Positions 1 to 64,000 of a DNA stretch of 64,000 nucleotides are shown in pieces. The stretch is taken from assembly GCA_002803225.1 (NCBI GenBank), contig NXFV01001227.1, positions 29,559 through 93,558 of the forward strand, given 5' to 3'. Positions within the stretch are counted from its first letter, which is position 1. The number at the start of each line of letters is the position of its first letter. A model generated the notes under the pieces. It was not told where the DNA came from. It did not search any database and worked only from the letters and a program-made list of their open reading frames with translations. The DNA is from Gamarada debralockiae (Eukaryota; Ascomycota; Leotiomycetes; Helotiales; Hyphodiscaceae). Both the position numbers and the translations under genes were made by a program.

Positions 1-2067
1 TCTTACGATTATGGGCATGAAGAGCGATGAGGAAGATGTTGCTAAGCTGGCTGTGGAATTCTGGAGCACAGTTTGCGAGGAAGAAATCGCTATTGAGGAT
101 GACAACGCACAGGTATGTGTTGGATTAATACTACAGCCAATGAAGTTGCTAAGCGCGCACAGGTTGAGAGAACCGACCAGATGCGACCATTCTACCATTT
201 CTGCCAAGTTGCGACTCCTGAGGTTGTCCCAGTTCTGTTGATGCTCCTTACAAAGCAAGACGAGGATGCTGGTGATGAGGAATACAACATCTCTCGCGCT
301 GCATACCAATGTCTTCAACTTTACGCGCAAGCTGTCCGCCAATTAGTTATCCAACCTGTCTTGACCTTCGTTGAGGCCAACTTGCGCTCCGAGGATTGGC
401 ACAGCCGGGATGCTGCAGTCTCTGCCTTTGGCGCTATCATGGAAGGACCCGAGGAAACCACACTTGAGCCCATCGTGAAGCAAGCTCTTCCAGTCATCAT
501 TGGCATGATGAACGATAAGGTCATTCACGTCAAGGACTCCACTGCATACGCCCTTGGTCGCATTACCGAGGCATGCTCGGAGGCTATCGACCCTTCTGTG
601 CACCTTCCGCAATTGATCGGCTCTTTGTTCGAGGGTTTGATCAGCAGCCCCAAGATGGCCGGATCATGCTGCTGGGCTTTGATGAACCTCGCTGAGCGTT
701 TCTCCGGAGACATTGGCTGCCAAGAAAACCCCCTGTCGCCTCACTTCAACGAGTCCATCTCCCGCCTTCTTCAAGTCACCGAGAGAGCTGACGCCGATAA
801 CCAACTCCGAACTGCCGCCTATGAAGTCCTCAACACCTTCGTCCAGAACGCTGCCAATGACAGCTTGCCCGCTGTCGCATCACTTTCAGATGTCATTATC
901 AAGCGTTTGGAAGGCACTATTCCTCTTCAGTCTCAAGTCGTCAGCGTTGAAGACAAGATAACTCTAGAGGAGATGCAGACCAGTTTGTGCACTGTCCTTT
1001 TGGCCATTATCCAACGTCTCGAGAAGGAAATCACACCTCAAGCCAACCGCATCATGACCGTCTTGTTGCAGATCCTCAACACTGCTGGCCCCAAGTCCAG
1101 TGTCCCCGATGCAGTCTTCGCAACTGTCAGCGGCTTGGCCAATGCCTTGGAAGATGGCTTTGCCACCTACATGGAGGCTTTCGCTCCATTCCTTTACAAT
1201 GCGCTCGGCAACCAAGAGGAGCCCAGCTTGTGCTCGATGGCCATTGGTCTCGTCAGCGACATCACCCGCTCTATGGGCCCGCCTTGCCAGCCATACTGCG
1301 ATACATTTATGAACTATCTACTAAACAACTTGAGGGTATGTTTGCGCGTGAAGCGGGTCTTAAAGCCCTTTTAGACCTGTTGAAAAAAACTCCTATCGAT
1401 GTTATCGTGGACCTCCGCTTACATAAATCACAGAGTACGGCTCTCGCCAATCAATTCAAGCCCGCTATTCTTCAATGCTTTGGAGATATTGCTGGTGCCA
1501 TCGGTGGTCATTTCGAGACCTACCTATCGGTTGTCGCTCAAGTTCTTCAACAGGCTGCTGGTGTTCAGGCGAGCCCTGATGGGTCATATGAGATGTTCGA
1601 CTATGTCATCTCATTGCGTGAGGGTATCATGGATGCTTGGGGTGGAATCATTGGTGCTATGAAATCTGGAGACAAGAGTGAGTCAATCATCTCCGATGAA
1701 ACGGATGCCACTAACCGCGCAATAGCGCACTTGCTTCAACCTTACGTCGAGTCTATCTTCTCGTTGTTGAACATCGTCTGGCTTGACCAGAACAGAAGCG
1801 ATGCTCTCATGCGCTCGTCAATGGGTGTCATTGGGTAAGTTCGGTCCCTAGTCCTCGAAGTATCAAGCTAACGACAGTAGTGATCTTGCCGATGCTTTCC
1901 CCAACGGCGAATTCCAAGGTTTCTATCGCCAAGAATGGCTCACTGCAATGATCAAGGACACCCGCCAAAACCGTGAATTCTCTCCCCGAACCATCGAGAC
2001 CGCACGCTGGGCCCGCGAACAAGTCAAGCGTCAGATTGGCGGCACACACGGCAACCTCCAAACCTGA
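1..2067 (+). CDS. KAP95: Importin subunit beta-1 (Kap95-like), 3' part, 5' end outside the window
   Basis: Karyopherin beta-1 carries importin-alpha/NLS cargo through nuclear pores and is released by Ran-GTP. Only the C-terminal 620 or so residues of an expected ~870 are present. The protein reads as continuous HEAT-type helical repeats, with family-typical blocks such as FWSTVCEEE, EDWHSRDAAVSAFGAI, VKDSTAYALGRI and QFKPAILQCFGDIAGAIG. Proposed exons are 1-112, 163-1335, 1434-1834 and 1881-2067; introns of 50, 98 and 46 nt have GTATGT or GTAAGT donors and AG acceptors, and all joins keep frame. The stop is TGA at 2065-2067. The reading frame at the left edge starts at base 2. Identification rests on clear family resemblance; the exact intron ends are inference. 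Confidence 0.95.
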
Positions 2068-3707
2068 TCGCCCCCTTCCCTCATTCTTCTCTCACATGCG
2101 TCAAAGACATACGTACCATACTTTTAATGTCCGTCTCTTAGGCTCCGGCGCAATCATCCACACCTACACATAGAGCCCTGGTCTTCATTCAATACTTCTT
2201 TCTGTCTGTTACTTCTACATTTTTTGCGGCTGGTCAACAAAAGAGGGTCTTGTCCTCGGCCAAGCCTGCTATTCGGTGGCGATACTTTCGATTGCGCCAC
2301 AAGCCCTTTTAATGCAAATCCTGAACCCCTTATGCGAGCAAGCGATGCGAATAAAATGATAGATCGGAATTCTCGGCGAAGTCGACTGCGAATTATATCC
2401 GGATATCCTATGACAGAGTTATCAGCACATCCAACACGAACAACACGACCCAGCACAGCAACACAACACTTTGTATAAAAGCCCCCACGACCCCTGAATA
2501 TCGAACCGCGCCGCGCCAATACCCCCGTTTACGTCACTTTTATTTTTGATTTTCTATGCGAAGGGTTGGGAAAGAAAGAAGAATGGAGTTGGAGGAGGTT
2601 ACGTCACCTAGAAATTCATGTATCTCGCCTGGAAAGGATGGGAAAAGTTCTGTATGAGGCCAACAATGTACGCCGTCTGGGCCGTTGTGTGGTCGGTGAC
2701 TGATGAGAAATAGAGTCAAGTTTTGGAGAACGAGGGATTGATGGGTGGGTGGATGGTGGAGGAAGTTGATGTCAACGAAAGCAAATCTTGTGGAGGGCTT
2801 CAAGTGGGGTTATACATAAGATAGCTTCTCGGATAGGAGAGTGTAGGGGACATACGAGGTGCAGGTTGATGGAAAAAGGATAAATTGCGCTAGCTAGTCG
2901 CTATGTGCCCCCTGATAGGAAGATGAATGAAATGCGAATCCCCCTAACACCATACCCTATTGTGATGTGCAATGTAGAACGAAGCCCAAGGTGCTGATGA
3001 GCCCAGAGCCCGTGTCTGTCTTTGTGTCAAAGATAGGAGCGCCTACACTACTTCGTCTATAACCTTCTGTGCACATTGTTATTCTAGCACTAGCAACAAG
3101 TCAATGATTTGAAGAACGGCAATATGAGAAAGGGGAGTGCAGAAGTTCCTGTCTCTGTCTCCTTTCCCAGAACCACAAACCCCTTGCCTTGTCATTGTCT
3201 CTCCGTGTGAACACGCTCTTCAGTCCCTTATCCTTTTCAATCTGAAACCAGGTGGCACAATAACAAAGCGACAGTCGCGACTGAATACTATCTCGACAAC
3301 AGGAAAACGACAAGTCTAGTCAAGACGTTGTGAAGTTGGATAATCTGTTGCCTAGATCCGGACCTGAACTTTCTCTTCCTGACACACTGTGCATGTCATA
3401 GTGTGCCTCATAGTGTAACGCATAGATTTGGTCTGCAAACTCAGCCTAGTAGTCTTGAAATTATTATTCTGAACGCTCTTCCGGGGATTATTACTACTGT
3501 ATGTTGGTGCTACTATCACAGCAGCAATGCTGTCTTGTGTCCCTCTTCGTAGTTCCTAAGACAATGATGTTGGCTTTTCAGTGATATTCCGTTAGTTCTA
3601 CAGTAGGAAGTGTGCTATATATATGTGGAAGTCCTTATTCGCCACCTAGTGTGACTTATACCGAAAATGCTAGTTATACTTATTTGCCATTGCATTTGTC
3701 ACTTATA
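2068..3707. other. Gene-free stretch downstream of importin beta-1
   Basis: The first few hundred bases are probably the 3' UTR and terminator region of the importin gene. No ORF here resembles a protein; all are short and lack a recognisable motif. Base composition becomes steadily more AT-rich toward 3600. I see no RNA gene or clear repeat. Confidence 0.5.
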
Positions 3708-3709
3708 TA

Positions 3710-5270
3710 AGAGTCGGGGCCACCACGCACGGCACCTAAGCGAAATCCATGAAATTAACCCTCTAACTTATACAACTCACTATAATTCTAATTCTAATTA
3801 TTTTGACTCCAAATAAAAGATATATATTAGTTAATAGTAGCTAATCCTCGTACTTTAATTATATCTTCAATTTTGCAAGTCAATTGCTTTACATAGTGCC
3901 GAAAGTCACATGGATCAACCTAGTCCCATAGCTTTTATAGCTCCCTATATATGTCCTCCTTATTTTTTAGCACATAAGGCAATTCCTTTAGCTCTATTTT
4001 ATCTAGCGCTATATCTTCTCTATTAGGTTTAGATATGGCAAAGAAGAAGACTAGTTAAACCCACGAATACTATGCTACTATACTCCCCCCGGTCCAATTC
4101 GTAGTAACAAGGGTTTGACCAGATATACGGTCTGATTAGCCTGAACACCGTATATCAGGAAATGTTCGCGGGTTTTTCAGAAACTCGTCCAACTATCTTG
4201 TCTAAATACCACCCGATCACGGTATTCTGAGGCCAGATTGCACATCGAAAGTACCGTGATCGCACCCTAGCACTACGAATTGGACCGGGGGCGGTATAGT
4301 ATAGCCTAGGTAATCAAGCCTTTCTATAATATACCTTCGATCTATCTTCTATAAAGATATACTCTGGCCTTAGCTAATTAAACAAAGGGGAAACAACAGG
4401 TTTGAGGACTTGCTGAAGATAGGCTTTAAAGCAAATTCCCTTACGATTAAGGAACTTCTCTATAAAGACTAATTCTAACTTATAGTCCTAGCCTATAGCC
4501 CCCCAAATCATGACTAAAAACCTCCCTAACTAATATATTAACCAAATACAATATATATAGCATTTTTTGTCTATATGTTATATAATCCAAATCCTTCTAT
4601 ACTTCCTAACCTCAAATATAGTCTTATCTAACTAATAACCCTTCTCTAATCACCTCTAAGCCTACTATTAGTTCTGTGTGCTACTTAGTCTAATATTCTC
4701 TACTACTTATGTTCGAACGCGAACCTTAATCATTTCTTGGCTTATTTGCGCAATATAAAGGGTCTTTGGCATGTGATACAGCGTTAGTAGCCTACGCAAG
4801 GCAAATCTCAACGAATAGTTCGTATAGAGGCTTAAATACCTAGCTGTCCTCTAACCTACTCGAAGGATAATTAACGTATAGCCCAATCTTTTGAAATATA
4901 ACGAATACAGTAGCGAATCTCTTTCATAGTCATTATATGTGGCTTCAGGGCTTTCTTTTATAGTCACGTTTCCTCGTTTCTTGTCATAGAATACATCAAA
5001 TCATTTGTCGAGAGAGGGAGGTCTTTAACATGATCTCTTGTTACGAATTTCCATTACGATATAAACTGCGTATAACTTTCTGTATAAGAGTGGGCCATTC
5101 GCCATGACCCTTCTGTGGAGGGGAGCTAAAGATAATAGTATTGTCTATTTTGAATTGTAAGGTAAAAGAGTTTGTAGTTGATTTAGTAGGTAAATTAGAA
5201 AAGCGGGCCTTGAAATTCAACGCATTAACGCGCCTCACTTAAGTGGGCCGTGTGTGGTGGCCCCGACTCT
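3710..5270. mobile_element. Degenerate AT-rich DNA transposon with ~33-nt terminal inverted repeats and TA flanks
   Basis: The left end (3710-3740) begins AGAGTCGGGGCCACCAC and is repeated inverted at the right end (5238-5270), with a few mismatches and a 2-nt indel. Both ends are flanked outside by the dinucleotide TA (3708-3709 and 5271-5272), as expected for a Tc1/mariner-superfamily target duplication. The 1.56-kb interior is very AT-rich and has no long ORF, which fits RIP decay of a once-coding element. The right end abuts the broken LINE ORF1, so the element may have inserted into or next to that LINE. A second small inverted-repeat element is nested at 4083-4294. I could not recognise a transposase, so the family assignment rests only on TIRs and the TA flank. 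Confidence 0.6.
4083..4294. mobile_element. Stowaway-like MITE, 212 bp, TA target duplication
   Basis: The 24-nt ends are inverted copies: left CTCCCCCCGGTCCAATTCG and onward (4083-4106), right the complement (4271-4294), with about three mismatches. TA lies directly outside each end (4081-4082, 4295-4296). Two further internal inverted repeats (4122-4130 against 4147-4156, and 4214-4224 against 4252-4262) would let the element fold into a multi-arm hairpin. Small size, TA duplication and CTCCC-type ends match Stowaway MITEs mobilised by Tc1/mariner transposases. No coding capacity. Confidence 0.7.
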
Positions 5271-5272
5271 TA

Positions 5273-6530
5273 CTAGAATCTCTAACAGATATCCTAGATC
5301 CCAAAGTCCTAGAAGCCCTGCCTTGTATGATGTCTTCGAACAAAGTACGCGATCTTCGAGCCCGACTTGACACCGCAAGAGCGCTAACGCCCAGGAAGCG
5401 CAACAACCCAATATGGTCGAGGGTCAAGAGGGTTGCACTCTCTTGTCTGATACTGTTCGGCACAGATCTTGCATGCCGTTTGATTCTTGAACTGCATCTG
5501 CATGTGTCTGTACTCTTTGCAGTTGTAGCATCGCTCAGAGCGCGCCCGCCGGACGAACTCCTGGGCGCCGGCTCCACACCCTCCAAAAATTGCCACATTC
5601 TCTCTCAGTATTCGCTGGGCTGCTTCTCTTGAGGAGAGGTACACTACTAGTGATCCGGTTGTTCGCTCAGATGGTTTGCTGATCCAGTGGATTTTCTTCG
5701 TAGTTGCCTTCGCCCTTCTCTGCTGTTCTCTTCGCTGAACTTCTCTAGGACGTCCTCCCGTAAAGTCCACCCATCCCTATTCTCTTTCACGACGTCTGCC
5801 TTAAAGACATTGTCACACTTGATAGGAAACCAGGTCTCCCCTATGACACGCTCCCAGTGCTGACACCTCCAGCCATCGTGGGTTGGCCCTAGCTGTCTTG
5901 CATTGCTCCTCTGATGTCATGACCAGTTCCACTTTATTTCCCGCCCTGCTCTTGATGTGCTGCACGGAGATGCCCTTGGTTTGTTCCCCAGCTGCCAACG
6001 CCTTATTGATATTTTCCTTGACTGCCAATAATGGCGCCCCTTTGATACCATTTCGCTCTTGGACTCTGTCGAGGTCAATCACCATTGCCTTATCCTCGTC
6101 TTGGGAGATCGCTTGACCAGTGGTTGGCAGCTGACTCGAAGAACTCGATCCGGATGGCAGCGACGGCCAGATGCTCGTAGTAAAGACTCACAGACGGTCT
6201 GCTACGGCTTAGAGATGCTTGGATCTCATTGATGCCCTCCCTGACCGCCGTGAGCTGTCCCTTGACCTCCTCTCTCCATACGCGCAATGGGTCATCGCTC
6301 TCCTCGTATTTCCGCTGCAGATCATCGATTTTACGACCTAGGTCCTCAATCGTTTTGTATTGTGTCTGGATAATCCGACGCTGCTCTTCGTTTTGAGTCG
6401 CGAGCTTGAGAATCGCGTCGTTCAATGTTGTAAGCAACGTCATAACTTCACGCCCGGTTGATGTTAGTTTCGCAGCTTGCACGAGTCCTGCTGGCTCCTG
6501 CGACCCTTTATTCGTTCGTTCTCCATCTTG
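5273..6530 (-). pseudogene. Broken LINE (Tad1-type) ORF1 / gag-like relic
   Basis: On the minus strand, three pieces in order resemble the nucleic-acid-binding ORF1 of Tad-like LINEs. A coiled-coil N-terminal part (6482-6090) is rich in Q/E/K heptads. A middle part (6085-5813) carries the block KGISVQHIKSR. A C-terminal part (5770-5384) has two degraded zinc knuckles, CYNCKEYRHM and CKICAEQYQTREC, in which expected Cys/His positions are replaced. A frameshift lies near 6087 and stops near 5810. The ORF2 (endonuclease/reverse transcriptase) is missing; sequence to the left is the TIR element. It is inactive. The family name is from motif resemblance only. Confidence 0.6.
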
Positions 6531-7446
6531 CTTCGATTGAAAAAGAGTCCTTGCAACTTTGCTTTATCGTTAGGCACAAAAGTCGGCTCAAAAGGTTTTA
6601 GTTTGGTAACGCGTTCGGCTTTTGATGTTGTCGGTTGGAGACGCGATACCTCAGGAAGTTCCGACGAACTCGCATCGCTTACGATGTCCTCATTCCTCTA
6701 CTTCTTATCCTCCTATCTTTCCTACTTTTCCAATATTCAATAGGTTCCTCTGGGTTAGATTTCGAGCGTTTTTCCCGTCCATCCGTCTGTACTTGTTACG
6801 GTCCGTGGGTGTTACGGTACTGTAAGGAGCACAGTGCCCTCATCTGCACAGTACCGCGGGTATTACGGCACCGTATTTGGCACAGTACCATAAGGGGCAC
6901 AATACCGTACATAATTTTAGTCGGTTGCGTCACGAGCGACTCCGGGCGATGGAAACCATCCACATCTTGAAGGGGAGTTGGGTATTGATAGGGATCATCT
7001 GGAGCCGGTTATAGTTATAGTTCTTTAATTGTGTTGGCTCAGGTGAATCCAATGGAAATCTAGAAGTTTGTGTCAATTGGGATTGGGTTAATTTGTCTCT
7101 TTGTGACCTGCACGGATCACCCATGCTGACTAGGGCTACGGAGAGATTGCGTGCAGGAGAGGATGGCTACCCAGCTCACTTTAGTAGCCTGAACAACGGC
7201 TCCTCATGTGTTTGACTTCTCGCTTTTGGCTAATTACACTTGATCCGACTAACCTATATATATCATTTTCGTCAAGTTGTGACGACGATGCTCAAGGAGC
7301 CCAAACAAGCTCCCAGGGGTCCCAGCTATGTAGACCATAGATTTCTTGATTTTGACTACTCAAACACAACGCTTGTCAAAATACTGAGGGATCGGCTTGA
7401 ATCGAGATTTTCGAAATTTCAGCTAGGTCGATACCCATGTTACCAT
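6531..7446. other. Probable LINE 5' leader with short inverted GGTAC/GTACC repeats, then gene-free DNA
   Basis: Between about 6795 and 6915 the sequence alternates phrases such as TTACGGTACTGTAAGG, GCACAGTACCG and GGCACCGTATTTGG, a cluster of imperfect inverted repeats built on CGGTAC. It lies just upstream of the minus-strand ORF1 relic, so it may be its untranslated leader or promoter. The rest (6930-7446) shows no supported gene. Confidence 0.35.
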
Positions 7447-7640
7447 GTCAGTTGGCGGGATTGTGTGGAGTAAACAGCATTCGACTGACGAGTTAAGACT
7501 TCAGCTATTGATGCTTATATAAACAATTGGAACGAATAGGCAGCCGTAGGCTCCAATACTAAAAGCTAGGTAGAAATGGTACTCGTGATAGATGAATCAA
7601 CCATGCAACTCATCATGTGACTCATACCAACCAACCAACA
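7447..7640 (-). mobile_element. Solo LTR of a Copia-type retrotransposon
   Basis: This ~194-bp block matches, with scattered substitutions and a small indel, the LTR at 54748-54938 that stands next to a Copia gag. It starts TGTCAGTTGGCGGG and ends CCAACCAACA, so in either orientation it has TG..CA ends. No gag or pol lies beside it, indicating LTR-LTR recombination. Flanking 5-mers (tacca / accca) are only partly similar, so a target duplication is not certain. Orientation follows the 54-kb copy, where gag reads on the minus strand. Confidence 0.75.
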
Positions 7641-7757
7641 ACCCAGGAGTCCAAAAATCTAGGCCTAGAGATTCTCAGTCATCGCACATGCATACGGAGA
7701 TGAGGCCTAGGAATTTGAGTTTCGGCCCTACGGTGGTGGAAATATACTCCAATTCCT

Positions 7758-9932
7758 TCATGCGATCGTTACAACCTGCCTTGAAGCCCCTTCGAAGAAA
7801 TCGCCAGCCTTGACATATAGGCTCGTCCATTTATTACTGCCAGAGCATCTTATGGGCACACTAGGATACCATGGGTGCCGTGAAAACATCCCTATCCGTT
7901 TGTACGAGCCCCCTTTCGGCTCTTGCTTCAATATAATCCCACATGAAGCCAACTTTGTCCTTAATATTTCGAGACAATAGACAGGAGTCCCTGATGGGAG
8001 AAACTCAGAGCTTCTACAATCTGAAATATCAGTGTCTGGACAAAAGATCATTGAGAAATATCTTCTGTCCAGCCTGCAGCAAAGAGTTCCGACAGCTTTG
8101 TTCTTAAGTATCGAAAGCTTCGCGGTAACTAAAGGACCAGAAATTGTGATACGACCTTCAGTACAACGACCAAAGGGGTCGGTTCCCGAAGGAAAATAGC
8201 TCACGTCCATGACTTCCGCCAGCTGATTTGAGTATCTGGTATTGAAATAGATGTTCCCATCTAACGACGCCCAAGACCAAGTTGGAGCTCTGTAACTCGT
8301 TGAACGAATCCCCAAACACCAATCATCCGGGGTGGCTTCGAGCTTCTGGTGATCCATCTCCGCCTTCCCAACATACCAAAGTAAGTGATATGGTAGATCG
8401 CGTTCCCAGATGCCAGCCAAATACCTACAATCTTTGAATCTTGCCATTCTCTGGGCTAAGCCAGAGAGTGCAGGTAGTTTATCTGACTGGAATGAGAGAT
8501 CTAAGCCAGAATATGCTCTAACAACTGGTTCCCAAGGCTCATAGTTCGTGGTATCCCGGACATAGCAGGAACTTGCCGCAAGCCTTATAGCATCGTTAAA
8601 CATTACTTTTTGGATACCGAGGAGACGGTAATTCCTATCTTCTTCCAAACACTCGCACCTCCTTCGAGTCCGGCACTCCCACATGATTTCATCACACATG
8701 TAATCGATCGTTCTCGCGGCTAGAACACGTTCCTGGAGTGTCCACGCCCTGCTAAGCAAAGGGTTGAAACTAGCTATCGAGTTGTTTTTGCCTAGCTCTT
8801 TGAACTGGTACCCGTAGTATAGTCTTGCGTAGATATCGTTCTCACAATCTACGAGCCACGGCACAATAAGATCGATATCCTTGGTTTGGCGACTAGTCCC
8901 GTGTCTATCGTTGAACAATCCCCCATCTCCATCCTTCGAATGAGTTGCACATATAGTGAGATATGAGTTCTCATATATTTGAGCCATCTGTCCAGATTGA
9001 ACTTCCCATTCGATTGGATCATCTTGTACAATGCACAATGAGTCGATCCAGATAAACTGAAAGCCGAGTCTTCGAGTAACTGTTATAGCGTCCCGATAGG
9101 TCTGGCTAAGATTCTCCCACTTGATCCCTTGTTGGTGATCTTTAAGATTCCGCAATGTGGTTAGTGCTCGGGACGGACCAGATCCCCAACAATGACTTAG
9201 AGTCAGATATGTCCCCAAGTGTCCTTGGGAGTCGTAGAGTCTGACATTATCACCCCTGACATCGACAAGTCTCGAAGGTAGGATGGAAATTCGACTCTGG
9301 GGGCAATTCTTATGCTGAGAGGAGCACTCATCCATCCAAGACTTGATTGATTTGAAACAATCATCACTGTCTGAGAATCTTGGCACATCTGAGTAACACC
9401 CAACGTCCATTATCCAAGAGAATGAAGCTATTCATATTTAGCTGAAGCTATTATAAACTGAAGAGAAGGTAATACTAGACTTTGCATATAACTGCACAAT
9501 GTTGGAGTGTCTTGCATCCACTCCTTCGAGATAGAGGAAGGCTAATTTTGGAAGTCTTTCGGATTTCTTTGACTGGGAGTTCTCCGCTGTCCCAGGTATG
9601 ACTCCAATAATGACTTTCAAGTTGTTTGCTTCTATTGTGATATAGCCAGTGCAAACCTCCTCGTGGCACTGGCATTTCTTCGTGACTGCGTGCCGCTGTA
9701 TCCCAGTGAGGCCTTTCGTTAGTCGGAAGTGGATGATTGTTCTCATAAGAACAGAACAATTCGTACAACCTTTTTCACTGCCTCTGGATATACTCCACAT
9801 ATAGGTGGATAGCCACCAACTCTGTTCAGAGAGAGATTTCTCCTGGAGATTACGGCAATTGTCACAGACTCCATTTCGGATGGTGATCGTTTGATTTCGC
9901 TTCTCATTGTAATCCTTGATATTAAAAGACAT
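7758..9932 (-). CDS. HET-domain protein (heterokaryon incompatibility type), 708 aa
   Basis: The predicted protein carries the HET signature: YLTLSHCWG, then FIWIDSLCIVQDD and a YENSYLTICATHS segment, in the order seen in vegetative-incompatibility proteins. The C-terminal half has the usual WTLQERVLAART and APTWSWASLDG blocks. Two exons are proposed on the minus strand, 9932-9476 and 9427-7758. The 48-nt intron uses donor GTATTA and acceptor TAG with an upstream CTAA. It is a multiple of three but contains an in-frame stop, so splicing is needed. Exon 1 adds two CxxC pairs (CDNCRNL, CTNCSVL). HET proteins trigger programmed cell death on non-self fusion; the partner here is unknown. No lesion is visible, so the gene looks intact. 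Confidence 0.88.
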
Positions 9933-11030
9933 AGCTTTTCCCTTTTCATTGGCCGTGTGACTGTGAAAATGTGGTTTTCGAGTGAGTTCCTGCTGCTTGA
10001 TGGTGATGGTTGATTGAAAAAAAGTAGGATTTAAGCGAGACGGGATCTGGGGCGGGAAATCGGTTAGGCAAAGCCTGGAAGCACGTGATAAAATAAAACA
10101 TTCTTGTGTACTAGAGTCACGTGATGACTGGTGTCACCGCTATATAATGACGCAGTTATTCTCCATCTTACTTTGCGGGCTATGTATGTACAATTACCAG
10201 GCACAAATATAACATAATGGCTAAGCCTCTAATCACGTGTACACGAAAAGTGGAACAGCCGCAAGGAAGCTAAAATAGAATCTGTGCTTTTAGGGCGGGA
10301 AACAAGGGCACAGCCTTAACTGGGTTTCGAGGAAGCTAATATCAGGCCATCGGTGGAGTCAAAATACTGTAGCTCCTCGATGGCATGCTCAGGATTACTC
10401 GCCGATAGTTTATACAAGTTTCTTGGCACTCAGAACGCCAAGGCGGCATCCGCTTATACCCGCATCGTTAGTGGTGGCATTTAGTGTCCAGGGCGCCATT
10501 CCATCTGCGAGAGCATTTTCCCATGCAACCTTCATCTTCTTCCTCTCCTCCGGATCCTCGGTCTATGGTTATCGTCGATGTCCATTTTCCATGTGAGTCC
10601 ACACATTTGTTACACAATAGCAATCTCTCAAGTACAAGTCCTTTATGCAACGGGTTGCACCGAGGCTTTGAGATATCCGGCAAATTCTGAAACCTGAGCC
10701 CCCTGCTGTTGCTGCCGCCATATCACTTAGAATGATGCGCTCCAACGAGGGACGCAGGGAAATGCTTCCCATCTCCAAACTCCAAAAAGAGTCGCAGATA
10801 GTTCCAAATACAGTGCTCCATGGACTAGAACCCCAGGCGCCATGCAGCGGGCTTTGTACTCAATCGTGAGCCTCGGAGGGAGGGTTCGCAGATGGCCACT
10901 TCCATAGGCGACGTATCTATATACGAGGGCCACATCCCCTCATCAATACCTTCACGTCGCCTCCATCAGTTCTCTCCTCTGCTTTCCTTTGACCTCTCGT
11001 ATTACCACGCTCCACTCCTTTATACCCACT
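9933..11030. promoter_or_regulatory. Divergent upstream region of HET gene and MFS gene, with three CACGTG boxes
   Basis: CACGTG palindromes occur at 10082-10087, 10118-10123 and 10234-10239, three within 160 bases, upstream of the minus-strand HET start. Such E-box-like sites are bound by bHLH factors of the Cbf1 type; that they act here is inference. The remainder up to the MFS start has only short unsupported ORFs. Confidence 0.4.
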
Positions 11031-12924
11031 ATGTCCATCAAGAACCACAACCACGACCTGTGTAAGTCCGGTACTCCTAATGAAATCGAGGAGATCGAAG
11101 TCATCCGCACCATTTCACGCGTCCCCGGGTACCCCAACTACTATGAAAAGGAAGGCATACGAACTGAAGGCGATGGAGTGGATCATAGTCATTACAACGC
11201 GGTCAGTCCTCCCCAATCCTGTCCATTCTTCCCTGCTAGTTTGGCTTGATATCAAACCTGACCAGCACTAGCGATCTATCGGATTCATTATGACAGTGTT
11301 AGGCTGTTCCTTCGCCTTGACCGGGTCTCAGATAGCCCCCCTCCTCTACCTCACTCTTGGTACCACAATCGCCGTTGAGCTACATGCAACGGCGCTAACG
11401 TTTTGGATGTTTACCGCCATCATCGTAGCTATGGGCGCTCTGGCACCCTTTGTTGGCCCACTAGCAGATCTGATTGGCCGCAAGACTATCATTCTTGTGG
11501 GTCTTGTCTTCTCTATTAGTGGCGGCATTATCTGTGCTGCTACGCCAACTGCGGCAGGTTTCATCGCCGGCCAGTGTATTCTTGGCTTTGGCGCCGTCAT
11601 CCAAGAACTCCTGGCCATCGCCGTTGTCGTAGAGATTGTCCCCACCTCGAAACGCAGTCTGTATGCTGCATTGGTACTTTGTGCCATCCTCCCCTGGTCT
11701 CCCGGCACACTCTATGCGAACTGGCTGGCTGATTACAGCTGGCGATGGATTGGTTGCATCGTGGCTATCTGGAATATGCTGACCTTGGCCATCATTGCCT
11801 TCTTCTATCGTCCCCCTCCTAGAGTGAATTCGCTCGGACTGTCTCGAAAGGAAATGTTGGGTCGGATCGACTTCGTTGGAGGAATTCTCATCACAATGGG
11901 ATTGGTCTTCTTCCTAGTCGGGCTCAATTGGGGCGGACAGGATTACCCATGGCGGTCAGCTCACGTCCTCTCGTTTCTCCTCATAGGCTCCTGCTTCATG
12001 ATAGGCTTTGGCCTCTGGGAACTTTTCGGCGCTCGCTATCCCCTTTTCCCTCGTAGGATGATTCCTGCGCCTAGGCCATTCTTCTGCTTGCTTTTTGTCA
12101 TCTTTGCAGCCGGTATCAACTATGTCCCGCTGGTCGTGTTCTGGCCGATCGAATCCATTAGCGTGTTTGGGTCGGACCACCACCAAACTGGAATTAATGC
12201 CCTCCCTATCGCAACATGTATTTTGGGGGGTGCGATCTTGTCAGCTCTCCTCATTGGGGCGTTCAAAAATTACGTCACGCTAATCATGACCTGCTTTTGT
12301 GTGATGCAAGTAGTCGGTAAGTCGCCCATCATCGAGCAATTTGATCATTTTACCGTTTTCAGGCCGTGGGCTCATTGATTATTAGCATCTGCTTGTCTCA
12401 CAATCATCAACCCTCAAGACATCCGCACAGCTTGGCCTCCTATCGTGCTGGCCTTGATTGGGGTTGGCGGGGTGCTCGTTCCCAACCAAGTCATCATAAC
12501 TGTCATCATTCCCGACGACCTCATTGCGTCAGTGACAGCACTGACGGTGGGTTTGCGATCGCAGGCTCAGGTGATTGGACTGGCCATCTTCTATAACCGC
12601 TTTGTGCACGAGGTGACCCAAAATGCCTATAAGGAGGTGGTGCCAGCCATGCTTGCCGTCGGAGTCTACAATCCAACCGTGATCGAGGACTTGGTGACTA
12701 GCCTCACTGCCGTACCCTTCTACCAATACGCGCCCTTGATCCCCGAGCTCAACATTACAGCCAATTACGAGCTCGTCAAAGAGGCCACCATTCAATGCTT
12801 CTCGCAGTCCTTTGTTCTCGTCTATTACATTACGATTCCGTTCGGGGTCGCGGCTTGTATTGCGGCAGCTTTTATGGGAGATGTATCAAAGTATATCGAT
12901 AATCATGTTGCCATTGGGCTTTAG
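11031..12924 (+). CDS. MFS transporter of the TRI12 (trichothecene/siderophore efflux) type, 584 aa
   Basis: The protein is a 14-helix-type major facilitator. A hydrophilic N-terminus of about 60 residues is followed by many membrane helices. The loop PLADLIGRKTI is the signature between helices 2 and 3, and QCILGFGAVIQELLAIAVVVEIVP corresponds to helix 4/5. The blocks YRPPPR and IPDDLIASVTALTVGLR are typical of the TRI12 subfamily, whose members export toxins or siderophores. Exons proposed: 11031-11201, 11272-12316 and 12386-12924, with introns of 70 nt (donor GTCAGT) and 69 nt (donor GTAAGT). The start is the first ATG in frame with the hydrophilic leader. It lies about 2.2 kb from the UstYa genes, so it may export their product; that link is inference from proximity. 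Confidence 0.9.
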
Positions 12925-13914
12925 AAGACTAGGGACAAGTCTATAATCTGGGGTTCTGGAGCTGTCCCTGGACGAGATGACTGGCTGTAAGAATCTTTCG
13001 AATAATTTTAAATGAAATCACTAGATCCGGCTGAGTCTGTCCCAAATGTAGCAACAGGCTCCATTGCGGTTCAATACGGTATATAGGACTACAATGAGAT
13101 TTAGGGTTAAATAGTAACATAGCGTGATTAAAGCACAATTTAGACTGCTTCACGCGATCTTTCCGTTTCACCTCGGAACCGAGACACTTCCCAACCCTGG
13201 TGCTCATATGACCTTGCGCCCCTTTGCTAAGGCTGGCTCAGCTTCGGCTCAGGTCTGATCAGTTATCTCACCTGAGATTGACTCTTAAGGAGGGTGTCTA
13301 CCAAGCCAAGGGTCTCAAATCGATGACCACTATATATTCACAACCTCTGCCAGTCAGAACTCATCCCCGAATAGTTGACCCCGTCTACGTGTCTATGTTA
13401 AAGTACTTACATACAGGGACGTTATCTGGTCGTACTTTAGTCGTTCCCTTACATCATTCTAATTATAGTATTGAGAAGCGGCGGGGATCGGCAGAGAGCC
13501 GCATCGAACGCCCCATAATTTCAATAGCAAGAGAATCGCACCCGAACTAAAGGGTTTAACCTTAAACAAACCGTTTTATAATTTACTCGTAAAAGAATTA
13601 TAATAAACGTTCTTAATTATTGTAAAATTATAACTTTATTTAAATATATAGTACTTTATAAATTTTTTTTCAAAATAGATTTATTTTGTTATATAAAGAT
13701 GCGCTCTAAAACAAGCTTTTGAATTGTCCTTGTCTTAACTACTAAGTCCAAATATTCATCACGTGATAGGATATATAAGCGATGTCTTCGTATCTCTTAC
13801 TGCCTGACGCTGAAGTATATATTTTTCTTTATAATATGTCCTTGGTACAAGGCTGAAACTTTGCAAGGACATGCGCTTCAGTTTATACGAAATAGCGTGA
13901 TGAGTATCCATGAC
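12925..13914. other. Gene-free, partly very AT-rich stretch
   Basis: A plus-strand ORF at 13224-13550 has no recognisable domain. 13550-13690 is extremely AT-rich, as after RIP. A CACGTG box lies at 13760-13765. Nothing else is supported. Confidence 0.4.
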
Positions 13915-14307
13915 TCACCTCTCCAACAAGCTCTCCCTATACGGACCTAGAACCTCTGGTAAACCTATGGCTAAGCGGCGAACTCGTTCCATGCCCTGGA
14001 ACCGTCTAATAAACGAGCGCAATGTCGATCCAAAAGGATAATCGACTTCGGATGGATAAAAAAAAAGTAGAGCATGTCGCGTCCAAATTGAAGAATGTTG
14101 AAAAGGATCCTTGAAGACGTGTACGTCCAGAAGATACATGTATCTCAGAGTCTCCAAGGCCAGGATTAACTGGGTGGGAAATCTTGCATGATTCTTGACA
14201 AGTGAGCTGCAGCGCAGGCTTTCGTGCTTGGAATGTCCAGCCGTATACAAGATGATCCTAAATTTCAACAATACGCCCTTTGGATTGCTCTTCGTCTTCA
14301 ATTGCAA
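13915..14307 (-). pseudogene. Fragment of an unidentified protein gene
   Basis: A minus-strand reading frame of about 130 codons has protein-like composition (for example the segment ALETLRYMYLLDVHVF and FIRRFQGMERVRRLAIGLPE). It has no clear start, and frames upstream (to 14580) are interrupted. It may be the tail of a degenerate gene. I do not recognise the family. Confidence 0.25.
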
Positions 14308-15106
14308 ACTGCCATATCACGAAGCGGATATCGTAGGGCAGGTCTGGAAATTTGTGAAATGTCGACCCCATGTTTGGTCGCGGCGTCTTTTGGACGTTAC
14401 AGGTTTTCTTGTCAAAAAGCCAGAAAGAGGAACAAAGTTATAGTTGAAATAGGTCTTGCGATATGAGGTCCCTTTTCTTCTGTCTAGGCAACATCCGCCA
14501 GGGAAATCGCTTGGACGATTAACCCTGTTCCCTTGTTTATGCCGGACCTTAGACCAAAAAGGACGGTAGGATAAAATCAGCAAAAATTCTTAATTCTTAA
14601 TTCTGAATGATCTTTGGACAAGTTATTAAGACAAAAGACGACTGTCTTATTGGGCAGTGTCAGGAATTGCTTATATAATCGGCACCTCAGTAGAGTGAAC
14701 AATCTAACCTACGCTACAACGACTTGATGACTTTCCACTGCCAAGACCTAAAACCCTGACAGGCAGGAACGATATGAAACGCATGATGCGGTCGCGAAAG
14801 TTGGTCCTCCACCCTCCTTGCTTTACTTTTATTTCTGTAACCATTTCGAGTATGGCCCCCTGTGAATTCATTGCAACCCCCCCGAATTCTGGCATGGGGT
14901 ATGATCAGGCGTGAGATTGTGGACTCATTCGATGTTATCAATGAGGATTGGTGAACTGGAATTCAAAATCATTCAAGGTTTCTACCCGGACCGACCATAC
15001 GAATGCGGATCCAGTGATTGGCAGGTTAGTACTTACTAAAGGTAGCTGATGGTTATTGTTTTAGGTCTAGGAAGTTAATTGAAACGTAGGGACGTAAACT
15101 TGGTTT
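14308..15106. other. Gene-free stretch, 3' flank of the first UstYa-like gene
   Basis: Only short ORFs without motifs occur, in shifting frames. The right side is the 3' flank of the minus-strand gene ending at 15107. No repeat recognised. Confidence 0.35.
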
Positions 15107-16182
15107 CTATACTACACTATCTCCAATTCTTTGACCCTCTTGTGGTCGTAATGGGTCCTCTACTTTAGTATGAAATTCAAACTTTCTTAATCTATGTTCA
15201 ACCGCCCACTCTTGAATTTTCTCGAAGTTACGACAGGTATGGGTTACTTCGGCATACACGCGTGCTCCTGGGTTCTTGTGCCAGTCTTCCCACCTCCAAT
15301 AATGTGTGCTAATGTCCGAGTGGCAAGTAATGAGTTGCCGGATCGAGTCGACACAGTGTTCTGGGTTCAGTCAGTCAAACGAACTTAGACATTATTTCTA
15401 GGTCTAATAAAAGACGAAAATAGAACCATACCTAAGTGTTCCATACTTATTTCTCTTAGATGATTACCATCCCACATCGTCCAGTTGTAACGTTCGGGGT
15501 ATAGAGCTCGACGGACGATGTTCTAATCTAGGTTAAAGCACGGAGCAAAAGAAAATAAGATGACGTTGTAACTTACCAGGCAGTGGAGTTGGTGGAAAAC
15601 ATCTAACATAACAATATAATTATCCTCATCGCCAGGGACTGGAACAGTCCAGTTTGTGAGTTGTGCTGCGTCGGAACGATGAATTTTGTTGATTCCGGCT
15701 AAAAAATTATGAGCAGTTAGACATATAATGAACAAGAGCGATAAAAGAGCCAAAATTGAAAGTACTCACCTTTATACAAGTCTTCCCAAGCTAGATCAGT
15801 GCTATCATCTGGGAGTCCGCCTTCTTTCGGGGGCATGTAAGGAGTGCGTGGGCTCCGTTGAGCCTGGAAGGTGACGGTCTTGTACTCCACAACGCCATTT
15901 GCAGGAGCTGTTTTGCCGTTAGCAAAGCATCTGAATGAAGAGTAGAAACATCGAAGCATTACAAAACAAAGCCAGAGTGGGATCTCGCGGAAACATTAGA
16001 TACCAAAACAACGCCAACACAAGAACCGCATTGACTAGGTATAATATGAGGAAATGTCCATTTCGGGTAGTCCAAGAACGCCACGACTTGTTCTTTTTTG
16101 TAGGATCTGCTCTCTGAGAGTATTCTTTCTGCTCCGGACACAGCAGTGCCTCTGTCGACTGCACATCATCCGGGTCATCCAT
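15107..16182 (-). CDS. UstYa-like (DUF3328) oxidative cyclase candidate 1, 274 aa
   Basis: UstYa-family proteins are small membrane-anchored enzymes that act oxidatively on fungal peptides, for example ring closure in ustiloxin, asperipin and cyclochlorotine pathways. Five exons on the minus strand: 16182-15963, 15907-15770, 15698-15577, 15522-15432 and 15360-15107. All joins keep frame; donors are GTAATG, GTGAGT, GTAAGT and GTATGG, and an intron branch site GCTAAC is visible. Order of parts: acidic N-terminus, one membrane helix (FLILYLVNAVLVLALFWYLM), the entry block SPANGVVEYKTVTF, NWTVPVPGDEDNYIV, the first metal-type motif FHQLHCL, then EHCVDSIRQ and C-terminal HTCRNFEKIQEW. Both histidine motifs are intact, so an active enzyme is likely. 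It lies first in a three-gene UstYa group beside a repeat precursor. Confidence 0.9.
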
Positions 16183-17247
16183 CCTTGCAACAAATACTCG
16201 ATTTGATTTGGATATTAGGAGAAGAGCACTCGAGGAAGAAGTTTCTATGACGCAGATTTATTTGAAGAACGACGAGAGCGGTGACAGCAAAAATTGGTAT
16301 TACCTTCGCGTGAGCACCTTAGCGTAAATGTATGTATCTTATCAAGTCGAGAAGGTCTCATTCACCATTGCTGGCAAATCATTTGTAATGATGGCCGCTT
16401 TAAGAACATGTCAAGTGAACAATGACACCTATAGACATGCTTTGTGGAGCTTTTGGAACTTATCCGGGATGACGGAAAGTGCGAGAAATCACAGTGGGGC
16501 ATGAGTCAGTTAGTAATCTCTTATTTTAAGAGGAAATTGCGGGGCATTTACTCTAAAAGGAAATTGTACACGAGGTATTTTGCGGCATGAGGAGCGGTGA
16601 GCTATGGGGGAAAATTAGGCATCGGTTTAAGCTTTGTGATTTCAATTCTGAGATGAGGATAAGCTGAAGGAGGTCAGGGGCAAATGAGGGGCAAGTGGGG
16701 TGGGAGCTTCGGAATTCTTCTACGTCGACTATACCGATATTAGGGCCGAGCTTTAAGCTGAGCTTGCAGTAGTAACGTAAAGTAAGGCTTAGATAGATAG
16801 GCTATTGAGAGTAGTCGCCTGATAGGCTTTTCCAAATATATTGCTACATAGTACGTATAGCACTGCCTAGTACTACATCGGCTTGAGATATCGTCACCGA
16901 CTTTACTGTACCCACGGAGAGTTGACCGAGACGGGCAGGATTCGAAGGAGCTAGCGCCTTTACTACTGCTGACATACAGGTAAGCTGAGTACTACATAGT
17001 CCTTTGCTTTCACATCATTCGCGAGGCATCATTGCTTATCTTACTAAAAAAATACGCCTACTAGCCTTAGTTATGAAGATAACTATAGTTATAGGTTAAT
17101 GGTAATTACCGTTTGGCGGAGCAAGACCAGTCCTCGTATCTCCAATTATTACTATTCGTTGGGCACTTCTGCCTCGGATGAAAACATCTAACATGCATTT
17201 GGAGACAAATCTTATTTGATATTAAACAAGTCCAATCATAGGATCTG
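16183..17247. other. Spacer between two UstYa-like genes
   Basis: No ORF of note. The right edge of the first UstYa gene has its promoter here (minus-strand gene starting at 16182), and the 3' flank of the second lies at the other end. No RNA gene or repeat recognised. Confidence 0.4.
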
Positions 17248-18456
17248 CTACTGCCTAGCTTGGTTTGAATGCTTGTTGTCCTGCATTTTCACCCAAGCTG
17301 GTTCTGCCATCTGCTTTGCTCCTTCTGGTTTCCTTAGATGAGCATAGCTTTCGGGTCGATTTGCGTGCTCTTGATTCCACTCTATGAGAGCTTCATAGTC
17401 TCGACATTTGTGCTGGGTATTGAAGTCGGCCGACAGCCTTGGATATCCTTCGACCCATACACCGGTGATTAATGTGACATCTGCGCTGCACATAACTACC
17501 TGACGCAATATATCGACACAATGATCTGTTAAGAGAGACACCTTAGCATAAAAAATATCATTTACCGAGTTATATTATATGTAACGACTTTGTAAAAGAA
17601 CGTACCTAAGTGTAGTCGCAATAGTTGCTCGCCATCAGTGAATGCCTGCACAGTATCTTCGTAGTACTCCCTGTATGTATATTGCCTCAGAAAATTCTAT
17701 GGCTTAATTCAGTATGTGGTTTCCAAAGGCTCCAAAAGGATGTTTCATTTCAACTTACTACGCAATGCATCTGGTGAAACATTTCAAGTCCAGCAACATA
17801 TCCGCCCCCAGTTTCTTCTGGGAACTTCACAGCATACTCCAAATTCTCAGTCTTGTTGATCCGGTGCATAACGTCCTCATCCACGGCAAAGTTACCGCCT
17901 ATAACAAAATTTATTAGAACAAGCCCGTAGTTGAAGTGAATAGTGGTTGATTACCATGAATCAGACGGTCCCATGCTTCTTCCAGTTCAGGCCGAGGTGT
18001 GCCTTTGTAGACATTTTTCAGATCAAATGTAGCTTCGAATTCATACGTCTTGTACTTGATAGCATCAAGAGCAGGTGCTTTTATTAATTAGCTTTAGAAA
18101 ATCAATACAATTGAGAGTGACAAACAGTAGGTGGACACTTTCTCATTGCAATGAGCATCAAAGTGCCTATTTTCCTCCCTTGCATATTCCAGGGTCGCCG
18201 TGGACTGCAATTTGGCAACGTGGGCAGATATGAAAAGAACGATGGCCACTGCAAGAACCGCGAAGTTGATTGCAAACACCCATAGATGTGAAATTCTTGC
18301 AACGTCTCGTCGCAGATAATGAAATTTAGCCAGAGTTTGACCGTTCTGAGTTAGGAGGGTAGTTGAAGATGCATTGCCATCGGATTGCTCTTTGAATTCC
18401 TGGTCCTCCAGGTCAGTTGTCTCGACAGGTTGATATTCCGCATTTTGAATAGCCAT
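17248..18456 (-). CDS. UstYa-like (DUF3328) oxidative cyclase candidate 2, 320 aa
   Basis: Five minus-strand exons: 18456-18126, 18077-17955, 17898-17759, 17696-17606 and 17525-17248. The joins keep frame (total 963 nt). Donors include GTTTGT, GTAATC, GTAAGT and GTACGT. The protein has a hydrophilic N-terminus, one membrane helix (HLWVFAINFAVLAVAIVLFI), then SPALDAIKYKTYEFEA, EETGGGYVAGLEMFHQMHCV with the first HxxHC motif, and DHCVDILRQVVMCSADV with the second. The C-terminal block HKCRDYEALIEWNQEH is typical. The start is set at 18456 rather than the upstream in-frame ATG at 18561, because the usual N-terminus before the helix is short and charged. It points away from the precursor gene, sharing a 0.67-kb intergenic region with it. 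Confidence 0.9.
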
Positions 18457-19130
18457 GTTGAGAAGGCCATACAATTCGGTAGAAAAAGGTGGACAGAACT
18501 TCGCTATAGAATATGAAGTGTACAGTACTTCGTTTGTACGAATGTGAAGTTTTTTTTCCACCTTTCCGCATATTATTGTACCTCACCGTGGCAATGCCGG
18601 ATGCTCAATAAGCCGTCTAAGCCGTTCTGGCGGCTTGTGCCCGACAGCAAAGCTAGACATGGGTTCTGCTGATTACAGTGAATATGCATATTATTAGTCT
18701 GAGAATATATCCGCTAAGTTCTAGAATGATTGCGCTAATGTTCTTGCTAATTAGTCACTTCAAGGGTTGCAAGGGATTAAGTGGACAATTATTTCCTTTT
18801 CGAGGCATGCAAAGACTTAGCAGGTTCCCAGGGGCGCGGATGGCGAACAGATGCTAACTTATGCCCCGATTTGGAGTAAGAGCCGAGGCTTAGAGCGGAT
18901 GCATAGCAGCTATACTTTTTAGAACGCACGAGACTCAGGTTCTGGGGTTGCGAAAACCATCTTGGACTTTCGTTGAATCTTACCAATTCCCTGATATATA
19001 ACACCAACCTTTCATTGCCGCAGGATAACCCGTCCAGCAACAACGAACGAAAAACTCTGTTTCAACGCTGGAAATTTTGAATACTAATTGGAGTCAATCT
19101 CTAAGTCACCATCCACTGTCAAACAACAAA
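18457..19130. promoter_or_regulatory. Shared divergent promoter region of UstYa-like gene 2 and the repeat precursor
   Basis: The two genes start head to head about 670 bases apart, which would allow joint control. No TATA or regulator site stands out with confidence. The few ORFs here have no motif. Confidence 0.45.
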
Positions 19131-19486
19131 ATGAAGATCCTCAAATTCGCCGCATGCGCCACTTTGGCTGCGGCCATTTCTGCAGTTGCCATACCTGTCA
19201 CATTTGGAAATGTTCGTGGTCCTAAAATATTTTCATATTTGAATACAATGTTTCCTACTATAGTTTTGATGTTTAATTCTTACAGTGAAAGCTTACCGTT
19301 GACTTATGATAGATTGAAAAGGTGGAGACAAGCTTGCTCAAACGCTCTCCTATTGAGTCCGACTTCTATGACAAGGACGAGAAACGTTCTCCCATTGAGT
19401 CCGACTTCTACGACAAGGACGAGAAACGCACTCCCATCGAATCCGACTTCTACGACAAGGACGAGAAGCGTTCTGTTCTTGAGTAA
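19131..19486 (+). CDS. Secreted RiPP precursor with three KR-bounded 14-residue repeats, 84 aa
   Basis: Two exons are proposed, 19131-19211 and 19313-19486, with a 101-nt intron (donor GTTCGT, acceptor TAG). Exon 1 encodes a signal-peptide-like start (MKILKFAACATLAAAISAVA). Exon 2 starts with a short leader ending in LLKR, followed by three repeats: SPIESDFYDKDEKR twice, then TPIESDFYDKDEKR, and a tail SVLE. Each unit ends in Lys-Arg, the Kex2 cleavage site, as in UstA, PhomA and asperipin precursors. The matching 42-nt DNA units are nearly identical. The Tyr-containing DFYD segment is a plausible core, but the true core limits are unknown. Neighbours are UstYa-like genes on both sides. The donor is weak, so the exon 1 end is the least certain point; the repeat frame itself is seen directly. 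Confidence 0.85.
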
Positions 19487-20150
19487 AAATGCCATGTTAG
19501 ACCATCACACAGTACAAAGAGACAGAAATTAGGTTTTGGGGGATTATGCAATCATGGGCAGTGCAGTGTTCTCTTAAGCCTTTCTTCTCAATTTTTGTAC
19601 TATTAGAAGGATGAAACGAACCTAAAGTACGGATGGACTATGGGATTAAAGCCAATGAAAGAAAATTCCCGATTCTAGCAATTCAAGCACATGTGTATTT
19701 GAGTCATCTCTTCAGCTATGATTGGCGGAAATATGAGTGATCCAGGAGCTGAACTTTGAAACCTTCCGCTAAGCGTCGTATTTACATTCTCAGCACTAGG
19801 CTGAGGGCCCACAGGTTATGTTTGTCATAGCTCAAAGAATTCATTATTAACAGAATTATTTATCTTCTTCATTGCATTAGTATGGAGGCGAATTTCTCAG
19901 CGGTGAGCCAAAATCAGAGCTTATGATGCGAGCTGACACTACACTGTAATCGAAAAAGAGAGTTCCGCTTACTAATTTTGGTAGTAAAAACAGCGTTGGA
20001 GCTAGGCTTGACCAGGCCCGCTAGACAGATTCCAACGACACATAGGATTTTGTCCGTTTTTGCGCTCCCTTGTCTGTTAATTGTTTACTCCTCTATCTCT
20101 TTCAACCTCAGTCTACTTTTGACGTTGATCAACGGAAGAAATTCACGGGC
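19487..20150. other. Spacer and upstream region of UstYa-like gene 3
   Basis: 3' flank of the precursor and promoter of the next gene. No supported ORF, repeat or RNA gene. Confidence 0.4.
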
Positions 20151-21004
20151 ATGATGATTGGGAACAATTCGTTGCAGAATTCCAGTCACGACGAGGGAGA
20201 ATATCTGATAGAGGACAAAGATATCGAAAAACATGTTCTACCGCCCTCTCGAATATACCACAAAATAAAGGCTCATTCTGTAATCGAATCCTGCAGTTTT
20301 ATTCTTTCAATTCTATTGTGTGTTCTATTATTGTTAAACTTGGTTGTCATGTTCAACAACTCGAAATGCGACCCCGGAGAAACAATTTACACCAAATATC
20401 ACAAGGATACGAGATACATGACTCTTGACCATCAATACGATCACCTCTGGGATGAGTTGTCGTCAAGTAATAGGGGGGTGATACAATTTTCTGCTGCTAC
20501 TAACGGCAGTGATGCAGACGTCGCAGGGCTTAGCATGTAAGTACGAATTCAATTCTCCTTAGAAATTTTTATTCTGCAGCACAAAAATATCATATTACTG
20601 AAAACTTAAAAGGCTAAATATAAACACCAAGGTTCCATCAGCTCCACTGTTTGTCTTCATTTCGGAAAGCACTTCAGGACGCGTATGAAGGAAAAGAAGT
20701 TGCATTTGATAATACCGAGAACAAGCACTGGCCGCACTGCTTGGATTATTTGCGAATGGTATTCAATTATATTTCATGACATTATAATAATGCTATCGGA
20801 GCTCATGCTGATTACCTGGAGTAGACCATCCTTTGCTTTGCAGACGATACTCTTGAACGACCTGTAATCAAGAATGGGACAGTAACGGACACAATCAACG
20901 GACAAGATGACATTCGCCGCTGTAATTCAGTTGAACGACTTTACGATCTCGTCGAAACAAAAGGGCTACATCCGTTTCGAGACTCTCAGCCTCATACCGT
21001 ATAG
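20151..21004 (+). CDS. UstYa-like (DUF3328) oxidative cyclase candidate 3, 230 aa
   Basis: Three plus-strand exons: 20151-20536, 20632-20758 and 20825-21004. Donors are GTAAGT and GTATTC, acceptors AAG and TAG, and the total of 693 nt stays in frame. After a charged N-terminus of about 45 residues comes one membrane helix (SCSFILSILLCVLLLLNLVVMF). The block DTRYMTLDHQYDHLWDEL is followed across the first junction by the motif FHQLHCLSSFRKAL, then HWPHCLDYLRM and, across the second junction, TILCFADDTLER. This is the variant of the family with an ILC..ADDTLE block after the second motif, and it is more divergent than candidates 1 and 2. It reads in the same direction as the precursor and starts 0.66 kb after it. 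The start at 20151 is the first ATG before the conserved part; ATG 20154 is also possible. Confidence 0.88.
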
Positions 21005-23090
21005 AGGTTACAGGTGCACTTAGGAGCAGTGGTATTGTTTATAAGCCATGATTAAGTCTTGGACCAAGAATGGAAAGTCAGACGCCTGTTGATCTTCATT
21101 TGGTACAGCTCGTAAATCGTTGCTGTAAGCTGGGGATGTCGTGTGACGGGTATTTAGACTTGAACTTGGAGAACTTGTGGATGTGCACATTGCCTGTGGT
21201 GTAGTAGAAGAGGAATGAAAAGTATGCTTGGTCCAGGGGGTGGGGTGGGGATACGTCTTTGGGAGACTGCGAGGAAAGTAAATATGAGTGTCATTTCAAG
21301 GTTACCGCTACTCTTTAACATGGCTTTAAGGCGGGCTCTCCTTTCCCAAAGAAATTTTTTTTTAATTACCTTACAATACGAGTTTCGCTTTAGAAGACGA
21401 TATGGCTGAAGACCGCTATTCCTATGCAAGTTGAAAAGGTGAGAACGGGAGAAGTGCTTCTCCCGGGTTCATAGTTCCAACTGAAGTTTGGGGCCTTGGG
21501 CTACCCCGATTCGGCAGCTGCTTTTCATATTTCTCAACTCTTGAGGCAACTGTAGTTTTATTTTTAATTGAGCCCTCTAACTCTGCCCTAGGCAACCAAA
21601 CACGGGTTTTGAGATGGCAATGACAGATGCACTCCAGCAAGATCTCACTGCCGAGGAATAATCTCCCGGTCCCAACAATGCAATTCTAGTTGACTTATTT
21701 GGTTGTGACTCTCAGACATCCACATTACGAAAGATCGCAATCGTTCAGCAGTTGGGGAAATAACCTTGATTACTGTAAAGAGCAATGTGACCTGGCACTC
21801 GCCACAAAGCTGAAATGTTCCAGCGATATTGTTCGCATTGCTCAACTTCTTTACGATTCTGAGAACACAAGGGAATCAAAGATAAAGGGTGAGTGCTGCA
21901 CATACTTTGAATGAAGACATCAGTAATGGTCTTATCTACCCCATGGATGTGGTTGTTTGGCCTAGCTTGATAATGTTTGTTAGTCAGAGTAGAGATTTCG
22001 AGGACGTTTTGACAGGAAGACAGATGATTCTGACGGTGGACTTGACGTATTGTTGGCAGCCGAATTCAGCAACATGAGGGCGTTGGCTGTGGTGCATTTG
22101 AAGTTGGAGAAATTGTTCAATGCGTGTAATATTGAGAGGATATCAGGAATGCTTTTTTTTGGTTTTGGGGGGGGGGGGACCCGAACTTGGCAGAAGAGTC
22201 TCCACATTCCATTACACATCGTTCTTGCGTTCACAAAGGAAAAAGTATGTATTTACAGTAGGTAATATGTCCATTACCGATGCTTCGCAGTCAGCTCTGG
22301 CTACCAGGATGGATCAAAGAAACGATTCAGAAATTGGCACCCCACTTTTCCAGGGTTAGATAACGTGTCTAATAAACAGTTTGAAAAGAAGTCAGGAAAG
22401 TAATGCTTGACGAAAGCACCGAAGTGCAAAGGTCTAGCGATAGAAGAGTGCCAGATCGAGAATTTACACTAATGAAGGGACCGGCTCGTCCCCATCAAGC
22501 AGATGTTTGTAAAACTCAGCCAAGGGATCGAAGAGATGGTGCCTCAATGTTCATCAATACACGTCCTTGTTCCGTGGCACACCTCCCTTCCAATGCAGTA
22601 AAAACCGGAAATTCCCCAGATAGCACAGACCTCCAGCCAAAAACACAGAATCCGCGTAGCCGCAGTCGCAACAAAGACGGGGTAAAGTTACTCCCCGTCT
22701 AGGCATCAGCATGACCATGGCGGAAATTACCCAGCCCTACATCCGCATTCACCCCTGCAGTCCAACCTCGCTTACAAGATTGCGGTGAAGTATGAGATAG
22801 AGTTAAAATTGACGTCCACTTCGCCTGAGTAAAGGACGCTGCAGCGCTTGTAGTGAGAAGAAGCTCACATGTGAGGGGAAAGAGTTCTGGAAAGTACTGG
22901 ACTAGGTGACAAGCCCCAGTCTCCAGTGCTCCGAGAAGCAGAGCTTGAAAATTATTGTGATCATATATGTTGTTTTCAACGATCAGTCTGCGCAGTAAAT
23001 GTTGGTGTTCAATAGGACGTCGGCAATTGGCTGTTTCGCGCAGTCTCCGACACCGCTCCATCTCACTGCATCGTCAATCACAGACCGTGT
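21005..23090. other. Gene-poor zone with a possible relic of a regulator
   Basis: Plus-strand segments at about 21690-21890 (for example LDYCKEQCDLALATKLKCSSDIVRIAQLLYDSEN read in parts) and 22060-22150 (AAEFSNMRALAVVHLKLEKL) look protein-like and faintly recall C-terminal parts of Zn2Cys6 cluster regulators. No Zn2Cys6 motif or continuous frame is present, so I do not call a gene. A run of ten or more G lies near 22168. ORFs at 22403-22702 and 22699-23061 have no motif. Confidence 0.25.
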
Positions 23091-23091
23091 C

Positions 23092-25430
23092 GATGAACTT
23101 TCAATACTCAGGACCCGCAGTGTTGATTCAAGGCAACTCAGACACTATTATTTTTGCTCAGCTTTCTAAGCTTTGCGAGGTGTATCGAGATATGTTCGAA
23201 GTACGATAGCCCTAGTTGAAAATGACAGACGCAAGTTCATTCCAAGACGATCTTCCAACACGTTCGTTCAAGTCCAATAATGGCTGCGACTTCTGCACTC
23301 TCGTGTGGGCAATCACATGGGACAGAGATGTGAAATATGAAACTGAAACCTTGTACGCGCTGAGCGTGCTTTGGGGCACTCCAGAAGAGAGATTCCAGTC
23401 TCAGGTTCTGGTAATTCGTCACCAGTGTAACTTCTCACTCCTATTTGTGAGCGTTGACTTTGCCTTAATTGATAGTGGTTCATTGGTTGATTTTCTTCTC
23501 GTAGTGGCACAGGTTCGCTGACATGGTGAGACTCCGATGGGAAGTTTAATAGAGAGCATCATCAAAGTTTGACGAGCACTACGTCCTTCTCTACGGAGAG
23601 CAACCTCATTCTCTGCCGAAATTGGTACGAAACTTGCAAAGCAGAACGCAAGGGCTGCTATCTTCAAACTGGCACCGACTATCGGGCTCCCAACCCGATT
23701 GTTAGATCTTGAGACTTCACAAGATGTTGTCCGACTTTGTCTCGGTAAAAATCTTCTCGATCAGCCTTCCTATATGATTTTAAGTCACTGCTGGGGCAAG
23801 TCGGGACTTGATGGGGAGTTTAAGATGCTAACAAATTCCACTTTGGGATCTCTCATGAGTGGAATCTCAATACAAAATCCAAGTCACACTTTTCAGGAAG
23901 CCATATTCGTCACCGGGAGCTTAGGAAGTAGATATCTATGGATTGATGCCTTGTGTATCATCCAAGGAAATGCGGAGGACTGGGAGAGAGAAAGCGCTTC
24001 AATGACGATAGTTTATGAGTTTTCTCAGCTCAACATAGCAGCGTCGGCGGCAAGCAAGGGAGTGAGGGGTATTTTCAGGATCCTGATCTCATCCGAACTG
24101 TCAAAGTCAACATCGCGATGGATGTCTCAAATTCACGAGGTATGGCCGCTCTCTGTAGTCCAAACTGGCTTCACCTTACGGCTCAGATACAAAGTTCCCC
24201 ACTTGCTCAACGGGTATGGGTTTTTCAAGAAACTTACCTGGTCGCACGGACTCTGTATTTCACAGGCACTCATATTTGGTGGGGTGTGTACAACATATGT
24301 GCTGCGAGACGTTTCCTCGAGAACTTCTCTGCAAAGGGTGGAGGCCAACAATTCCAAGCTCGAAAGAAGGCAATCATGGGGGTTATGAACCACTGATACA
24401 ATATAGTCAACCTCTTTTCAAAAGGTTGTCTCATCTTCGAGTCTGACAAGCTTGTATCATTATCCGGTGTAGCAAAACATTATGCTCAGCTGTACAAAAT
24501 GATAGGAGACTATCTCGCGGATCGGTGAGACCGTACCTTATTGATGAAATTTGTTGGGTTCCAGAAGGCTGTTATCGTTCAAGTAGACATCACCCTATCC
24601 CAACTTGGTCATGGGCTTCGGTCATCCCCATGGAAGACTATAAAGACAAATTAAACAATGACAACTTCGGTAGTGTCACTCACTGTTATTTGAGACACCA
24701 GAGAAGTCAACTCCAACTCCGTGCCAAAGTTCTCGGATCAGAGGTAAAAGGGGTCCATGAACCCTATGGACCAGTACAAGGAGGTTTCATACGGCTGAAG
24801 AGTAAAGCTCTAATCCACTGGACCCTTGGCGACATGACAATGGACCAACCGAGCCATAATATCTTCATGCCAAGATGTTCTCTTGGATTTTGCCATAGGA
24901 AGAAAACCCTTCTGACGCAGTGTAACAGCTACAGGTAGCTGGAGGGCAACAGGAGGAGTCACAATATATTAGAGAAATAGCTGTAGGGGAAAAGAGATAG
25001 TAATGGTTGTATTCCTGACCATTCGTACTATCTGATTTCCGAAAATACTCAAGCTTACCCTTCTTCAAGTAGAGTTGGCAAGCCTTACTTATACTTCACA
25101 TAGCAGCTGTACTAGCAGCTGACTCTGATTCCGAGCCCTCCGGGCTCCTGCAGGCTGGGATTACCCCTCCATGATCTGCATAGCCTAGCCTGTTCCTTCA
25201 GGGCCTAGGGTTCTATTACTCGCAGAAGTAGCACTGTTTCTCCTGCGACTTAAGATGGATCTAATTAAGTTAGAAGGCTCCAATTAAGAGGCTCTCGGTA
25301 TTGCTGCTTGGTGATAGAGAGGTTTCAAGAGGGACTGAGTTGTATCGACGCATTGATTTCGCACAGATGCATGATGGATATCTGGACTATTTGGAGGGAA
25401 AAGAGGGAACTATAACAGTCAAAAAGTAGG
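23092..25430 (+). pseudogene. HET-domain gene, broken by frameshifts, stops and an insertion
   Basis: Successive plus-strand pieces fit one HET protein. They include a Cys-bearing N-terminal part with CDFCTLVW (about 23285), the core YMILSHCWGKSG, YLWIDALCIIQGNAEDWE and a SQLNIAASAASKG segment (to about 24070), then in another frame the block LAQRVWVFQETYLVART and ARRFLENF (to about 24390). Next come FESDKLVSLSGVAKHYAQL and, after a further shift near 24530, LIDEICWVPEG and HPIPTWSWASV. The end-type block YRRIDFAQMHDGYLD sits at about 25340. Lesions are a frameshift near 24070, a stop at about 24394 and a stop/shift near 24527. Non-homologous DNA of about 400 bp (24922-25320) starts TGTAACAGCTAC and is a likely insertion. 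No intact protein can be made. Confidence 0.75.
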
Positions 25431-25829
25431 ATAGGTTATGGTGCTACGAGATGAGAGGACCGAGTAAATTTGGCAATTTGCAAGAGAGCTCCTGGTGGAT
25501 GTTGGCTCCTAGCAGCCCAAGTCTATGTACAGACGAGACTTTTGACGAGGAATCCCTAGGACTTAACCAGCAAGGCACGCCAGAGTATATTCTCAGACTA
25601 AAGTTTTGTAGGGAAATAGAACTGGTTGGACATGCAAATGTTTCCATTCACCCTCAAAAATGGTTGATTTTACGCAGTGTAACAATCATGAACAATGTTC
25701 ATCATGGCCGTGTTGTTTAAAAATTCGAAAACAATCGTACGGTGCGTACATATATGAAGCTTCCGACTAGGTAGCCACTACTGAGAAAGGCCAATTCGAG
25801 TATAACTGCTGGATAGAGACAGCGATTTA
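25431..25829. other. Short unsupported ORF between HET pseudogene and transposase relic
   Basis: An 89-codon plus-strand ORF (25451-25720) has a plausible composition, but I do not recognise it and its frame differs from the HET relic. It may be the decayed remainder of another gene. Confidence 0.25.
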
Positions 25830-26602
25830 TTACCTACTTGATTGGTTCTCATGGTTTACTAAGACGAGATTGCAGGCTTCCTCCGCGAGGTCTTTAATGT
25901 AGACGTATACCAGCAGTCTATTTCTAAGGCTTTAGCTCGAATTAAGATTACAAGGAAGAAGCTGAAGGTAGAGGCGGTACAACGGGATGAAGAGCTCAGG
26001 ACATAATATCCGGATTGTTTACAAACTTTGCTGTAGAGCAGTTAGTATTCATTGACGAGTCAGGGAGTGATACACGTACTAGGAACCAGAAATATAGTTG
26101 GTTAGCTAAGGAGCAGAGTGCTAGGTATAAGAGGTGGTTAGCAAGTAGAGAGAGAGTATCAGTTCTCCCTGCATATACGTTGGAGGGTTATATTGCCCGT
26201 TTGACCTTCTCAAGGACTTGAACTGTAAAGATTTTTGAGAGGTTCATACATGATGAATTGCTTCTTATTTGTAATACCTACCCCTGGTCTTGATCTGTGA
26301 TAGTCATGGATAATGCCTCTGTCCACTATATACTCCTTGATCAACTAGAAATAGCTTACAAATTAAGGGGAGTATAGTTGCTACTTTTGCCCCCCTACTC
26401 CCTTAATTTCAACCCAATCGAGGAGTTCTTTAACGACCTCAAAGCCTTTATTCGGCGTCACTACCGCAAGCAGAGGAATCACTTCCCTGATTATCAGTCA
26501 TTGCTCGAATGGGCGGTCCTTCAAGTTAGTACTAGTCCCGCAGTAGAGGCAAGAGCATGGGCTCACTTCCAGAATGCCGGAGTCCCTGGGCCAGATATTT
26601 AA
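25830..26602 (+). pseudogene. IS630/Tc1-mariner type DDE transposase relic
   Basis: In order on the plus strand: a helix-turn-helix part with YQQSISKALARIKITRKK (about 25910), the first Asp block QLVFIDESGSDTR (26039), the second-Asp block IVMDNASVHYILLDQL (about 26300) and the third block LPPYSLNFNPIEEFFNDLKAF (26384). These are the three catalytic blocks of the IS630-like DDE superfamily. The chain is interrupted by stops (about 26005, 26220, 26295 and 26375), several of them in TAA/TAG/TGA forms expected from RIP. No clear TIRs were found at the edges. It is dead. Confidence 0.75.
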
Positions 26603-27699
26603 TATAGGAAACACGGCAAAGCAGTCTGGCAGGGGGGAGGGAGGGCATGGCACCTGAATATCCACTGCTCAAGACATTATTAGATGTAAGCGTGGACAGG
26701 GAAATGATGTCTCCATACAAGAAGCAATTTCGGGCAGTAGTTAACAGTAACAAGAGTCATAGCTTGAGATATAGCGCAATGGCACTAAAGTAACAAGCAA
26801 TGTCGAGAATGGCTAACTGCTGTTTCGACTGGGTATTGTGGAGAGGTAGACGGGGCTAAAAGACTTCCTAGGGAGATTTTCTAGACTATTTTTGACCAAA
26901 TGCTTACTTGCAGACTTGGAGAGGTTAGGAGTATTATCTTGGAAGAATGATTGCGCCGCCTTGTACAGATAGTGATGCAGATGAGGGATAAGGATGGGTT
27001 ATACCTGCTGAGGTTAAGATTGATTATCTAGAGTATTTAATGGCCTAACTTTGAGGAAGTACGGCTCAATGACAATTTTGAGGGAGGTATTGGGCCCAAT
27101 CTTTCAAGTCTCTGTGGGTGGTTGTAAAATCATGTGACCTGCGATAAAATGGGGGAAGTTTGGGACACTAGTACTAGGTGACAGCGAGACAGTTATATGA
27201 CATAATATGGTCCGGAATACATATATATAGTGTTCTCTTGGCTTTCCATAGGAATTCTCGAAAAGTTTATCAATAATACTTTTAACTAAAGGAGAAGCAG
27301 CAGCGAAGGAGAAAAGAACTAAGAGCGAGAGGTGTGGATGCGGGACAGAACATTCCAGAATGAATTGGGGAAAAAATCAACGCTGGCGCAAGGGAGCACC
27401 CTGAGGACAGAAGCTAACGTGAAAAGCTAATTAGAGCATTCCGCTAAGGGTATTGCGTGGGAATATATAAATCTGGCTGCGGACGCCGTTTTGGTAGGGC
27501 TACGTAGTTGTGACTTCGAAAGATGTTCAGCGAACGGGAACTTAGTGATATAAAGATCATAGAAGTTCCCAGATCTTTGAGCTTTATACTTCACAACCTT
27601 CAAACAAAAATCCCAGGCCAACGGCAAATCATAGCGAACAAAGAGCAATGGGGACTAAACAATCCAAACCCTTGCACAAAAGTCTTCCACCATACCAGC
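26603..27699. other. Gene-free stretch
   Basis: No ORF with recognisable motif. The right part (27427-27699) may contain further decayed sequence of the minus-strand HET relic, but no domain can be read. A TATATATA tract lies near 27221. Confidence 0.3.
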
Positions 27700-28260
27700 G
27701 CCAAAAATGTTTCGACGTCTCAACTAGCGAACCGCCGCTTCTCGCCATACGGGCACAAAACGCGGGTGGGTAGAATCATCTCCTGGAAGATCCAGCTTCG
27801 GTTGAAGAAGGATTGCCATAATAGCTGGAGGTATGCCTCATAGTCGAGCTCGGCCACTTTCCACACCACCTTTGAATCTGGTATTACAATCGGGGCTCCG
27901 AAAGACGAACCCGTCGTTCGGATCACTGCCGTTTTGAGGGACTCTAAGATAGGCTATTGCACCGTTTAACTTGCTGTAGATATCCTTCATGAGAGGAATC
28001 TGCGTCACCTTTTCCTCGTCGTCCTTATGATTGTTGCAAACCGCATCTGCCCAAAGAGAAAGGCCTTCACCTCGACAATAAATCTCAGTGGTATTGTTGA
28101 TGACCGATGCGAAAAAAGTACGGAGAACTCGTGCCAGGTTGGTGGTTAAGAGGAGACGCTGGCCGTTACATGCTATGGATGAATCATCTCTGGTTTGCCC
28201 CATAGGTAGGAGAGTGAGATAAAAGGAGGTGGATTTATCAAGGAAATGGTTCATTGTCAC
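27700..28260 (-). pseudogene. Second HET-domain relic
   Basis: The minus-strand frame starting at 28260 gives the HET middle part: LSLWADAVCNNHKDDEEKVTQIPLMKDIYS, matching the classical LWADAICINQ-type block with altered residues (VCNNH). After a frameshift near 27900 the next piece (27926-27720) continues with LLWQSFFNRSWIFQEMILP, the conserved R.W..QE block. The true N-terminal YALSYVWG motif is absent or unreadable, and the C-terminal part is missing. It is a truncated, frameshifted copy. Confidence 0.65.
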
Positions 28261-29516
28261 GATTACCGTGGCATCTTCATGAAGTCTCCCTCAAAGATGA
28301 AGCTTTGATAAGACAGATTTCTTGGGTGTCTTTCTTCAAATGTTGTTACTCGAAGGTGGATAAGTCAAAACATGATTGAAGTTGCCCAGGATTCCGTTCT
28401 CTATTGCGATTCACAGGAGGCGAATCCTGGCGTCGTCTCTGGGACCTCCCCCAGAGGGTTTTCCCAAATTGGCCGCCATCGGTTATGGTGCGTGATATTT
28501 GAATCCCTTTTCCAAGATTGTATGAGTTGGACAAATGCTGAAGTTTCTTGTTCGACAGTTCTGTTAGCCATAATTGTCTTAGAGGCCTTGATGCGCAGAG
28601 TGAGAACTTATATGGCTTCGTAAAAAAGAGGCTGCCAATAATAAAGGCGGATGTACTACTACAGCCACAAAACTTTTCTGCGACAGAAAAAGCAATCTGC
28701 CCGCCTCTTTCATTCGAAGTGATAGTGTCAGGCGCCTTGAAATATACCAAGCAATTATTAGATCTCTTGTAAAACTTTGAAGGGCGCTATGCATGCTGAA
28801 CATGCCGTCTTACTAATGAAGAGGACTTCCGTTTTACCCCTTGGATAATTACTAAAATTAACTATGAGATTCTTTCAAAGAGCGACTGTTGCTGCTGGTC
28901 ATGATACGAAACATCACACAAGATGTGATATCCTCTGCATATACACGCCACAGCTGAAACATTACTGTCCTTACAAGCCGACGTAATATCTTTATGATAC
29001 CCCCTAAATTCTGAAGCAATGCTCGTGTGCACAAGCAGCTAAGCAAACTTCCCACTTGCAGGCTCAAGACGTTTAATCTGCTTGATCAGCAGTACTGTCT
29101 TCAAACAGAGGTTCCATATTGCGTCAATCGCTGACCCCAATGAAGGTTGTGGAGTCGAGGCACTTGCACTTCTACGACCTCTTAAATTCTACCATATAGC
29201 GAATGGAATTGAAGAACTTATTGAATTGTGGTATATGTTATGAGCTAAGTCTGTCCATTCTCGTGTCAAGGGCGAGATCCAGACATATGTAGTAGCAAGT
29301 ATCCATCCGCCATCGACATCCATCATGAAAAATATGTGTAGCAAATACTCTCTCTTCCTTCCGATCTCTTCCCTTCGTAAATAGCCATGTGCATCGTAAG
29401 CAAGATATGTCGTCCGTCCAATCCAGAATCGTACTCAAACTCAAACATCATACTCGTCCATCCAGCAACATACACTCGTATGCCTCCCTCTCACTGATGG
29501 TCTTGACAATAAGCAA
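28261..29516. other. Gene-poor stretch, 3' flank of REC8
   Basis: A minus-strand ORF at 28346-28750 carries no domain I know, and other ORFs are shorter. The part next to 29516 should hold the REC8 3' UTR. Confidence 0.3.
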
Positions 29517-32010
29517 TCAAGCCAGAACACCAATCCTAATCTCCCTAAACGGCTCCATCACCTCATCAACATCCTGCTCAACCCAAACTCTAGTCTTCGT
29601 CGCAAGACTCAAAACATGGTAGAAAGCCTGCGCAGCCACCATTGCCGAGTTCTGCTTCGGATCAAACAGCTCCTCGAAGGTAACGAACTTCTCGTTCTGT
29701 CCAACCCCACCACCGCCAAGCTCGTCAAAATCATCACCACCAAGTTCATCACCGGTCCTCTCGGAAATCGTGTTTCGTACGTATTCGAAGAAGTTGCCCG
29801 ATTCGCGGTCCAAAGCATCCTTGACCCATTCGGAAGAAGCGGCTGTCTGCGTATCAACTTGTGCGGCAGGACCAAAGATCTCGAATTCAAATTCAGCTTG
29901 GCTGGAACTCACAGCTCGTCCTTGCGATTCACCGCGCTTTGAACGTGCAATCTCTGATTCAACATCGTTGTCTGATCGTCCATACATAACCATGTCATCC
30001 ATCTGCGAAGAGAATTGCTCCAGCTCGCCGGGGATGTTGGAGCCGCGACCAACAAGGGGGGAAGCAGATCTCATACGTCTGCCAACGGAGCCTGGGAGCA
30101 TAGCACTACCGGCACGACCACCTTGGATGGATGAAGAAGTTCCTCGTTGGTGGGAGTGAAGGGAGGCGGAGACATTCCAGGGCATAAGGGCCGATGAAGG
30201 GTGGTCGGCTAGTGCACTGGGAGCTTCTCTGCCAATCTCAACGCCGTTGCTTGAGTCGTGCATAACAATCTCATCGTCGAAATTTCCCCGGCCGACCTCT
30301 TCCTCGAATCTAAACATATCATCTTGGCGGGCACGCTTAGAAGCTGAAGAGTGCTCTTCCTCAATATCGATAGGAGAGCCGCGCTTGGTTCCTTTCTTGC
30401 CCTTGATCTTGGCTCCAGGGATAGGCTTTCCGGTGATCTTGGCCAAGAGGGAAGCGCCGGAGAACATAGTGAGCGGAGATGGGAGTTTGGAAGAGCCGAT
30501 GCCTTGACCTACGCCGTTCAGACCGTTGCCGAGAACCCAAGCTTCAGCGTTCTTCTTGGCTTGAGCAGCTTCCTTCTTCCGAGCATGCGCGATAGAGGCG
30601 GTCGCCATGTGGGCCAAGTAATCCTTCTGCCAGACGATGAGATCGGCGTTGCGGAGCTCCGTGGTATTGTCCTTAGCCAGTTGCTTCTTCTGTTTAGGCT
30701 TGCGACGCTTGGCTGGAGCTTCTGCGGTATCTGAGGACGGTTCTTGCGACAAGACTTTATCTTCTTCTTCGAAGAGCAGAGGGTTGGGTCTGTCGGAGCC
30801 ACCGAGGCCACCAGCCATCATGGGGAAAGGTTCAGCTTCAGGAAGCATCTGAATATCGTCATCGCCGTAGATCAGACCAAAATATCCTTCGCCATTGAGA
30901 GTGGGGAAGGTTCGGCCAGCGGCAGAATCTTCATGTTCTTTGCGAACTCTTCCACTGGCTGCGGAGTCGCTCTCCAAACGGCCTTGACCGGGAGGAAAGA
31001 CGCTGGGTGCACGACGGGCCTCGCGCTCATTGACATCGATATCGCGTATCATACCATCAGCGTCGAATTCGAAGATCATATCGTCTTGATAGAGATTGCC
31101 TTCCTCATCATCGAAGAGACCGCGAGCTGTGCCGCTGAATGCCCTTTGAACTGAGGATCCGCCAAATGGGTCGTCGAGAGGAAGTCGGTAAGCTCCTGCG
31201 TCCGTGCTTGAAGATGGGAGGTTGATGCCAAGAGCAGAGCTAGCGTGAGAGGAGACGGAACCGCTGCGATGACGAATTGACATCATAGATTGGGAGGAAC
31301 GCTGCGAGTTGCGAAAAGGCTCTATCTCGAGGTTCGACAAGTCGAAGTCGAGAGCTGGGAGCGCCATGTCGGGGAGGAAAGCAGGATCATCCATGAGCAT
31401 AAGCTGATCGGGACTACGACGCGTCAGTCATGTCCCGCCATGGCGTGAGGGTGTTCTTACCGAGCTTTCGCAGCGGAGTAATCAAGGTTGTTGTTCCTAG
31501 CTACCTTCAAGAGATCTCTCATCTTCAGCTGGGCAGCCTGGGCGTCGGAAAGAACGTAGCCACACTGCTGGTCGTAGACTCTGGAGACGCCGTAGCTTTG
31601 TACGATCAGCCTTGTTTTCGAATTCGGGAAGAGGAGCTTACAGGAGGTTGCTTTGGAGTCTCAAGGCCATTGGCGCCTCTGGTTGTATGATGGCCTCGCA
31701 GGCCTTCTTCACGTTGACGTCGAGAATGGCTTTCTTGTTAACCTTCTTCGTGTTTGACTTCGCGCCGAGGGTGGCGACGAGCCTGAACAAGAATTGTTGT
31801 TAGCCATGAGCTTCGAACCAGCTTCAAGGGAGGAAAGTTGCTGGGTTCTCCTCTAGCAAACTTTGACGCGTCGTAGAGTCGAGAAGGAGAGCGAGAACTC
31901 ACCAAACCGTCGCGACGCCATACTTGCGACTCGTCAGGACTGCAAAGAATTAGCACTCCAATCCCCTGTGTCAAAATGGAACGAAACTCACTCTCGTGAC
32001 TGTAGAACAT
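29517..32010 (-). CDS. REC8: Meiotic cohesin kleisin Rec8 (Rad21/Rec8 family), 742 aa
   Basis: Kleisins close the Smc1-Smc3 cohesin ring; Rec8 replaces Rad21 in meiosis. Five minus-strand exons: 32010-31992 (only 19 nt), 31939-31903, 31782-31642, 31595-31461 and 31413-29517, total 2229 nt in frame. The N-terminus begins MFYSHE and continues with YGVATVW, LVATLG, KAILDVNV, MALRLQSNLLYGVSRVY and QCGYVLSDAQAAQLKM, the Rad21_Rec8 N-terminal Smc-binding domain. The middle is low-complexity and acidic. The C-terminus has the winged-helix region VTFEELFDPKQNSAMVAAQA, followed by YHVLSLATK. The SHE start and the VWLVATLG wording fit Rec8 better than Rad21. The small first exons make it easy to mis-annotate. 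It looks intact. Confidence 0.9.
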
Positions 32011-32815
32011 CTTTGAACTCTAGGCGCGTTCAGCGCGACTTCCTTATCAGGAGTGACGAGGCTGAACCGAAGACTTTCCAATGCTTGATGAAGTTCGAGG
32101 ATCGACAGGCGCTGAGGAACGTAGGGTATTATATTCAGACAGTATTTGAAGACTGGGTGGTACAGAGGTATCGTTAAGGGGTTTGATGATGAGAATCGGA
32201 AGGAGTTTGTAGGAAATTGAAGTTGAGCTTTGCGATTGCGAGAGCCATGTGTAGTCGGAAGAGGCGCACGTGACAATTTCCAGATCTGGACCACCTCACC
32301 TGCCTTAATCATCTCAATCTTGACGAAACACCTCATAGCTTATTATTACTTGGTACGTAGGAACAGAAAGAGATCACAGGCGGGGTGCGAAGCTTAGAGA
32401 GACGTGCGACTGGCACAAAAATTCAAGGGATGATTTCACACGGTAGATTTGAGAGATGTTTGACATGTAAAGAGATCTTATTGTAGAGAGCGACCGCCTG
32501 CCATCTCGCAGGGACCTCGAAAAATCTAGCTCCCAGTATGCATGAGCTGTTACCTGAACGCCATACCATGTCCAATGCTCCGGTCAAATACAAGAAGCCA
32601 CTCTATGTATACTTCTCCATGCAGTGAATGCAAATGCGAGTACCACTCTAACCAGTAAAGCCCAATCCTATTGTAGGAACATGCACCGCTGAAGAACATA
32701 ACGCCCAGGTTGTGCAAGAATCGAATCCTACTTTGTTGCCTGTATACCATTCCAGCTATTATACTCCATTCCCGCCCCAATATTCGTAACTTCGTAACAG
32801 CATCCCACCTCCACT
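32011..32815. other. REC8 upstream region and 3' flank of the FLC-like gene
   Basis: Two minus-strand genes flank this space. The left part should hold the REC8 promoter and 5' UTR; the right part is the trailer of the next gene. No supported ORF. Confidence 0.4.
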
Positions 32816-35639
32816 CTATTTAGCATAAGACACTCTTTGGCTTGCAAAGGCTTGTTGCTGCTCTCTCGTTGGTGTCGATGGTCTCAAAGATGTATGTGAA
32901 GCGGATTGTCGCACAAACGGTGGTTTTGTCATCGAGTTCATCGTCATCGAGTTGTGAGCTGTATTTTGTCCGCTTACTGCCCGCGATGGTGTACCAAACG
33001 GAGAATCTGCTCTCGTAATATCATCCTCTCTCCAATTCTGGAAGTCGCGGGAGCTCCAACTTGCTCTATGGACTCGCGCGCCATATGGGACGTTGCCAGA
33101 GATTGAGTAATGGCTGCGCATGCTATTGGCTCTGCTGTTCCGATTGACAAGAGAGAACTGAGACTGAGAGGCTGGATTCTCCATGTCTGGAACGAAATCG
33201 ATATCCTCATCTTCAATCTTGGGCGCTCGGCGAACAGAATTGACACTGAAGTATGGCTCCTTTGGCTCTTCTGGCTCTGGAGGTGGAGGTGGCGGCAGAT
33301 CGGTAGCCTTCCTCTCGATAGTGTTGAAGTACTTCATTCGGATACTCTCCAAGTTGTGAGGCTTGAATTCCTCGCGGTTTCGAGTGAGCGACATATAACT
33401 CGAGAAGGCGCCCAAGAAGATTAAGATCAGGAGCGCAATGACCATGAATCCCTGGATGACGATGATGACGATGCCAAGAACAGTGGCAATGACTCTCCCC
33501 AAATTGTACTGAGGCAAGAACGAAATGGAAAGACCGGCTGTTGCGATCTTGCTGATTCCGAGTATGTAGACTGCCAGTGCTGTGTTACGAGCTCCCTCGA
33601 AAGGATTGATGGAGATGATGGCAATGAATGCAATAATCTCCCACACTAAAATACCAATGACCTGTGCAGTTGGGCTGCCACGAGCTCCGCCAATGAAGCA
33701 AGCTCGCACAAATTGATAGACAACCCAAAAAGTGAAGAACCACCAACGAGTGCGTCGGAATCGAGCGAACAACCAGCCAAAGCGTTTGACATAATTTTCG
33801 TCATCGTGGACGCTTTGTCTCTCTGCGTCATTGCCAACGAAATCGATCCGGAAAAATGAGACTGTTCCAGCAGACTTCGTCTTGTCCTGCTCCTCAGCCA
33901 TGGAGCTCTCTCGCACAGTAGTGTACCAAGGGATGACCTTCATAATCTTCTTCCGTTGGAAATGGATTCGATCAGATTTTGACTCGTACTTTCCGAATTT
34001 CACTCGGTAGAAGCAGGCATAAAATGAGACTCCAAAGGCGCCGACGAAGAAGATCAAGAACACAATCACTGCGATCGCGAGAACTCCGCCCTTTCCTCCA
34101 TATGAAAACTGGAATAGAGTCAAAGTCATCATCATGAAGAATGCGATAAACATTGCTCTGAGGACGATAAGTCCAGTGAAGCCCAACCAGTGACTTCTGA
34201 ACAATGCGAGGCGATCCTGCTTAATCCATTTCATTGAGCTAAAAGCCTCAAGAGACCACTTCAAGGCCGCGGTAGCTCCGATGAGAATGGCAATCAGAAT
34301 CAGGAACCACAAGAATCCAGTCAAGAAAGCATCTGCAACTGGAATTTGCACGTCCGAAAGCGTACCAGCAAAGCCTGACCAGTTGCCAGGGATTGGAAGG
34401 CCGGGAGAGACAGGCAAACCAGCCCAAGCAAATTCTCTCGCTCCCATGGACGAATTGGTTGCTCTTTTGTAGATGGTACTTGTGATCTCCTCTTCTCTGC
34501 GAAGAAGTTCTGGAAGTGTCTCCAAGGAACGGCCGTAGATTTGCTGCTGTAAACCTCCGTTGGTGTTCAAGACAGTCGAGCCAGCTCCACCCACTTGGCT
34601 ACCATTCCCCGAGATCCCAGCAAAGGCGTTTATGGAATGAATAATCGATGGTGTGTAAATCATCCCGGCAGACCAGGCAAAGTTGCTCCACCACGCAGGT
34701 AGGGCGCTCGGCCAGTTCAGATTCAACGCGCCGGAGAAAAAAACCGATTGTAAGACCTCAAAGACGACAAGAACAGACAATGAATGCGCGTAGTGGGTGC
34801 GAATGTGTGGTACGCTGACTCCATAAATGGTCGTAGCGAAAGATGCCAAGACTGCAACTGCTGTGAAGACTCCCAGGACTGAACCGACCGCTGTTGGATG
34901 AGAGAAACTGGCTCCATTTGTCATAACCGCTTGAAAGCATGCAATCTCGGTTTGTGTAGCATTGGAGAAGATTCGGAGTGTCGCAGATCCTTCAAAATCG
35001 GGAATTACCAAGGCGATGCTAGGAATATTAGAAACATCTGACGTCGAAACTGGGATGATGGCTCCACCCGTGATAGGGACGCTGCTGTTCAATGGACACA
35101 GGCTGTAGATGTTAGCAATACGAAGCACAAAGACAAGATCAGAACGTACGTTTCAAAGTTGGCGTTACAAGGATTGAACGTCAAGTCGAATCGATCCTCT
35201 CCATCTGTTGACTCTGTTAGCTCGTCATCCCAGTGCCTTTCTCCCACAACTCTGCTTACAAGCTTCCACCGATATGTATACTAGCTGAGAGTTAGCAGAT
35301 TCCAACGAATATTTCCCAATAGATAAACATACACATTAACGACTCGTTCCTCAAATTACTGGTTCCAGCCATGTTGAACAGAACAGTCATATTATCAGCA
35401 TAATAAGCAGCATCGAAACTCGTAAGGTTGATCAAGCTCTGGCCTCCCATACAATCCCCAAAGTTCTTTGTGTATAATGCGGGATATCGATCTACCAGTA
35501 ACGTATTCGTGACCCCCGCTGCATTTGTCCCTTGTATCGTATCTCCACTCTGTGCTCGAACCGTAGGTATTAAGGTGTTGAGGGCCAGGGAAAAAACAAA
35601 CGCCGAAGTCCATGCTGGTAACGAAGGAAAGCGTGCCAT
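32816..35639 (-). CDS. FLC/TRP-like membrane protein with ML-like domain, 889 aa
   Basis: This is a fungal flavin-carrier/TRP-like (Pkd2-related) protein. Four minus-strand exons: 35639-35333, 35280-35260 (21-nt microexon), 35204-35150 and 35102-32816, total 2670 nt in frame. Order of parts: signal peptide ending TVRAQSG, a lumenal ML-like domain with paired Cys (DCMGGQSLINLTSF, YGEDRFDLTFNPC, LCPL), a spacer, then about nine membrane helices of the TRP domain (for example SGALNLNWPSALPAWWSNFAW, FLTGFLWFLILIAILIG, ALFRSHWLGFTGLIVLRAMF and VVYQFVRACFIGG). A long cytoplasmic tail of Ser/Pro-rich sequence follows. FLC proteins act in ER/plasma-membrane calcium and cell-wall homeostasis. The microexon gives YISVEAYGEDR, which fits the family well and supports the splice model. 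Confidence 0.9.
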
Positions 35640-36309
35640 CTTGACGAATGGAGAATTATTGATCTGCGTATGGCAATTGAAAGGATGCCAATCTGGGGAA
35701 AACCCCCCTCGGAGCTCTTAATATCGATGAATGTCTTGGGAGGAGGTTGGAGATTCTCGTGTTCGGTAGGTTTGGTGACGTTTAGGTCCAGGAAAGTCGA
35801 GACTATTCGCCCAGCCTCTGAGTCTGCGGTAATCAAGCGATAGATGTATCGAAACTGGTTGCCAATTCCCCGTGTTTCTCGTGGCAGATCGAAACGAATA
35901 TCGACGGGGAAGCTAATCGTGCAGCTCGAGGAGAATAATTGAGTGCGCAGGGATTCACTGCGGCTCGTATTGTCCGAATGTGCGTTGGCCTGTCGATGAA
36001 GCTATTAAAAATCCGGGCGGAACAAAGCGACGGATACTAGGATAGGATGACTGTCATCGTAGTCGATGGATGGAAAAAAACGACAGTGAGGCGATGACAG
36101 CCGGTGGATTTCGTAGGTGATAAAAGAGCGGACAAACGAATGTCGGGGTGAGGAGAGAGATAATGGATTGGATTGCGTGAGGGAATGAAGAGAAGAGTGG
36201 ATCCGGGTTTTCCTGGTGATCGCAGGCCCGAGCTGGACTGGCGCCAAAAATATTATGTACAGTACCAAGTAAGGTTAATCAGATTTTGAAAGAGTGGTAC
36301 CATCGCGTT
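35640..36309. other. Upstream region of the FLC-like gene
   Basis: Promoter and 5' UTR of the minus-strand gene starting at 35639. No motif-bearing ORF. Confidence 0.4.
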
Positions 36310-37019
36310 TCATTTGTTACGACGTGGTGAGTTTGTATATTCAAGAACATATCTACTGAAATCATTCAAGACCCCTAGAAATTCTTGGTAAGTTGGGGTA
36401 GGATACTCGTACTTTGCGAAGGGAGAGAAAAACATTTCATCGAAACGCCAAGTATCAACGGACAAAAGCTGCGGTGGTGCCCGACATAGAACCTCACCAG
36501 CCATGTCAAAGTACAACGAACACAGGTACCAAAGACCACATGTAACTCTGTAAGCCGTCGCCATGTACGTGAATTCCACCAATAAACAGCTGTACCTTTT
36601 CCAGGTCCTCCTTATCATTGGAAGAAACAACCATGATAGCAAGGGACGACATTCGATTTACCCGCACCCCACGACTCAGATTCCCTCTCATCGGACAACA
36701 TCCACGCCGACTTCGTATTCCAGAAATTCCAAACCGTTGCAGTACATAAGCAGCCACACGGCTTCTTCGGGAAGACCATCAAATATTTCAGTCATGAATC
36801 CGAGATCGCAATTTTACCAGATGCAGTAGCATGACCGCATTGGTTCCCCAGCCCACACAAGAAATATGTTCCTGTTTCCCTGCATATGTACAGAGAGGCT
36901 GCATAACAGGTTTTCAAGTCTTCGTGCAGAACGATATCCAATGGATCTAAGCATGGAATTTGAACCGTTGGTAAGAAGTGCGTAATCCGACTGAGTTTAT
37001 TGCCAGCCACGAGCCACAC
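36310..37019 (-). pseudogene. Unidentified degenerate gene fragment
   Basis: Minus-strand pieces in different frames have protein-like composition, with overlapping meaning around 36500-36760 (one frame gives VQLFIGGIHVHGDGLQSYMW, another CRAPPQLLSVDTWRFDEMFF). This suggests one gene cut by frameshifts or unrecognised introns. I do not recognise the family and cannot fix a start. Confidence 0.25.
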
Positions 37020-39101
37020 CTAGAGATTCGCTGATCCGAAGCTGCCGTGATACGGCACGCAGAAGGGACGGGTATGCAGGATCGCGAGAAGCTTGGCTGT
37101 CCTTATCGTGAGATAACGCAGATCAGGGTTTGCATTCATTTAGGGTTGACTGAAGTCGTGGGCATGCCTTATTCCAGGTTCGAGGAGCAATTGTTCTTTG
37201 AGGGCCTTTGGTCCTCATCGCATCTCACCGCTTTCCCACGGCCAGATTTGAACCAGATTTGAAAAAATCCACCTTAGTAACCCAACCTCCCCTCCATTTG
37301 GCTTCTCAATGAAGAAACTACCTCGCAGCACGGCCAATACCACACTTCAACTAACTCTCGCTTCACAGTCTCAATTTTTGGTAGGTTGTGACGACCTTCC
37401 GTTTTCATCAGCGGTTAACAGACGTCGCGAGAGATCTCGGCTCACTAAAATCTTCCCTACAGCGATGGGTGGTTTTAACTTCGAGCTTTGAAGGCCAACA
37501 GATCTGTTCCAACCGCTGCCTTCGAATATTCGAACATGTACAAGACCGGCTCACCGTTTGATCAAACTCAAATATTTCTATATCGAGCCAAAGCCAATTC
37601 TCAAACTTTCGACGCCTTTGTTACACAAATCGAACACCCGGAATTCTCCCAAAAGACGCCTTTGCCGACGGATGGCGCTTCCGGTCAACCACACACGCAA
37701 GCCACCTCATTAGCAGTAGGAAAGATCATGCTTTCAAGAATCCTATAGCTCCAACTACTCCAAGTTACAATCCGGTGAACTTTAGCTTGAGTTAGTCTGC
37801 CAGAGTGCCATGAAACTGCATTTAGCAAAGTTCCACACTAAAGAGCGGGAGAGCCTGTCGTTGTCGATGCACTATTTATTTTTCAATCAGTCGTCCGTTA
37901 ATCGCCATTCGTCATCGTGATCATGAGCGGAGAGGGAATCGATGATGTGGAATCCGAGAAGGCTGGTAGACGACCATACTATTCGAGGCACTAAACCCCC
38001 CAGGCTGCGGGTTTTGCAAGGGAAATAAATGAATCCGGCTAATCTCTAAATTTAGAGTTTGAAGAAATGAGGAGGGAGGCTGGATGACGAGGCTCTCTTG
38101 TGCCGGTATTATTCGAACGGAGGAAAGGATCGAATAGACCTGCTTTTGTCGTCATTCAAAGGCCAGCTCCATATCCAACGTGTTCGAATTCGACATGATC
38201 AATCGCTGATTCAGCTTGAGCCTTCTCCTCTGGAGATATTTCGAGAAAAGGCTGAGAGTGATTGGAAGAACGTTGAGAGCCAATTGAAGCAATCCATCAA
38301 ATCAAAAACATTTCGATGACCTCCATCTACTGTCACATCCGGCACTTGCGAAGCGAAGACAACTCAATAAATGAACTCCATCCAAGAATAATGGGCATTG
38401 GCCGCATCCTCTCGAAGCCAAACGTTTTGCATCAGCCTTGCCGAATTGTGGGGTTCGCGCACCCTCGAAACCACTCGCTTCGTTTCGGCCAGTTTTGGTT
38501 ATCAGATCAAGTTTCAACCTCTGACAGAAATGTGTCAGAGCTTCGCTTCCAGGACCAAGCAACTGGAGATTGACAGATCGAAGCCTAAAGTTGCTCATTT
38601 TTTCTTGTGTTCTGGCTTAACGATTCAGTCGCGGAGGTCGTGCTGGACATTCCTCGTTCCGGAGTATGGGTTTTGGTTTCGCAGCATTACCTTTGACGCA
38701 GCTCTTCTCGAATCGGATGTCACTGTCGGACGTGGGCTTGAGCATCCAGCTGACGAAAGCCATGCTCTTGTAACTGGGAGTTCGTCCTTTGGAGGCAGCG
38801 GAAGGAGATCTTGGCTCTTAGCCGAAGGGAATTGATTCATCTTATGCCGATCAGTTATCGGCACCACCTGCCAAAGTATTCTCACGTCTCACTGTCATTT
38901 CAGAAACTCTCTCATATATTCTCAATTCCCCCGCAGTACCACACTTTTTTGGCCCTAACTTCTTTCTCTTCCAACCTTAGACAATTTGCTCAGTCACTGC
39001 CGGAAGGGGTCGCGTTTTTGCAGCATTCTTAGTTGTCAGTCGTTTCTTTGCATTCAGATGAGCAAGTTTTTGTTTGTACAATAAGCATATCTCCCATCTA
39101 G
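37020..39101. other. Gene-poor stretch upstream of the methionine-permease-like gene
   Basis: Several ORFs of 60 to 145 codons occur in both strands (for example 38398-38835 on plus), but none has a domain or typical gene layout. The last few hundred bases should be the promoter and 5' UTR of the transporter. No repeat or RNA gene recognised. Confidence 0.35.
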
Positions 39102-41177
39102 ATGACTGGGTTTTCGCAATCGAGGCCCTTCATCGGTGGAGCAATATCTACCGCGGCATCTCCTTTACGGAATAACTTCATCGATTGTCGAACCCCCGTC
39201 ACGCCACGGAGACCTTCCACAAGGCACGATGACGGATCGGGCCGCAATGACCTCTACATCAATACTGCTGGATACAGCAGCTCTTCATATCTCCCAACAC
39301 CACGAGCCTTTCCGATAACACCAAAGGATCAGTCTAGAATATCAAAACAACATGACGACGACACTTCATCAAGTACAACATTATTCTCACCCACTGCTCA
39401 TCTGCTACCAATCACGCCGCATTTCTCTGCTTCAGCATCTGAAAAGCTAGGCACCTTCAGCGCAATCAACATCATCCTCGGCAAAACCGTCGGTGTAGGA
39501 ATCTACTCCATCCCCTCCAGCATCCTCACCTCAGTCGGCTCAGTTGGCGCCTCCCTCCTCCTCTGGATCATCGGCTCCCTCATCTCCTTCTGCGGTCTAG
39601 CAGTCTATCTCGATCTCGGGACCGGGATTCCTCGCTCAGGAGGTGAGCGCGTCTACCTCGAACGCATCTTCAAGAAACCACGAATGCTTGCAACATGTAT
39701 GTTCATGTCCTACGTCGTGCTTCTCGGTTTCAGCACTCCGAACTGCATCGTACTGGGAGAATACGTCATGTATGCTCTTGAAATCGACGTCAATCGCTGG
39801 AACGTTCGTTCAGTTGCAGTGGCTGTTATCACGTTGATATGTTTCATTCACGCACGATATCAAAAGCTTGGTCTACGTATCATTAACATCTTGGGTGTGG
39901 GCAAAATGCTCATCCTCGTGATCGTGATCCTTTCGGGAATCGCAGGCATGCTCATGGGCGTCGGCTCCTCCAACCCCTCCTCACCCCTTTTTGCTCGAAG
40001 TCTAAGATTCGATGCCTTCGGAGAACAAGACACACGCAGCACAGCGGAACGAAACTTCACCCACATATTCGCCAACTCCTCAACCCAACCCTACGACTAC
40101 GCGACCGCGCTCCTCAAAATCCTTTACTGTTTCCGGGGCTACAGTACCGCGAATCAGGTGCTCTCACAAATACGCAATCCAATCCCAACCCTTAAGCGCG
40201 CTGCGCCCATTGCTCTTTCTTTAGTAGCGATTGGCTATATCTTAGCCAATATCGCCTACTTTCTCGTCGTCGAGAAAGAAGATTTCAAACAGGCAGGCGT
40301 AGTAGTAGCGGGTCATTTCTTCAAAAACATCTTCGGTGAAGTCGTCGGCGAGAACATCCTACCTTTATTCATTATCATCTCAGCGTTCGGAAATATCGCC
40401 GCTACGTCCTTCGCTCAAGCGCGTGTCAACCAAGAACTTGGGAAAGACGGCATGTTGCCATTTTCAGGATTCTTTGCGGGGAAGCAATACGGCAAAGGGA
40501 GCGAAGACTACGATTCCGCACCACCAACACACGGCCTTTTCCTCCACTGGCTCGTCTCCGTCCTCGTTATCGTCGTCCCGCCTCCAGGAGAAATATACAA
40601 TTTCCTCGTTGATATTGGCGGGTACCCTGTTTCTGTCATCTCGGTCGCTATCTCTCTCGGCCTGCTATACTTGCAATCATCGCCAAAGGAGAATTGGGAG
40701 AGCCCGTTTAAAGCGAAGAAGCTCTATACGATCGTGTTTGCGGCAAGCAACTGCTTGTTGCTTGTGCTGCCGTGGATCAAGCCGAAGGAAGACAAGGGCG
40801 ATAGCAGATTTCCGTCTTACGCATACCCGGCAACTGCCTTGGCCATCTTGGGCTCTGGTGTAATTTATTGGGTTTGGTGGGCGAAAATTGCGCCCAAGTT
40901 TGGGTTGGGAAGTTGGAGAGAAGAGATGGGGAGGGAGAGGGGATGGGCGAGAGGGCATAAGAGTGCTTCGAGCAATGGCTCCGACATTCAACTTATCGGC
41001 TTTAGCGGTCATGCGAGGGAAGGGAAGGAGGTGCGAAGGGGGTTAATGATGGACGAAGATGAAGAAACGGACGTCGAGCAAGAAAGCTCCCAAGCTCAAG
41101 GGATAAGGAAAAGAGCGCCCTGTGGTTGTCCACTGAAACGTGATGACAAACCAGCCGAGAATGTCTCTGCTGGGTGA
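39102..41177 (+). CDS. Amino-acid permease of the LAT/APC type, methionine-permease-like (Mup1/Mup3), 691 aa
   Basis: A single uninterrupted ORF. After a long Ser/Pro/Thr-rich N-terminal tail (~120 residues) comes the APC core: LGTFSAINIILGKTVGVGIYSIPSSIL is the first helix with the substrate-binding GVGI motif, followed by YLDLGTGIPRSGGERVYLERIF and ILYCFRGYSTANQVLSQIRNP, then about twelve membrane helices in total. The GERVY and YRGY-type blocks are typical of L-type fungal methionine permeases. A cytoplasmic C-terminal tail ends in a Cys/Lys-rich segment. The gene would import methionine or related amino acids at the plasma membrane; substrate is inferred from the family. No lesion visible. 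Confidence 0.9.
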   Translation: MTGFSQSRPFIGGAISTAASPLRNNFIDCRTPVTPRRPSTRHDDGSGRNDLYINTAGYSSSSYLPTPRAFPITPKDQSRISKQHDDDTSSSTTLFSPTAHLLPITPHFSASASEKLGTFSAINIILGKTVGVGIYSIPSSILTSVGSVGASLLLWIIGSLISFCGLAVYLDLGTGIPRSGGERVYLERIFKKPRMLATCMFMSYVVLLGFSTPNCIVLGEYVMYALEIDVNRWNVRSVAVAVITLICFIHARYQKLGLRIINILGVGKMLILVIVILSGIAGMLMGVGSSNPSSPLFARSLRFDAFGEQDTRSTAERNFTHIFANSSTQPYDYATALLKILYCFRGYSTANQVLSQIRNPIPTLKRAAPIALSLVAIGYILANIAYFLVVEKEDFKQAGVVVAGHFFKNIFGEVVGENILPLFIIISAFGNIAATSFAQARVNQELGKDGMLPFSGFFAGKQYGKGSEDYDSAPPTHGLFLHWLVSVLVIVVPPPGEIYNFLVDIGGYPVSVISVAISLGLLYLQSSPKENWESPFKAKKLYTIVFAASNCLLLVLPWIKPKEDKGDSRFPSYAYPATALAILGSGVIYWVWWAKIAPKFGLGSWREEMGRERGWARGHKSASSNGSDIQLIGFSGHAREGKEVRRGLMMDEDEETDVEQESSQAQGIRKRAPCGCPLKRDDKPAENVSAG

Positions 41178-42119
41178 GCAATTCATAGATTTATAAAATA
41201 AATAGAATAATAACAAACATCGAAAAAGACACTACAAGACTGATGAGACTGACTGGATGTGTAAAGGACTCAACACCTTTTCCCCAGATCCTTCACCTTG
41301 ATTCAACGGTTACAGCTCTCTCCGTCAACGCCATCTTCGTCACAGATATAGCCTTGGAGAAGGGCAATGAGACATGATTGAGGTAGGTAGTGTTTGTTTC
41401 TTTCCTGCTCAATGTGGTAATAAACGATTGTGGGTTTCGATTGTTAGATTCGTCATATTGCTGTTGCTGTTTCTTCGTGTCGTTGCTTCGCTCACTGTCG
41501 TCTTTCTTCTCGATGACGGTCAAGTTCCCTCAATTTCCAAACAGAGAAGGACTGCTTCAAAACACTATTCTCTCTCGTTCGACAAGGAAAAGGAACAGAA
41601 TGCCACAAGTCCAGTGCTCCCAAACCTCCGCGTCTCGCATCAATTTCTACCACCGCGCTTCTTCTCTTTGGCGATGAAATGAAATTGCTGGCAGTGTGGG
41701 CCGCTAAATAGGTTTTTGTAAAGGATGTGTGCATGACAGATTGTTGTGCCCGCAACTGAATAAATCGCTCAGTCCACCCTCGCAATCCTTCCTATCAAAG
41801 TCCCCCTGGTCCCTTTAAAATCTACGATTCGTCAGTCATCAGTGTTCTTAACAAATTCCACTTCAACAGGCGCCAACAGCATGCAGCACGACTCGGTCCA
41901 TGCCAACTGTCACTGAAGTGTCTTTCAGCGATCACACCGGGACATCTTTTGAATTGAAGTTTACCAGAAAAATTCTTAAATATTTAACAAAACTTCATAC
42001 GCCAACTAAATTGTCAAGTTGAACGATTTCAAAGCTATCGTAACACTATCAAAACATTCGAACACTTGATATTTTCATAACTCCAAACCCTAGATCAAGA
42101 TCCAACTTCTCCTTATTGA
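41178..42119. other. Convergent 3' region between transporter and TPR gene
   Basis: Two genes end toward each other here. Several overlapping ORFs on both strands (41293-41785) have no motif and are probably UTR sequence. Confidence 0.35.
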
Positions 42120-44535
42120 CTATTGCCATCTTTGAGAGACCTTTGACATCGCTCTGTGATAACGAGCAGCACCCTCGGGTTCCTTTCCTTCGTATTTCTC
42201 CTCCGCCTTTCGAATCACCTCTGAAATAATTTTCTCGGCTCGGCCCTCTTGACTGAGCCTTCTAGCGCGCCTGGAAATGGATTTTGCGGTCTTTAGTAGA
42301 GAGCGGCAAAGATAATAGCCAGTTTCCAGATAATCTTCTGGAATCTCAGCACTGTCCAACCACACCCCATTCCGCTGCTGCCATACCTCTGACAATACCG
42401 CCGATGACTCGTCATACCTACACAGTTTGAACTGGCATTTCCCAACCTTGTATGAAAGTCGAAGCATTTCGGCCGATGGAGGGTCTACCTTGATGATGTC
42501 CAGAAGCTCCTGGTAGACTTGTAGCGCAGATTTGTATTTATCATCCCAGTCTTGATCTTCCAAAAAGGAAGCCAGACGCGCACCGTACGAAATGAGGGTT
42601 GTTCGTTCAGTTTCATCCATCTGCGTTTGCTCTATCCTCTCCTTGGATTTTGACCACACTTCATTGAACACAAGCTCGGTCCTCGAAGTGTCTTGATCGT
42701 CCAACTTAGCGAGCACCTCTCCGTAGTCCCAGCCATATTTCAGAGTAAGGAGGTCTTCATCTCCAAAAGCTCTTTTCTGCCTTTCCCAAGAGCTTTTAAG
42801 AGCAATCCTTGCTCTCTCCAGTCGATTTCCGCGACCTAGGGCTGACCCGAAAAAGTGGAGGAAGTTGATCGTTTCGCGGGCGTCTTTTGACGACACTCTT
42901 TCTCTAGTCTGAAGTATCCACTGACCCACTATTTCTGCATCGTCGTATTTCTTGTCATCCAAATACGCTCGGAGCAGACTTTCGGCGGTATCAAGTGTAT
43001 CTGGGTTGTCCACACCGACTTTCAACTTCCGATCAGCGAACGTGGCGTGGAGGACAGTCACAGCTTGCGCGTAGCTCCTGCGATTATAAAGACGAACTCC
43101 AAGCTTGTGACCCATTGCCAACAACTTCACAGAAGGATTGCTTCCTTTGGCGTTCCATGCCCCTGTGAGGACCTGATCAATTCTGCCAGCGTGTTCTCTT
43201 CCAGTTAAGGCCAGCGTCTCCTCGTCGAGGATTATTTGCTCCGCGATATCGATCATAATGCCTGTTGCAAGATTGAGCTTTTGTTTTCCCTTTTCGTATA
43301 CCTCCCAATGCTTAAATCCGGCTTGTTCGTATCTGTCCTCCTCGGAGACTTCTTGGTGCTCTTCGAGAAAAACCATGCCCAGCTGGTATCCATTTACTAT
43401 CGCCCACTCAGGATCCGAGTCCATAGCACTAGGATAAACTTTTCTGTACTCATCCTTCGCGTCCTTGAACTTCCCTAGAGCGCGCAGTGACGAGCAGTAC
43501 TGCTTATGACTCTCTTTAGTCTCATCTCTCAATTTCTCTGTACCATTCCTGGGTTTGTCGAATTCTTCTCTCCTCCACCAAGTTTCCTTGGCGATGGGTA
43601 GGGCTTCCTCGTTCTTTCCAAGCTGACGCAGTATTTCGACTATCTCATACCTGTAAGAAAGATACCTCATCTCGGATTCCCGAGCTTCCTCTTGGTCTCT
43701 CTTCAGTTCCTCGGTCATTTCGCCTTTTTCAAAGTCACATAACTCTTTGTAAGCCTTCTCCGCTTCCTCGAAATTCTTTCCGTTTTTCAACATCTTGGCC
43801 TGTTCCGCCTTAAAGGCCTTGAGCTCCTTGGTCACTTTTCTGAGGCGTAGCTGACAGTCTGCTAGTAGATCAACTGTACCGTTCGGACAGCTGCATTTTT
43901 CGCACACATCTGGCTTGATTCCAGCGTTGGAAGGATCTTGGTCACTGTCGGTAGCGAGTTGACTCATTAACCTTTCTTGCTCGGTGATAAGATCCTGAAT
44001 CTTGTCCCTGATCTTGCCTGCTTGATGATGCAGGACCTCCAAGTTATCCTCCTCCGAAGGCGTTGCGTAAAGGCGTTTTTGGATGCTTATGTCGAGTTAG
44101 CGAGATTTGCTTTCTGTTCTCATATGAAAGGAGCCCAGACCTTAGAAGTGCGTTTCCCTTATGCAATACAGATACTAAGTATTCTTGTCGCTGCTGAAGT
44201 TTGTTTCGAAGCAATTGGACTCGTAATTTGCATATTTCGCAATCGATTTCCTTGTTTCTAGGAGCGATCTGATTGCAAAAAGTACAGCCTTGCAAGTCTT
44301 GGGCACACTTGAGGAGATTGGCCACTCGTTCTGCATCCTGGAATATCTTACTGCGCACACTCATAGGCAATTTATTCCAGTCGAGCACAAGTGCTTCCGA
44401 GTATTTGTCAAGCGTAAACCATAGACCGAAGATCTCACGCGCAGTTTCTTCTGGTGTTTCCCCGACCGTGAGTTTCAAACCAAATACAATCTTTCCGAGT
44501 TCAATGATTTGGCCTCGCCAAGCTGTAGGCTCCAT
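42120..44535 (-). CDS. Tetratricopeptide-repeat protein with N-terminal Cys pairs, 786 aa
   Basis: Two minus-strand exons, 44535-44141 and 44085-42120. The 55-nt intron has the branch site GCTAAC and acceptor AAG but an uncommon GTCTGG donor; without it the frames do not join. The N-terminal ~130 residues hold C84, C87, C99 and C102 (CTFC and CEIC), a possible zinc ribbon, then a coiled-coil (QDLITEQERLM, LRKVTKELKAF) with a second Cys cluster CEKCSCPNG. From about residue 200 on there are repeated TPR-like helices, for example LGKNEEALPIAKETWWRR, RRSYAQAVTVLHATF and LDDKKYDDAEIVGQWIL. TPR arrays bind partners; none is known for this protein. Function is unknown and I give no name. Confidence 0.8.
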
Positions 44536-45077
44536 GGCTCAATGTCATGCACGAGATACGTTGCAGATTGATGAACTTGACAGGAGTCGCGTCGATTGGA
44601 ACAAGTTGAGACCAGCGTATATTTGAGCTTTTCAGAGAGCTTACCGGAACTTCGTCCGGCAGCCGGGTTGCTACAGCCTCATCTCGTTAGCTAAGGCAGA
44701 TTTTCGTGTTCACCGAGTAATGCTAGGCAGTTATTGTGGAGGCGGGGTCAGCTGCGGAAGCCCGTCGCAGAGCCTCCTGCATTTGCGCAATCCGTACATA
44801 TCTTAGTCAGAGCCCTGCGCGAGATCATGAAGACGGAGAGATTTTTTCATGAATAGAGCACCAAGCTCGAATGACTGGACGCCCTACGTTGCCGGGGGCA
44901 TCTCGATCTCAAATATGGGCTGTTTTCACGTTCTTACTAAGGTGTCTTGGAAACACAGTTGAAGCGTAGCCTCATCCGAATGTGCCTCATTTGAGACTGA
45001 TTCCGTCAATTGCTTGGAAACGTAGCTTATTCCCCCCACACATTATGTGATCCTATTCACATCATGAGCTAGTACGA
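44536..45077. other. Upstream region of the TPR gene
   Basis: Probable promoter of the minus-strand gene starting at 44535. No supported ORF or repeat. Confidence 0.35.
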
Positions 45078-45390
45078 TCAAATTTCCCTAAGTGTCTCAC
45101 CGGTATGGCTGAAGGCGCAATTGTTGAGAAGCCCCCCAACTGCTTCGCTGGCACCATCAGCAGCCCGCTTATGAATATATTTCAGCCACTCAGGGATCTC
45201 TGATTCACATTGAAGCGAATCACAATGACCTTTATCGGCGAGAGTATCCCAGCCACCAGTGAATATGGAACCCCCTGAGTGCGAGCCGCCGGGCTGCCTC
45301 CCGACTAATTTCGAGGACATCAACGGGAGCTCTAATGGTGCACCTCCTGAAACATCGCGTGAATACTCGCCTTCATGATTGGTGGCGTGA
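45078..45390 (-). pseudogene. C-terminal fragment of an unidentified gene, cut off by repeat DNA
   Basis: A minus-strand frame of about 80-100 codons with protein-like sequence (SIFTGGWDTLADKGHCD, CESEIPEWLKYIHKRAADG) ends in a normal stop at 45078. Upstream the frame runs into the repeat zone starting near 45400, where the 5' part is missing. Family unknown. Confidence 0.3.
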
Positions 45391-45554
45391 GAGCTAGACA
45401 GCGTATGCTAAATGCTAGCCTCAGGCAGCAACAAAGTAATAAGACACAATACAGAACTGACAATTGGTTGAACTAACTAGCTATTCTACAGTAGTATATA
45501 GACTGTATTTATAGGTGCTATGCCCCTAAAAGGGCCTGTGTCACATACTATAGC

Positions 45555-46068
45555 TGTGACGGCCCTGGCCCTCACGCGCTTCCTCCCATGCCTAGCGTAG
45601 CTTGGCATGGCTCCTGTATATTAGCTTGAGCTCTTTCCAGAGCTCTCCTTCTCTCCTTAGCTTAGTTTTCTACAGTCTTAGTGCAATACTATCATGCCCT
45701 TCTTGAGGCCTCTGTATAGTGCCGTGACAATAGCCTAAGCCCTAAGCCCCTATAAAGCTAAGTGTCACGAAGGCAGGAAAACCTTAGGCAAATAGCTTCG
45801 ATTCTCTACTACCGTATCGTATAGACGAGGATTCTAAACTAAAGAAGAAAGAAGGGAAGGTAGGAGATCAGAGAAAGAGAAGATATAGCCAAGCCCATTG
45901 TGCCACACGTGATCTAAGCGAGGTTCTTACAATTGTAGGACCCACTTGTCACGTGATCTCGAGAAAATCCAGACTGCTATAGAGCCTTAGACCTCAGGCA
46001 CAGTCCCTCAGGGCCATCATACATATGTTGAGCCAGGGCTCAACATTAGGAGCGTTAGGGCCGTCACA
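45555..46068. mobile_element. Probable solo LTR of a Gypsy-type element, 514 bp
   Basis: The block starts TGTGACGGCCCTGGCCC and ends AGGGCCGTCACA, an inverted TG..CA terminus of the kind common in fungal Gypsy LTRs. It contains two CACGTGATCT sites (about 45905 and 45950). The flanking 5-mers (atagc / ctaag) do not match, so target duplication is not confirmed. No internal coding region stands next to it, except the degenerate transposase-like relic 500 bp on. Confidence 0.5.
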
Positions 46069-46574
46069 CTAAGCTTTCAGCCGCACGGTGCTGTAACTTA
46101 AGCTCCTTACACCTTATACGGCTGAGTCTATAGTGGTAATTCGGGCATTATAGCTCTTTACATAGCTAAACCTTTAAGGTACTCTGGCTTCTAATGGCTA
46201 AATTAGCACCTGTGCCTGCCTAAGGCCTTAAGGCACTTATACAACCAACAATTTTGAGGCTGAATTGCTAGTCACGTGCTCTGTGACGAAAGGGATCTAG
46301 AATCGGCTCTACTAGGAACCCATGGTAAGGGGGGTATGGGTCTGATATTATTTATAATTCCGACCTGATTATGGTAATCCTATAATCCGGCATAAAGTCA
46401 ATTATATAATATAATGGTATCACATGACTTCAACAGGGTCGCTATGCCTAATATAGATGCGGTGTACAGAGGTAATATAGTCTCTGATCATAAATGTGCT
46501 CGAGCTATACTACCTAACAGAATCAACCTTTTATATCTCAACTAATACTGCTCTAAATCACTTGATTCCTTCAC

Positions 46575-47290
46575 CAAATGGGAGCCAACAATTATCAGAC
46601 CTCGAATACCAATAAAGAAGTCGAAGCAGCCTTTCGCTGCATCAAGAAACCTAGTGTAAAGAACAACAGAGCCATCTATAAAGCATATGGATTAGACTGA
46701 AGCTGGAACACCACTTTATTCTGTGTGCCACACTTGGAACAGTGTGAACCTTACCAGAAACAGCTAGAACTTGCAGGAAGAGAGCCTACGGAGACTCAGA
46801 AAGTATAGCGGGCTAGGTAAGCTGGAGATGCTGATCTCTCTAAATCCTCTATCAAGACCTATCTCCAAACAATAGCTAAACCATATCTCGACGACTTATT
46901 CGCACAAGCTGTTTACGCCTCCACTACTAGCTTTAGCACGTTTGACACCCCCGAATAGTCTGAGTTCTTCAAAGCTCTACTCTATAAACCTCTCAGTCCA
47001 AAGCTCAGGTCGACAATCGAATTTTGGTGGGCATGTGTCGCAAGAATAAAGCGGGCACAGAGGATACACTTTCAAAGATTCCTTCAATGCATATCATAGG
47101 GACGACGCCGTGACGGCAGTAAACGCTCCATGGCATCTCAGCGATTGAAAATCACCGAGAATGTTCCTCTGGCTGTTGTATGCCTCTTCATAATTTCTGG
47201 ACTTCGGGCGCAACTCTTAAATATCTCGGGGAAGCGAGCCGACTTCTAAGAGCCTCTATATGATGCGTTGTTGGGACATCTTTTCCTAGA
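46575..47290 (+). pseudogene. RIP-damaged transposase-like relic (hAT-like?)
   Basis: One plus-strand frame reads through from about 46670 to 47030 with only RIP-type stops (TGA/TAG where Trp or Gln codons are expected). The blocks are NRAIYKAYGLD, PHLEQCEPYQKQLELAG, KTYLQTIAKPYLDDLFAQAV, TSFSTFDTPE and FFKALLYKPLSPKLRSTI. The last two resemble the region of fungal hAT transposases in which an N-terminal domain leads into PLSPTENEYW..FFK-like and PPSRYxLS-like motifs. A second piece at 47150-47290 (VPLAVVCLFIISGLRAQLLN) continues the frame pattern. Family assignment is tentative. Confidence 0.35.
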
Positions 47291-48770
47291 CGAATTCGAT
47301 GAGGCTGAATCCCAAAGGCTCAAACCTGCTCAGCAGCCCACTTTCGAACTGGAATGCAGCAGCATATCGCATGGGAAAAAAGAGATCCAGGCGAATGTCC
47401 AGAAATATCCCGGCGTATTCAACATCCCTAGCAATCGTTCAATCAGCACCAGCTTTCAAACCCCTTCTTCAAAATAAGATAAAACGTACGGTTGCCCTTG
47501 ACCGCGTTTTCCTTCCCATAATCAGCAACATAATCCTCTATTCTGATAACAGGTGCTTGCATAATGAAGTACGTAAATATCCCATATGAACTCGATGTCC
47601 AAGGCAGGTTTTAACGCACCACTTCAATACTAGAGCCCGCTCATGAAAAATTTACTGAACAAGCTGACAGTCCGTTTCGCGCCCCGGCTTTTCACGCCTA
47701 GCCAGTGTTGCGCATGAGGTGTTAGAAGACTCAGCGGACGACGGAGAAGTTGATGTCAAGTCCTACCCCAAGCTCTAGTAACAAGATACGCGCCTCCCAT
47801 CTCACCAAAAGGCAGTGGCCTGTCCTCTGGGTTGTGGAAGGAAGTGACGATACAAAAGAAAGGAAGGACTTGGTAGGGGATGTTGATAAATGTGAAAGCC
47901 TCGAGTTGGTGGAGCCAGGTGAGCCAAGATTGTCTGGGTAAAAAAGAAGGGGCGGGGCTAGGATGGAGTATATGGAAATTGGGCGAAGACGAATTTGCAG
48001 ATGTCGAGGGCGAGGTAGGATCCTGAAATTCGGATGATGGCGCGGAGGAGGAAATATCTGGTAGGTTTGTTAGTAGGGAGACGGATGGAGGGGGAGGTAA
48101 AGGTGCAGGAAAGGGGAGAGATGCGCGGTTTGGATTGAGGGGCTCGGTCTTAAATCCCGTCAACCTTCCAGTTCCAATTTATGCCGCGCATGTTGAAGAT
48201 CCATAGCTCGACAGCCTCTTTGAACATTTGCCAAATCCCACCCTTCTTTCCCACATTCTCCCCACTACCTCCATCCCTCTTCCCATCTCCCCTCTTATTA
48301 TCGACTTTACAAATCTCCCATCCTTAACCAACATCCCAAAATCAATCCACTTCACCATGGTGGCGCTTTTTCTACCCTGGGTGAACTGGAACCTGGAAAG
48401 GCGCGCCGTGGGTTTCCAAGAGGCGCGCTAGTCCTAATTTGGACACTGGCTCGTGAAATATGATCACATGACTATTTCTAATTGTGGCGATATTTAGGCG
48501 GCACGAGGGAGGCCCAATGATAAATGCGGAAGAAGGAAAAACATCACAAAAAGCCTAAAATCAAATTTTTGGAAACCACACCTCAAAGCATTCCGAAAGT
48601 CCCTCGCAACGGTCCGAATTTGTCTCCTGAGCTACCCTCATGGGTGATCTCGCTTAGCGTAGAGTAAGCTCTGACTGATCTGTAGCTGCCCTTAACCACG
48701 AGCAACGCCCACCTCCGCCGTGTATATAAAAGCTCCGAAAGCACTGACATCCCTTCTGAGCGTCACCGCG
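47291..48770. other. Gene debris and upstream region of the F-box gene
   Basis: Fragments of reading frame extend from the relic at the left. A proline-rich minus-strand ORF (48163-47756) and a small plus-strand ORF (48228-48431) have no domain. At 48360-48393 a motif TTTTTCTACCCTGGGTGAAC is shared with 61065-61112. Right part: likely promoter of the F-box gene with TATATAAA at about 48722. Confidence 0.3.
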
Positions 48771-51050
48771 ATGGGTCCTACCATTTTTAGTTGCATCCTC
48801 TGCGGGTTTCCAATCTACGACCCTATAGCATCAGGCTCCGGATCTTGGTTGAGAGAATTTTGCGCAAGTGAGTATGCCGTGAGTATATCTTGACGATTCT
48901 GTGCTGATGGAATCAGTCTATTCAGGTCCATCAGGCACTTTCGTCTCTGGTGTCGGTTGCCATGATGACCATAGGGGTAGTACGTGGATCGCGCCGTCCG
49001 ATCCCACCATGCGATGGGACGACGACGATTATCTTTTTCCAGCGACGGATGAGCTTCCAGTTATGCGACAGCATCCCCTGAATGGCCGTCATGGTTTTGT
49101 ACTTCATGACGCCTGCTGGCACCTTCTGCAGAGAGCCTTTCAGCCCGACGAGATCCCTCTTAAGCGGCTGCTCGAGGTCTGCGAATCATTGCCATTTCCA
49201 CTTCGAGGAAACGGCGTATGTTGGGACCACGACTACGGAAGCCTTCTTGTCCTCGACGATCAAGACTACTATCCCTGGGAGGACCGGCTTATGGAGCATT
49301 TTCATAACGCTAAAACGCGTTTATATGCCGAAGAGAACCCGTACAATGTGCCGGAGATCCCTGCATTACTAGTGATGCGCCTAGAACATCCACCAGAGTG
49401 GTTACCTAAGACACAACAACATGACTGCTTTTCAAGGCTTCCATGGGAGATCCTCGAGGCTATAGCCATCAAGTTGCCAACTGACGATGCCCTAGGCCTG
49501 CGCCGTGTTTCAAAGGCTTTCCTGCCCCTCCTGTCCAGTGACATCTTTTGGGCGTCCAGATTTGAAGCCAGCGGCGACCGCGGCTTTATATTCGAGAAGT
49601 GGAAGAGTCAAGATGCTACGGATTGGATGAGTTTGTATCGACTTACCAGTCAGGCTCATAACTCAACTGGATTACAGAATAGAAGGAGAATCTGGAACTT
49701 AATCAGGCCACTTACTGATTTAGTCAGCCTACACCTTGCGGAAGGTTCAAAGACAGCCTGCGTGGACCAAAAGTTTGCCCGTCTGAGATGGAGCAAGGTA
49801 GTAGGAGATATAAAGGACGAGGCATCTGACGGGCACCCGAGAGACTTCCACGAAGGCTGCCGACTCTTTGGTACACACCTCGCCCACATGCCCAAAGATC
49901 TCTCAAAGATTAGCTTCTCAATTAGCAGCGTCGGAAATGTCACTTATGTCGCGGGCATACGTCTCATAACTGAGGAGGGACCCGACATATGTCTTGGGTT
50001 TGTATCCAAGGGCAAAGAAGTCATTCGTGAAGCCACGGCACTAAGAGGGTTCGTTCTAGCAGCGGGGTCAAGAGGCATTCATGCCCTGCAAGTTGTCAGC
50101 GAGGACGCAAGCCTATCGGAGTGGGTTGGCTGTCCGAACAACTCGCCCATAACAGAGCGCCTCGCCCGCTTCAACTTTATTGCTGCCTTGGAAGTGAGCT
50201 TCGATGTAAGTACGCGACTACATCACTACGCCTAATATTCTGCTAGTACTTACGTGTCTGTAAAGGGATATAAAATAGTCAGTTTCGGAGTTTTGGGGAA
50301 AGTCTCGCCTCCTGCCCAAGCGCCAAAAGTGCAAGACTCTTCATTGCGAGAAGTAGCGCTATGGTACCCTAAAGTGCCCGAACCTAGGTTGTGCCTAAAC
50401 GAAGTATCATTTACGGGCGAAAATCCACTGAGTACCGGATACCAACCATTATTCTGGATCCATTTCGGCGGTCGTGGTGGTAGCTACCTCGATCATGTGA
50501 CCGGAGTCTCTGTCGACTGCTTAGGGGGTCTATACAGTCTAGAGTTCCATTACGACACAACTTATGGCCCCGCTGGAGCGTACAAACTTGGCCGTTGCAA
50601 AGCTACAGACGTTTCGAAGATCCTGGAGTTCCCTATTGATGGCGCCGGTGGTGAACTCATTGAAACTGTCGAAGTCGCCCTCCAGCGATATAAAGTAGAA
50701 AATGCTTATAGTTTCCTTAAGCATGGAAAATTAAACTCTGTCAAGGTGAGTTACTCCTATCTTTCTAGAGAAGAATGTGGCTCTCTAGGTTGGTGCCCCT
50801 GTTGTCTTACTCCCGTGGTGCGTTATAGATCACGACAAATCGCAAACGGTCCTTCCATGCCGGCGCCTTGTCAGATGATGCTACTCTGAAACCTGTGGTG
50901 ATTGCTCCCGGAACTACCCTTACAGGTCTTTATGCAAGTCAGGTAGGTACAGACCCTGCCGCATTGAAGATGAGTGTTGTTGACCAAGAGACTGAAGCAC
51001 CCAGAGTTTGGTCTTATCAGCTTAGGTGCAATTTCAGAAGCCATCGATAA
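48771..51050 (+). CDS. F-box domain protein, 695 aa
   Basis: F-box proteins recruit substrates to SCF ubiquitin ligases. Four exons: 48771-48867, 48917-50205, 50266-50745 and 50829-51050, total 2088 nt in frame, with introns of 49, 60 and 83 nt. Exon 1 begins with a Cys pair, CILCGFPIYDP, and joins to an N-terminal block (IYSGPSGTFVSGVGCHDD). The F-box, FSRLPWEILEAIAIKL..LRRVSKAFLPLL, lies around residues 203-250. A large C-terminal beta-rich part carries GYQPLFWIHFGGRGGSYLDH and repeated short blocks and ends with VWSYQLRCNF. A TATATAAA lies about 50 bases before the ATG. The last exon may contain another unrecognised intron (a GTAGGTAC at about 50943). The substrate is unknown. Confidence 0.85.
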
Positions 51051-51667
51051 CGCGTAGGAGAGTGGGTCTGGTAGTCACTTGTGTTCGCAATTTACAACTG
51101 CTTTTCAATGATAGTAGACTATATTGAATTGCCACTGCACTCCCAGGTAGCTTCTAACAGAATTCAGTAACTTTCCACTAATGATTCAAAGGCGAAGAGG
51201 CTGCACAAGTCACTCTCTCGACTCTCTATTCCACTGACGAAGTAAAAGCGGGTGTGTAGTATGATGTCGTTCTCCGAGAATGAAAGCCTGCATCGTCTAG
51301 ATGAATGGTATGGTCAGAAGTGGAGAGACAGTTTCACCGATAAGGAGCAAGAGTTCGTGATCACGAAATTCTATTCAGTGTGTGAATTGTGTGGTCCCTT
51401 CGCCCCTGACTATTGCTAAGCACCAAAGCAAATGATAAACTGTCAGACAGCCCGGTTAGTCAGGTCTTGCCTGGTCCGTGTGCTGTGGAGAACCCCTTTT
51501 TTAGGCCCACTTTTACCTCGTTGTCGTTCCTGATTTCCTGAATCAATCAAGTTCATCCAACATAAACAAGTACTAAACGAGTGTGACGCGTATGCCATTT
51601 TCTCCTCCAACAGCTCCCCATTCTGCGCAAGTCGCAATCCACTAGCGTCCTGATCCCCCGAGGGGAC
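51051..51667. other. 3' flank of the F-box gene and of the next ORF
   Basis: Convergent 3' ends of the plus-strand F-box gene and the minus-strand ORF. Short ORFs have no motif. Confidence 0.35.
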
Positions 51668-52183
51668 TCAGTGGGAGGTCTTCTGAACCAATTCCAGCAG
51701 AATCGCATGAACCTCCGCCTCATCCTCCGCGAGCTCGTAGTATTTTCCGTTCGTGCCGGGATAGTCGATGCATTCCTGCTGGTAGGGATCCAGTTGGTAG
51801 AATCGGGTGTAGGTTCCTATGTTGACAGCGCCGTAGAGAGTTCGGTTGGGGTCTTGCTTGCGCTCGGTGCGTACCAATTTCAGGTACCTGGTGAGCTGGG
51901 CGAGGGCGTCCTGCCACTCGGCGGACTGACTCTCCTTGCCTTTACGCTTGTCCTCCATGAGGACCACCTTCTTCGGATCACCATTCTTGATGTAGCGAAT
52001 GGTCCAGTCGGCACACTGCTTGGTGACCTCTGGAAGTGGACGCGCTTCCTGCTCGATGCCGTACTTCAGCTTCTTCTGAAAGTAATCAGGCAAGAGATTG
52101 AGCCAGAAGTTATCGACATCGTTCTCGATGGAATTCATGTTCTTGATCTGGCCGTAGTAGTACTGCTGGGTAGTGTCGTTCAT
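51668..52183 (-). CDS. Hypothetical protein with PD-(D/E)XK-nuclease-like pattern, 171 aa
   Basis: A single-exon minus-strand ORF with good composition. The block VVLMEDKRKGKESQSAEWQD has the acid-then-E-x-K pattern of PD-(D/E)XK nuclease-like folds. The segment ALAQLTRYLKLVRTERK is followed by LYGAVNIGTYTRFYQLDPY, the order (E.K, helix with W, QLxxY) seen in fungal nuclease-like orphans. No partner gene nearby. Length is short for this group, so it may be partial at its N-terminus. Activity is only inferred. Confidence 0.5.
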   Translation of the reverse strand: MNDTTQQYYYGQIKNMNSIENDVDNFWLNLLPDYFQKKLKYGIEQEARPLPEVTKQCADWTIRYIKNGDPKKVVLMEDKRKGKESQSAEWQDALAQLTRYLKLVRTERKQDPNRTLYGAVNIGTYTRFYQLDPYQQECIDYPGTNGKYYELAEDEAEVHAILLELVQKTSH

Positions 52184-52365
52184 GTACTTGTAACGGTTAG
52201 TGGTCGCTAAAGCACAGGGAAGTCTAGTTGACTTTCGTATTGGTAAGACATCTTGGAGATAGAGAAAGGGCGGAAAATGAGCTAGAGAGGGTTGAAGTAA
52301 TGAAGTGTAGTTGGTTTGTTGGTACGGTGAAGGGTGTTAGATCTGACAGATGGTGTTTGATTTGT
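52184..52365. promoter_or_regulatory. Upstream region of the nuclease-like ORF
   Basis: Probable promoter of the minus-strand ORF starting at 52183. Nothing specific recognised before the palindrome cluster. Confidence 0.25.
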
Positions 52366-52560
52366 TCCGGTCCACCCATGAATTTTGACCATTCATGAAT
52401 AGACCAGTTCATTTATGAATTAACGCCGAATTTGAGTGGACTAGTCCATTCATGAATTTCCCATACTAATTAGTGGGTGAACTAGTCCACTCGTAAACCG
52501 TACTTTTATTTATGGATGAACCAGTCCATTTGTGAATGGACTAGTCCACACATAAAAGGC
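52366..52560. repeat. Cluster of short palindromes (core GAAC/GGAC-YAGT-CCA)
   Basis: Five near-copies of a 12-base core (AGACCAGTTCA at 52401, TGGACTAGTCCA at 52437 and 52537, TGAACTAGTCCA at 52478, TGAACCAGTCCA at 52517) are flanked by ATTCATGAAT, ATTTATGAAT or CACATAAA. Most are self-complementary, so the stretch can fold into several hairpins. It is not a tandem repeat with fixed spacing. Role unknown; it resembles the debris of a small palindromic element. Confidence 0.6.
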
Positions 52561-52695
52561 TGATCTGACGGGGCCGACTGGTCCCGATCGCTTACTATTC
52601 TGAATTAGGGAATAATTACTAAGACTAGTATTAAAAAGACCTCTGATTTGAGCGAATTAGGCCAGGAATAATTAATGCAGTGTTAGCTAAGCCTG

Positions 52696-53187
52696 GTAAA
52701 AGGTCTGGGACGTTGTAACTGGCTCCCTCTAACAGACGCTCGAACATAGTAGTTTAGCCGGCTCAGTAGTATTCTCGTATGACTTGAAGCTGCTGGCATC
52801 AGCATCAGAGGATAGTACAGTCAAGGTCTGGGACGCCGCAACTGGCTCTCTCCAACAGATACTTGAACATAGCGGTTGGGTCAGGTCAGTAGCATTCTCG
52901 CACAACTCAAAGCTACTGGCATCAGCGTCGTTTGATCACACAGTCAAGGTCTGGGATACTGCAACTAGCTCCCTCCAGCAGATACTTGAACATAGTAATT
53001 GGGTCAACTCAGTAGTATTCTCACACGACTCAAAGCTACTTGCATCAGCGTCAAGCAATTATACTGTCAAGGTCTGGGACTCCGCAACTGGCTCCCTCCA
53101 ACAGACGCTTGAACATAGAAATTCAGTCAACTCAGTAGTATTCTCGCACGACTCAAAGCTGCTGGAGTCTCTGTCGACTGCTTAGGG
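52696..53187 (+). pseudogene. WD40-repeat fragment from an NLR-type (HET-E-like) gene
   Basis: Four near-identical repeats of 123 bases (41 residues), with blocks such as STVKVWDAATGSLQQILEH and SHDSKLLASAS, have units about 85-90% alike. This high internal similarity is typical of the C-terminal WD40 domain of NACHT-type incompatibility genes such as HET-E. No NACHT or HET domain is present and the reading frame starts and ends abruptly. The last 24 bases (53164-53187) are identical to 50503-50526 of the F-box gene and then meet the Copia fragment. This is a pasted fragment, not a working gene. Confidence 0.65.
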
Positions 53188-54938
53188 AGTTCCTTCACAT
53201 TCCAGGGTGATCTTGATTGTTCCATAACCCTCGATTTTGACTGGGTTATTGCCTGCAACTAGAATGTCATCCTCTGCTGCTGGGGTGAATTCAATAAACC
53301 TCGATCGGTCATTACACACGTGTTCCGTAGCTCCGGAATCCAAGATATAGCTGTTTCGCAAAGCGAGGTGTAGCCCATTAGTTGAGTAGGATTGAGGAGA
53401 GAAAGTTGTGCAGCCCATAGGCAATGGTTTTTCCGTGTCTGGCAAAGAAGGTGGTTGGCCAGTTTTTGACTGGTTGTTGTGTTTGTCCCGAATTTTCTGG
53501 AGTGTAGTGGTGATCCCAGAATTCTTCGATTTTTTCTCTTCGATTAGTTTTTGAATCGAGTCATCGATCTTAAATCCAGTTGGGCGATTCCATTCGAAGA
53601 TGTGTGGACACTTAGACCAAGGGTGCTCGGATGAACCGCAGAGACAGCCTCTCTTCTTTCCATCCTTGTCTTTTCCATTAAGTGTGGGCGTAGGAGTGGT
53701 GGAAGGAGCAGCAGGAGTATCAGTGGTGTACACAGTTCCACGGCCAGACTGACGAGTAGCATTGATGTGTGTGTTACGGTGCTAAGTCCGGTATACCTTG
53801 AGTACAGATCGAAAGTCCAAATCAGCTCCTTCAGCCTGCTTGACCGAATAGGATTCGGCGAGAGAAGGAGAGATCTGTTTGAGAGCGTTGAGAAAGTGTA
53901 ACACGGGCCAGTTGCCCTGAACATCAGGAATATTGAGTTCAAGACATTCATCATACGTCGTTTCCCACTTTTGAAGCTATTCGTCCGCATTAATGACCTT
54001 GGTTGACTGGGTAAGGCTGGTCCATGTAGCGTGAAGTTCCATCATCCGAGCTTGGTCCGTTTGTTTGAACCTATCCCGTAGCTTGACCATCACAGCGTGT
54101 GTAGTTTCTCCTCTGGTGTAGATAAAGTGTCGAATTGCAACAGTCCTTTGAATCTCCATGCGCACCTTAGCAATAGCTTCGGTGTGTTTGCGATAGATTC
54201 TCTTGTCGTCGTCGTATTCCACATTCATCCAGCGGAGTTGTTCCCTTTCATTGGCATCAAGGTCTGAGTACGTTGTAGGTCGAGGTTCACCATTTAGACC
54301 AGGGACACTGGGCTTGATCATTTCCGGTGTAGGCCGAACTGGAGCGACTGGAAGTCCTGGATCAAGAATATCAGGGTTGATATACCGCTTGACTCCATAT
54401 TCGTCTTGCAATAATGAAGATATATTCCGACCAAGGGAGCCAGTCCTTTTCCGAATCCAGAATTGGAATATTTTTGGGTTGGGTTGACACCATATTTGAA
54501 CTAGTCTAGTTGACTTGATTGATCAGAACGTTGTTGATAATCCAAGTGAAGGTATCAGAAGAGTGAATCGACCTGGATACTGCGCCCGTAGGGTTTGACA
54601 GCAGGTTGCGCAGGGAAGGTTGAAAAACGTGATAAACAAAAGGTGTTTACAGGATACGTTCTGAACTAAGAAGCTAGTATAACGTGATAAACAACGAGTT
54701 TACAATGAACGTTTTGAACCAAGTTAGAGCAAGCCGGGTTCATAACTGTCAGTTGGCGGGATTGTGTGCAGTAAACAGCATTCGACTGATTAATTGAGAC
54801 TACAGCTACTGAGGCTTTTATAAGCCATCTGAACGATAGGCAGCCGTAGGCTCCAACATTAAAAGCTAGGTAGAAATGACACTTATGACAGATGAATCAA
54901 TCATGTGATTAATCATGTGACTCATACCAACCAACAAG
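53183..54938 (-). mobile_element. Truncated Copia-type retrotransposon (5' LTR + gag/protease start)
   Basis: On the minus strand: LTR 54938-54748, then leader, then gag from about 54411 to 53183. The gag has interruptions (stop after INADE near 53980, a further stop near 53780) and is followed by a zinc-knuckle-like CLCGSSEHPWSKC and the protease motif SYILDSGATEHVC. At 53183 it is cut off, and integrase, reverse transcriptase, RNase H and 3' LTR are missing. Its LTR matches the solo LTR at 7447-7640. Inactive. Confidence 0.8.
54748..54938 (-). repeat. Copia LTR (second copy of the family seen at 7447-7640)
   Basis: 191 bp, starting TGTCAGTTGGCGGG and ending CCAACCAACA, with TATAAG about 60 bases in that may be the promoter box on the minus strand. 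It is the 5' LTR of the truncated element. See the solo copy at 7447-7640 for comparison. Confidence 0.8.
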
Positions 54939-55735
54939 AGGGAGGCTGGGTTTTATGAAATATTATTAATTATAGTATCTAAGTGCGCCTGCCGGGCAGG
55001 GAGTGAGTCCGCGCGCCAGGCGGAAGTAAGAAAGTCTAATTAAAACAGAAAAGAAGTGAAGGACCCGTAGGCAGTGGCGCTAGAATGGTGCGTGGGAGTC
55101 TCGGCCAAAGGGGTGGGAGACCGAATGCGCGGCGGGCATCCTGGTGGGCGTGCAGATTAGCAAAGAATGCGTCGGCTACTGCATTGCGAGAGGGGGGTGG
55201 GGGTGTTGTCCTCATTGTCCTCCTTGTCTTCGTTATTGTCATCGTTGCCCTTATCACTAGCACTACCGCTGGTAGTGGAAGGATTAGGGGTCTTGTCGGG
55301 GCTGGCTTGGCGTGCGCTATGTCGGAGGGTGGCAGAGGTAAGATGGCCGTTGCAGAGGGAGGTAGAGGCAGTGCGGCGGCTGCGAGTCCTGGTACGAGCC
55401 AGAGTAGGTGTGGTGGAGGAGCTGGGGGTGGGGGAGAGAAGCGGAGCGGCGACATCTGCTGGGGCCGGAGTAGGAGACAGGAGCAGGTGCTGGCGTCCGT
55501 GGGAGCAGGAACAGTGGAGGAGAGGAGCAGAGAGGTAGAGGTGGTTAATTTAGCTACCCACTTAATTTATCTTCTGACTATCGAAAGAATCATACTGATC
55601 AACTACCTTTCCCTCATCTTCCGTCCTCAACATAATAACATGCTCATCCTCATACTCCCCCGAGTCCGCCGTCGCTCCAGCCTCCACACCCAGACCGAGA
55701 TTCATAGTTTTGAGGCATAGGGAGCATGATATTAA
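54939..55735. other. GC-rich patch between Copia LTR and HET gene
   Basis: 55070-55520 is much richer in G+C than its surroundings. Both strands give long ORFs there (plus 55085-55720, minus 55455-55036), with Pro/Arg/Gly-rich low-complexity products and no motif. Gene status is doubtful. The rest is the 3' flank of the HET gene. Confidence 0.35.
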
Positions 55736-57571
55736 TCAGCGAAGATCAACCCACTCATCCTTGAGCGCTTTTGATCTCCATAAATCCATCCCCTCGCCGT
55801 TCATAAAGCCGTGAACATAACATTCCCCAATATAATGAAAGTGCAACGACTCCCGATGTCGCATGCAACGTCGAAGCACGTATAATACTCTTCCTCCGAA
55901 TAACAACCATATCTCATCCCCAGGACGCAATGGCTCGCCAAGGCCCATGCATCCTTCTGCTGTAAGAAAAAAGTAGTACAACTGCTCATTATTTAATGCC
56001 TTGTGGAATGCCGAGGTGGAAGTTATTTCATTCCACAAAGTGGGATCGACTTTAGTTTCGCGTAGAAGAGACAGGAGTTCTAATCCTTCGTCGAGGTCGG
56101 CTTCGTGGAAGCTATCTTCTCGATTGCTTTTTCCAGCAGTAATAGTACGGACAAAGGCTTCTTTGAATGAATCGATGCCGCGATAAAACGGAACGAAGTT
56201 CAAGAGCTGGAGGAGCAGCCATTCTGTAAAAATTCCCGGCTGCCTAGACTCGGGACCTTTTGGCTGGTCTTTGAAAGAGTACGATTTGGCAACGGTTGCG
56301 AGTTTTACGCCTTTGAGTACGAGACTATTAGGTGACAGAGGTTCCCCGACCTCGACAACAGAGTCGCCACTTGCTTTCCAAGACGGTCCTGATGCCAGAG
56401 CACTGAGCCCAAAGAGTGTGGGAATACAATCGTCGAATCGGGGAACCCAAGAAGGGAAGGATCCGTCGCAATTCCAAGCAATGTTTTCCCGATGTTCGAA
56501 GTTCCGGCTAGGGGCCCTCCACGCAAGAACATCAAGGCCATTTAATCCGGCGGGTTCAATCGGTGCAGAGACGAGATATCGAACAAGATCTGCGAACACC
56601 TCGGGGATCCTTTTCCGATACTGTGGTCTGATCAAGGAGGCTCTATCTGCTGACTGTGATCTCTGGTATTCTCGAGAGAGACCAATAAGGGCAAAGAGCT
56701 TGTCTCGAGGATCTGTGGCTTTGGCTGGAGCAAAGTCCTCGAGTAGTTTCAAGATAGGAAAGGGAATCATCCCCAGTCCTTTCGCTCCACAGTCGTATAG
56801 ATTCCTAGCCGGCAAAAGTGTTCTACACTCATCAATCAAACCTATGCCGTCACATATAAAGTGATAATTTTTGGACTGTATCCAATGTGCTGCGATACCA
56901 ACATACGCCCAACGCACCATGCATTTTCCCACTATCATAAATTCTGTGTTTTGGTGCTGACTTATCTCTTGAATGACCCACACTCGAGTAAACCATTCCC
57001 GGTTAAACAACCAGAAGACAGATTTCCATTCCTCGTGGCCTGGCAGTGGAAGATCACGATGATTCTTCCTTTCAGAGTCCCTCTCCTCGTCGATAAACGT
57101 CCCATGTCCATGAAATTTCCTTGAATCTAGTTCTTTTTCCACATGAGGATAGATTCGTTCGATCATAGAGACTGCTTTGGCTCCATGGCCGCCGTCATCT
57201 TCACCGAGCCATACTAAAACATTCCTTGAACAGGAGTAAATATCTCTCATAAATGAGACCTGTTGAGACTTCTCGTCATCATCCTTTTGATTTATACAAA
57301 TCGCGTCAATCCAGAATGGACACGGAGCTGGTTCCGGGCCCCGGAAATGTTGTAAAGCAGAAGCCAGATTGGGTGTTACAGGAATCGATTCTCCGTCGCA
57401 TATGATATGGACCGCAGGTTCTGTCTGTCCCCAAACGTATGACAGTGCAAGATAGGTTGGATCATGATCTAAATCGACTACATGAATTCTGGTTTGAATA
57501 ATGTCTGGAGCGCTCCCGGGCAAAAGTTCTAGTAGTCGGATGGATCTCGAGGTTGGGAGAGGCGCGTACAT
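55736..57571 (-). CDS. HET-domain protein, single exon, 611 aa
   Basis: An intact single-exon gene. The HET domain spans about residues 35-205 with YLALSYVWGQTEPAVHI, FWIDAICINQKDDDEKSQQV and MRDIYSCSRNVLVWLG, followed by FNREWFTRVWVIQEISQHQ. The C-terminal part has the common block of this subgroup with a DPRDKLFALIGL segment and a YYFFLTAEGCMGLGEP..GDEIWLLFGG region near the end. It is the classical ICINQ version, different from the 7.8-kb gene and from the two pseudogenes. HET proteins provoke cell death upon fusion of unlike strains. No neighbour suggests a partner. Confidence 0.92.
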   Translation of the reverse strand: MYAPLPTSRSIRLLELLPGSAPDIIQTRIHVVDLDHDPTYLALSYVWGQTEPAVHIICDGESIPVTPNLASALQHFRGPEPAPCPFWIDAICINQKDDDEKSQQVSFMRDIYSCSRNVLVWLGEDDGGHGAKAVSMIERIYPHVEKELDSRKFHGHGTFIDEERDSERKNHRDLPLPGHEEWKSVFWLFNREWFTRVWVIQEISQHQNTEFMIVGKCMVRWAYVGIAAHWIQSKNYHFICDGIGLIDECRTLLPARNLYDCGAKGLGMIPFPILKLLEDFAPAKATDPRDKLFALIGLSREYQRSQSADRASLIRPQYRKRIPEVFADLVRYLVSAPIEPAGLNGLDVLAWRAPSRNFEHRENIAWNCDGSFPSWVPRFDDCIPTLFGLSALASGPSWKASGDSVVEVGEPLSPNSLVLKGVKLATVAKSYSFKDQPKGPESRQPGIFTEWLLLQLLNFVPFYRGIDSFKEAFVRTITAGKSNREDSFHEADLDEGLELLSLLRETKVDPTLWNEITSTSAFHKALNNEQLYYFFLTAEGCMGLGEPLRPGDEIWLLFGGRVLYVLRRCMRHRESLHFHYIGECYVHGFMNGEGMDLWRSKALKDEWVDLR

Positions 57572-58292
57572 ATTTCCGCCTCACTAACTGCGACGGCGCT
57601 TAGCTGCTGCTGCTGCGCGCGTTCGTGCAACAAGAAACTGCAAAGTAGGATCGAATCCAGAAAAGAAGGATGCGATATGTGGTGCTTTGAATTGAAATTT
57701 TTATCTGGTCCTCATCAAGTCTAAATAGAGTGCTGATGCAGACACAAATCATGTGACTACTGACCACTGCCGAGGTTGACAGTGTGTTGTTTGCAAGGGG
57801 GAACTGTTTGGACCTACTTATTCCCCTTTAGGCACTAGCGCAAACACGCTCCATAAGAGCGTTTGCAACACCATAGAATCGTACGAATCATATATCATCA
57901 CTACGAATATTCAAGCAATTGCAATACCGTAGCCACCGAAGTGTTACTAACACTGATCAGTGATCACAGATCAGGAGACGGTCCCGCTATCGAAGAGAGG
58001 TTCAAATATAACTAACTGGCTGCCCAGTCAGTGAAACTACTAGTTGAACTGAGTGAGTTGAGTCACCCAACTGAGTCAGTTGGTTATATAATCAGTCCAG
58101 TTGGGACCCTATCCAGTTGAGCAACACCTCACTCAGTTGAGTGAGCACTACCACTCAGTTGGACTGCCAGTTAGACTGGATTACTATATATAGCTAGCGG
58201 TGGCTCGGCCCGATCCTTTAGATAGATACTAATACAAGCTATTCACACCTCACTGTCGCTACCTCGCTACCGCTGTGCTCTCTATCAACTAT
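57572..58292. repeat. Interspersed CAGTTG/CAACTG-rich stretch
   Basis: Between 57995 and 58190 about six CAGTTG or CAACTG words occur in TCAGTTGG, CCAGTTGA and ACTCAGTTGAG contexts, with a TATATATA near 58185. The block lies downstream of a minus-strand Copia RT fragment and may be its 3' UTR/LTR remains. The left part is the upstream region of the HET gene. Confidence 0.4.
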
Positions 58293-59246
58293 TTACATTA
58301 CTCTGCTCTTTCCTTTTTGTGTCTCTGCTTCTACCTCAGCTACCCATTGGTCTATCCACTCCTCATCAACCCATGCAACGTTGTTTTCCCGTAGCCATGA
58401 TGACCAACTAACGACTGCGCTTCCAACGCTGAACAGGTAGCCTGACGTCGATCGCCGAGTGTCGAGGTCTTCTGCCCAATCAGAGTCTGTATAGCCGGTG
58501 AGCGCGGCCAATTGTCCTCGAAAGACGAGTACGTAGTTTATCGTTTTTCGGAGGTATCTGAAGATGCGCTGGACAGCCGATCGGTGTTGTTGCGTAGGTC
58601 TTGCCGCATATCTGCTGACTGCTGAGACGGCGAACGCGATGTCTGGTCGAGTCCCGAGCATGGCGTACATGAGTGAGCCAATAGCCTTCTGGTACCACTT
58701 GATCTCTCCACGGGTCGGCTCAAAAGCTGGCTCTGCCTTTCGCAGCTTGTTGTGTGTATCAATTGGTGTATCGTTCTTCAAGCTGCAGTTCCACATTTGG
58801 AATTCTCGTAGAACCTTTTCAATATAACCTTGCTGGCTCAGCTTCAGAGTCCGATTAGGTCGATCACGTGTAACTTCCATCCCTAAGTAGTATTTGCATG
58901 GCCCTAAGTCTGTCATGTGGAACCGTTCGTTTAGCTTTGCCTTGATATCGTTAATGTCTGTGGGAGATGGACCAATTATGAGGAGGTCGTCGACAAATAT
59001 GGCTATATAATTGCCTTTCGAGTCAAAGAAGATGCAATTGTCGGAGGTGAGAGGTTTAAATCCAAGAGACTCGAGATAGGTAGTAAGAGTGAAGTACCAG
59101 ACGTGCGGTGATTGCTTGAGGCCATAAAGTGCCTTGCGTAGCTTACAGACCTTGTCTGATTGGCCAGATTCGTTGAAGCCGTCAGGTTGCTCGACGTAAA
59201 CTTCGACGTCAATGTCTCCGTAAACAGCCCTTCTGAAATCGCCCAT
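58293..59246 (-). pseudogene. Copia reverse transcriptase/RNase H fragment
   Basis: A 317-residue minus-strand frame. It starts inside the RVT_2 domain (VCKLRKALYGLKQSPHVWY, then IFVDDLLI with the catalytic DD), followed by KYYLGMEVTRD, GSLMYAMLGTRPDIAFAVSAVSRY and RNase H-side YTDSDWAEDLDTRRSTSGY. It lacks gag, protease and integrase and diverges in its last residues (VAWVDEEWIDQWVAEVEAE), which are not of the RNase H type and so may come from a deletion or shift. Its relation to the Copia gag at 53 kb is not shown. Confidence 0.8.
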
Positions 59247-59499
59247 GAACCTGCATTCCTTATACTTCTGTTACATTGCCTCTTGATTCGCAGCGCAGTC
59301 GGGAAGCGCTATACTCACATTTCGTTCCTTCTACAATATAATAAAGAAATCTTTACTAAGGAAACTACTAATTCTCCCTATACCTATATAATAACACTTT
59401 ATATAACCTGTGACCTATTTCCTGGGCCCGGCCTAGGAAATCAGAAATGAGGGACTACAACTTGTCCAAAGTAAGAAAAACATTAAGGACATAGAAATA

Positions 59500-60790
59500 T
59501 TCAAGGAAATCCTATCTAGCTCATTAGTCAATTCCCTTATCCTCCCAATCCTCAGCAAATCGAACATATTGCTCCTTCCTGCGTTCTGAAATCCTGGGTA
59601 GTTGAATCATAATCCTTCGTTCTCGTTTTAGGGGCTTATCAACTTCTTCTCCCTCTTCAACTTCCTTAAGTTCCTGCTCTAAGGTACTAGCCTAAGCTTC
59701 TTCCTCTTCGAGTCCTTAGACCTCCTTCTCAGCCACTATCTATCGTTCCTCTTTTTCAATGTCAACAACTACTTTATTAGAAGCTCGGAAGTATTAGTCA
59801 CGCTTAACAAACTTCTTCAGCTAGTTTCCAGAGAAGATTCCTCTTAACTTAGCCCCATCCATGTTTTCCAATGTATAGACTCCCTTTACGCTATCTATAG
59901 TTGCCACCCTATATAGTCCAAGCTATCTCCAGCTAAGCTTCGTGGTCTTCGACTTTCTTCTGAAGCTCAGCCCTGTTTTTCCGCGCGTTGCTCCAATCAG
60001 TATGTTTGGTGACCTTAGATTAAACAACATTGCTTGAAGTCTTAGGCTTAGTGCGGGTCTGGGATGTATTGGCCATGACAATCGTCCATTCGTCAAGTTC
60101 GGGGTCAATCATCATAGCACTGGCATCGACTCTTTCCTCAAGAAGATCATTGATATCTTTGCCATCCTCATCAACGACAGAATAGTATTGGATCGGAATC
60201 CTTGGGGTGTCTAGGCGCTTTATAATGCTTTGAATTGGAACTGCATTGGCTCCGGTTATATTGGCCTTCGCTCGTGCCTAGGCTACCTCCTCTGCCTAGT
60301 TCTGTTCTACCTGTATTCTTAGCTCGTCGAGTAATATCAGAGTCATACTATGTTCCTCTGGTCCTGGAAATAATCTGTCAAACCCAAGGGATATCGCTAC
60401 GCAATATGATTTCTTCTGCTCCTTCCTTCTAGGGTCTAAAACAGAGTCTTCCGTTATTGTTCTTATGACAAACTCCGTTTCGAATTAGTTCCTGAAGTTA
60501 GGAGCACTGATCTGAATAGCCATGTAGATACTGTTCTGGATTCCTGTTCCTATTGATATTGTCACAAGCAAAGCAGTTAGATCTAGGGCTATTATCATAT
60601 CTCCCTCCACTGAAGCCTCTATAAACAGCTGATGTATTAATAGTGTTGTCAGTAGGAATACTCTAGTTATTCTGAAAAGCCTGAGATTGTTGATTAAAGT
60701 CTAGTCTACATTTACCCTAAAATCCTCTGTACCTACTATATCCACCTTAACGGAATCCTCGATTTTCAAATCTAGGGTTGTCACGGAGCT
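59500..60790 (-). pseudogene. Stop-rich Gypsy-type gag/pol relic
   Basis: Minus-strand segments with many in-frame stops. Near 60770-60480 there is a gag-like part with GGRYDNSPRSNCFACDNINR and LQELIRNGVCHKNNNGRLCF. Near 60220-60070 comes IPIQYYSVVDEDGKDINDLLEERVDASAM and ELDEWTIVMANTSQTRTK. Near 60000-59830 is a part like the chain end of fungal Tf1-like polyproteins (NARKNRAELQKKVEDHEA). The intermediate pol is deleted. The stops are of the TGA/TAA/TAG RIP kind. Family assignment is tentative. Confidence 0.5.
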
Positions 60791-61508
60791 CACCCAGGTA
60801 GAGAATTCACGTGTATACTTAAGATAATTAACTTACTCCCGACATTAACTTACTCCCGACTTTAACTTTGAAAATACCGCCCTTAAGCCTGACGAAAGGG
60901 GGGGTGGTAGGTAGGGGCTCCCCCGACCCGAAGGGGCTCGAAGGGATCCGCCCGCCTCCCCCCCAATCTTTGAGGAGATAGGTGTTGGGCACGATAGTTC
61001 TATTAAGTATATACTTAGCATATGCTCTCAGTCAGGGTAGGAAAAAAAACACGTAATTGACTAGCGTGTTTTTCTACCCTGGTGGCGCTTTTCTCTACCC
61101 TGGATGAACTGTAAGCTCGATTTCGTTTCTAGAATGTTCTAGAAGGAAATATTACCTAGATTAATGATAGGTCACATGACACAGAGAAATCACCTGGGTC
61201 ACTTGTGTGACAGCTCTACCAAAAGGAGTCTCACGAAGGAAACACTTGGCAGAAGGTACTGTCTTTACGAGAATACTAAGGAGAGAAGAAGAAGGTCCAA
61301 ATACAGGTTACCTTTGATTTTAGGCTTAAATTCTCATGACTTTTGACCGCGACCTCCGTACTTGGCTATAGATCGTGTCGATCATCGCATTTGAAAATGA
61401 CGACCATATCGCCAAGCGCACGTTCCAGGGGCAACTTCCCCTTCGAGGTTCCAAACTTCGGAGAGAACTTCGAATCAATCTATTTAATTATCTTTTTTCT
61501 CGTCTTGT
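60791..61508. other. Repeat debris and 3' flank of the BTB gene
   Basis: Contains a G-rich/C-rich stretch (60895-60965) and two near-copies of the phrase TTTTTCTACCCTGG / TTTCTCTACCCTGGATGAACTG at 61068-61112, which recur at 48366-48393. No coding evidence. Confidence 0.35.
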
Positions 61509-63577
61509 CTAAGCATCTAACTCGAGCCTTTCTAACAACGAATCAATCTTTCCAAGCAGAACCTGGTAATTAATCGCATCAGCTGCAAACTCGTCGCCGG
61601 CAATATCTCCATCCAGAGTTCTAATCTCGCCATTCATGAATGGATTGGAGGCTGGATCTTGTGCTTCTTTCTCGCCATTTGTTTGGGGTTGAGGAGAACC
61701 CATGTCGATAGCCTCGTCTGTAGGAGCTGCAGCGTTGGAGATAGCTTGTGCGGCTTCCGCATTGATCTCTCCGCTTTCGTCCATTATTTCTTCGAGACCG
61801 GAGTCTTCGAAACGCAGACGGAAACGCTCGGAGAGGTAGTATCGAATGCTGAGTTCCTGTCAGTAAGAATTTCTGTGCTAAGGGGAATTTGGGAGACATA
61901 CTCATCAAGTAATTCGATACTATCCGTCTCCTGCCGCTTCTCAATTCGTCCCGCACTCTCTTTAATCAACTCTTCAAATTCCTCTTCGTCTATGTAGTCC
62001 TCCAGTCTGTACGCCAGGTACCGTGCACTGAATTCTTCCAATCTTTGAACTTTCAGGGACCAACTTGCGTGGATTACGTCGTACACGTTGATCGGTTCCA
62101 CTTCAGCTTCGACTTCCTCGCCAGTCTCGGTGTGGGTTCGATCTGCCAGCCCACTTGGTCCATTACCAATCGTGCTGATGACGATCGCTGCTTTTGTTTT
62201 TAATTTATCGATAAACAGCATGTCGGCCGCATAGAGAACGTCAATGGCCAACTCTATAGGAATGTTCGCCTGTTCTGTGTACAAGAAATCCAAGACGATT
62301 TCCAGGACCGCGGGCGAACAGTCCACTGTTATAATTTGGAGGAACTCTGTGATCTGAGCTTCTTGGAAGGAGGATTCGAACATGGTCTGGAAGTACTCAG
62401 ATCGTAAGAGCATCGCTCTGTGAACTGGATAAAGTACGGACTGCCTTGGTTTCCTCTTGCTCTCAGATGAAAGTGAAGCTGCTGAAGGGCCAATTGGTAT
62501 GCCGTTTAACGGGCCAGGAGTATTCCTGGTTTTTGGTGTCTCTTGCCCCGAGGCCAAATTTTCCTCATCGATTTCCTCATCCGCCCGCAGTAAAACATCT
62601 GCGAAGATAGCATTATCTCGATACCATTTTACTTCTTGTGATTTACTTGTGTCGACGTGAATCTTGTGCCGCAGAACATTGTTCCGATACCAGGTTTCGA
62701 TTTGGTCCCGTCCCCGTGTGACTTCGTCTTGATGCCTTTGTCGTGCTATTCTTCTGTCACTCCCAGATAAAATGCTTTCCCATAACGACTCGATTTCCAA
62801 TTGCTTGCTGACTTTGTCGATGCCCTTAAAGACTTCCTCCTCCGTCACGAAGCTCTTTCCACTCAGCCCAAGATCTGATGGCACGTCTCCCAGGTATAGG
62901 TATCGTAAAGCAATATGGAATGCTTCTGCTGGTATTGTATTTGCCAATCTCCACACCGTTGTTTCTGGAGCAACAGAGAGCTTCTTTTGGAAGTATGGTG
63001 ACCGTGCAGATAGAACGAATTTGTGCAGATTCCAAGATTCCGAAGCTGCGGTGAGGCAAATGTCCGAGGTTTTTGGCTTTTGTCGAGTGAGAAGTGTGGT
63101 AATATGGGAGGCGAGTGGTTGTAGGGGATCGGCGCTTTTCGAGTAGTCGTATTGGAGGAGGAGATTTCGGATTCGATTGTTCAGGGCATTATAGAGGCAT
63201 CGTTCTCCTTGAAATGTATCTCGTTCGCAGAGAGCGCCGGATTCGAGGAGGAGTTGTACGACTTCGTAGTGCCCACAAAGGCTTGCCTGCATAAATCAGT
63301 GAGCATTTGCAACTGGAGGAGCAGAACGCGCTCATACTTAGATGGAAGAGCTCACCAATATCAAAGGCGTATAATCGAAGAGATCCCTAGCATTGATATT
63401 CACTCCCGCTGCTATTGCTTCCTGGCAACCCTTCAAATCCCCAATCCTACAAGCAATACAGAGCTTCTGGAACTCCTCACTGAAGTCAAGGGGACTGTCA
63501 TCTCGAAGAACTCCATCCCGAATGAGTTGATTATCATCCTTGAGTTTGACCTCAAGTTCGTCCTTACGAAGTACCAT
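61509..63577 (-). CDS. Ankyrin / double-BTB protein (Btb3-like), 648 aa
   Basis: The relation to S. pombe Btb3, a BTB/ankyrin Cullin-3 adaptor, is from domain order. Three minus-strand exons: 63577-63356, 63286-61902 and 61848-61509, total 1947 nt in frame, with introns of 69 nt (GTGAGC) and 53 nt (GTATGT). Order: ankyrin-type part (FQKLCIACRIGDLKGCQEAI, NARDLFDYTPLILASLCGHYEVVQLLLESGA), first BTB (SDICLTAASESWNLHKFVLSARSPYFQKKL), linker, second BTB (LYPVHRAMLLRSEYFQTMFESSFQEAQ), then a BACK-like helical region and an acidic tail. The start is set at 63577; an in-frame ATG at 63673 would add an untypical hydrophobic 32-residue piece. It looks intact. Confidence 0.85.
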
Positions 63578-64000
63578 AATGTTTAGTGATCTGGGCTGGC
63601 CTGCAGCGGTAGAATAAAAAAAGAGTAAGAAAAGGAGTGGTGGAGGAGAAATTATAAGCTGTGGCAATCTCATTCTTGAACCTGCAATCGTTAACGCCGA
63701 TCACCGATAGACGTCCTCTTTTGGCCGAGAAATAGCCGAGTCTTCATCCAACCTCGCACCACCGCAGCTTCCTTCTCGACGATTCTATCTTCCAAACGAT
63801 ATCTCCAAGTTAGAGATGAACCGTCACTGACTGATTTCAAGAGTTCATATATTTTTAATTGCTTTCAAATGGAGCATGTTATGCTAGAGTGTCTGTCTGA
63901 ATCACACTTAAGCTTGAGCAAGGACTAGATGACATTGGGTGGTGTCTAAGGTCTGGGCGTCATCGAGGACCTCGCTTAGCGTCATCCGGTCCTCTGAAAT
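63578..64000. other. Upstream region of the Btb3-like gene, right window edge
   Basis: Probable promoter and 5' UTR. No supported gene reaches the right edge. Confidence 0.35.

Follow-up and report, generated by a model that had tools for sequence, protein, structure and literature searches.

A Compact Gene Cluster of Probable Dikaritin Type, with Three UstYa-Like Genes and a KR-Repeat Precursor, in Gamarada debralockiae

Organization of the locus

Within a 64-kb stretch of the Gamarada debralockiae genome (hereafter, the window), a locus of 6 kb, whose ends, as given in the sequence-only reading, are the stop of UstYa-A and the stop of UstYa-C, harbors three UstYa-like genes and a small repeat-bearing precursor gene. 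According to our analysis, this locus is likely a compact and lean, asperipin-like RiPP cluster of the dikaritin type, in which UstYa enzymes would oxidize the peptide and probably introduce a link at its tyrosine. Adjoining DUF3328 genes, a double HxxHC motif in their products, KR-separated repeats, and a signal-peptide-like N-terminus, by which dikaritin clusters are recognized, are all present. It is very likely a further example of a familiar fungal peptide type, with an unfamiliar peptide. The features are as follows:

11272-12924, plus strand: MFS transporter gene of the TRI12 type, 2.2 kb beyond UstYa-A
15107-16182, minus strand: UstYa-A, 274 aa; predicted splicing of five exons (16182-15963, 15907-15770, 15698-15577, 15522-15432, 15360-15107), GT..AG introns of 54-71 nt; hydrophobic segment at residues ~44-62, HQLHC at 155, HLEHC at 189
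17248-18456, minus strand: UstYa-B, 320 aa; predicted splicing of five exons (18456-18126, 18077-17955, 17898-17759, 17696-17606, 17525-17248), introns of 48-80 nt; hydrophobic segment at residues ~58-76, HQMHC at 193, HLDHC at 227
19131-19486, plus strand: precursor gene, 84 aa, spliced model with exons 19131-19211 and 19313-19486
19212-19312, plus strand: predicted precursor intron, 101 nt, GTTCGT...GATAG; its removal brings the signal-peptide and repeat frames together
19340-19381, 19382-19423, and 19424-19465, plus strand: repeat units of 42 bp each, KR-[S/S/T]PIESDFYDKDE
19466-19471, plus strand: closing KR after the third repeat
20151-21004, plus strand: UstYa-C, 230 aa; predicted splicing of three exons (20151-20536, 20632-20758, 20825-21004), introns of 95 and 66 nt; hydrophobic segment at residues ~50-68, HQLHC at 131, HWPHC at 161

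All the splice sites are predictions based on the sequence, none coming from RNA.

The UstYa-like genes

The sequence-only reading had placed three DUF3328/UstYa-like genes here, and had indicated a lack of matches to this family as an outcome that would speak against it. All three proteins match the Pfam family PF11807 (UstYa/DUF3328; cut-off 25 bits), with 158 bits for UstYa-A (E 4.1e-46), 202 bits for UstYa-B (E 1.5e-59), and 69 bits for UstYa-C (E 6.6e-19), whose alignment covers only profile positions 116-213 of 220, that is, the C-terminal half of the profile. The double HxxHC motif is intact in each of them, with four His and both Cys invariant, and an N-terminal segment is strongly hydrophobic in all three. 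In CctR, a DUF3328 enzyme, the double motif is described as essential and has been assigned to a two-copper site (PMC12435403).

UstYa-B and UstYa-C lie 0.67 kb from the precursor gene, one on each side, and UstYa-A lies at 2.9 kb. The alignment ruled out that the three genes are recent tandem duplicates (identity of 29% between UstYa-A and UstYa-B and of 23% between UstYa-A and UstYa-C); the local identity of UstYa-B and UstYa-C is 38-39% across about 80 aa. Probing the PDB with UstYa-B alone did not retrieve any sequence relative.

The precursor gene and its repeats

The small secreted-type precursor with KR-bounded repeats was recovered, in agreement with the sequence-only reading, as an 84-aa model embedding, in this order, a signal-peptide-like N-terminus (a hydrophobic core and an AVA/IP site, recognized by eye and hydropathy), the leader IEKVETSLLKR, three repeats, and the tail SVLE. 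Tandem Repeats Finder independently delimited the array at 19340-19474 (period 42, 3.2 copies, score 214). Units 1 and 2 begin with SP and unit 3 with TP, the X of this X-Pro being the sole varying residue. Each unit contains Phe, Pro, Ile, three Asp, no Cys, and a single Tyr, which implies a limited number of rings. The precursor did not match any Pfam family up to an E of 1.

The repeat copies vary at six DNA columns, and these differences are silent at five columns in the KR frame, and at one and none in the other frames. The synonymous share of five out of six compares with 18% expected of all single changes (binomial P ~0.001; P ~0.02 counting transitions only). This predominance of silent differences indicates that the peptide frame is under selection, and in turn supports the predicted intron. 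The unspliced open frame at 19029-19532 was rejected as a real gene, only one of the six differences being silent in that frame.

For the mass spectrometric search, the calculated [M+H]+ values of the linear, -2H, and -4H forms are 1444.611, 1442.596, and 1440.580 for SPIESDFYDKDE; 1260.527, 1258.511, and 1256.495 for IESDFYDKDE; and 816.341, 814.325, and 812.310 for FYDKDE.

Genomic context

A scan of the 64-kb window for KR/RR-separated repeat peptides matched this locus only, and the same scan retrieved nothing from 1.965 Mb of shuffled sequence (mononucleotide shuffles of 20 loci, ten each). UstYa exon-level matches are 67 across the 54.3-Mb genome; about 0.007 would be expected at random per 5.9 kb, versus the six found at the locus. 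Furthermore, at least three other candidate loci exist in the genome, with KR-repeat frames on contigs harboring UstYa genes, which implies that the association of precursor and UstYa genes recurs in this organism. The proprotein-convertase P-domain has one match in the genome, a partial one (58 of 86 positions), which would fit the presence of a kexin gene, as expected.

The families encoded in the neighborhood were checked on 75 ORFs, each 75 aa or longer, between 9.4 and 29.4 kb, six families being matched. No isoflavone-reductase-type or other reductase domain was found among these ORFs, a scan that short exons could escape, and no methyltransferase, flavin monooxygenase, or PLP-enzyme domain. 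Tyrosinase has 24 exon-level matches genome-wide and none on the contig of the locus, where S41 peptidase has no match either; the ORF scan and the contig profile searches revealed no accessory peptidase, reductase, or tyrosinase near the precursor. The TRI12-type MFS gene reads in two stop-to-stop frames, and either contains introns or is interrupted; its product is a possible exporter, and its membership in the cluster is uncertain. No Rfam family matched the window at gathering thresholds.

Comparison with known systems

A close likeness is with the asperipin-2a cluster of Aspergillus flavus (aprA, aprY, aprT, and aprR), which also combines a precursor gene and a DUF3328 enzyme, has a transporter gene, and, as described, includes no tyrosinase among its four genes; the aromatic pair FY of its core, FYYTGY, is also found in the present repeat (PMC6514808). 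However, the present locus has three divergent UstYa genes rather than one, a putative acidic core with one Tyr, and no isoflavone-reductase-type domain among the 75 ORFs; the candidate counterpart of the transporter gene is the MFS gene at 11.3-12.9 kb, of uncertain membership. The ustiloxin B cluster (ustA, ustYa, ustYb, and ustQ, among others) likewise has a signal-peptide-like start, KR between repeats, more than one UstYa gene, and acidic residues beside the aromatic core (ED/YAIG, compared to ESD/FYDKDE here) (PMC6514808), but its precursor has 16 repeats instead of three, and the present locus further differs in that the contig has no tyrosinase match and the 75 ORFs lack domains of the methyltransferase, flavin monooxygenase, and PLP-enzyme types. 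Several DUF3328 enzymes and a ribosomal precursor are also shared with the phomopsin cluster (phomA and five DUF3328 genes; PMC10880069), from which the present locus differs in its core and in the absence of tyrosinase and S41 peptidase matches on the contig. The EDYXI core motif given for the ustiloxin/phomopsin subtype is absent from [S/T]PIESDFYDKDE, and motifs 2-6 of the same source also differ from it (PMC6339444).

The signal-peptide-like start, the repeats, and the KR sites of the KEPs surveyed in PMC7329392 are all found in this precursor, which would belong to the 22% of KEPs reported there to have DUF3328 neighbors. It does not resemble the ascomycete alpha pheromone precursors, with two Cys per repeat and no DUF3328 neighbors, as it has no Cys and three such neighbors; the Cys-free pheromones described in PMC6339444 (PYG-type, Pleosporales) are also unlike it.

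Proposed pathway and alternative scenarios

In the proposed pathway, the signal peptide would take the precursor into the ER, and a Golgi kexin would cleave behind each KR, releasing three near-identical [S/T]PIESDFYDKDE peptides. UstYa-A, UstYa-B, and UstYa-C, as putative membrane-anchored lumenal copper oxidases, would act on the released peptide. At least one of them probably couples the phenol of Tyr with a nearby residue through the beta-carbon of the latter, the oxidation site probably being the Tyr of FYDKDE, and the others may hydroxylate or desaturate the peptide or form a second link; cyclization of the repeat peptide is suggested by what is known of the family. The core left by trimming would be short and acidic, FYDKDE being the most likely one, or alternatively IESDFYDKDE if the N-terminal X-Pro dipeptide alone is removed. 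The product may be a secreted metabolite with an antagonistic or host-directed role.

The DUF3328 family also includes halogenating, hydroxylating, and desaturating enzymes, and its members are found in NRPS and polyketide clusters too (PMC12048977, PMC10880069). The UstYa enzymes might then oxidize the Asp, Ile, or Pro side chains, all available in the repeat, without a Tyr-ether ring, the product being linear or closed otherwise. CctR is in fact a hydroxylase (PMC12435403), and in the case of phomopsins, inactivation of the genes has implicated PhomYc, PhomYd, and PhomYe in the formation of dehydro-Ile, dehydro-Asp, and dehydro-Pro (PMC10880069). We consider this scenario unlikely: according to PMC7329392, ustiloxins, asperipin-2a, and phomopsins have Tyr ether links, and Tyr is enriched in DUF3328-linked repeats, being contained in 65.6% of those beside DUF3328 genes versus 38.2% elsewhere.

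It appears quite improbable that the locus yields linear secreted peptides (a pheromone, a self-signal, or an effector) through Kex2, Kex1, and Ste13-like X-Pro trimming, with the UstYa genes serving another purpose. Several KEPs do yield linear or minimally modified peptides (PMC9769878), and the SP/SP/TP starts, in which only X varies, resemble the X-Pro dipeptides removed by Ste13; as the precursors of ustiloxin and phomopsin are not among the predicted substrates of this enzyme (PMC6339444), the present precursor would stand apart from them. Nevertheless, one X-Pro is a weak signal, because Ala or Pro occupies about 11% of the positions across the three UstYa proteins. Moreover, Leotiomycete and Sordariomycete alpha pheromones have two Cys in their repeats (PMC6339444), compared to none here, pheromone-annotated KEP genes are reported without DUF3328 neighbors, with three exceptions (PMC7329392), and three UstYa genes lie inside 6 kb. 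A genuine cluster that is not expressed or is in partial decay, with only UstYa-A and UstYa-B acting or the precursor spliced otherwise, is very improbable. UstYa-C is shorter and scores lower than the other two, the precursor donor GTTCGT has T in third position (as does just one of the ten other predicted introns, GTTTGT), and the unspliced frame stays open through the intron; on the other hand, the three UstYa models are uninterrupted reading frames in which the motifs are complete, and most of the differences among the repeats are silent once the precursor is read as spliced.

A more particular form of the dikaritin-type reading, which we regard as rather unlikely, is that three different copper DUF3328 enzymes suffice to tailor an unusually acidic peptide, neither a tyrosinase nor a reductase nor a dedicated peptidase taking part, and that this peptide also undergoes pheromone-like trimming by kexin and X-Pro removal. 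If this were true, such a minimal pathway would combine the maturation style of pheromones with RiPP crosslinking, and its product would have an unseen ring pattern.

Novelty and significance

The dikaritin-type logic proposed from the sequence alone is supported, whereas the novelty implied with it is mostly lost, because neighborhoods of precursor and DUF3328 genes are common and published, and the genome itself has further candidates. The survey in PMC7329392 reports 1758 KEP precursors for which DUF3328 genes occur within the 15 closest genes; in 1024 Ascomycota strains, it counts 1647 DUF3328-neighbored precursors, or about 1.6 for each strain. In a search confined to the main text of the papers available, none of five repeat substrings appeared; precursor catalogues, such as that of the 7878 precursors of PMC7329392, are in supplements. 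In the protein database, neither the precursor (up to E 10; 491 word-sharing candidates) nor UstYa-B (up to E 0.001; 1377 candidates) retrieved a sequence at threshold; since UstYa proteins form a large fungal family, we attribute this to a small number of fungal proteins in that database rather than to uniqueness. Across all the collections searched, the precursor had no relative. The status of the peptide and cluster as undescribed is, therefore, unproven.

The arrangement would not surprise specialists. However, three divergent UstYa genes around one small precursor, with no tyrosinase, represent a clean case for the function of each DUF3328 subtype, and the peptide itself would probably add a new compound to the metabolites of fungi.

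Organization of the cluster and UstYa-like enzymes

The window corresponds to C581:29559-93558, and its region between positions 15107 and 21004 harbors four genes, in the following order:

15107-16182, minus strand: UstYa-A, 274 aa; PF11807 profile positions 6-220, 158 bits
17248-18456, minus strand: UstYa-B, 320 aa; PF11807 profile positions 7-220, 202 bits
19131-19486, plus strand: KR-repeat precursor, 84 aa; predicted intron 19212-19312
20151-21004, plus strand: UstYa-C, 230 aa; PF11807 profile positions 116-213, 69 bits

The spliced models have GT..AG introns of 48-101 nt; UstYa-B and the precursor are divergent, with start codons 0.67 kb apart. The sequence-only reading had recognized three DUF3328/UstYa-like genes within 6 kb and had proposed comparing their products with the Pfam profile; all three match above the cut-off (25 bits), in agreement with it. 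UstYa-C covers half of the profile, which counts against a dikaritin-type cluster.

All three enzymes carry an N-terminal stretch that is strongly hydrophobic (Kyte-Doolittle mean of 2.4-3.0 over the best 19 residues), as well as a pair of HxxHC motifs (HQLHC/HLEHC in A, HQMHC/HLDHC in B, and HQLHC/HWPHC in C). In the three-way alignment, the four His and two Cys of the motif are invariant, together with two further Cys (C203 and C233, A numbering).

The precursor and its reading frame

The precursor consists of MKILKFAACATLAAAISAVA-IPVTFGN, IEKVETSLLKR, three [S/S/T]PIESDFYDKDE units, each closed by KR, and a final SVLE; Tandem Repeats Finder reports a period of 42 and 3.2 copies. Since an unspliced frame is also open from 19029 to 19532, the differences between copies become informative. 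Six DNA columns vary among the copies. Read in the KR frame, five of these differences are silent and the sixth changes S to T; the next frame has one silent column and the third none, with stops arising. The expected silent share of single changes in the unit is about 18%, giving a binomial P of about 0.001 for five out of six (0.02 with transitions only). These data favor the predicted spliced, KR-bearing frame over the unspliced one, and the KR-bounded repeats of the sequence-only reading are upheld.

A genome search at E up to 10 revealed no second copy of the precursor, and no homologue was seen there or in a protein database search, which also counts against the main reading. That search returned nothing even for UstYa-B, and five exact substrings of the repeat had no match in the article full texts searched; for these reasons, we do not claim an undescribed sequence.

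Neighboring genes

The 75 ORFs between 9.4 and 29.4 kb that encode 75 aa or more were searched against Pfam (E up to 0.01), revealing UstYa, HET, TRI12, MFS_1, DDE_3 endonuclease (one ORF, transposase-type), and a weak Evr1_Alr match. Neither tyrosinase (24 exon-level matches genome-wide) nor Peptidase S41 (four matches) has a match on C581, the contig of the cluster. According to these data, the cluster is lean, embedding the precursor, three UstYa genes, and perhaps an MFS gene at 11.3-12.9 kb, which may lie outside it, a point counted against the reading. The only proprotein-convertase P-domain match in the genome, partial and on contig C647, would fit a kexin gene.

The TRI12-type MFS gene (11272-12924) spans two stop-to-stop frames, implying introns or an interruption. 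A HET-domain ORF (23573-24388) lies 2.6 kb past UstYa-C; HET matches occur in 4 of 86 hand-picked window ORFs. WD40 and RVT_2 were also found among window ORFs and placed by eye: 123-bp tandem repeats, about 80% alike, cover a WD40-like ORF at 52700-53165, and a Copia-like reverse transcriptase piece lies at 58293-59270.

UstYa loci in the rest of the genome

The genome (54.3 Mb, 1112 contigs), evidently that of a fungus judging by its UstYa, HET and TRI12 genes, contains at least 67 exon-level UstYa matches on at least 27 contigs. We read 5-19 kb around the matches on 27 contigs (26 plus the window; a further one, C83, lay outside the scan), looking for KR/RR-separated repeat peptides. Precursor-like frames occur on at least four, a lower bound because the scan splits precursors at stop codons and requires two or more similar peptides. 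Besides the window locus, these candidates, judged by reading their frames alone, are:

C497, L014:4003-4503: five units, TNIYPSVGFKGDPDEKV or closely similar, with KR between them
C1048, L018:2206-2823: KR-repeat units holding NENVIWIILAYDE
C993, L022:6723-7403: KR-repeat units holding DEDLDNVICLK

The same scan of 1.965 Mb of mononucleotide-shuffled sequence gave zero matches. The remaining genomic matches were alternative L014 frames and Lys/Arg-rich L021 frames; the two-copy frames of L036 and L038 were judged to be either fortuitous or coding repeats of a different sort.

C497 (20.9 kb) carries five groups of UstYa matches beside its candidate KEP-like (kexin-processed) precursor, and the repeated DEDLDNVICLK part at C993 has Cys and lacks Tyr. 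At C304:62629-74320, about seven UstYa match groups fall within 12 kb, denser than in the window; the scan saw no KR-repeat precursor there.

Proposed core, mechanism and relation to known clusters

In the ustiloxin precursor, conserved ED and KR motifs flank each core, and the asperipin core is FYYTGY (PMC6514808). By analogy, the core would be FYDKDE, behind the acidic ESD. All units begin with X-Pro and differ only in X, and X-Ala and X-Pro dipeptides are what Ste13-type enzymes cut off (PMC6339444), hinting at IESDFYDKDE as an alternative. It is a hint only, since about 11% of the residues of UstYa-A, -B and -C are Ala or Pro and, according to the same source, Ste13 action is not predicted on ustiloxin and phomopsin precursors.

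One Tyr-based link per peptide would be expected because each unit has one Tyr. The DUF3328 protein CctR is a membrane-anchored homodimer requiring copper and dioxygen, with a proposed orientation towards the organelle lumen. HxxHC(x)nHxxHC, the proposed site of two coppers per CctR monomer, is required for activity, and the asperipin cyclase AprY is related there to be likewise copper- and dioxygen-dependent (PMC12435403). Those UstYa proteins of the cluster that do not form the Tyr-based link may add hydroxyl groups, introduce double bonds or chlorinate, all reactions of DUF3328 proteins in other pathways (PMC10880069).

The arrangement belongs to an already known kind. The Umemura survey reports 7878 KEPs, 1758 of them with DUF3328 genes among the nearest 15 genes, and a mean of 1.7 DUF3328 genes per precursor (PMC7329392); the three found here exceed this average, whereas the phomopsin cluster has five. 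Published clusters of this kind include those for mycotoxins and candidate plant-infection peptides (PMC9632046).
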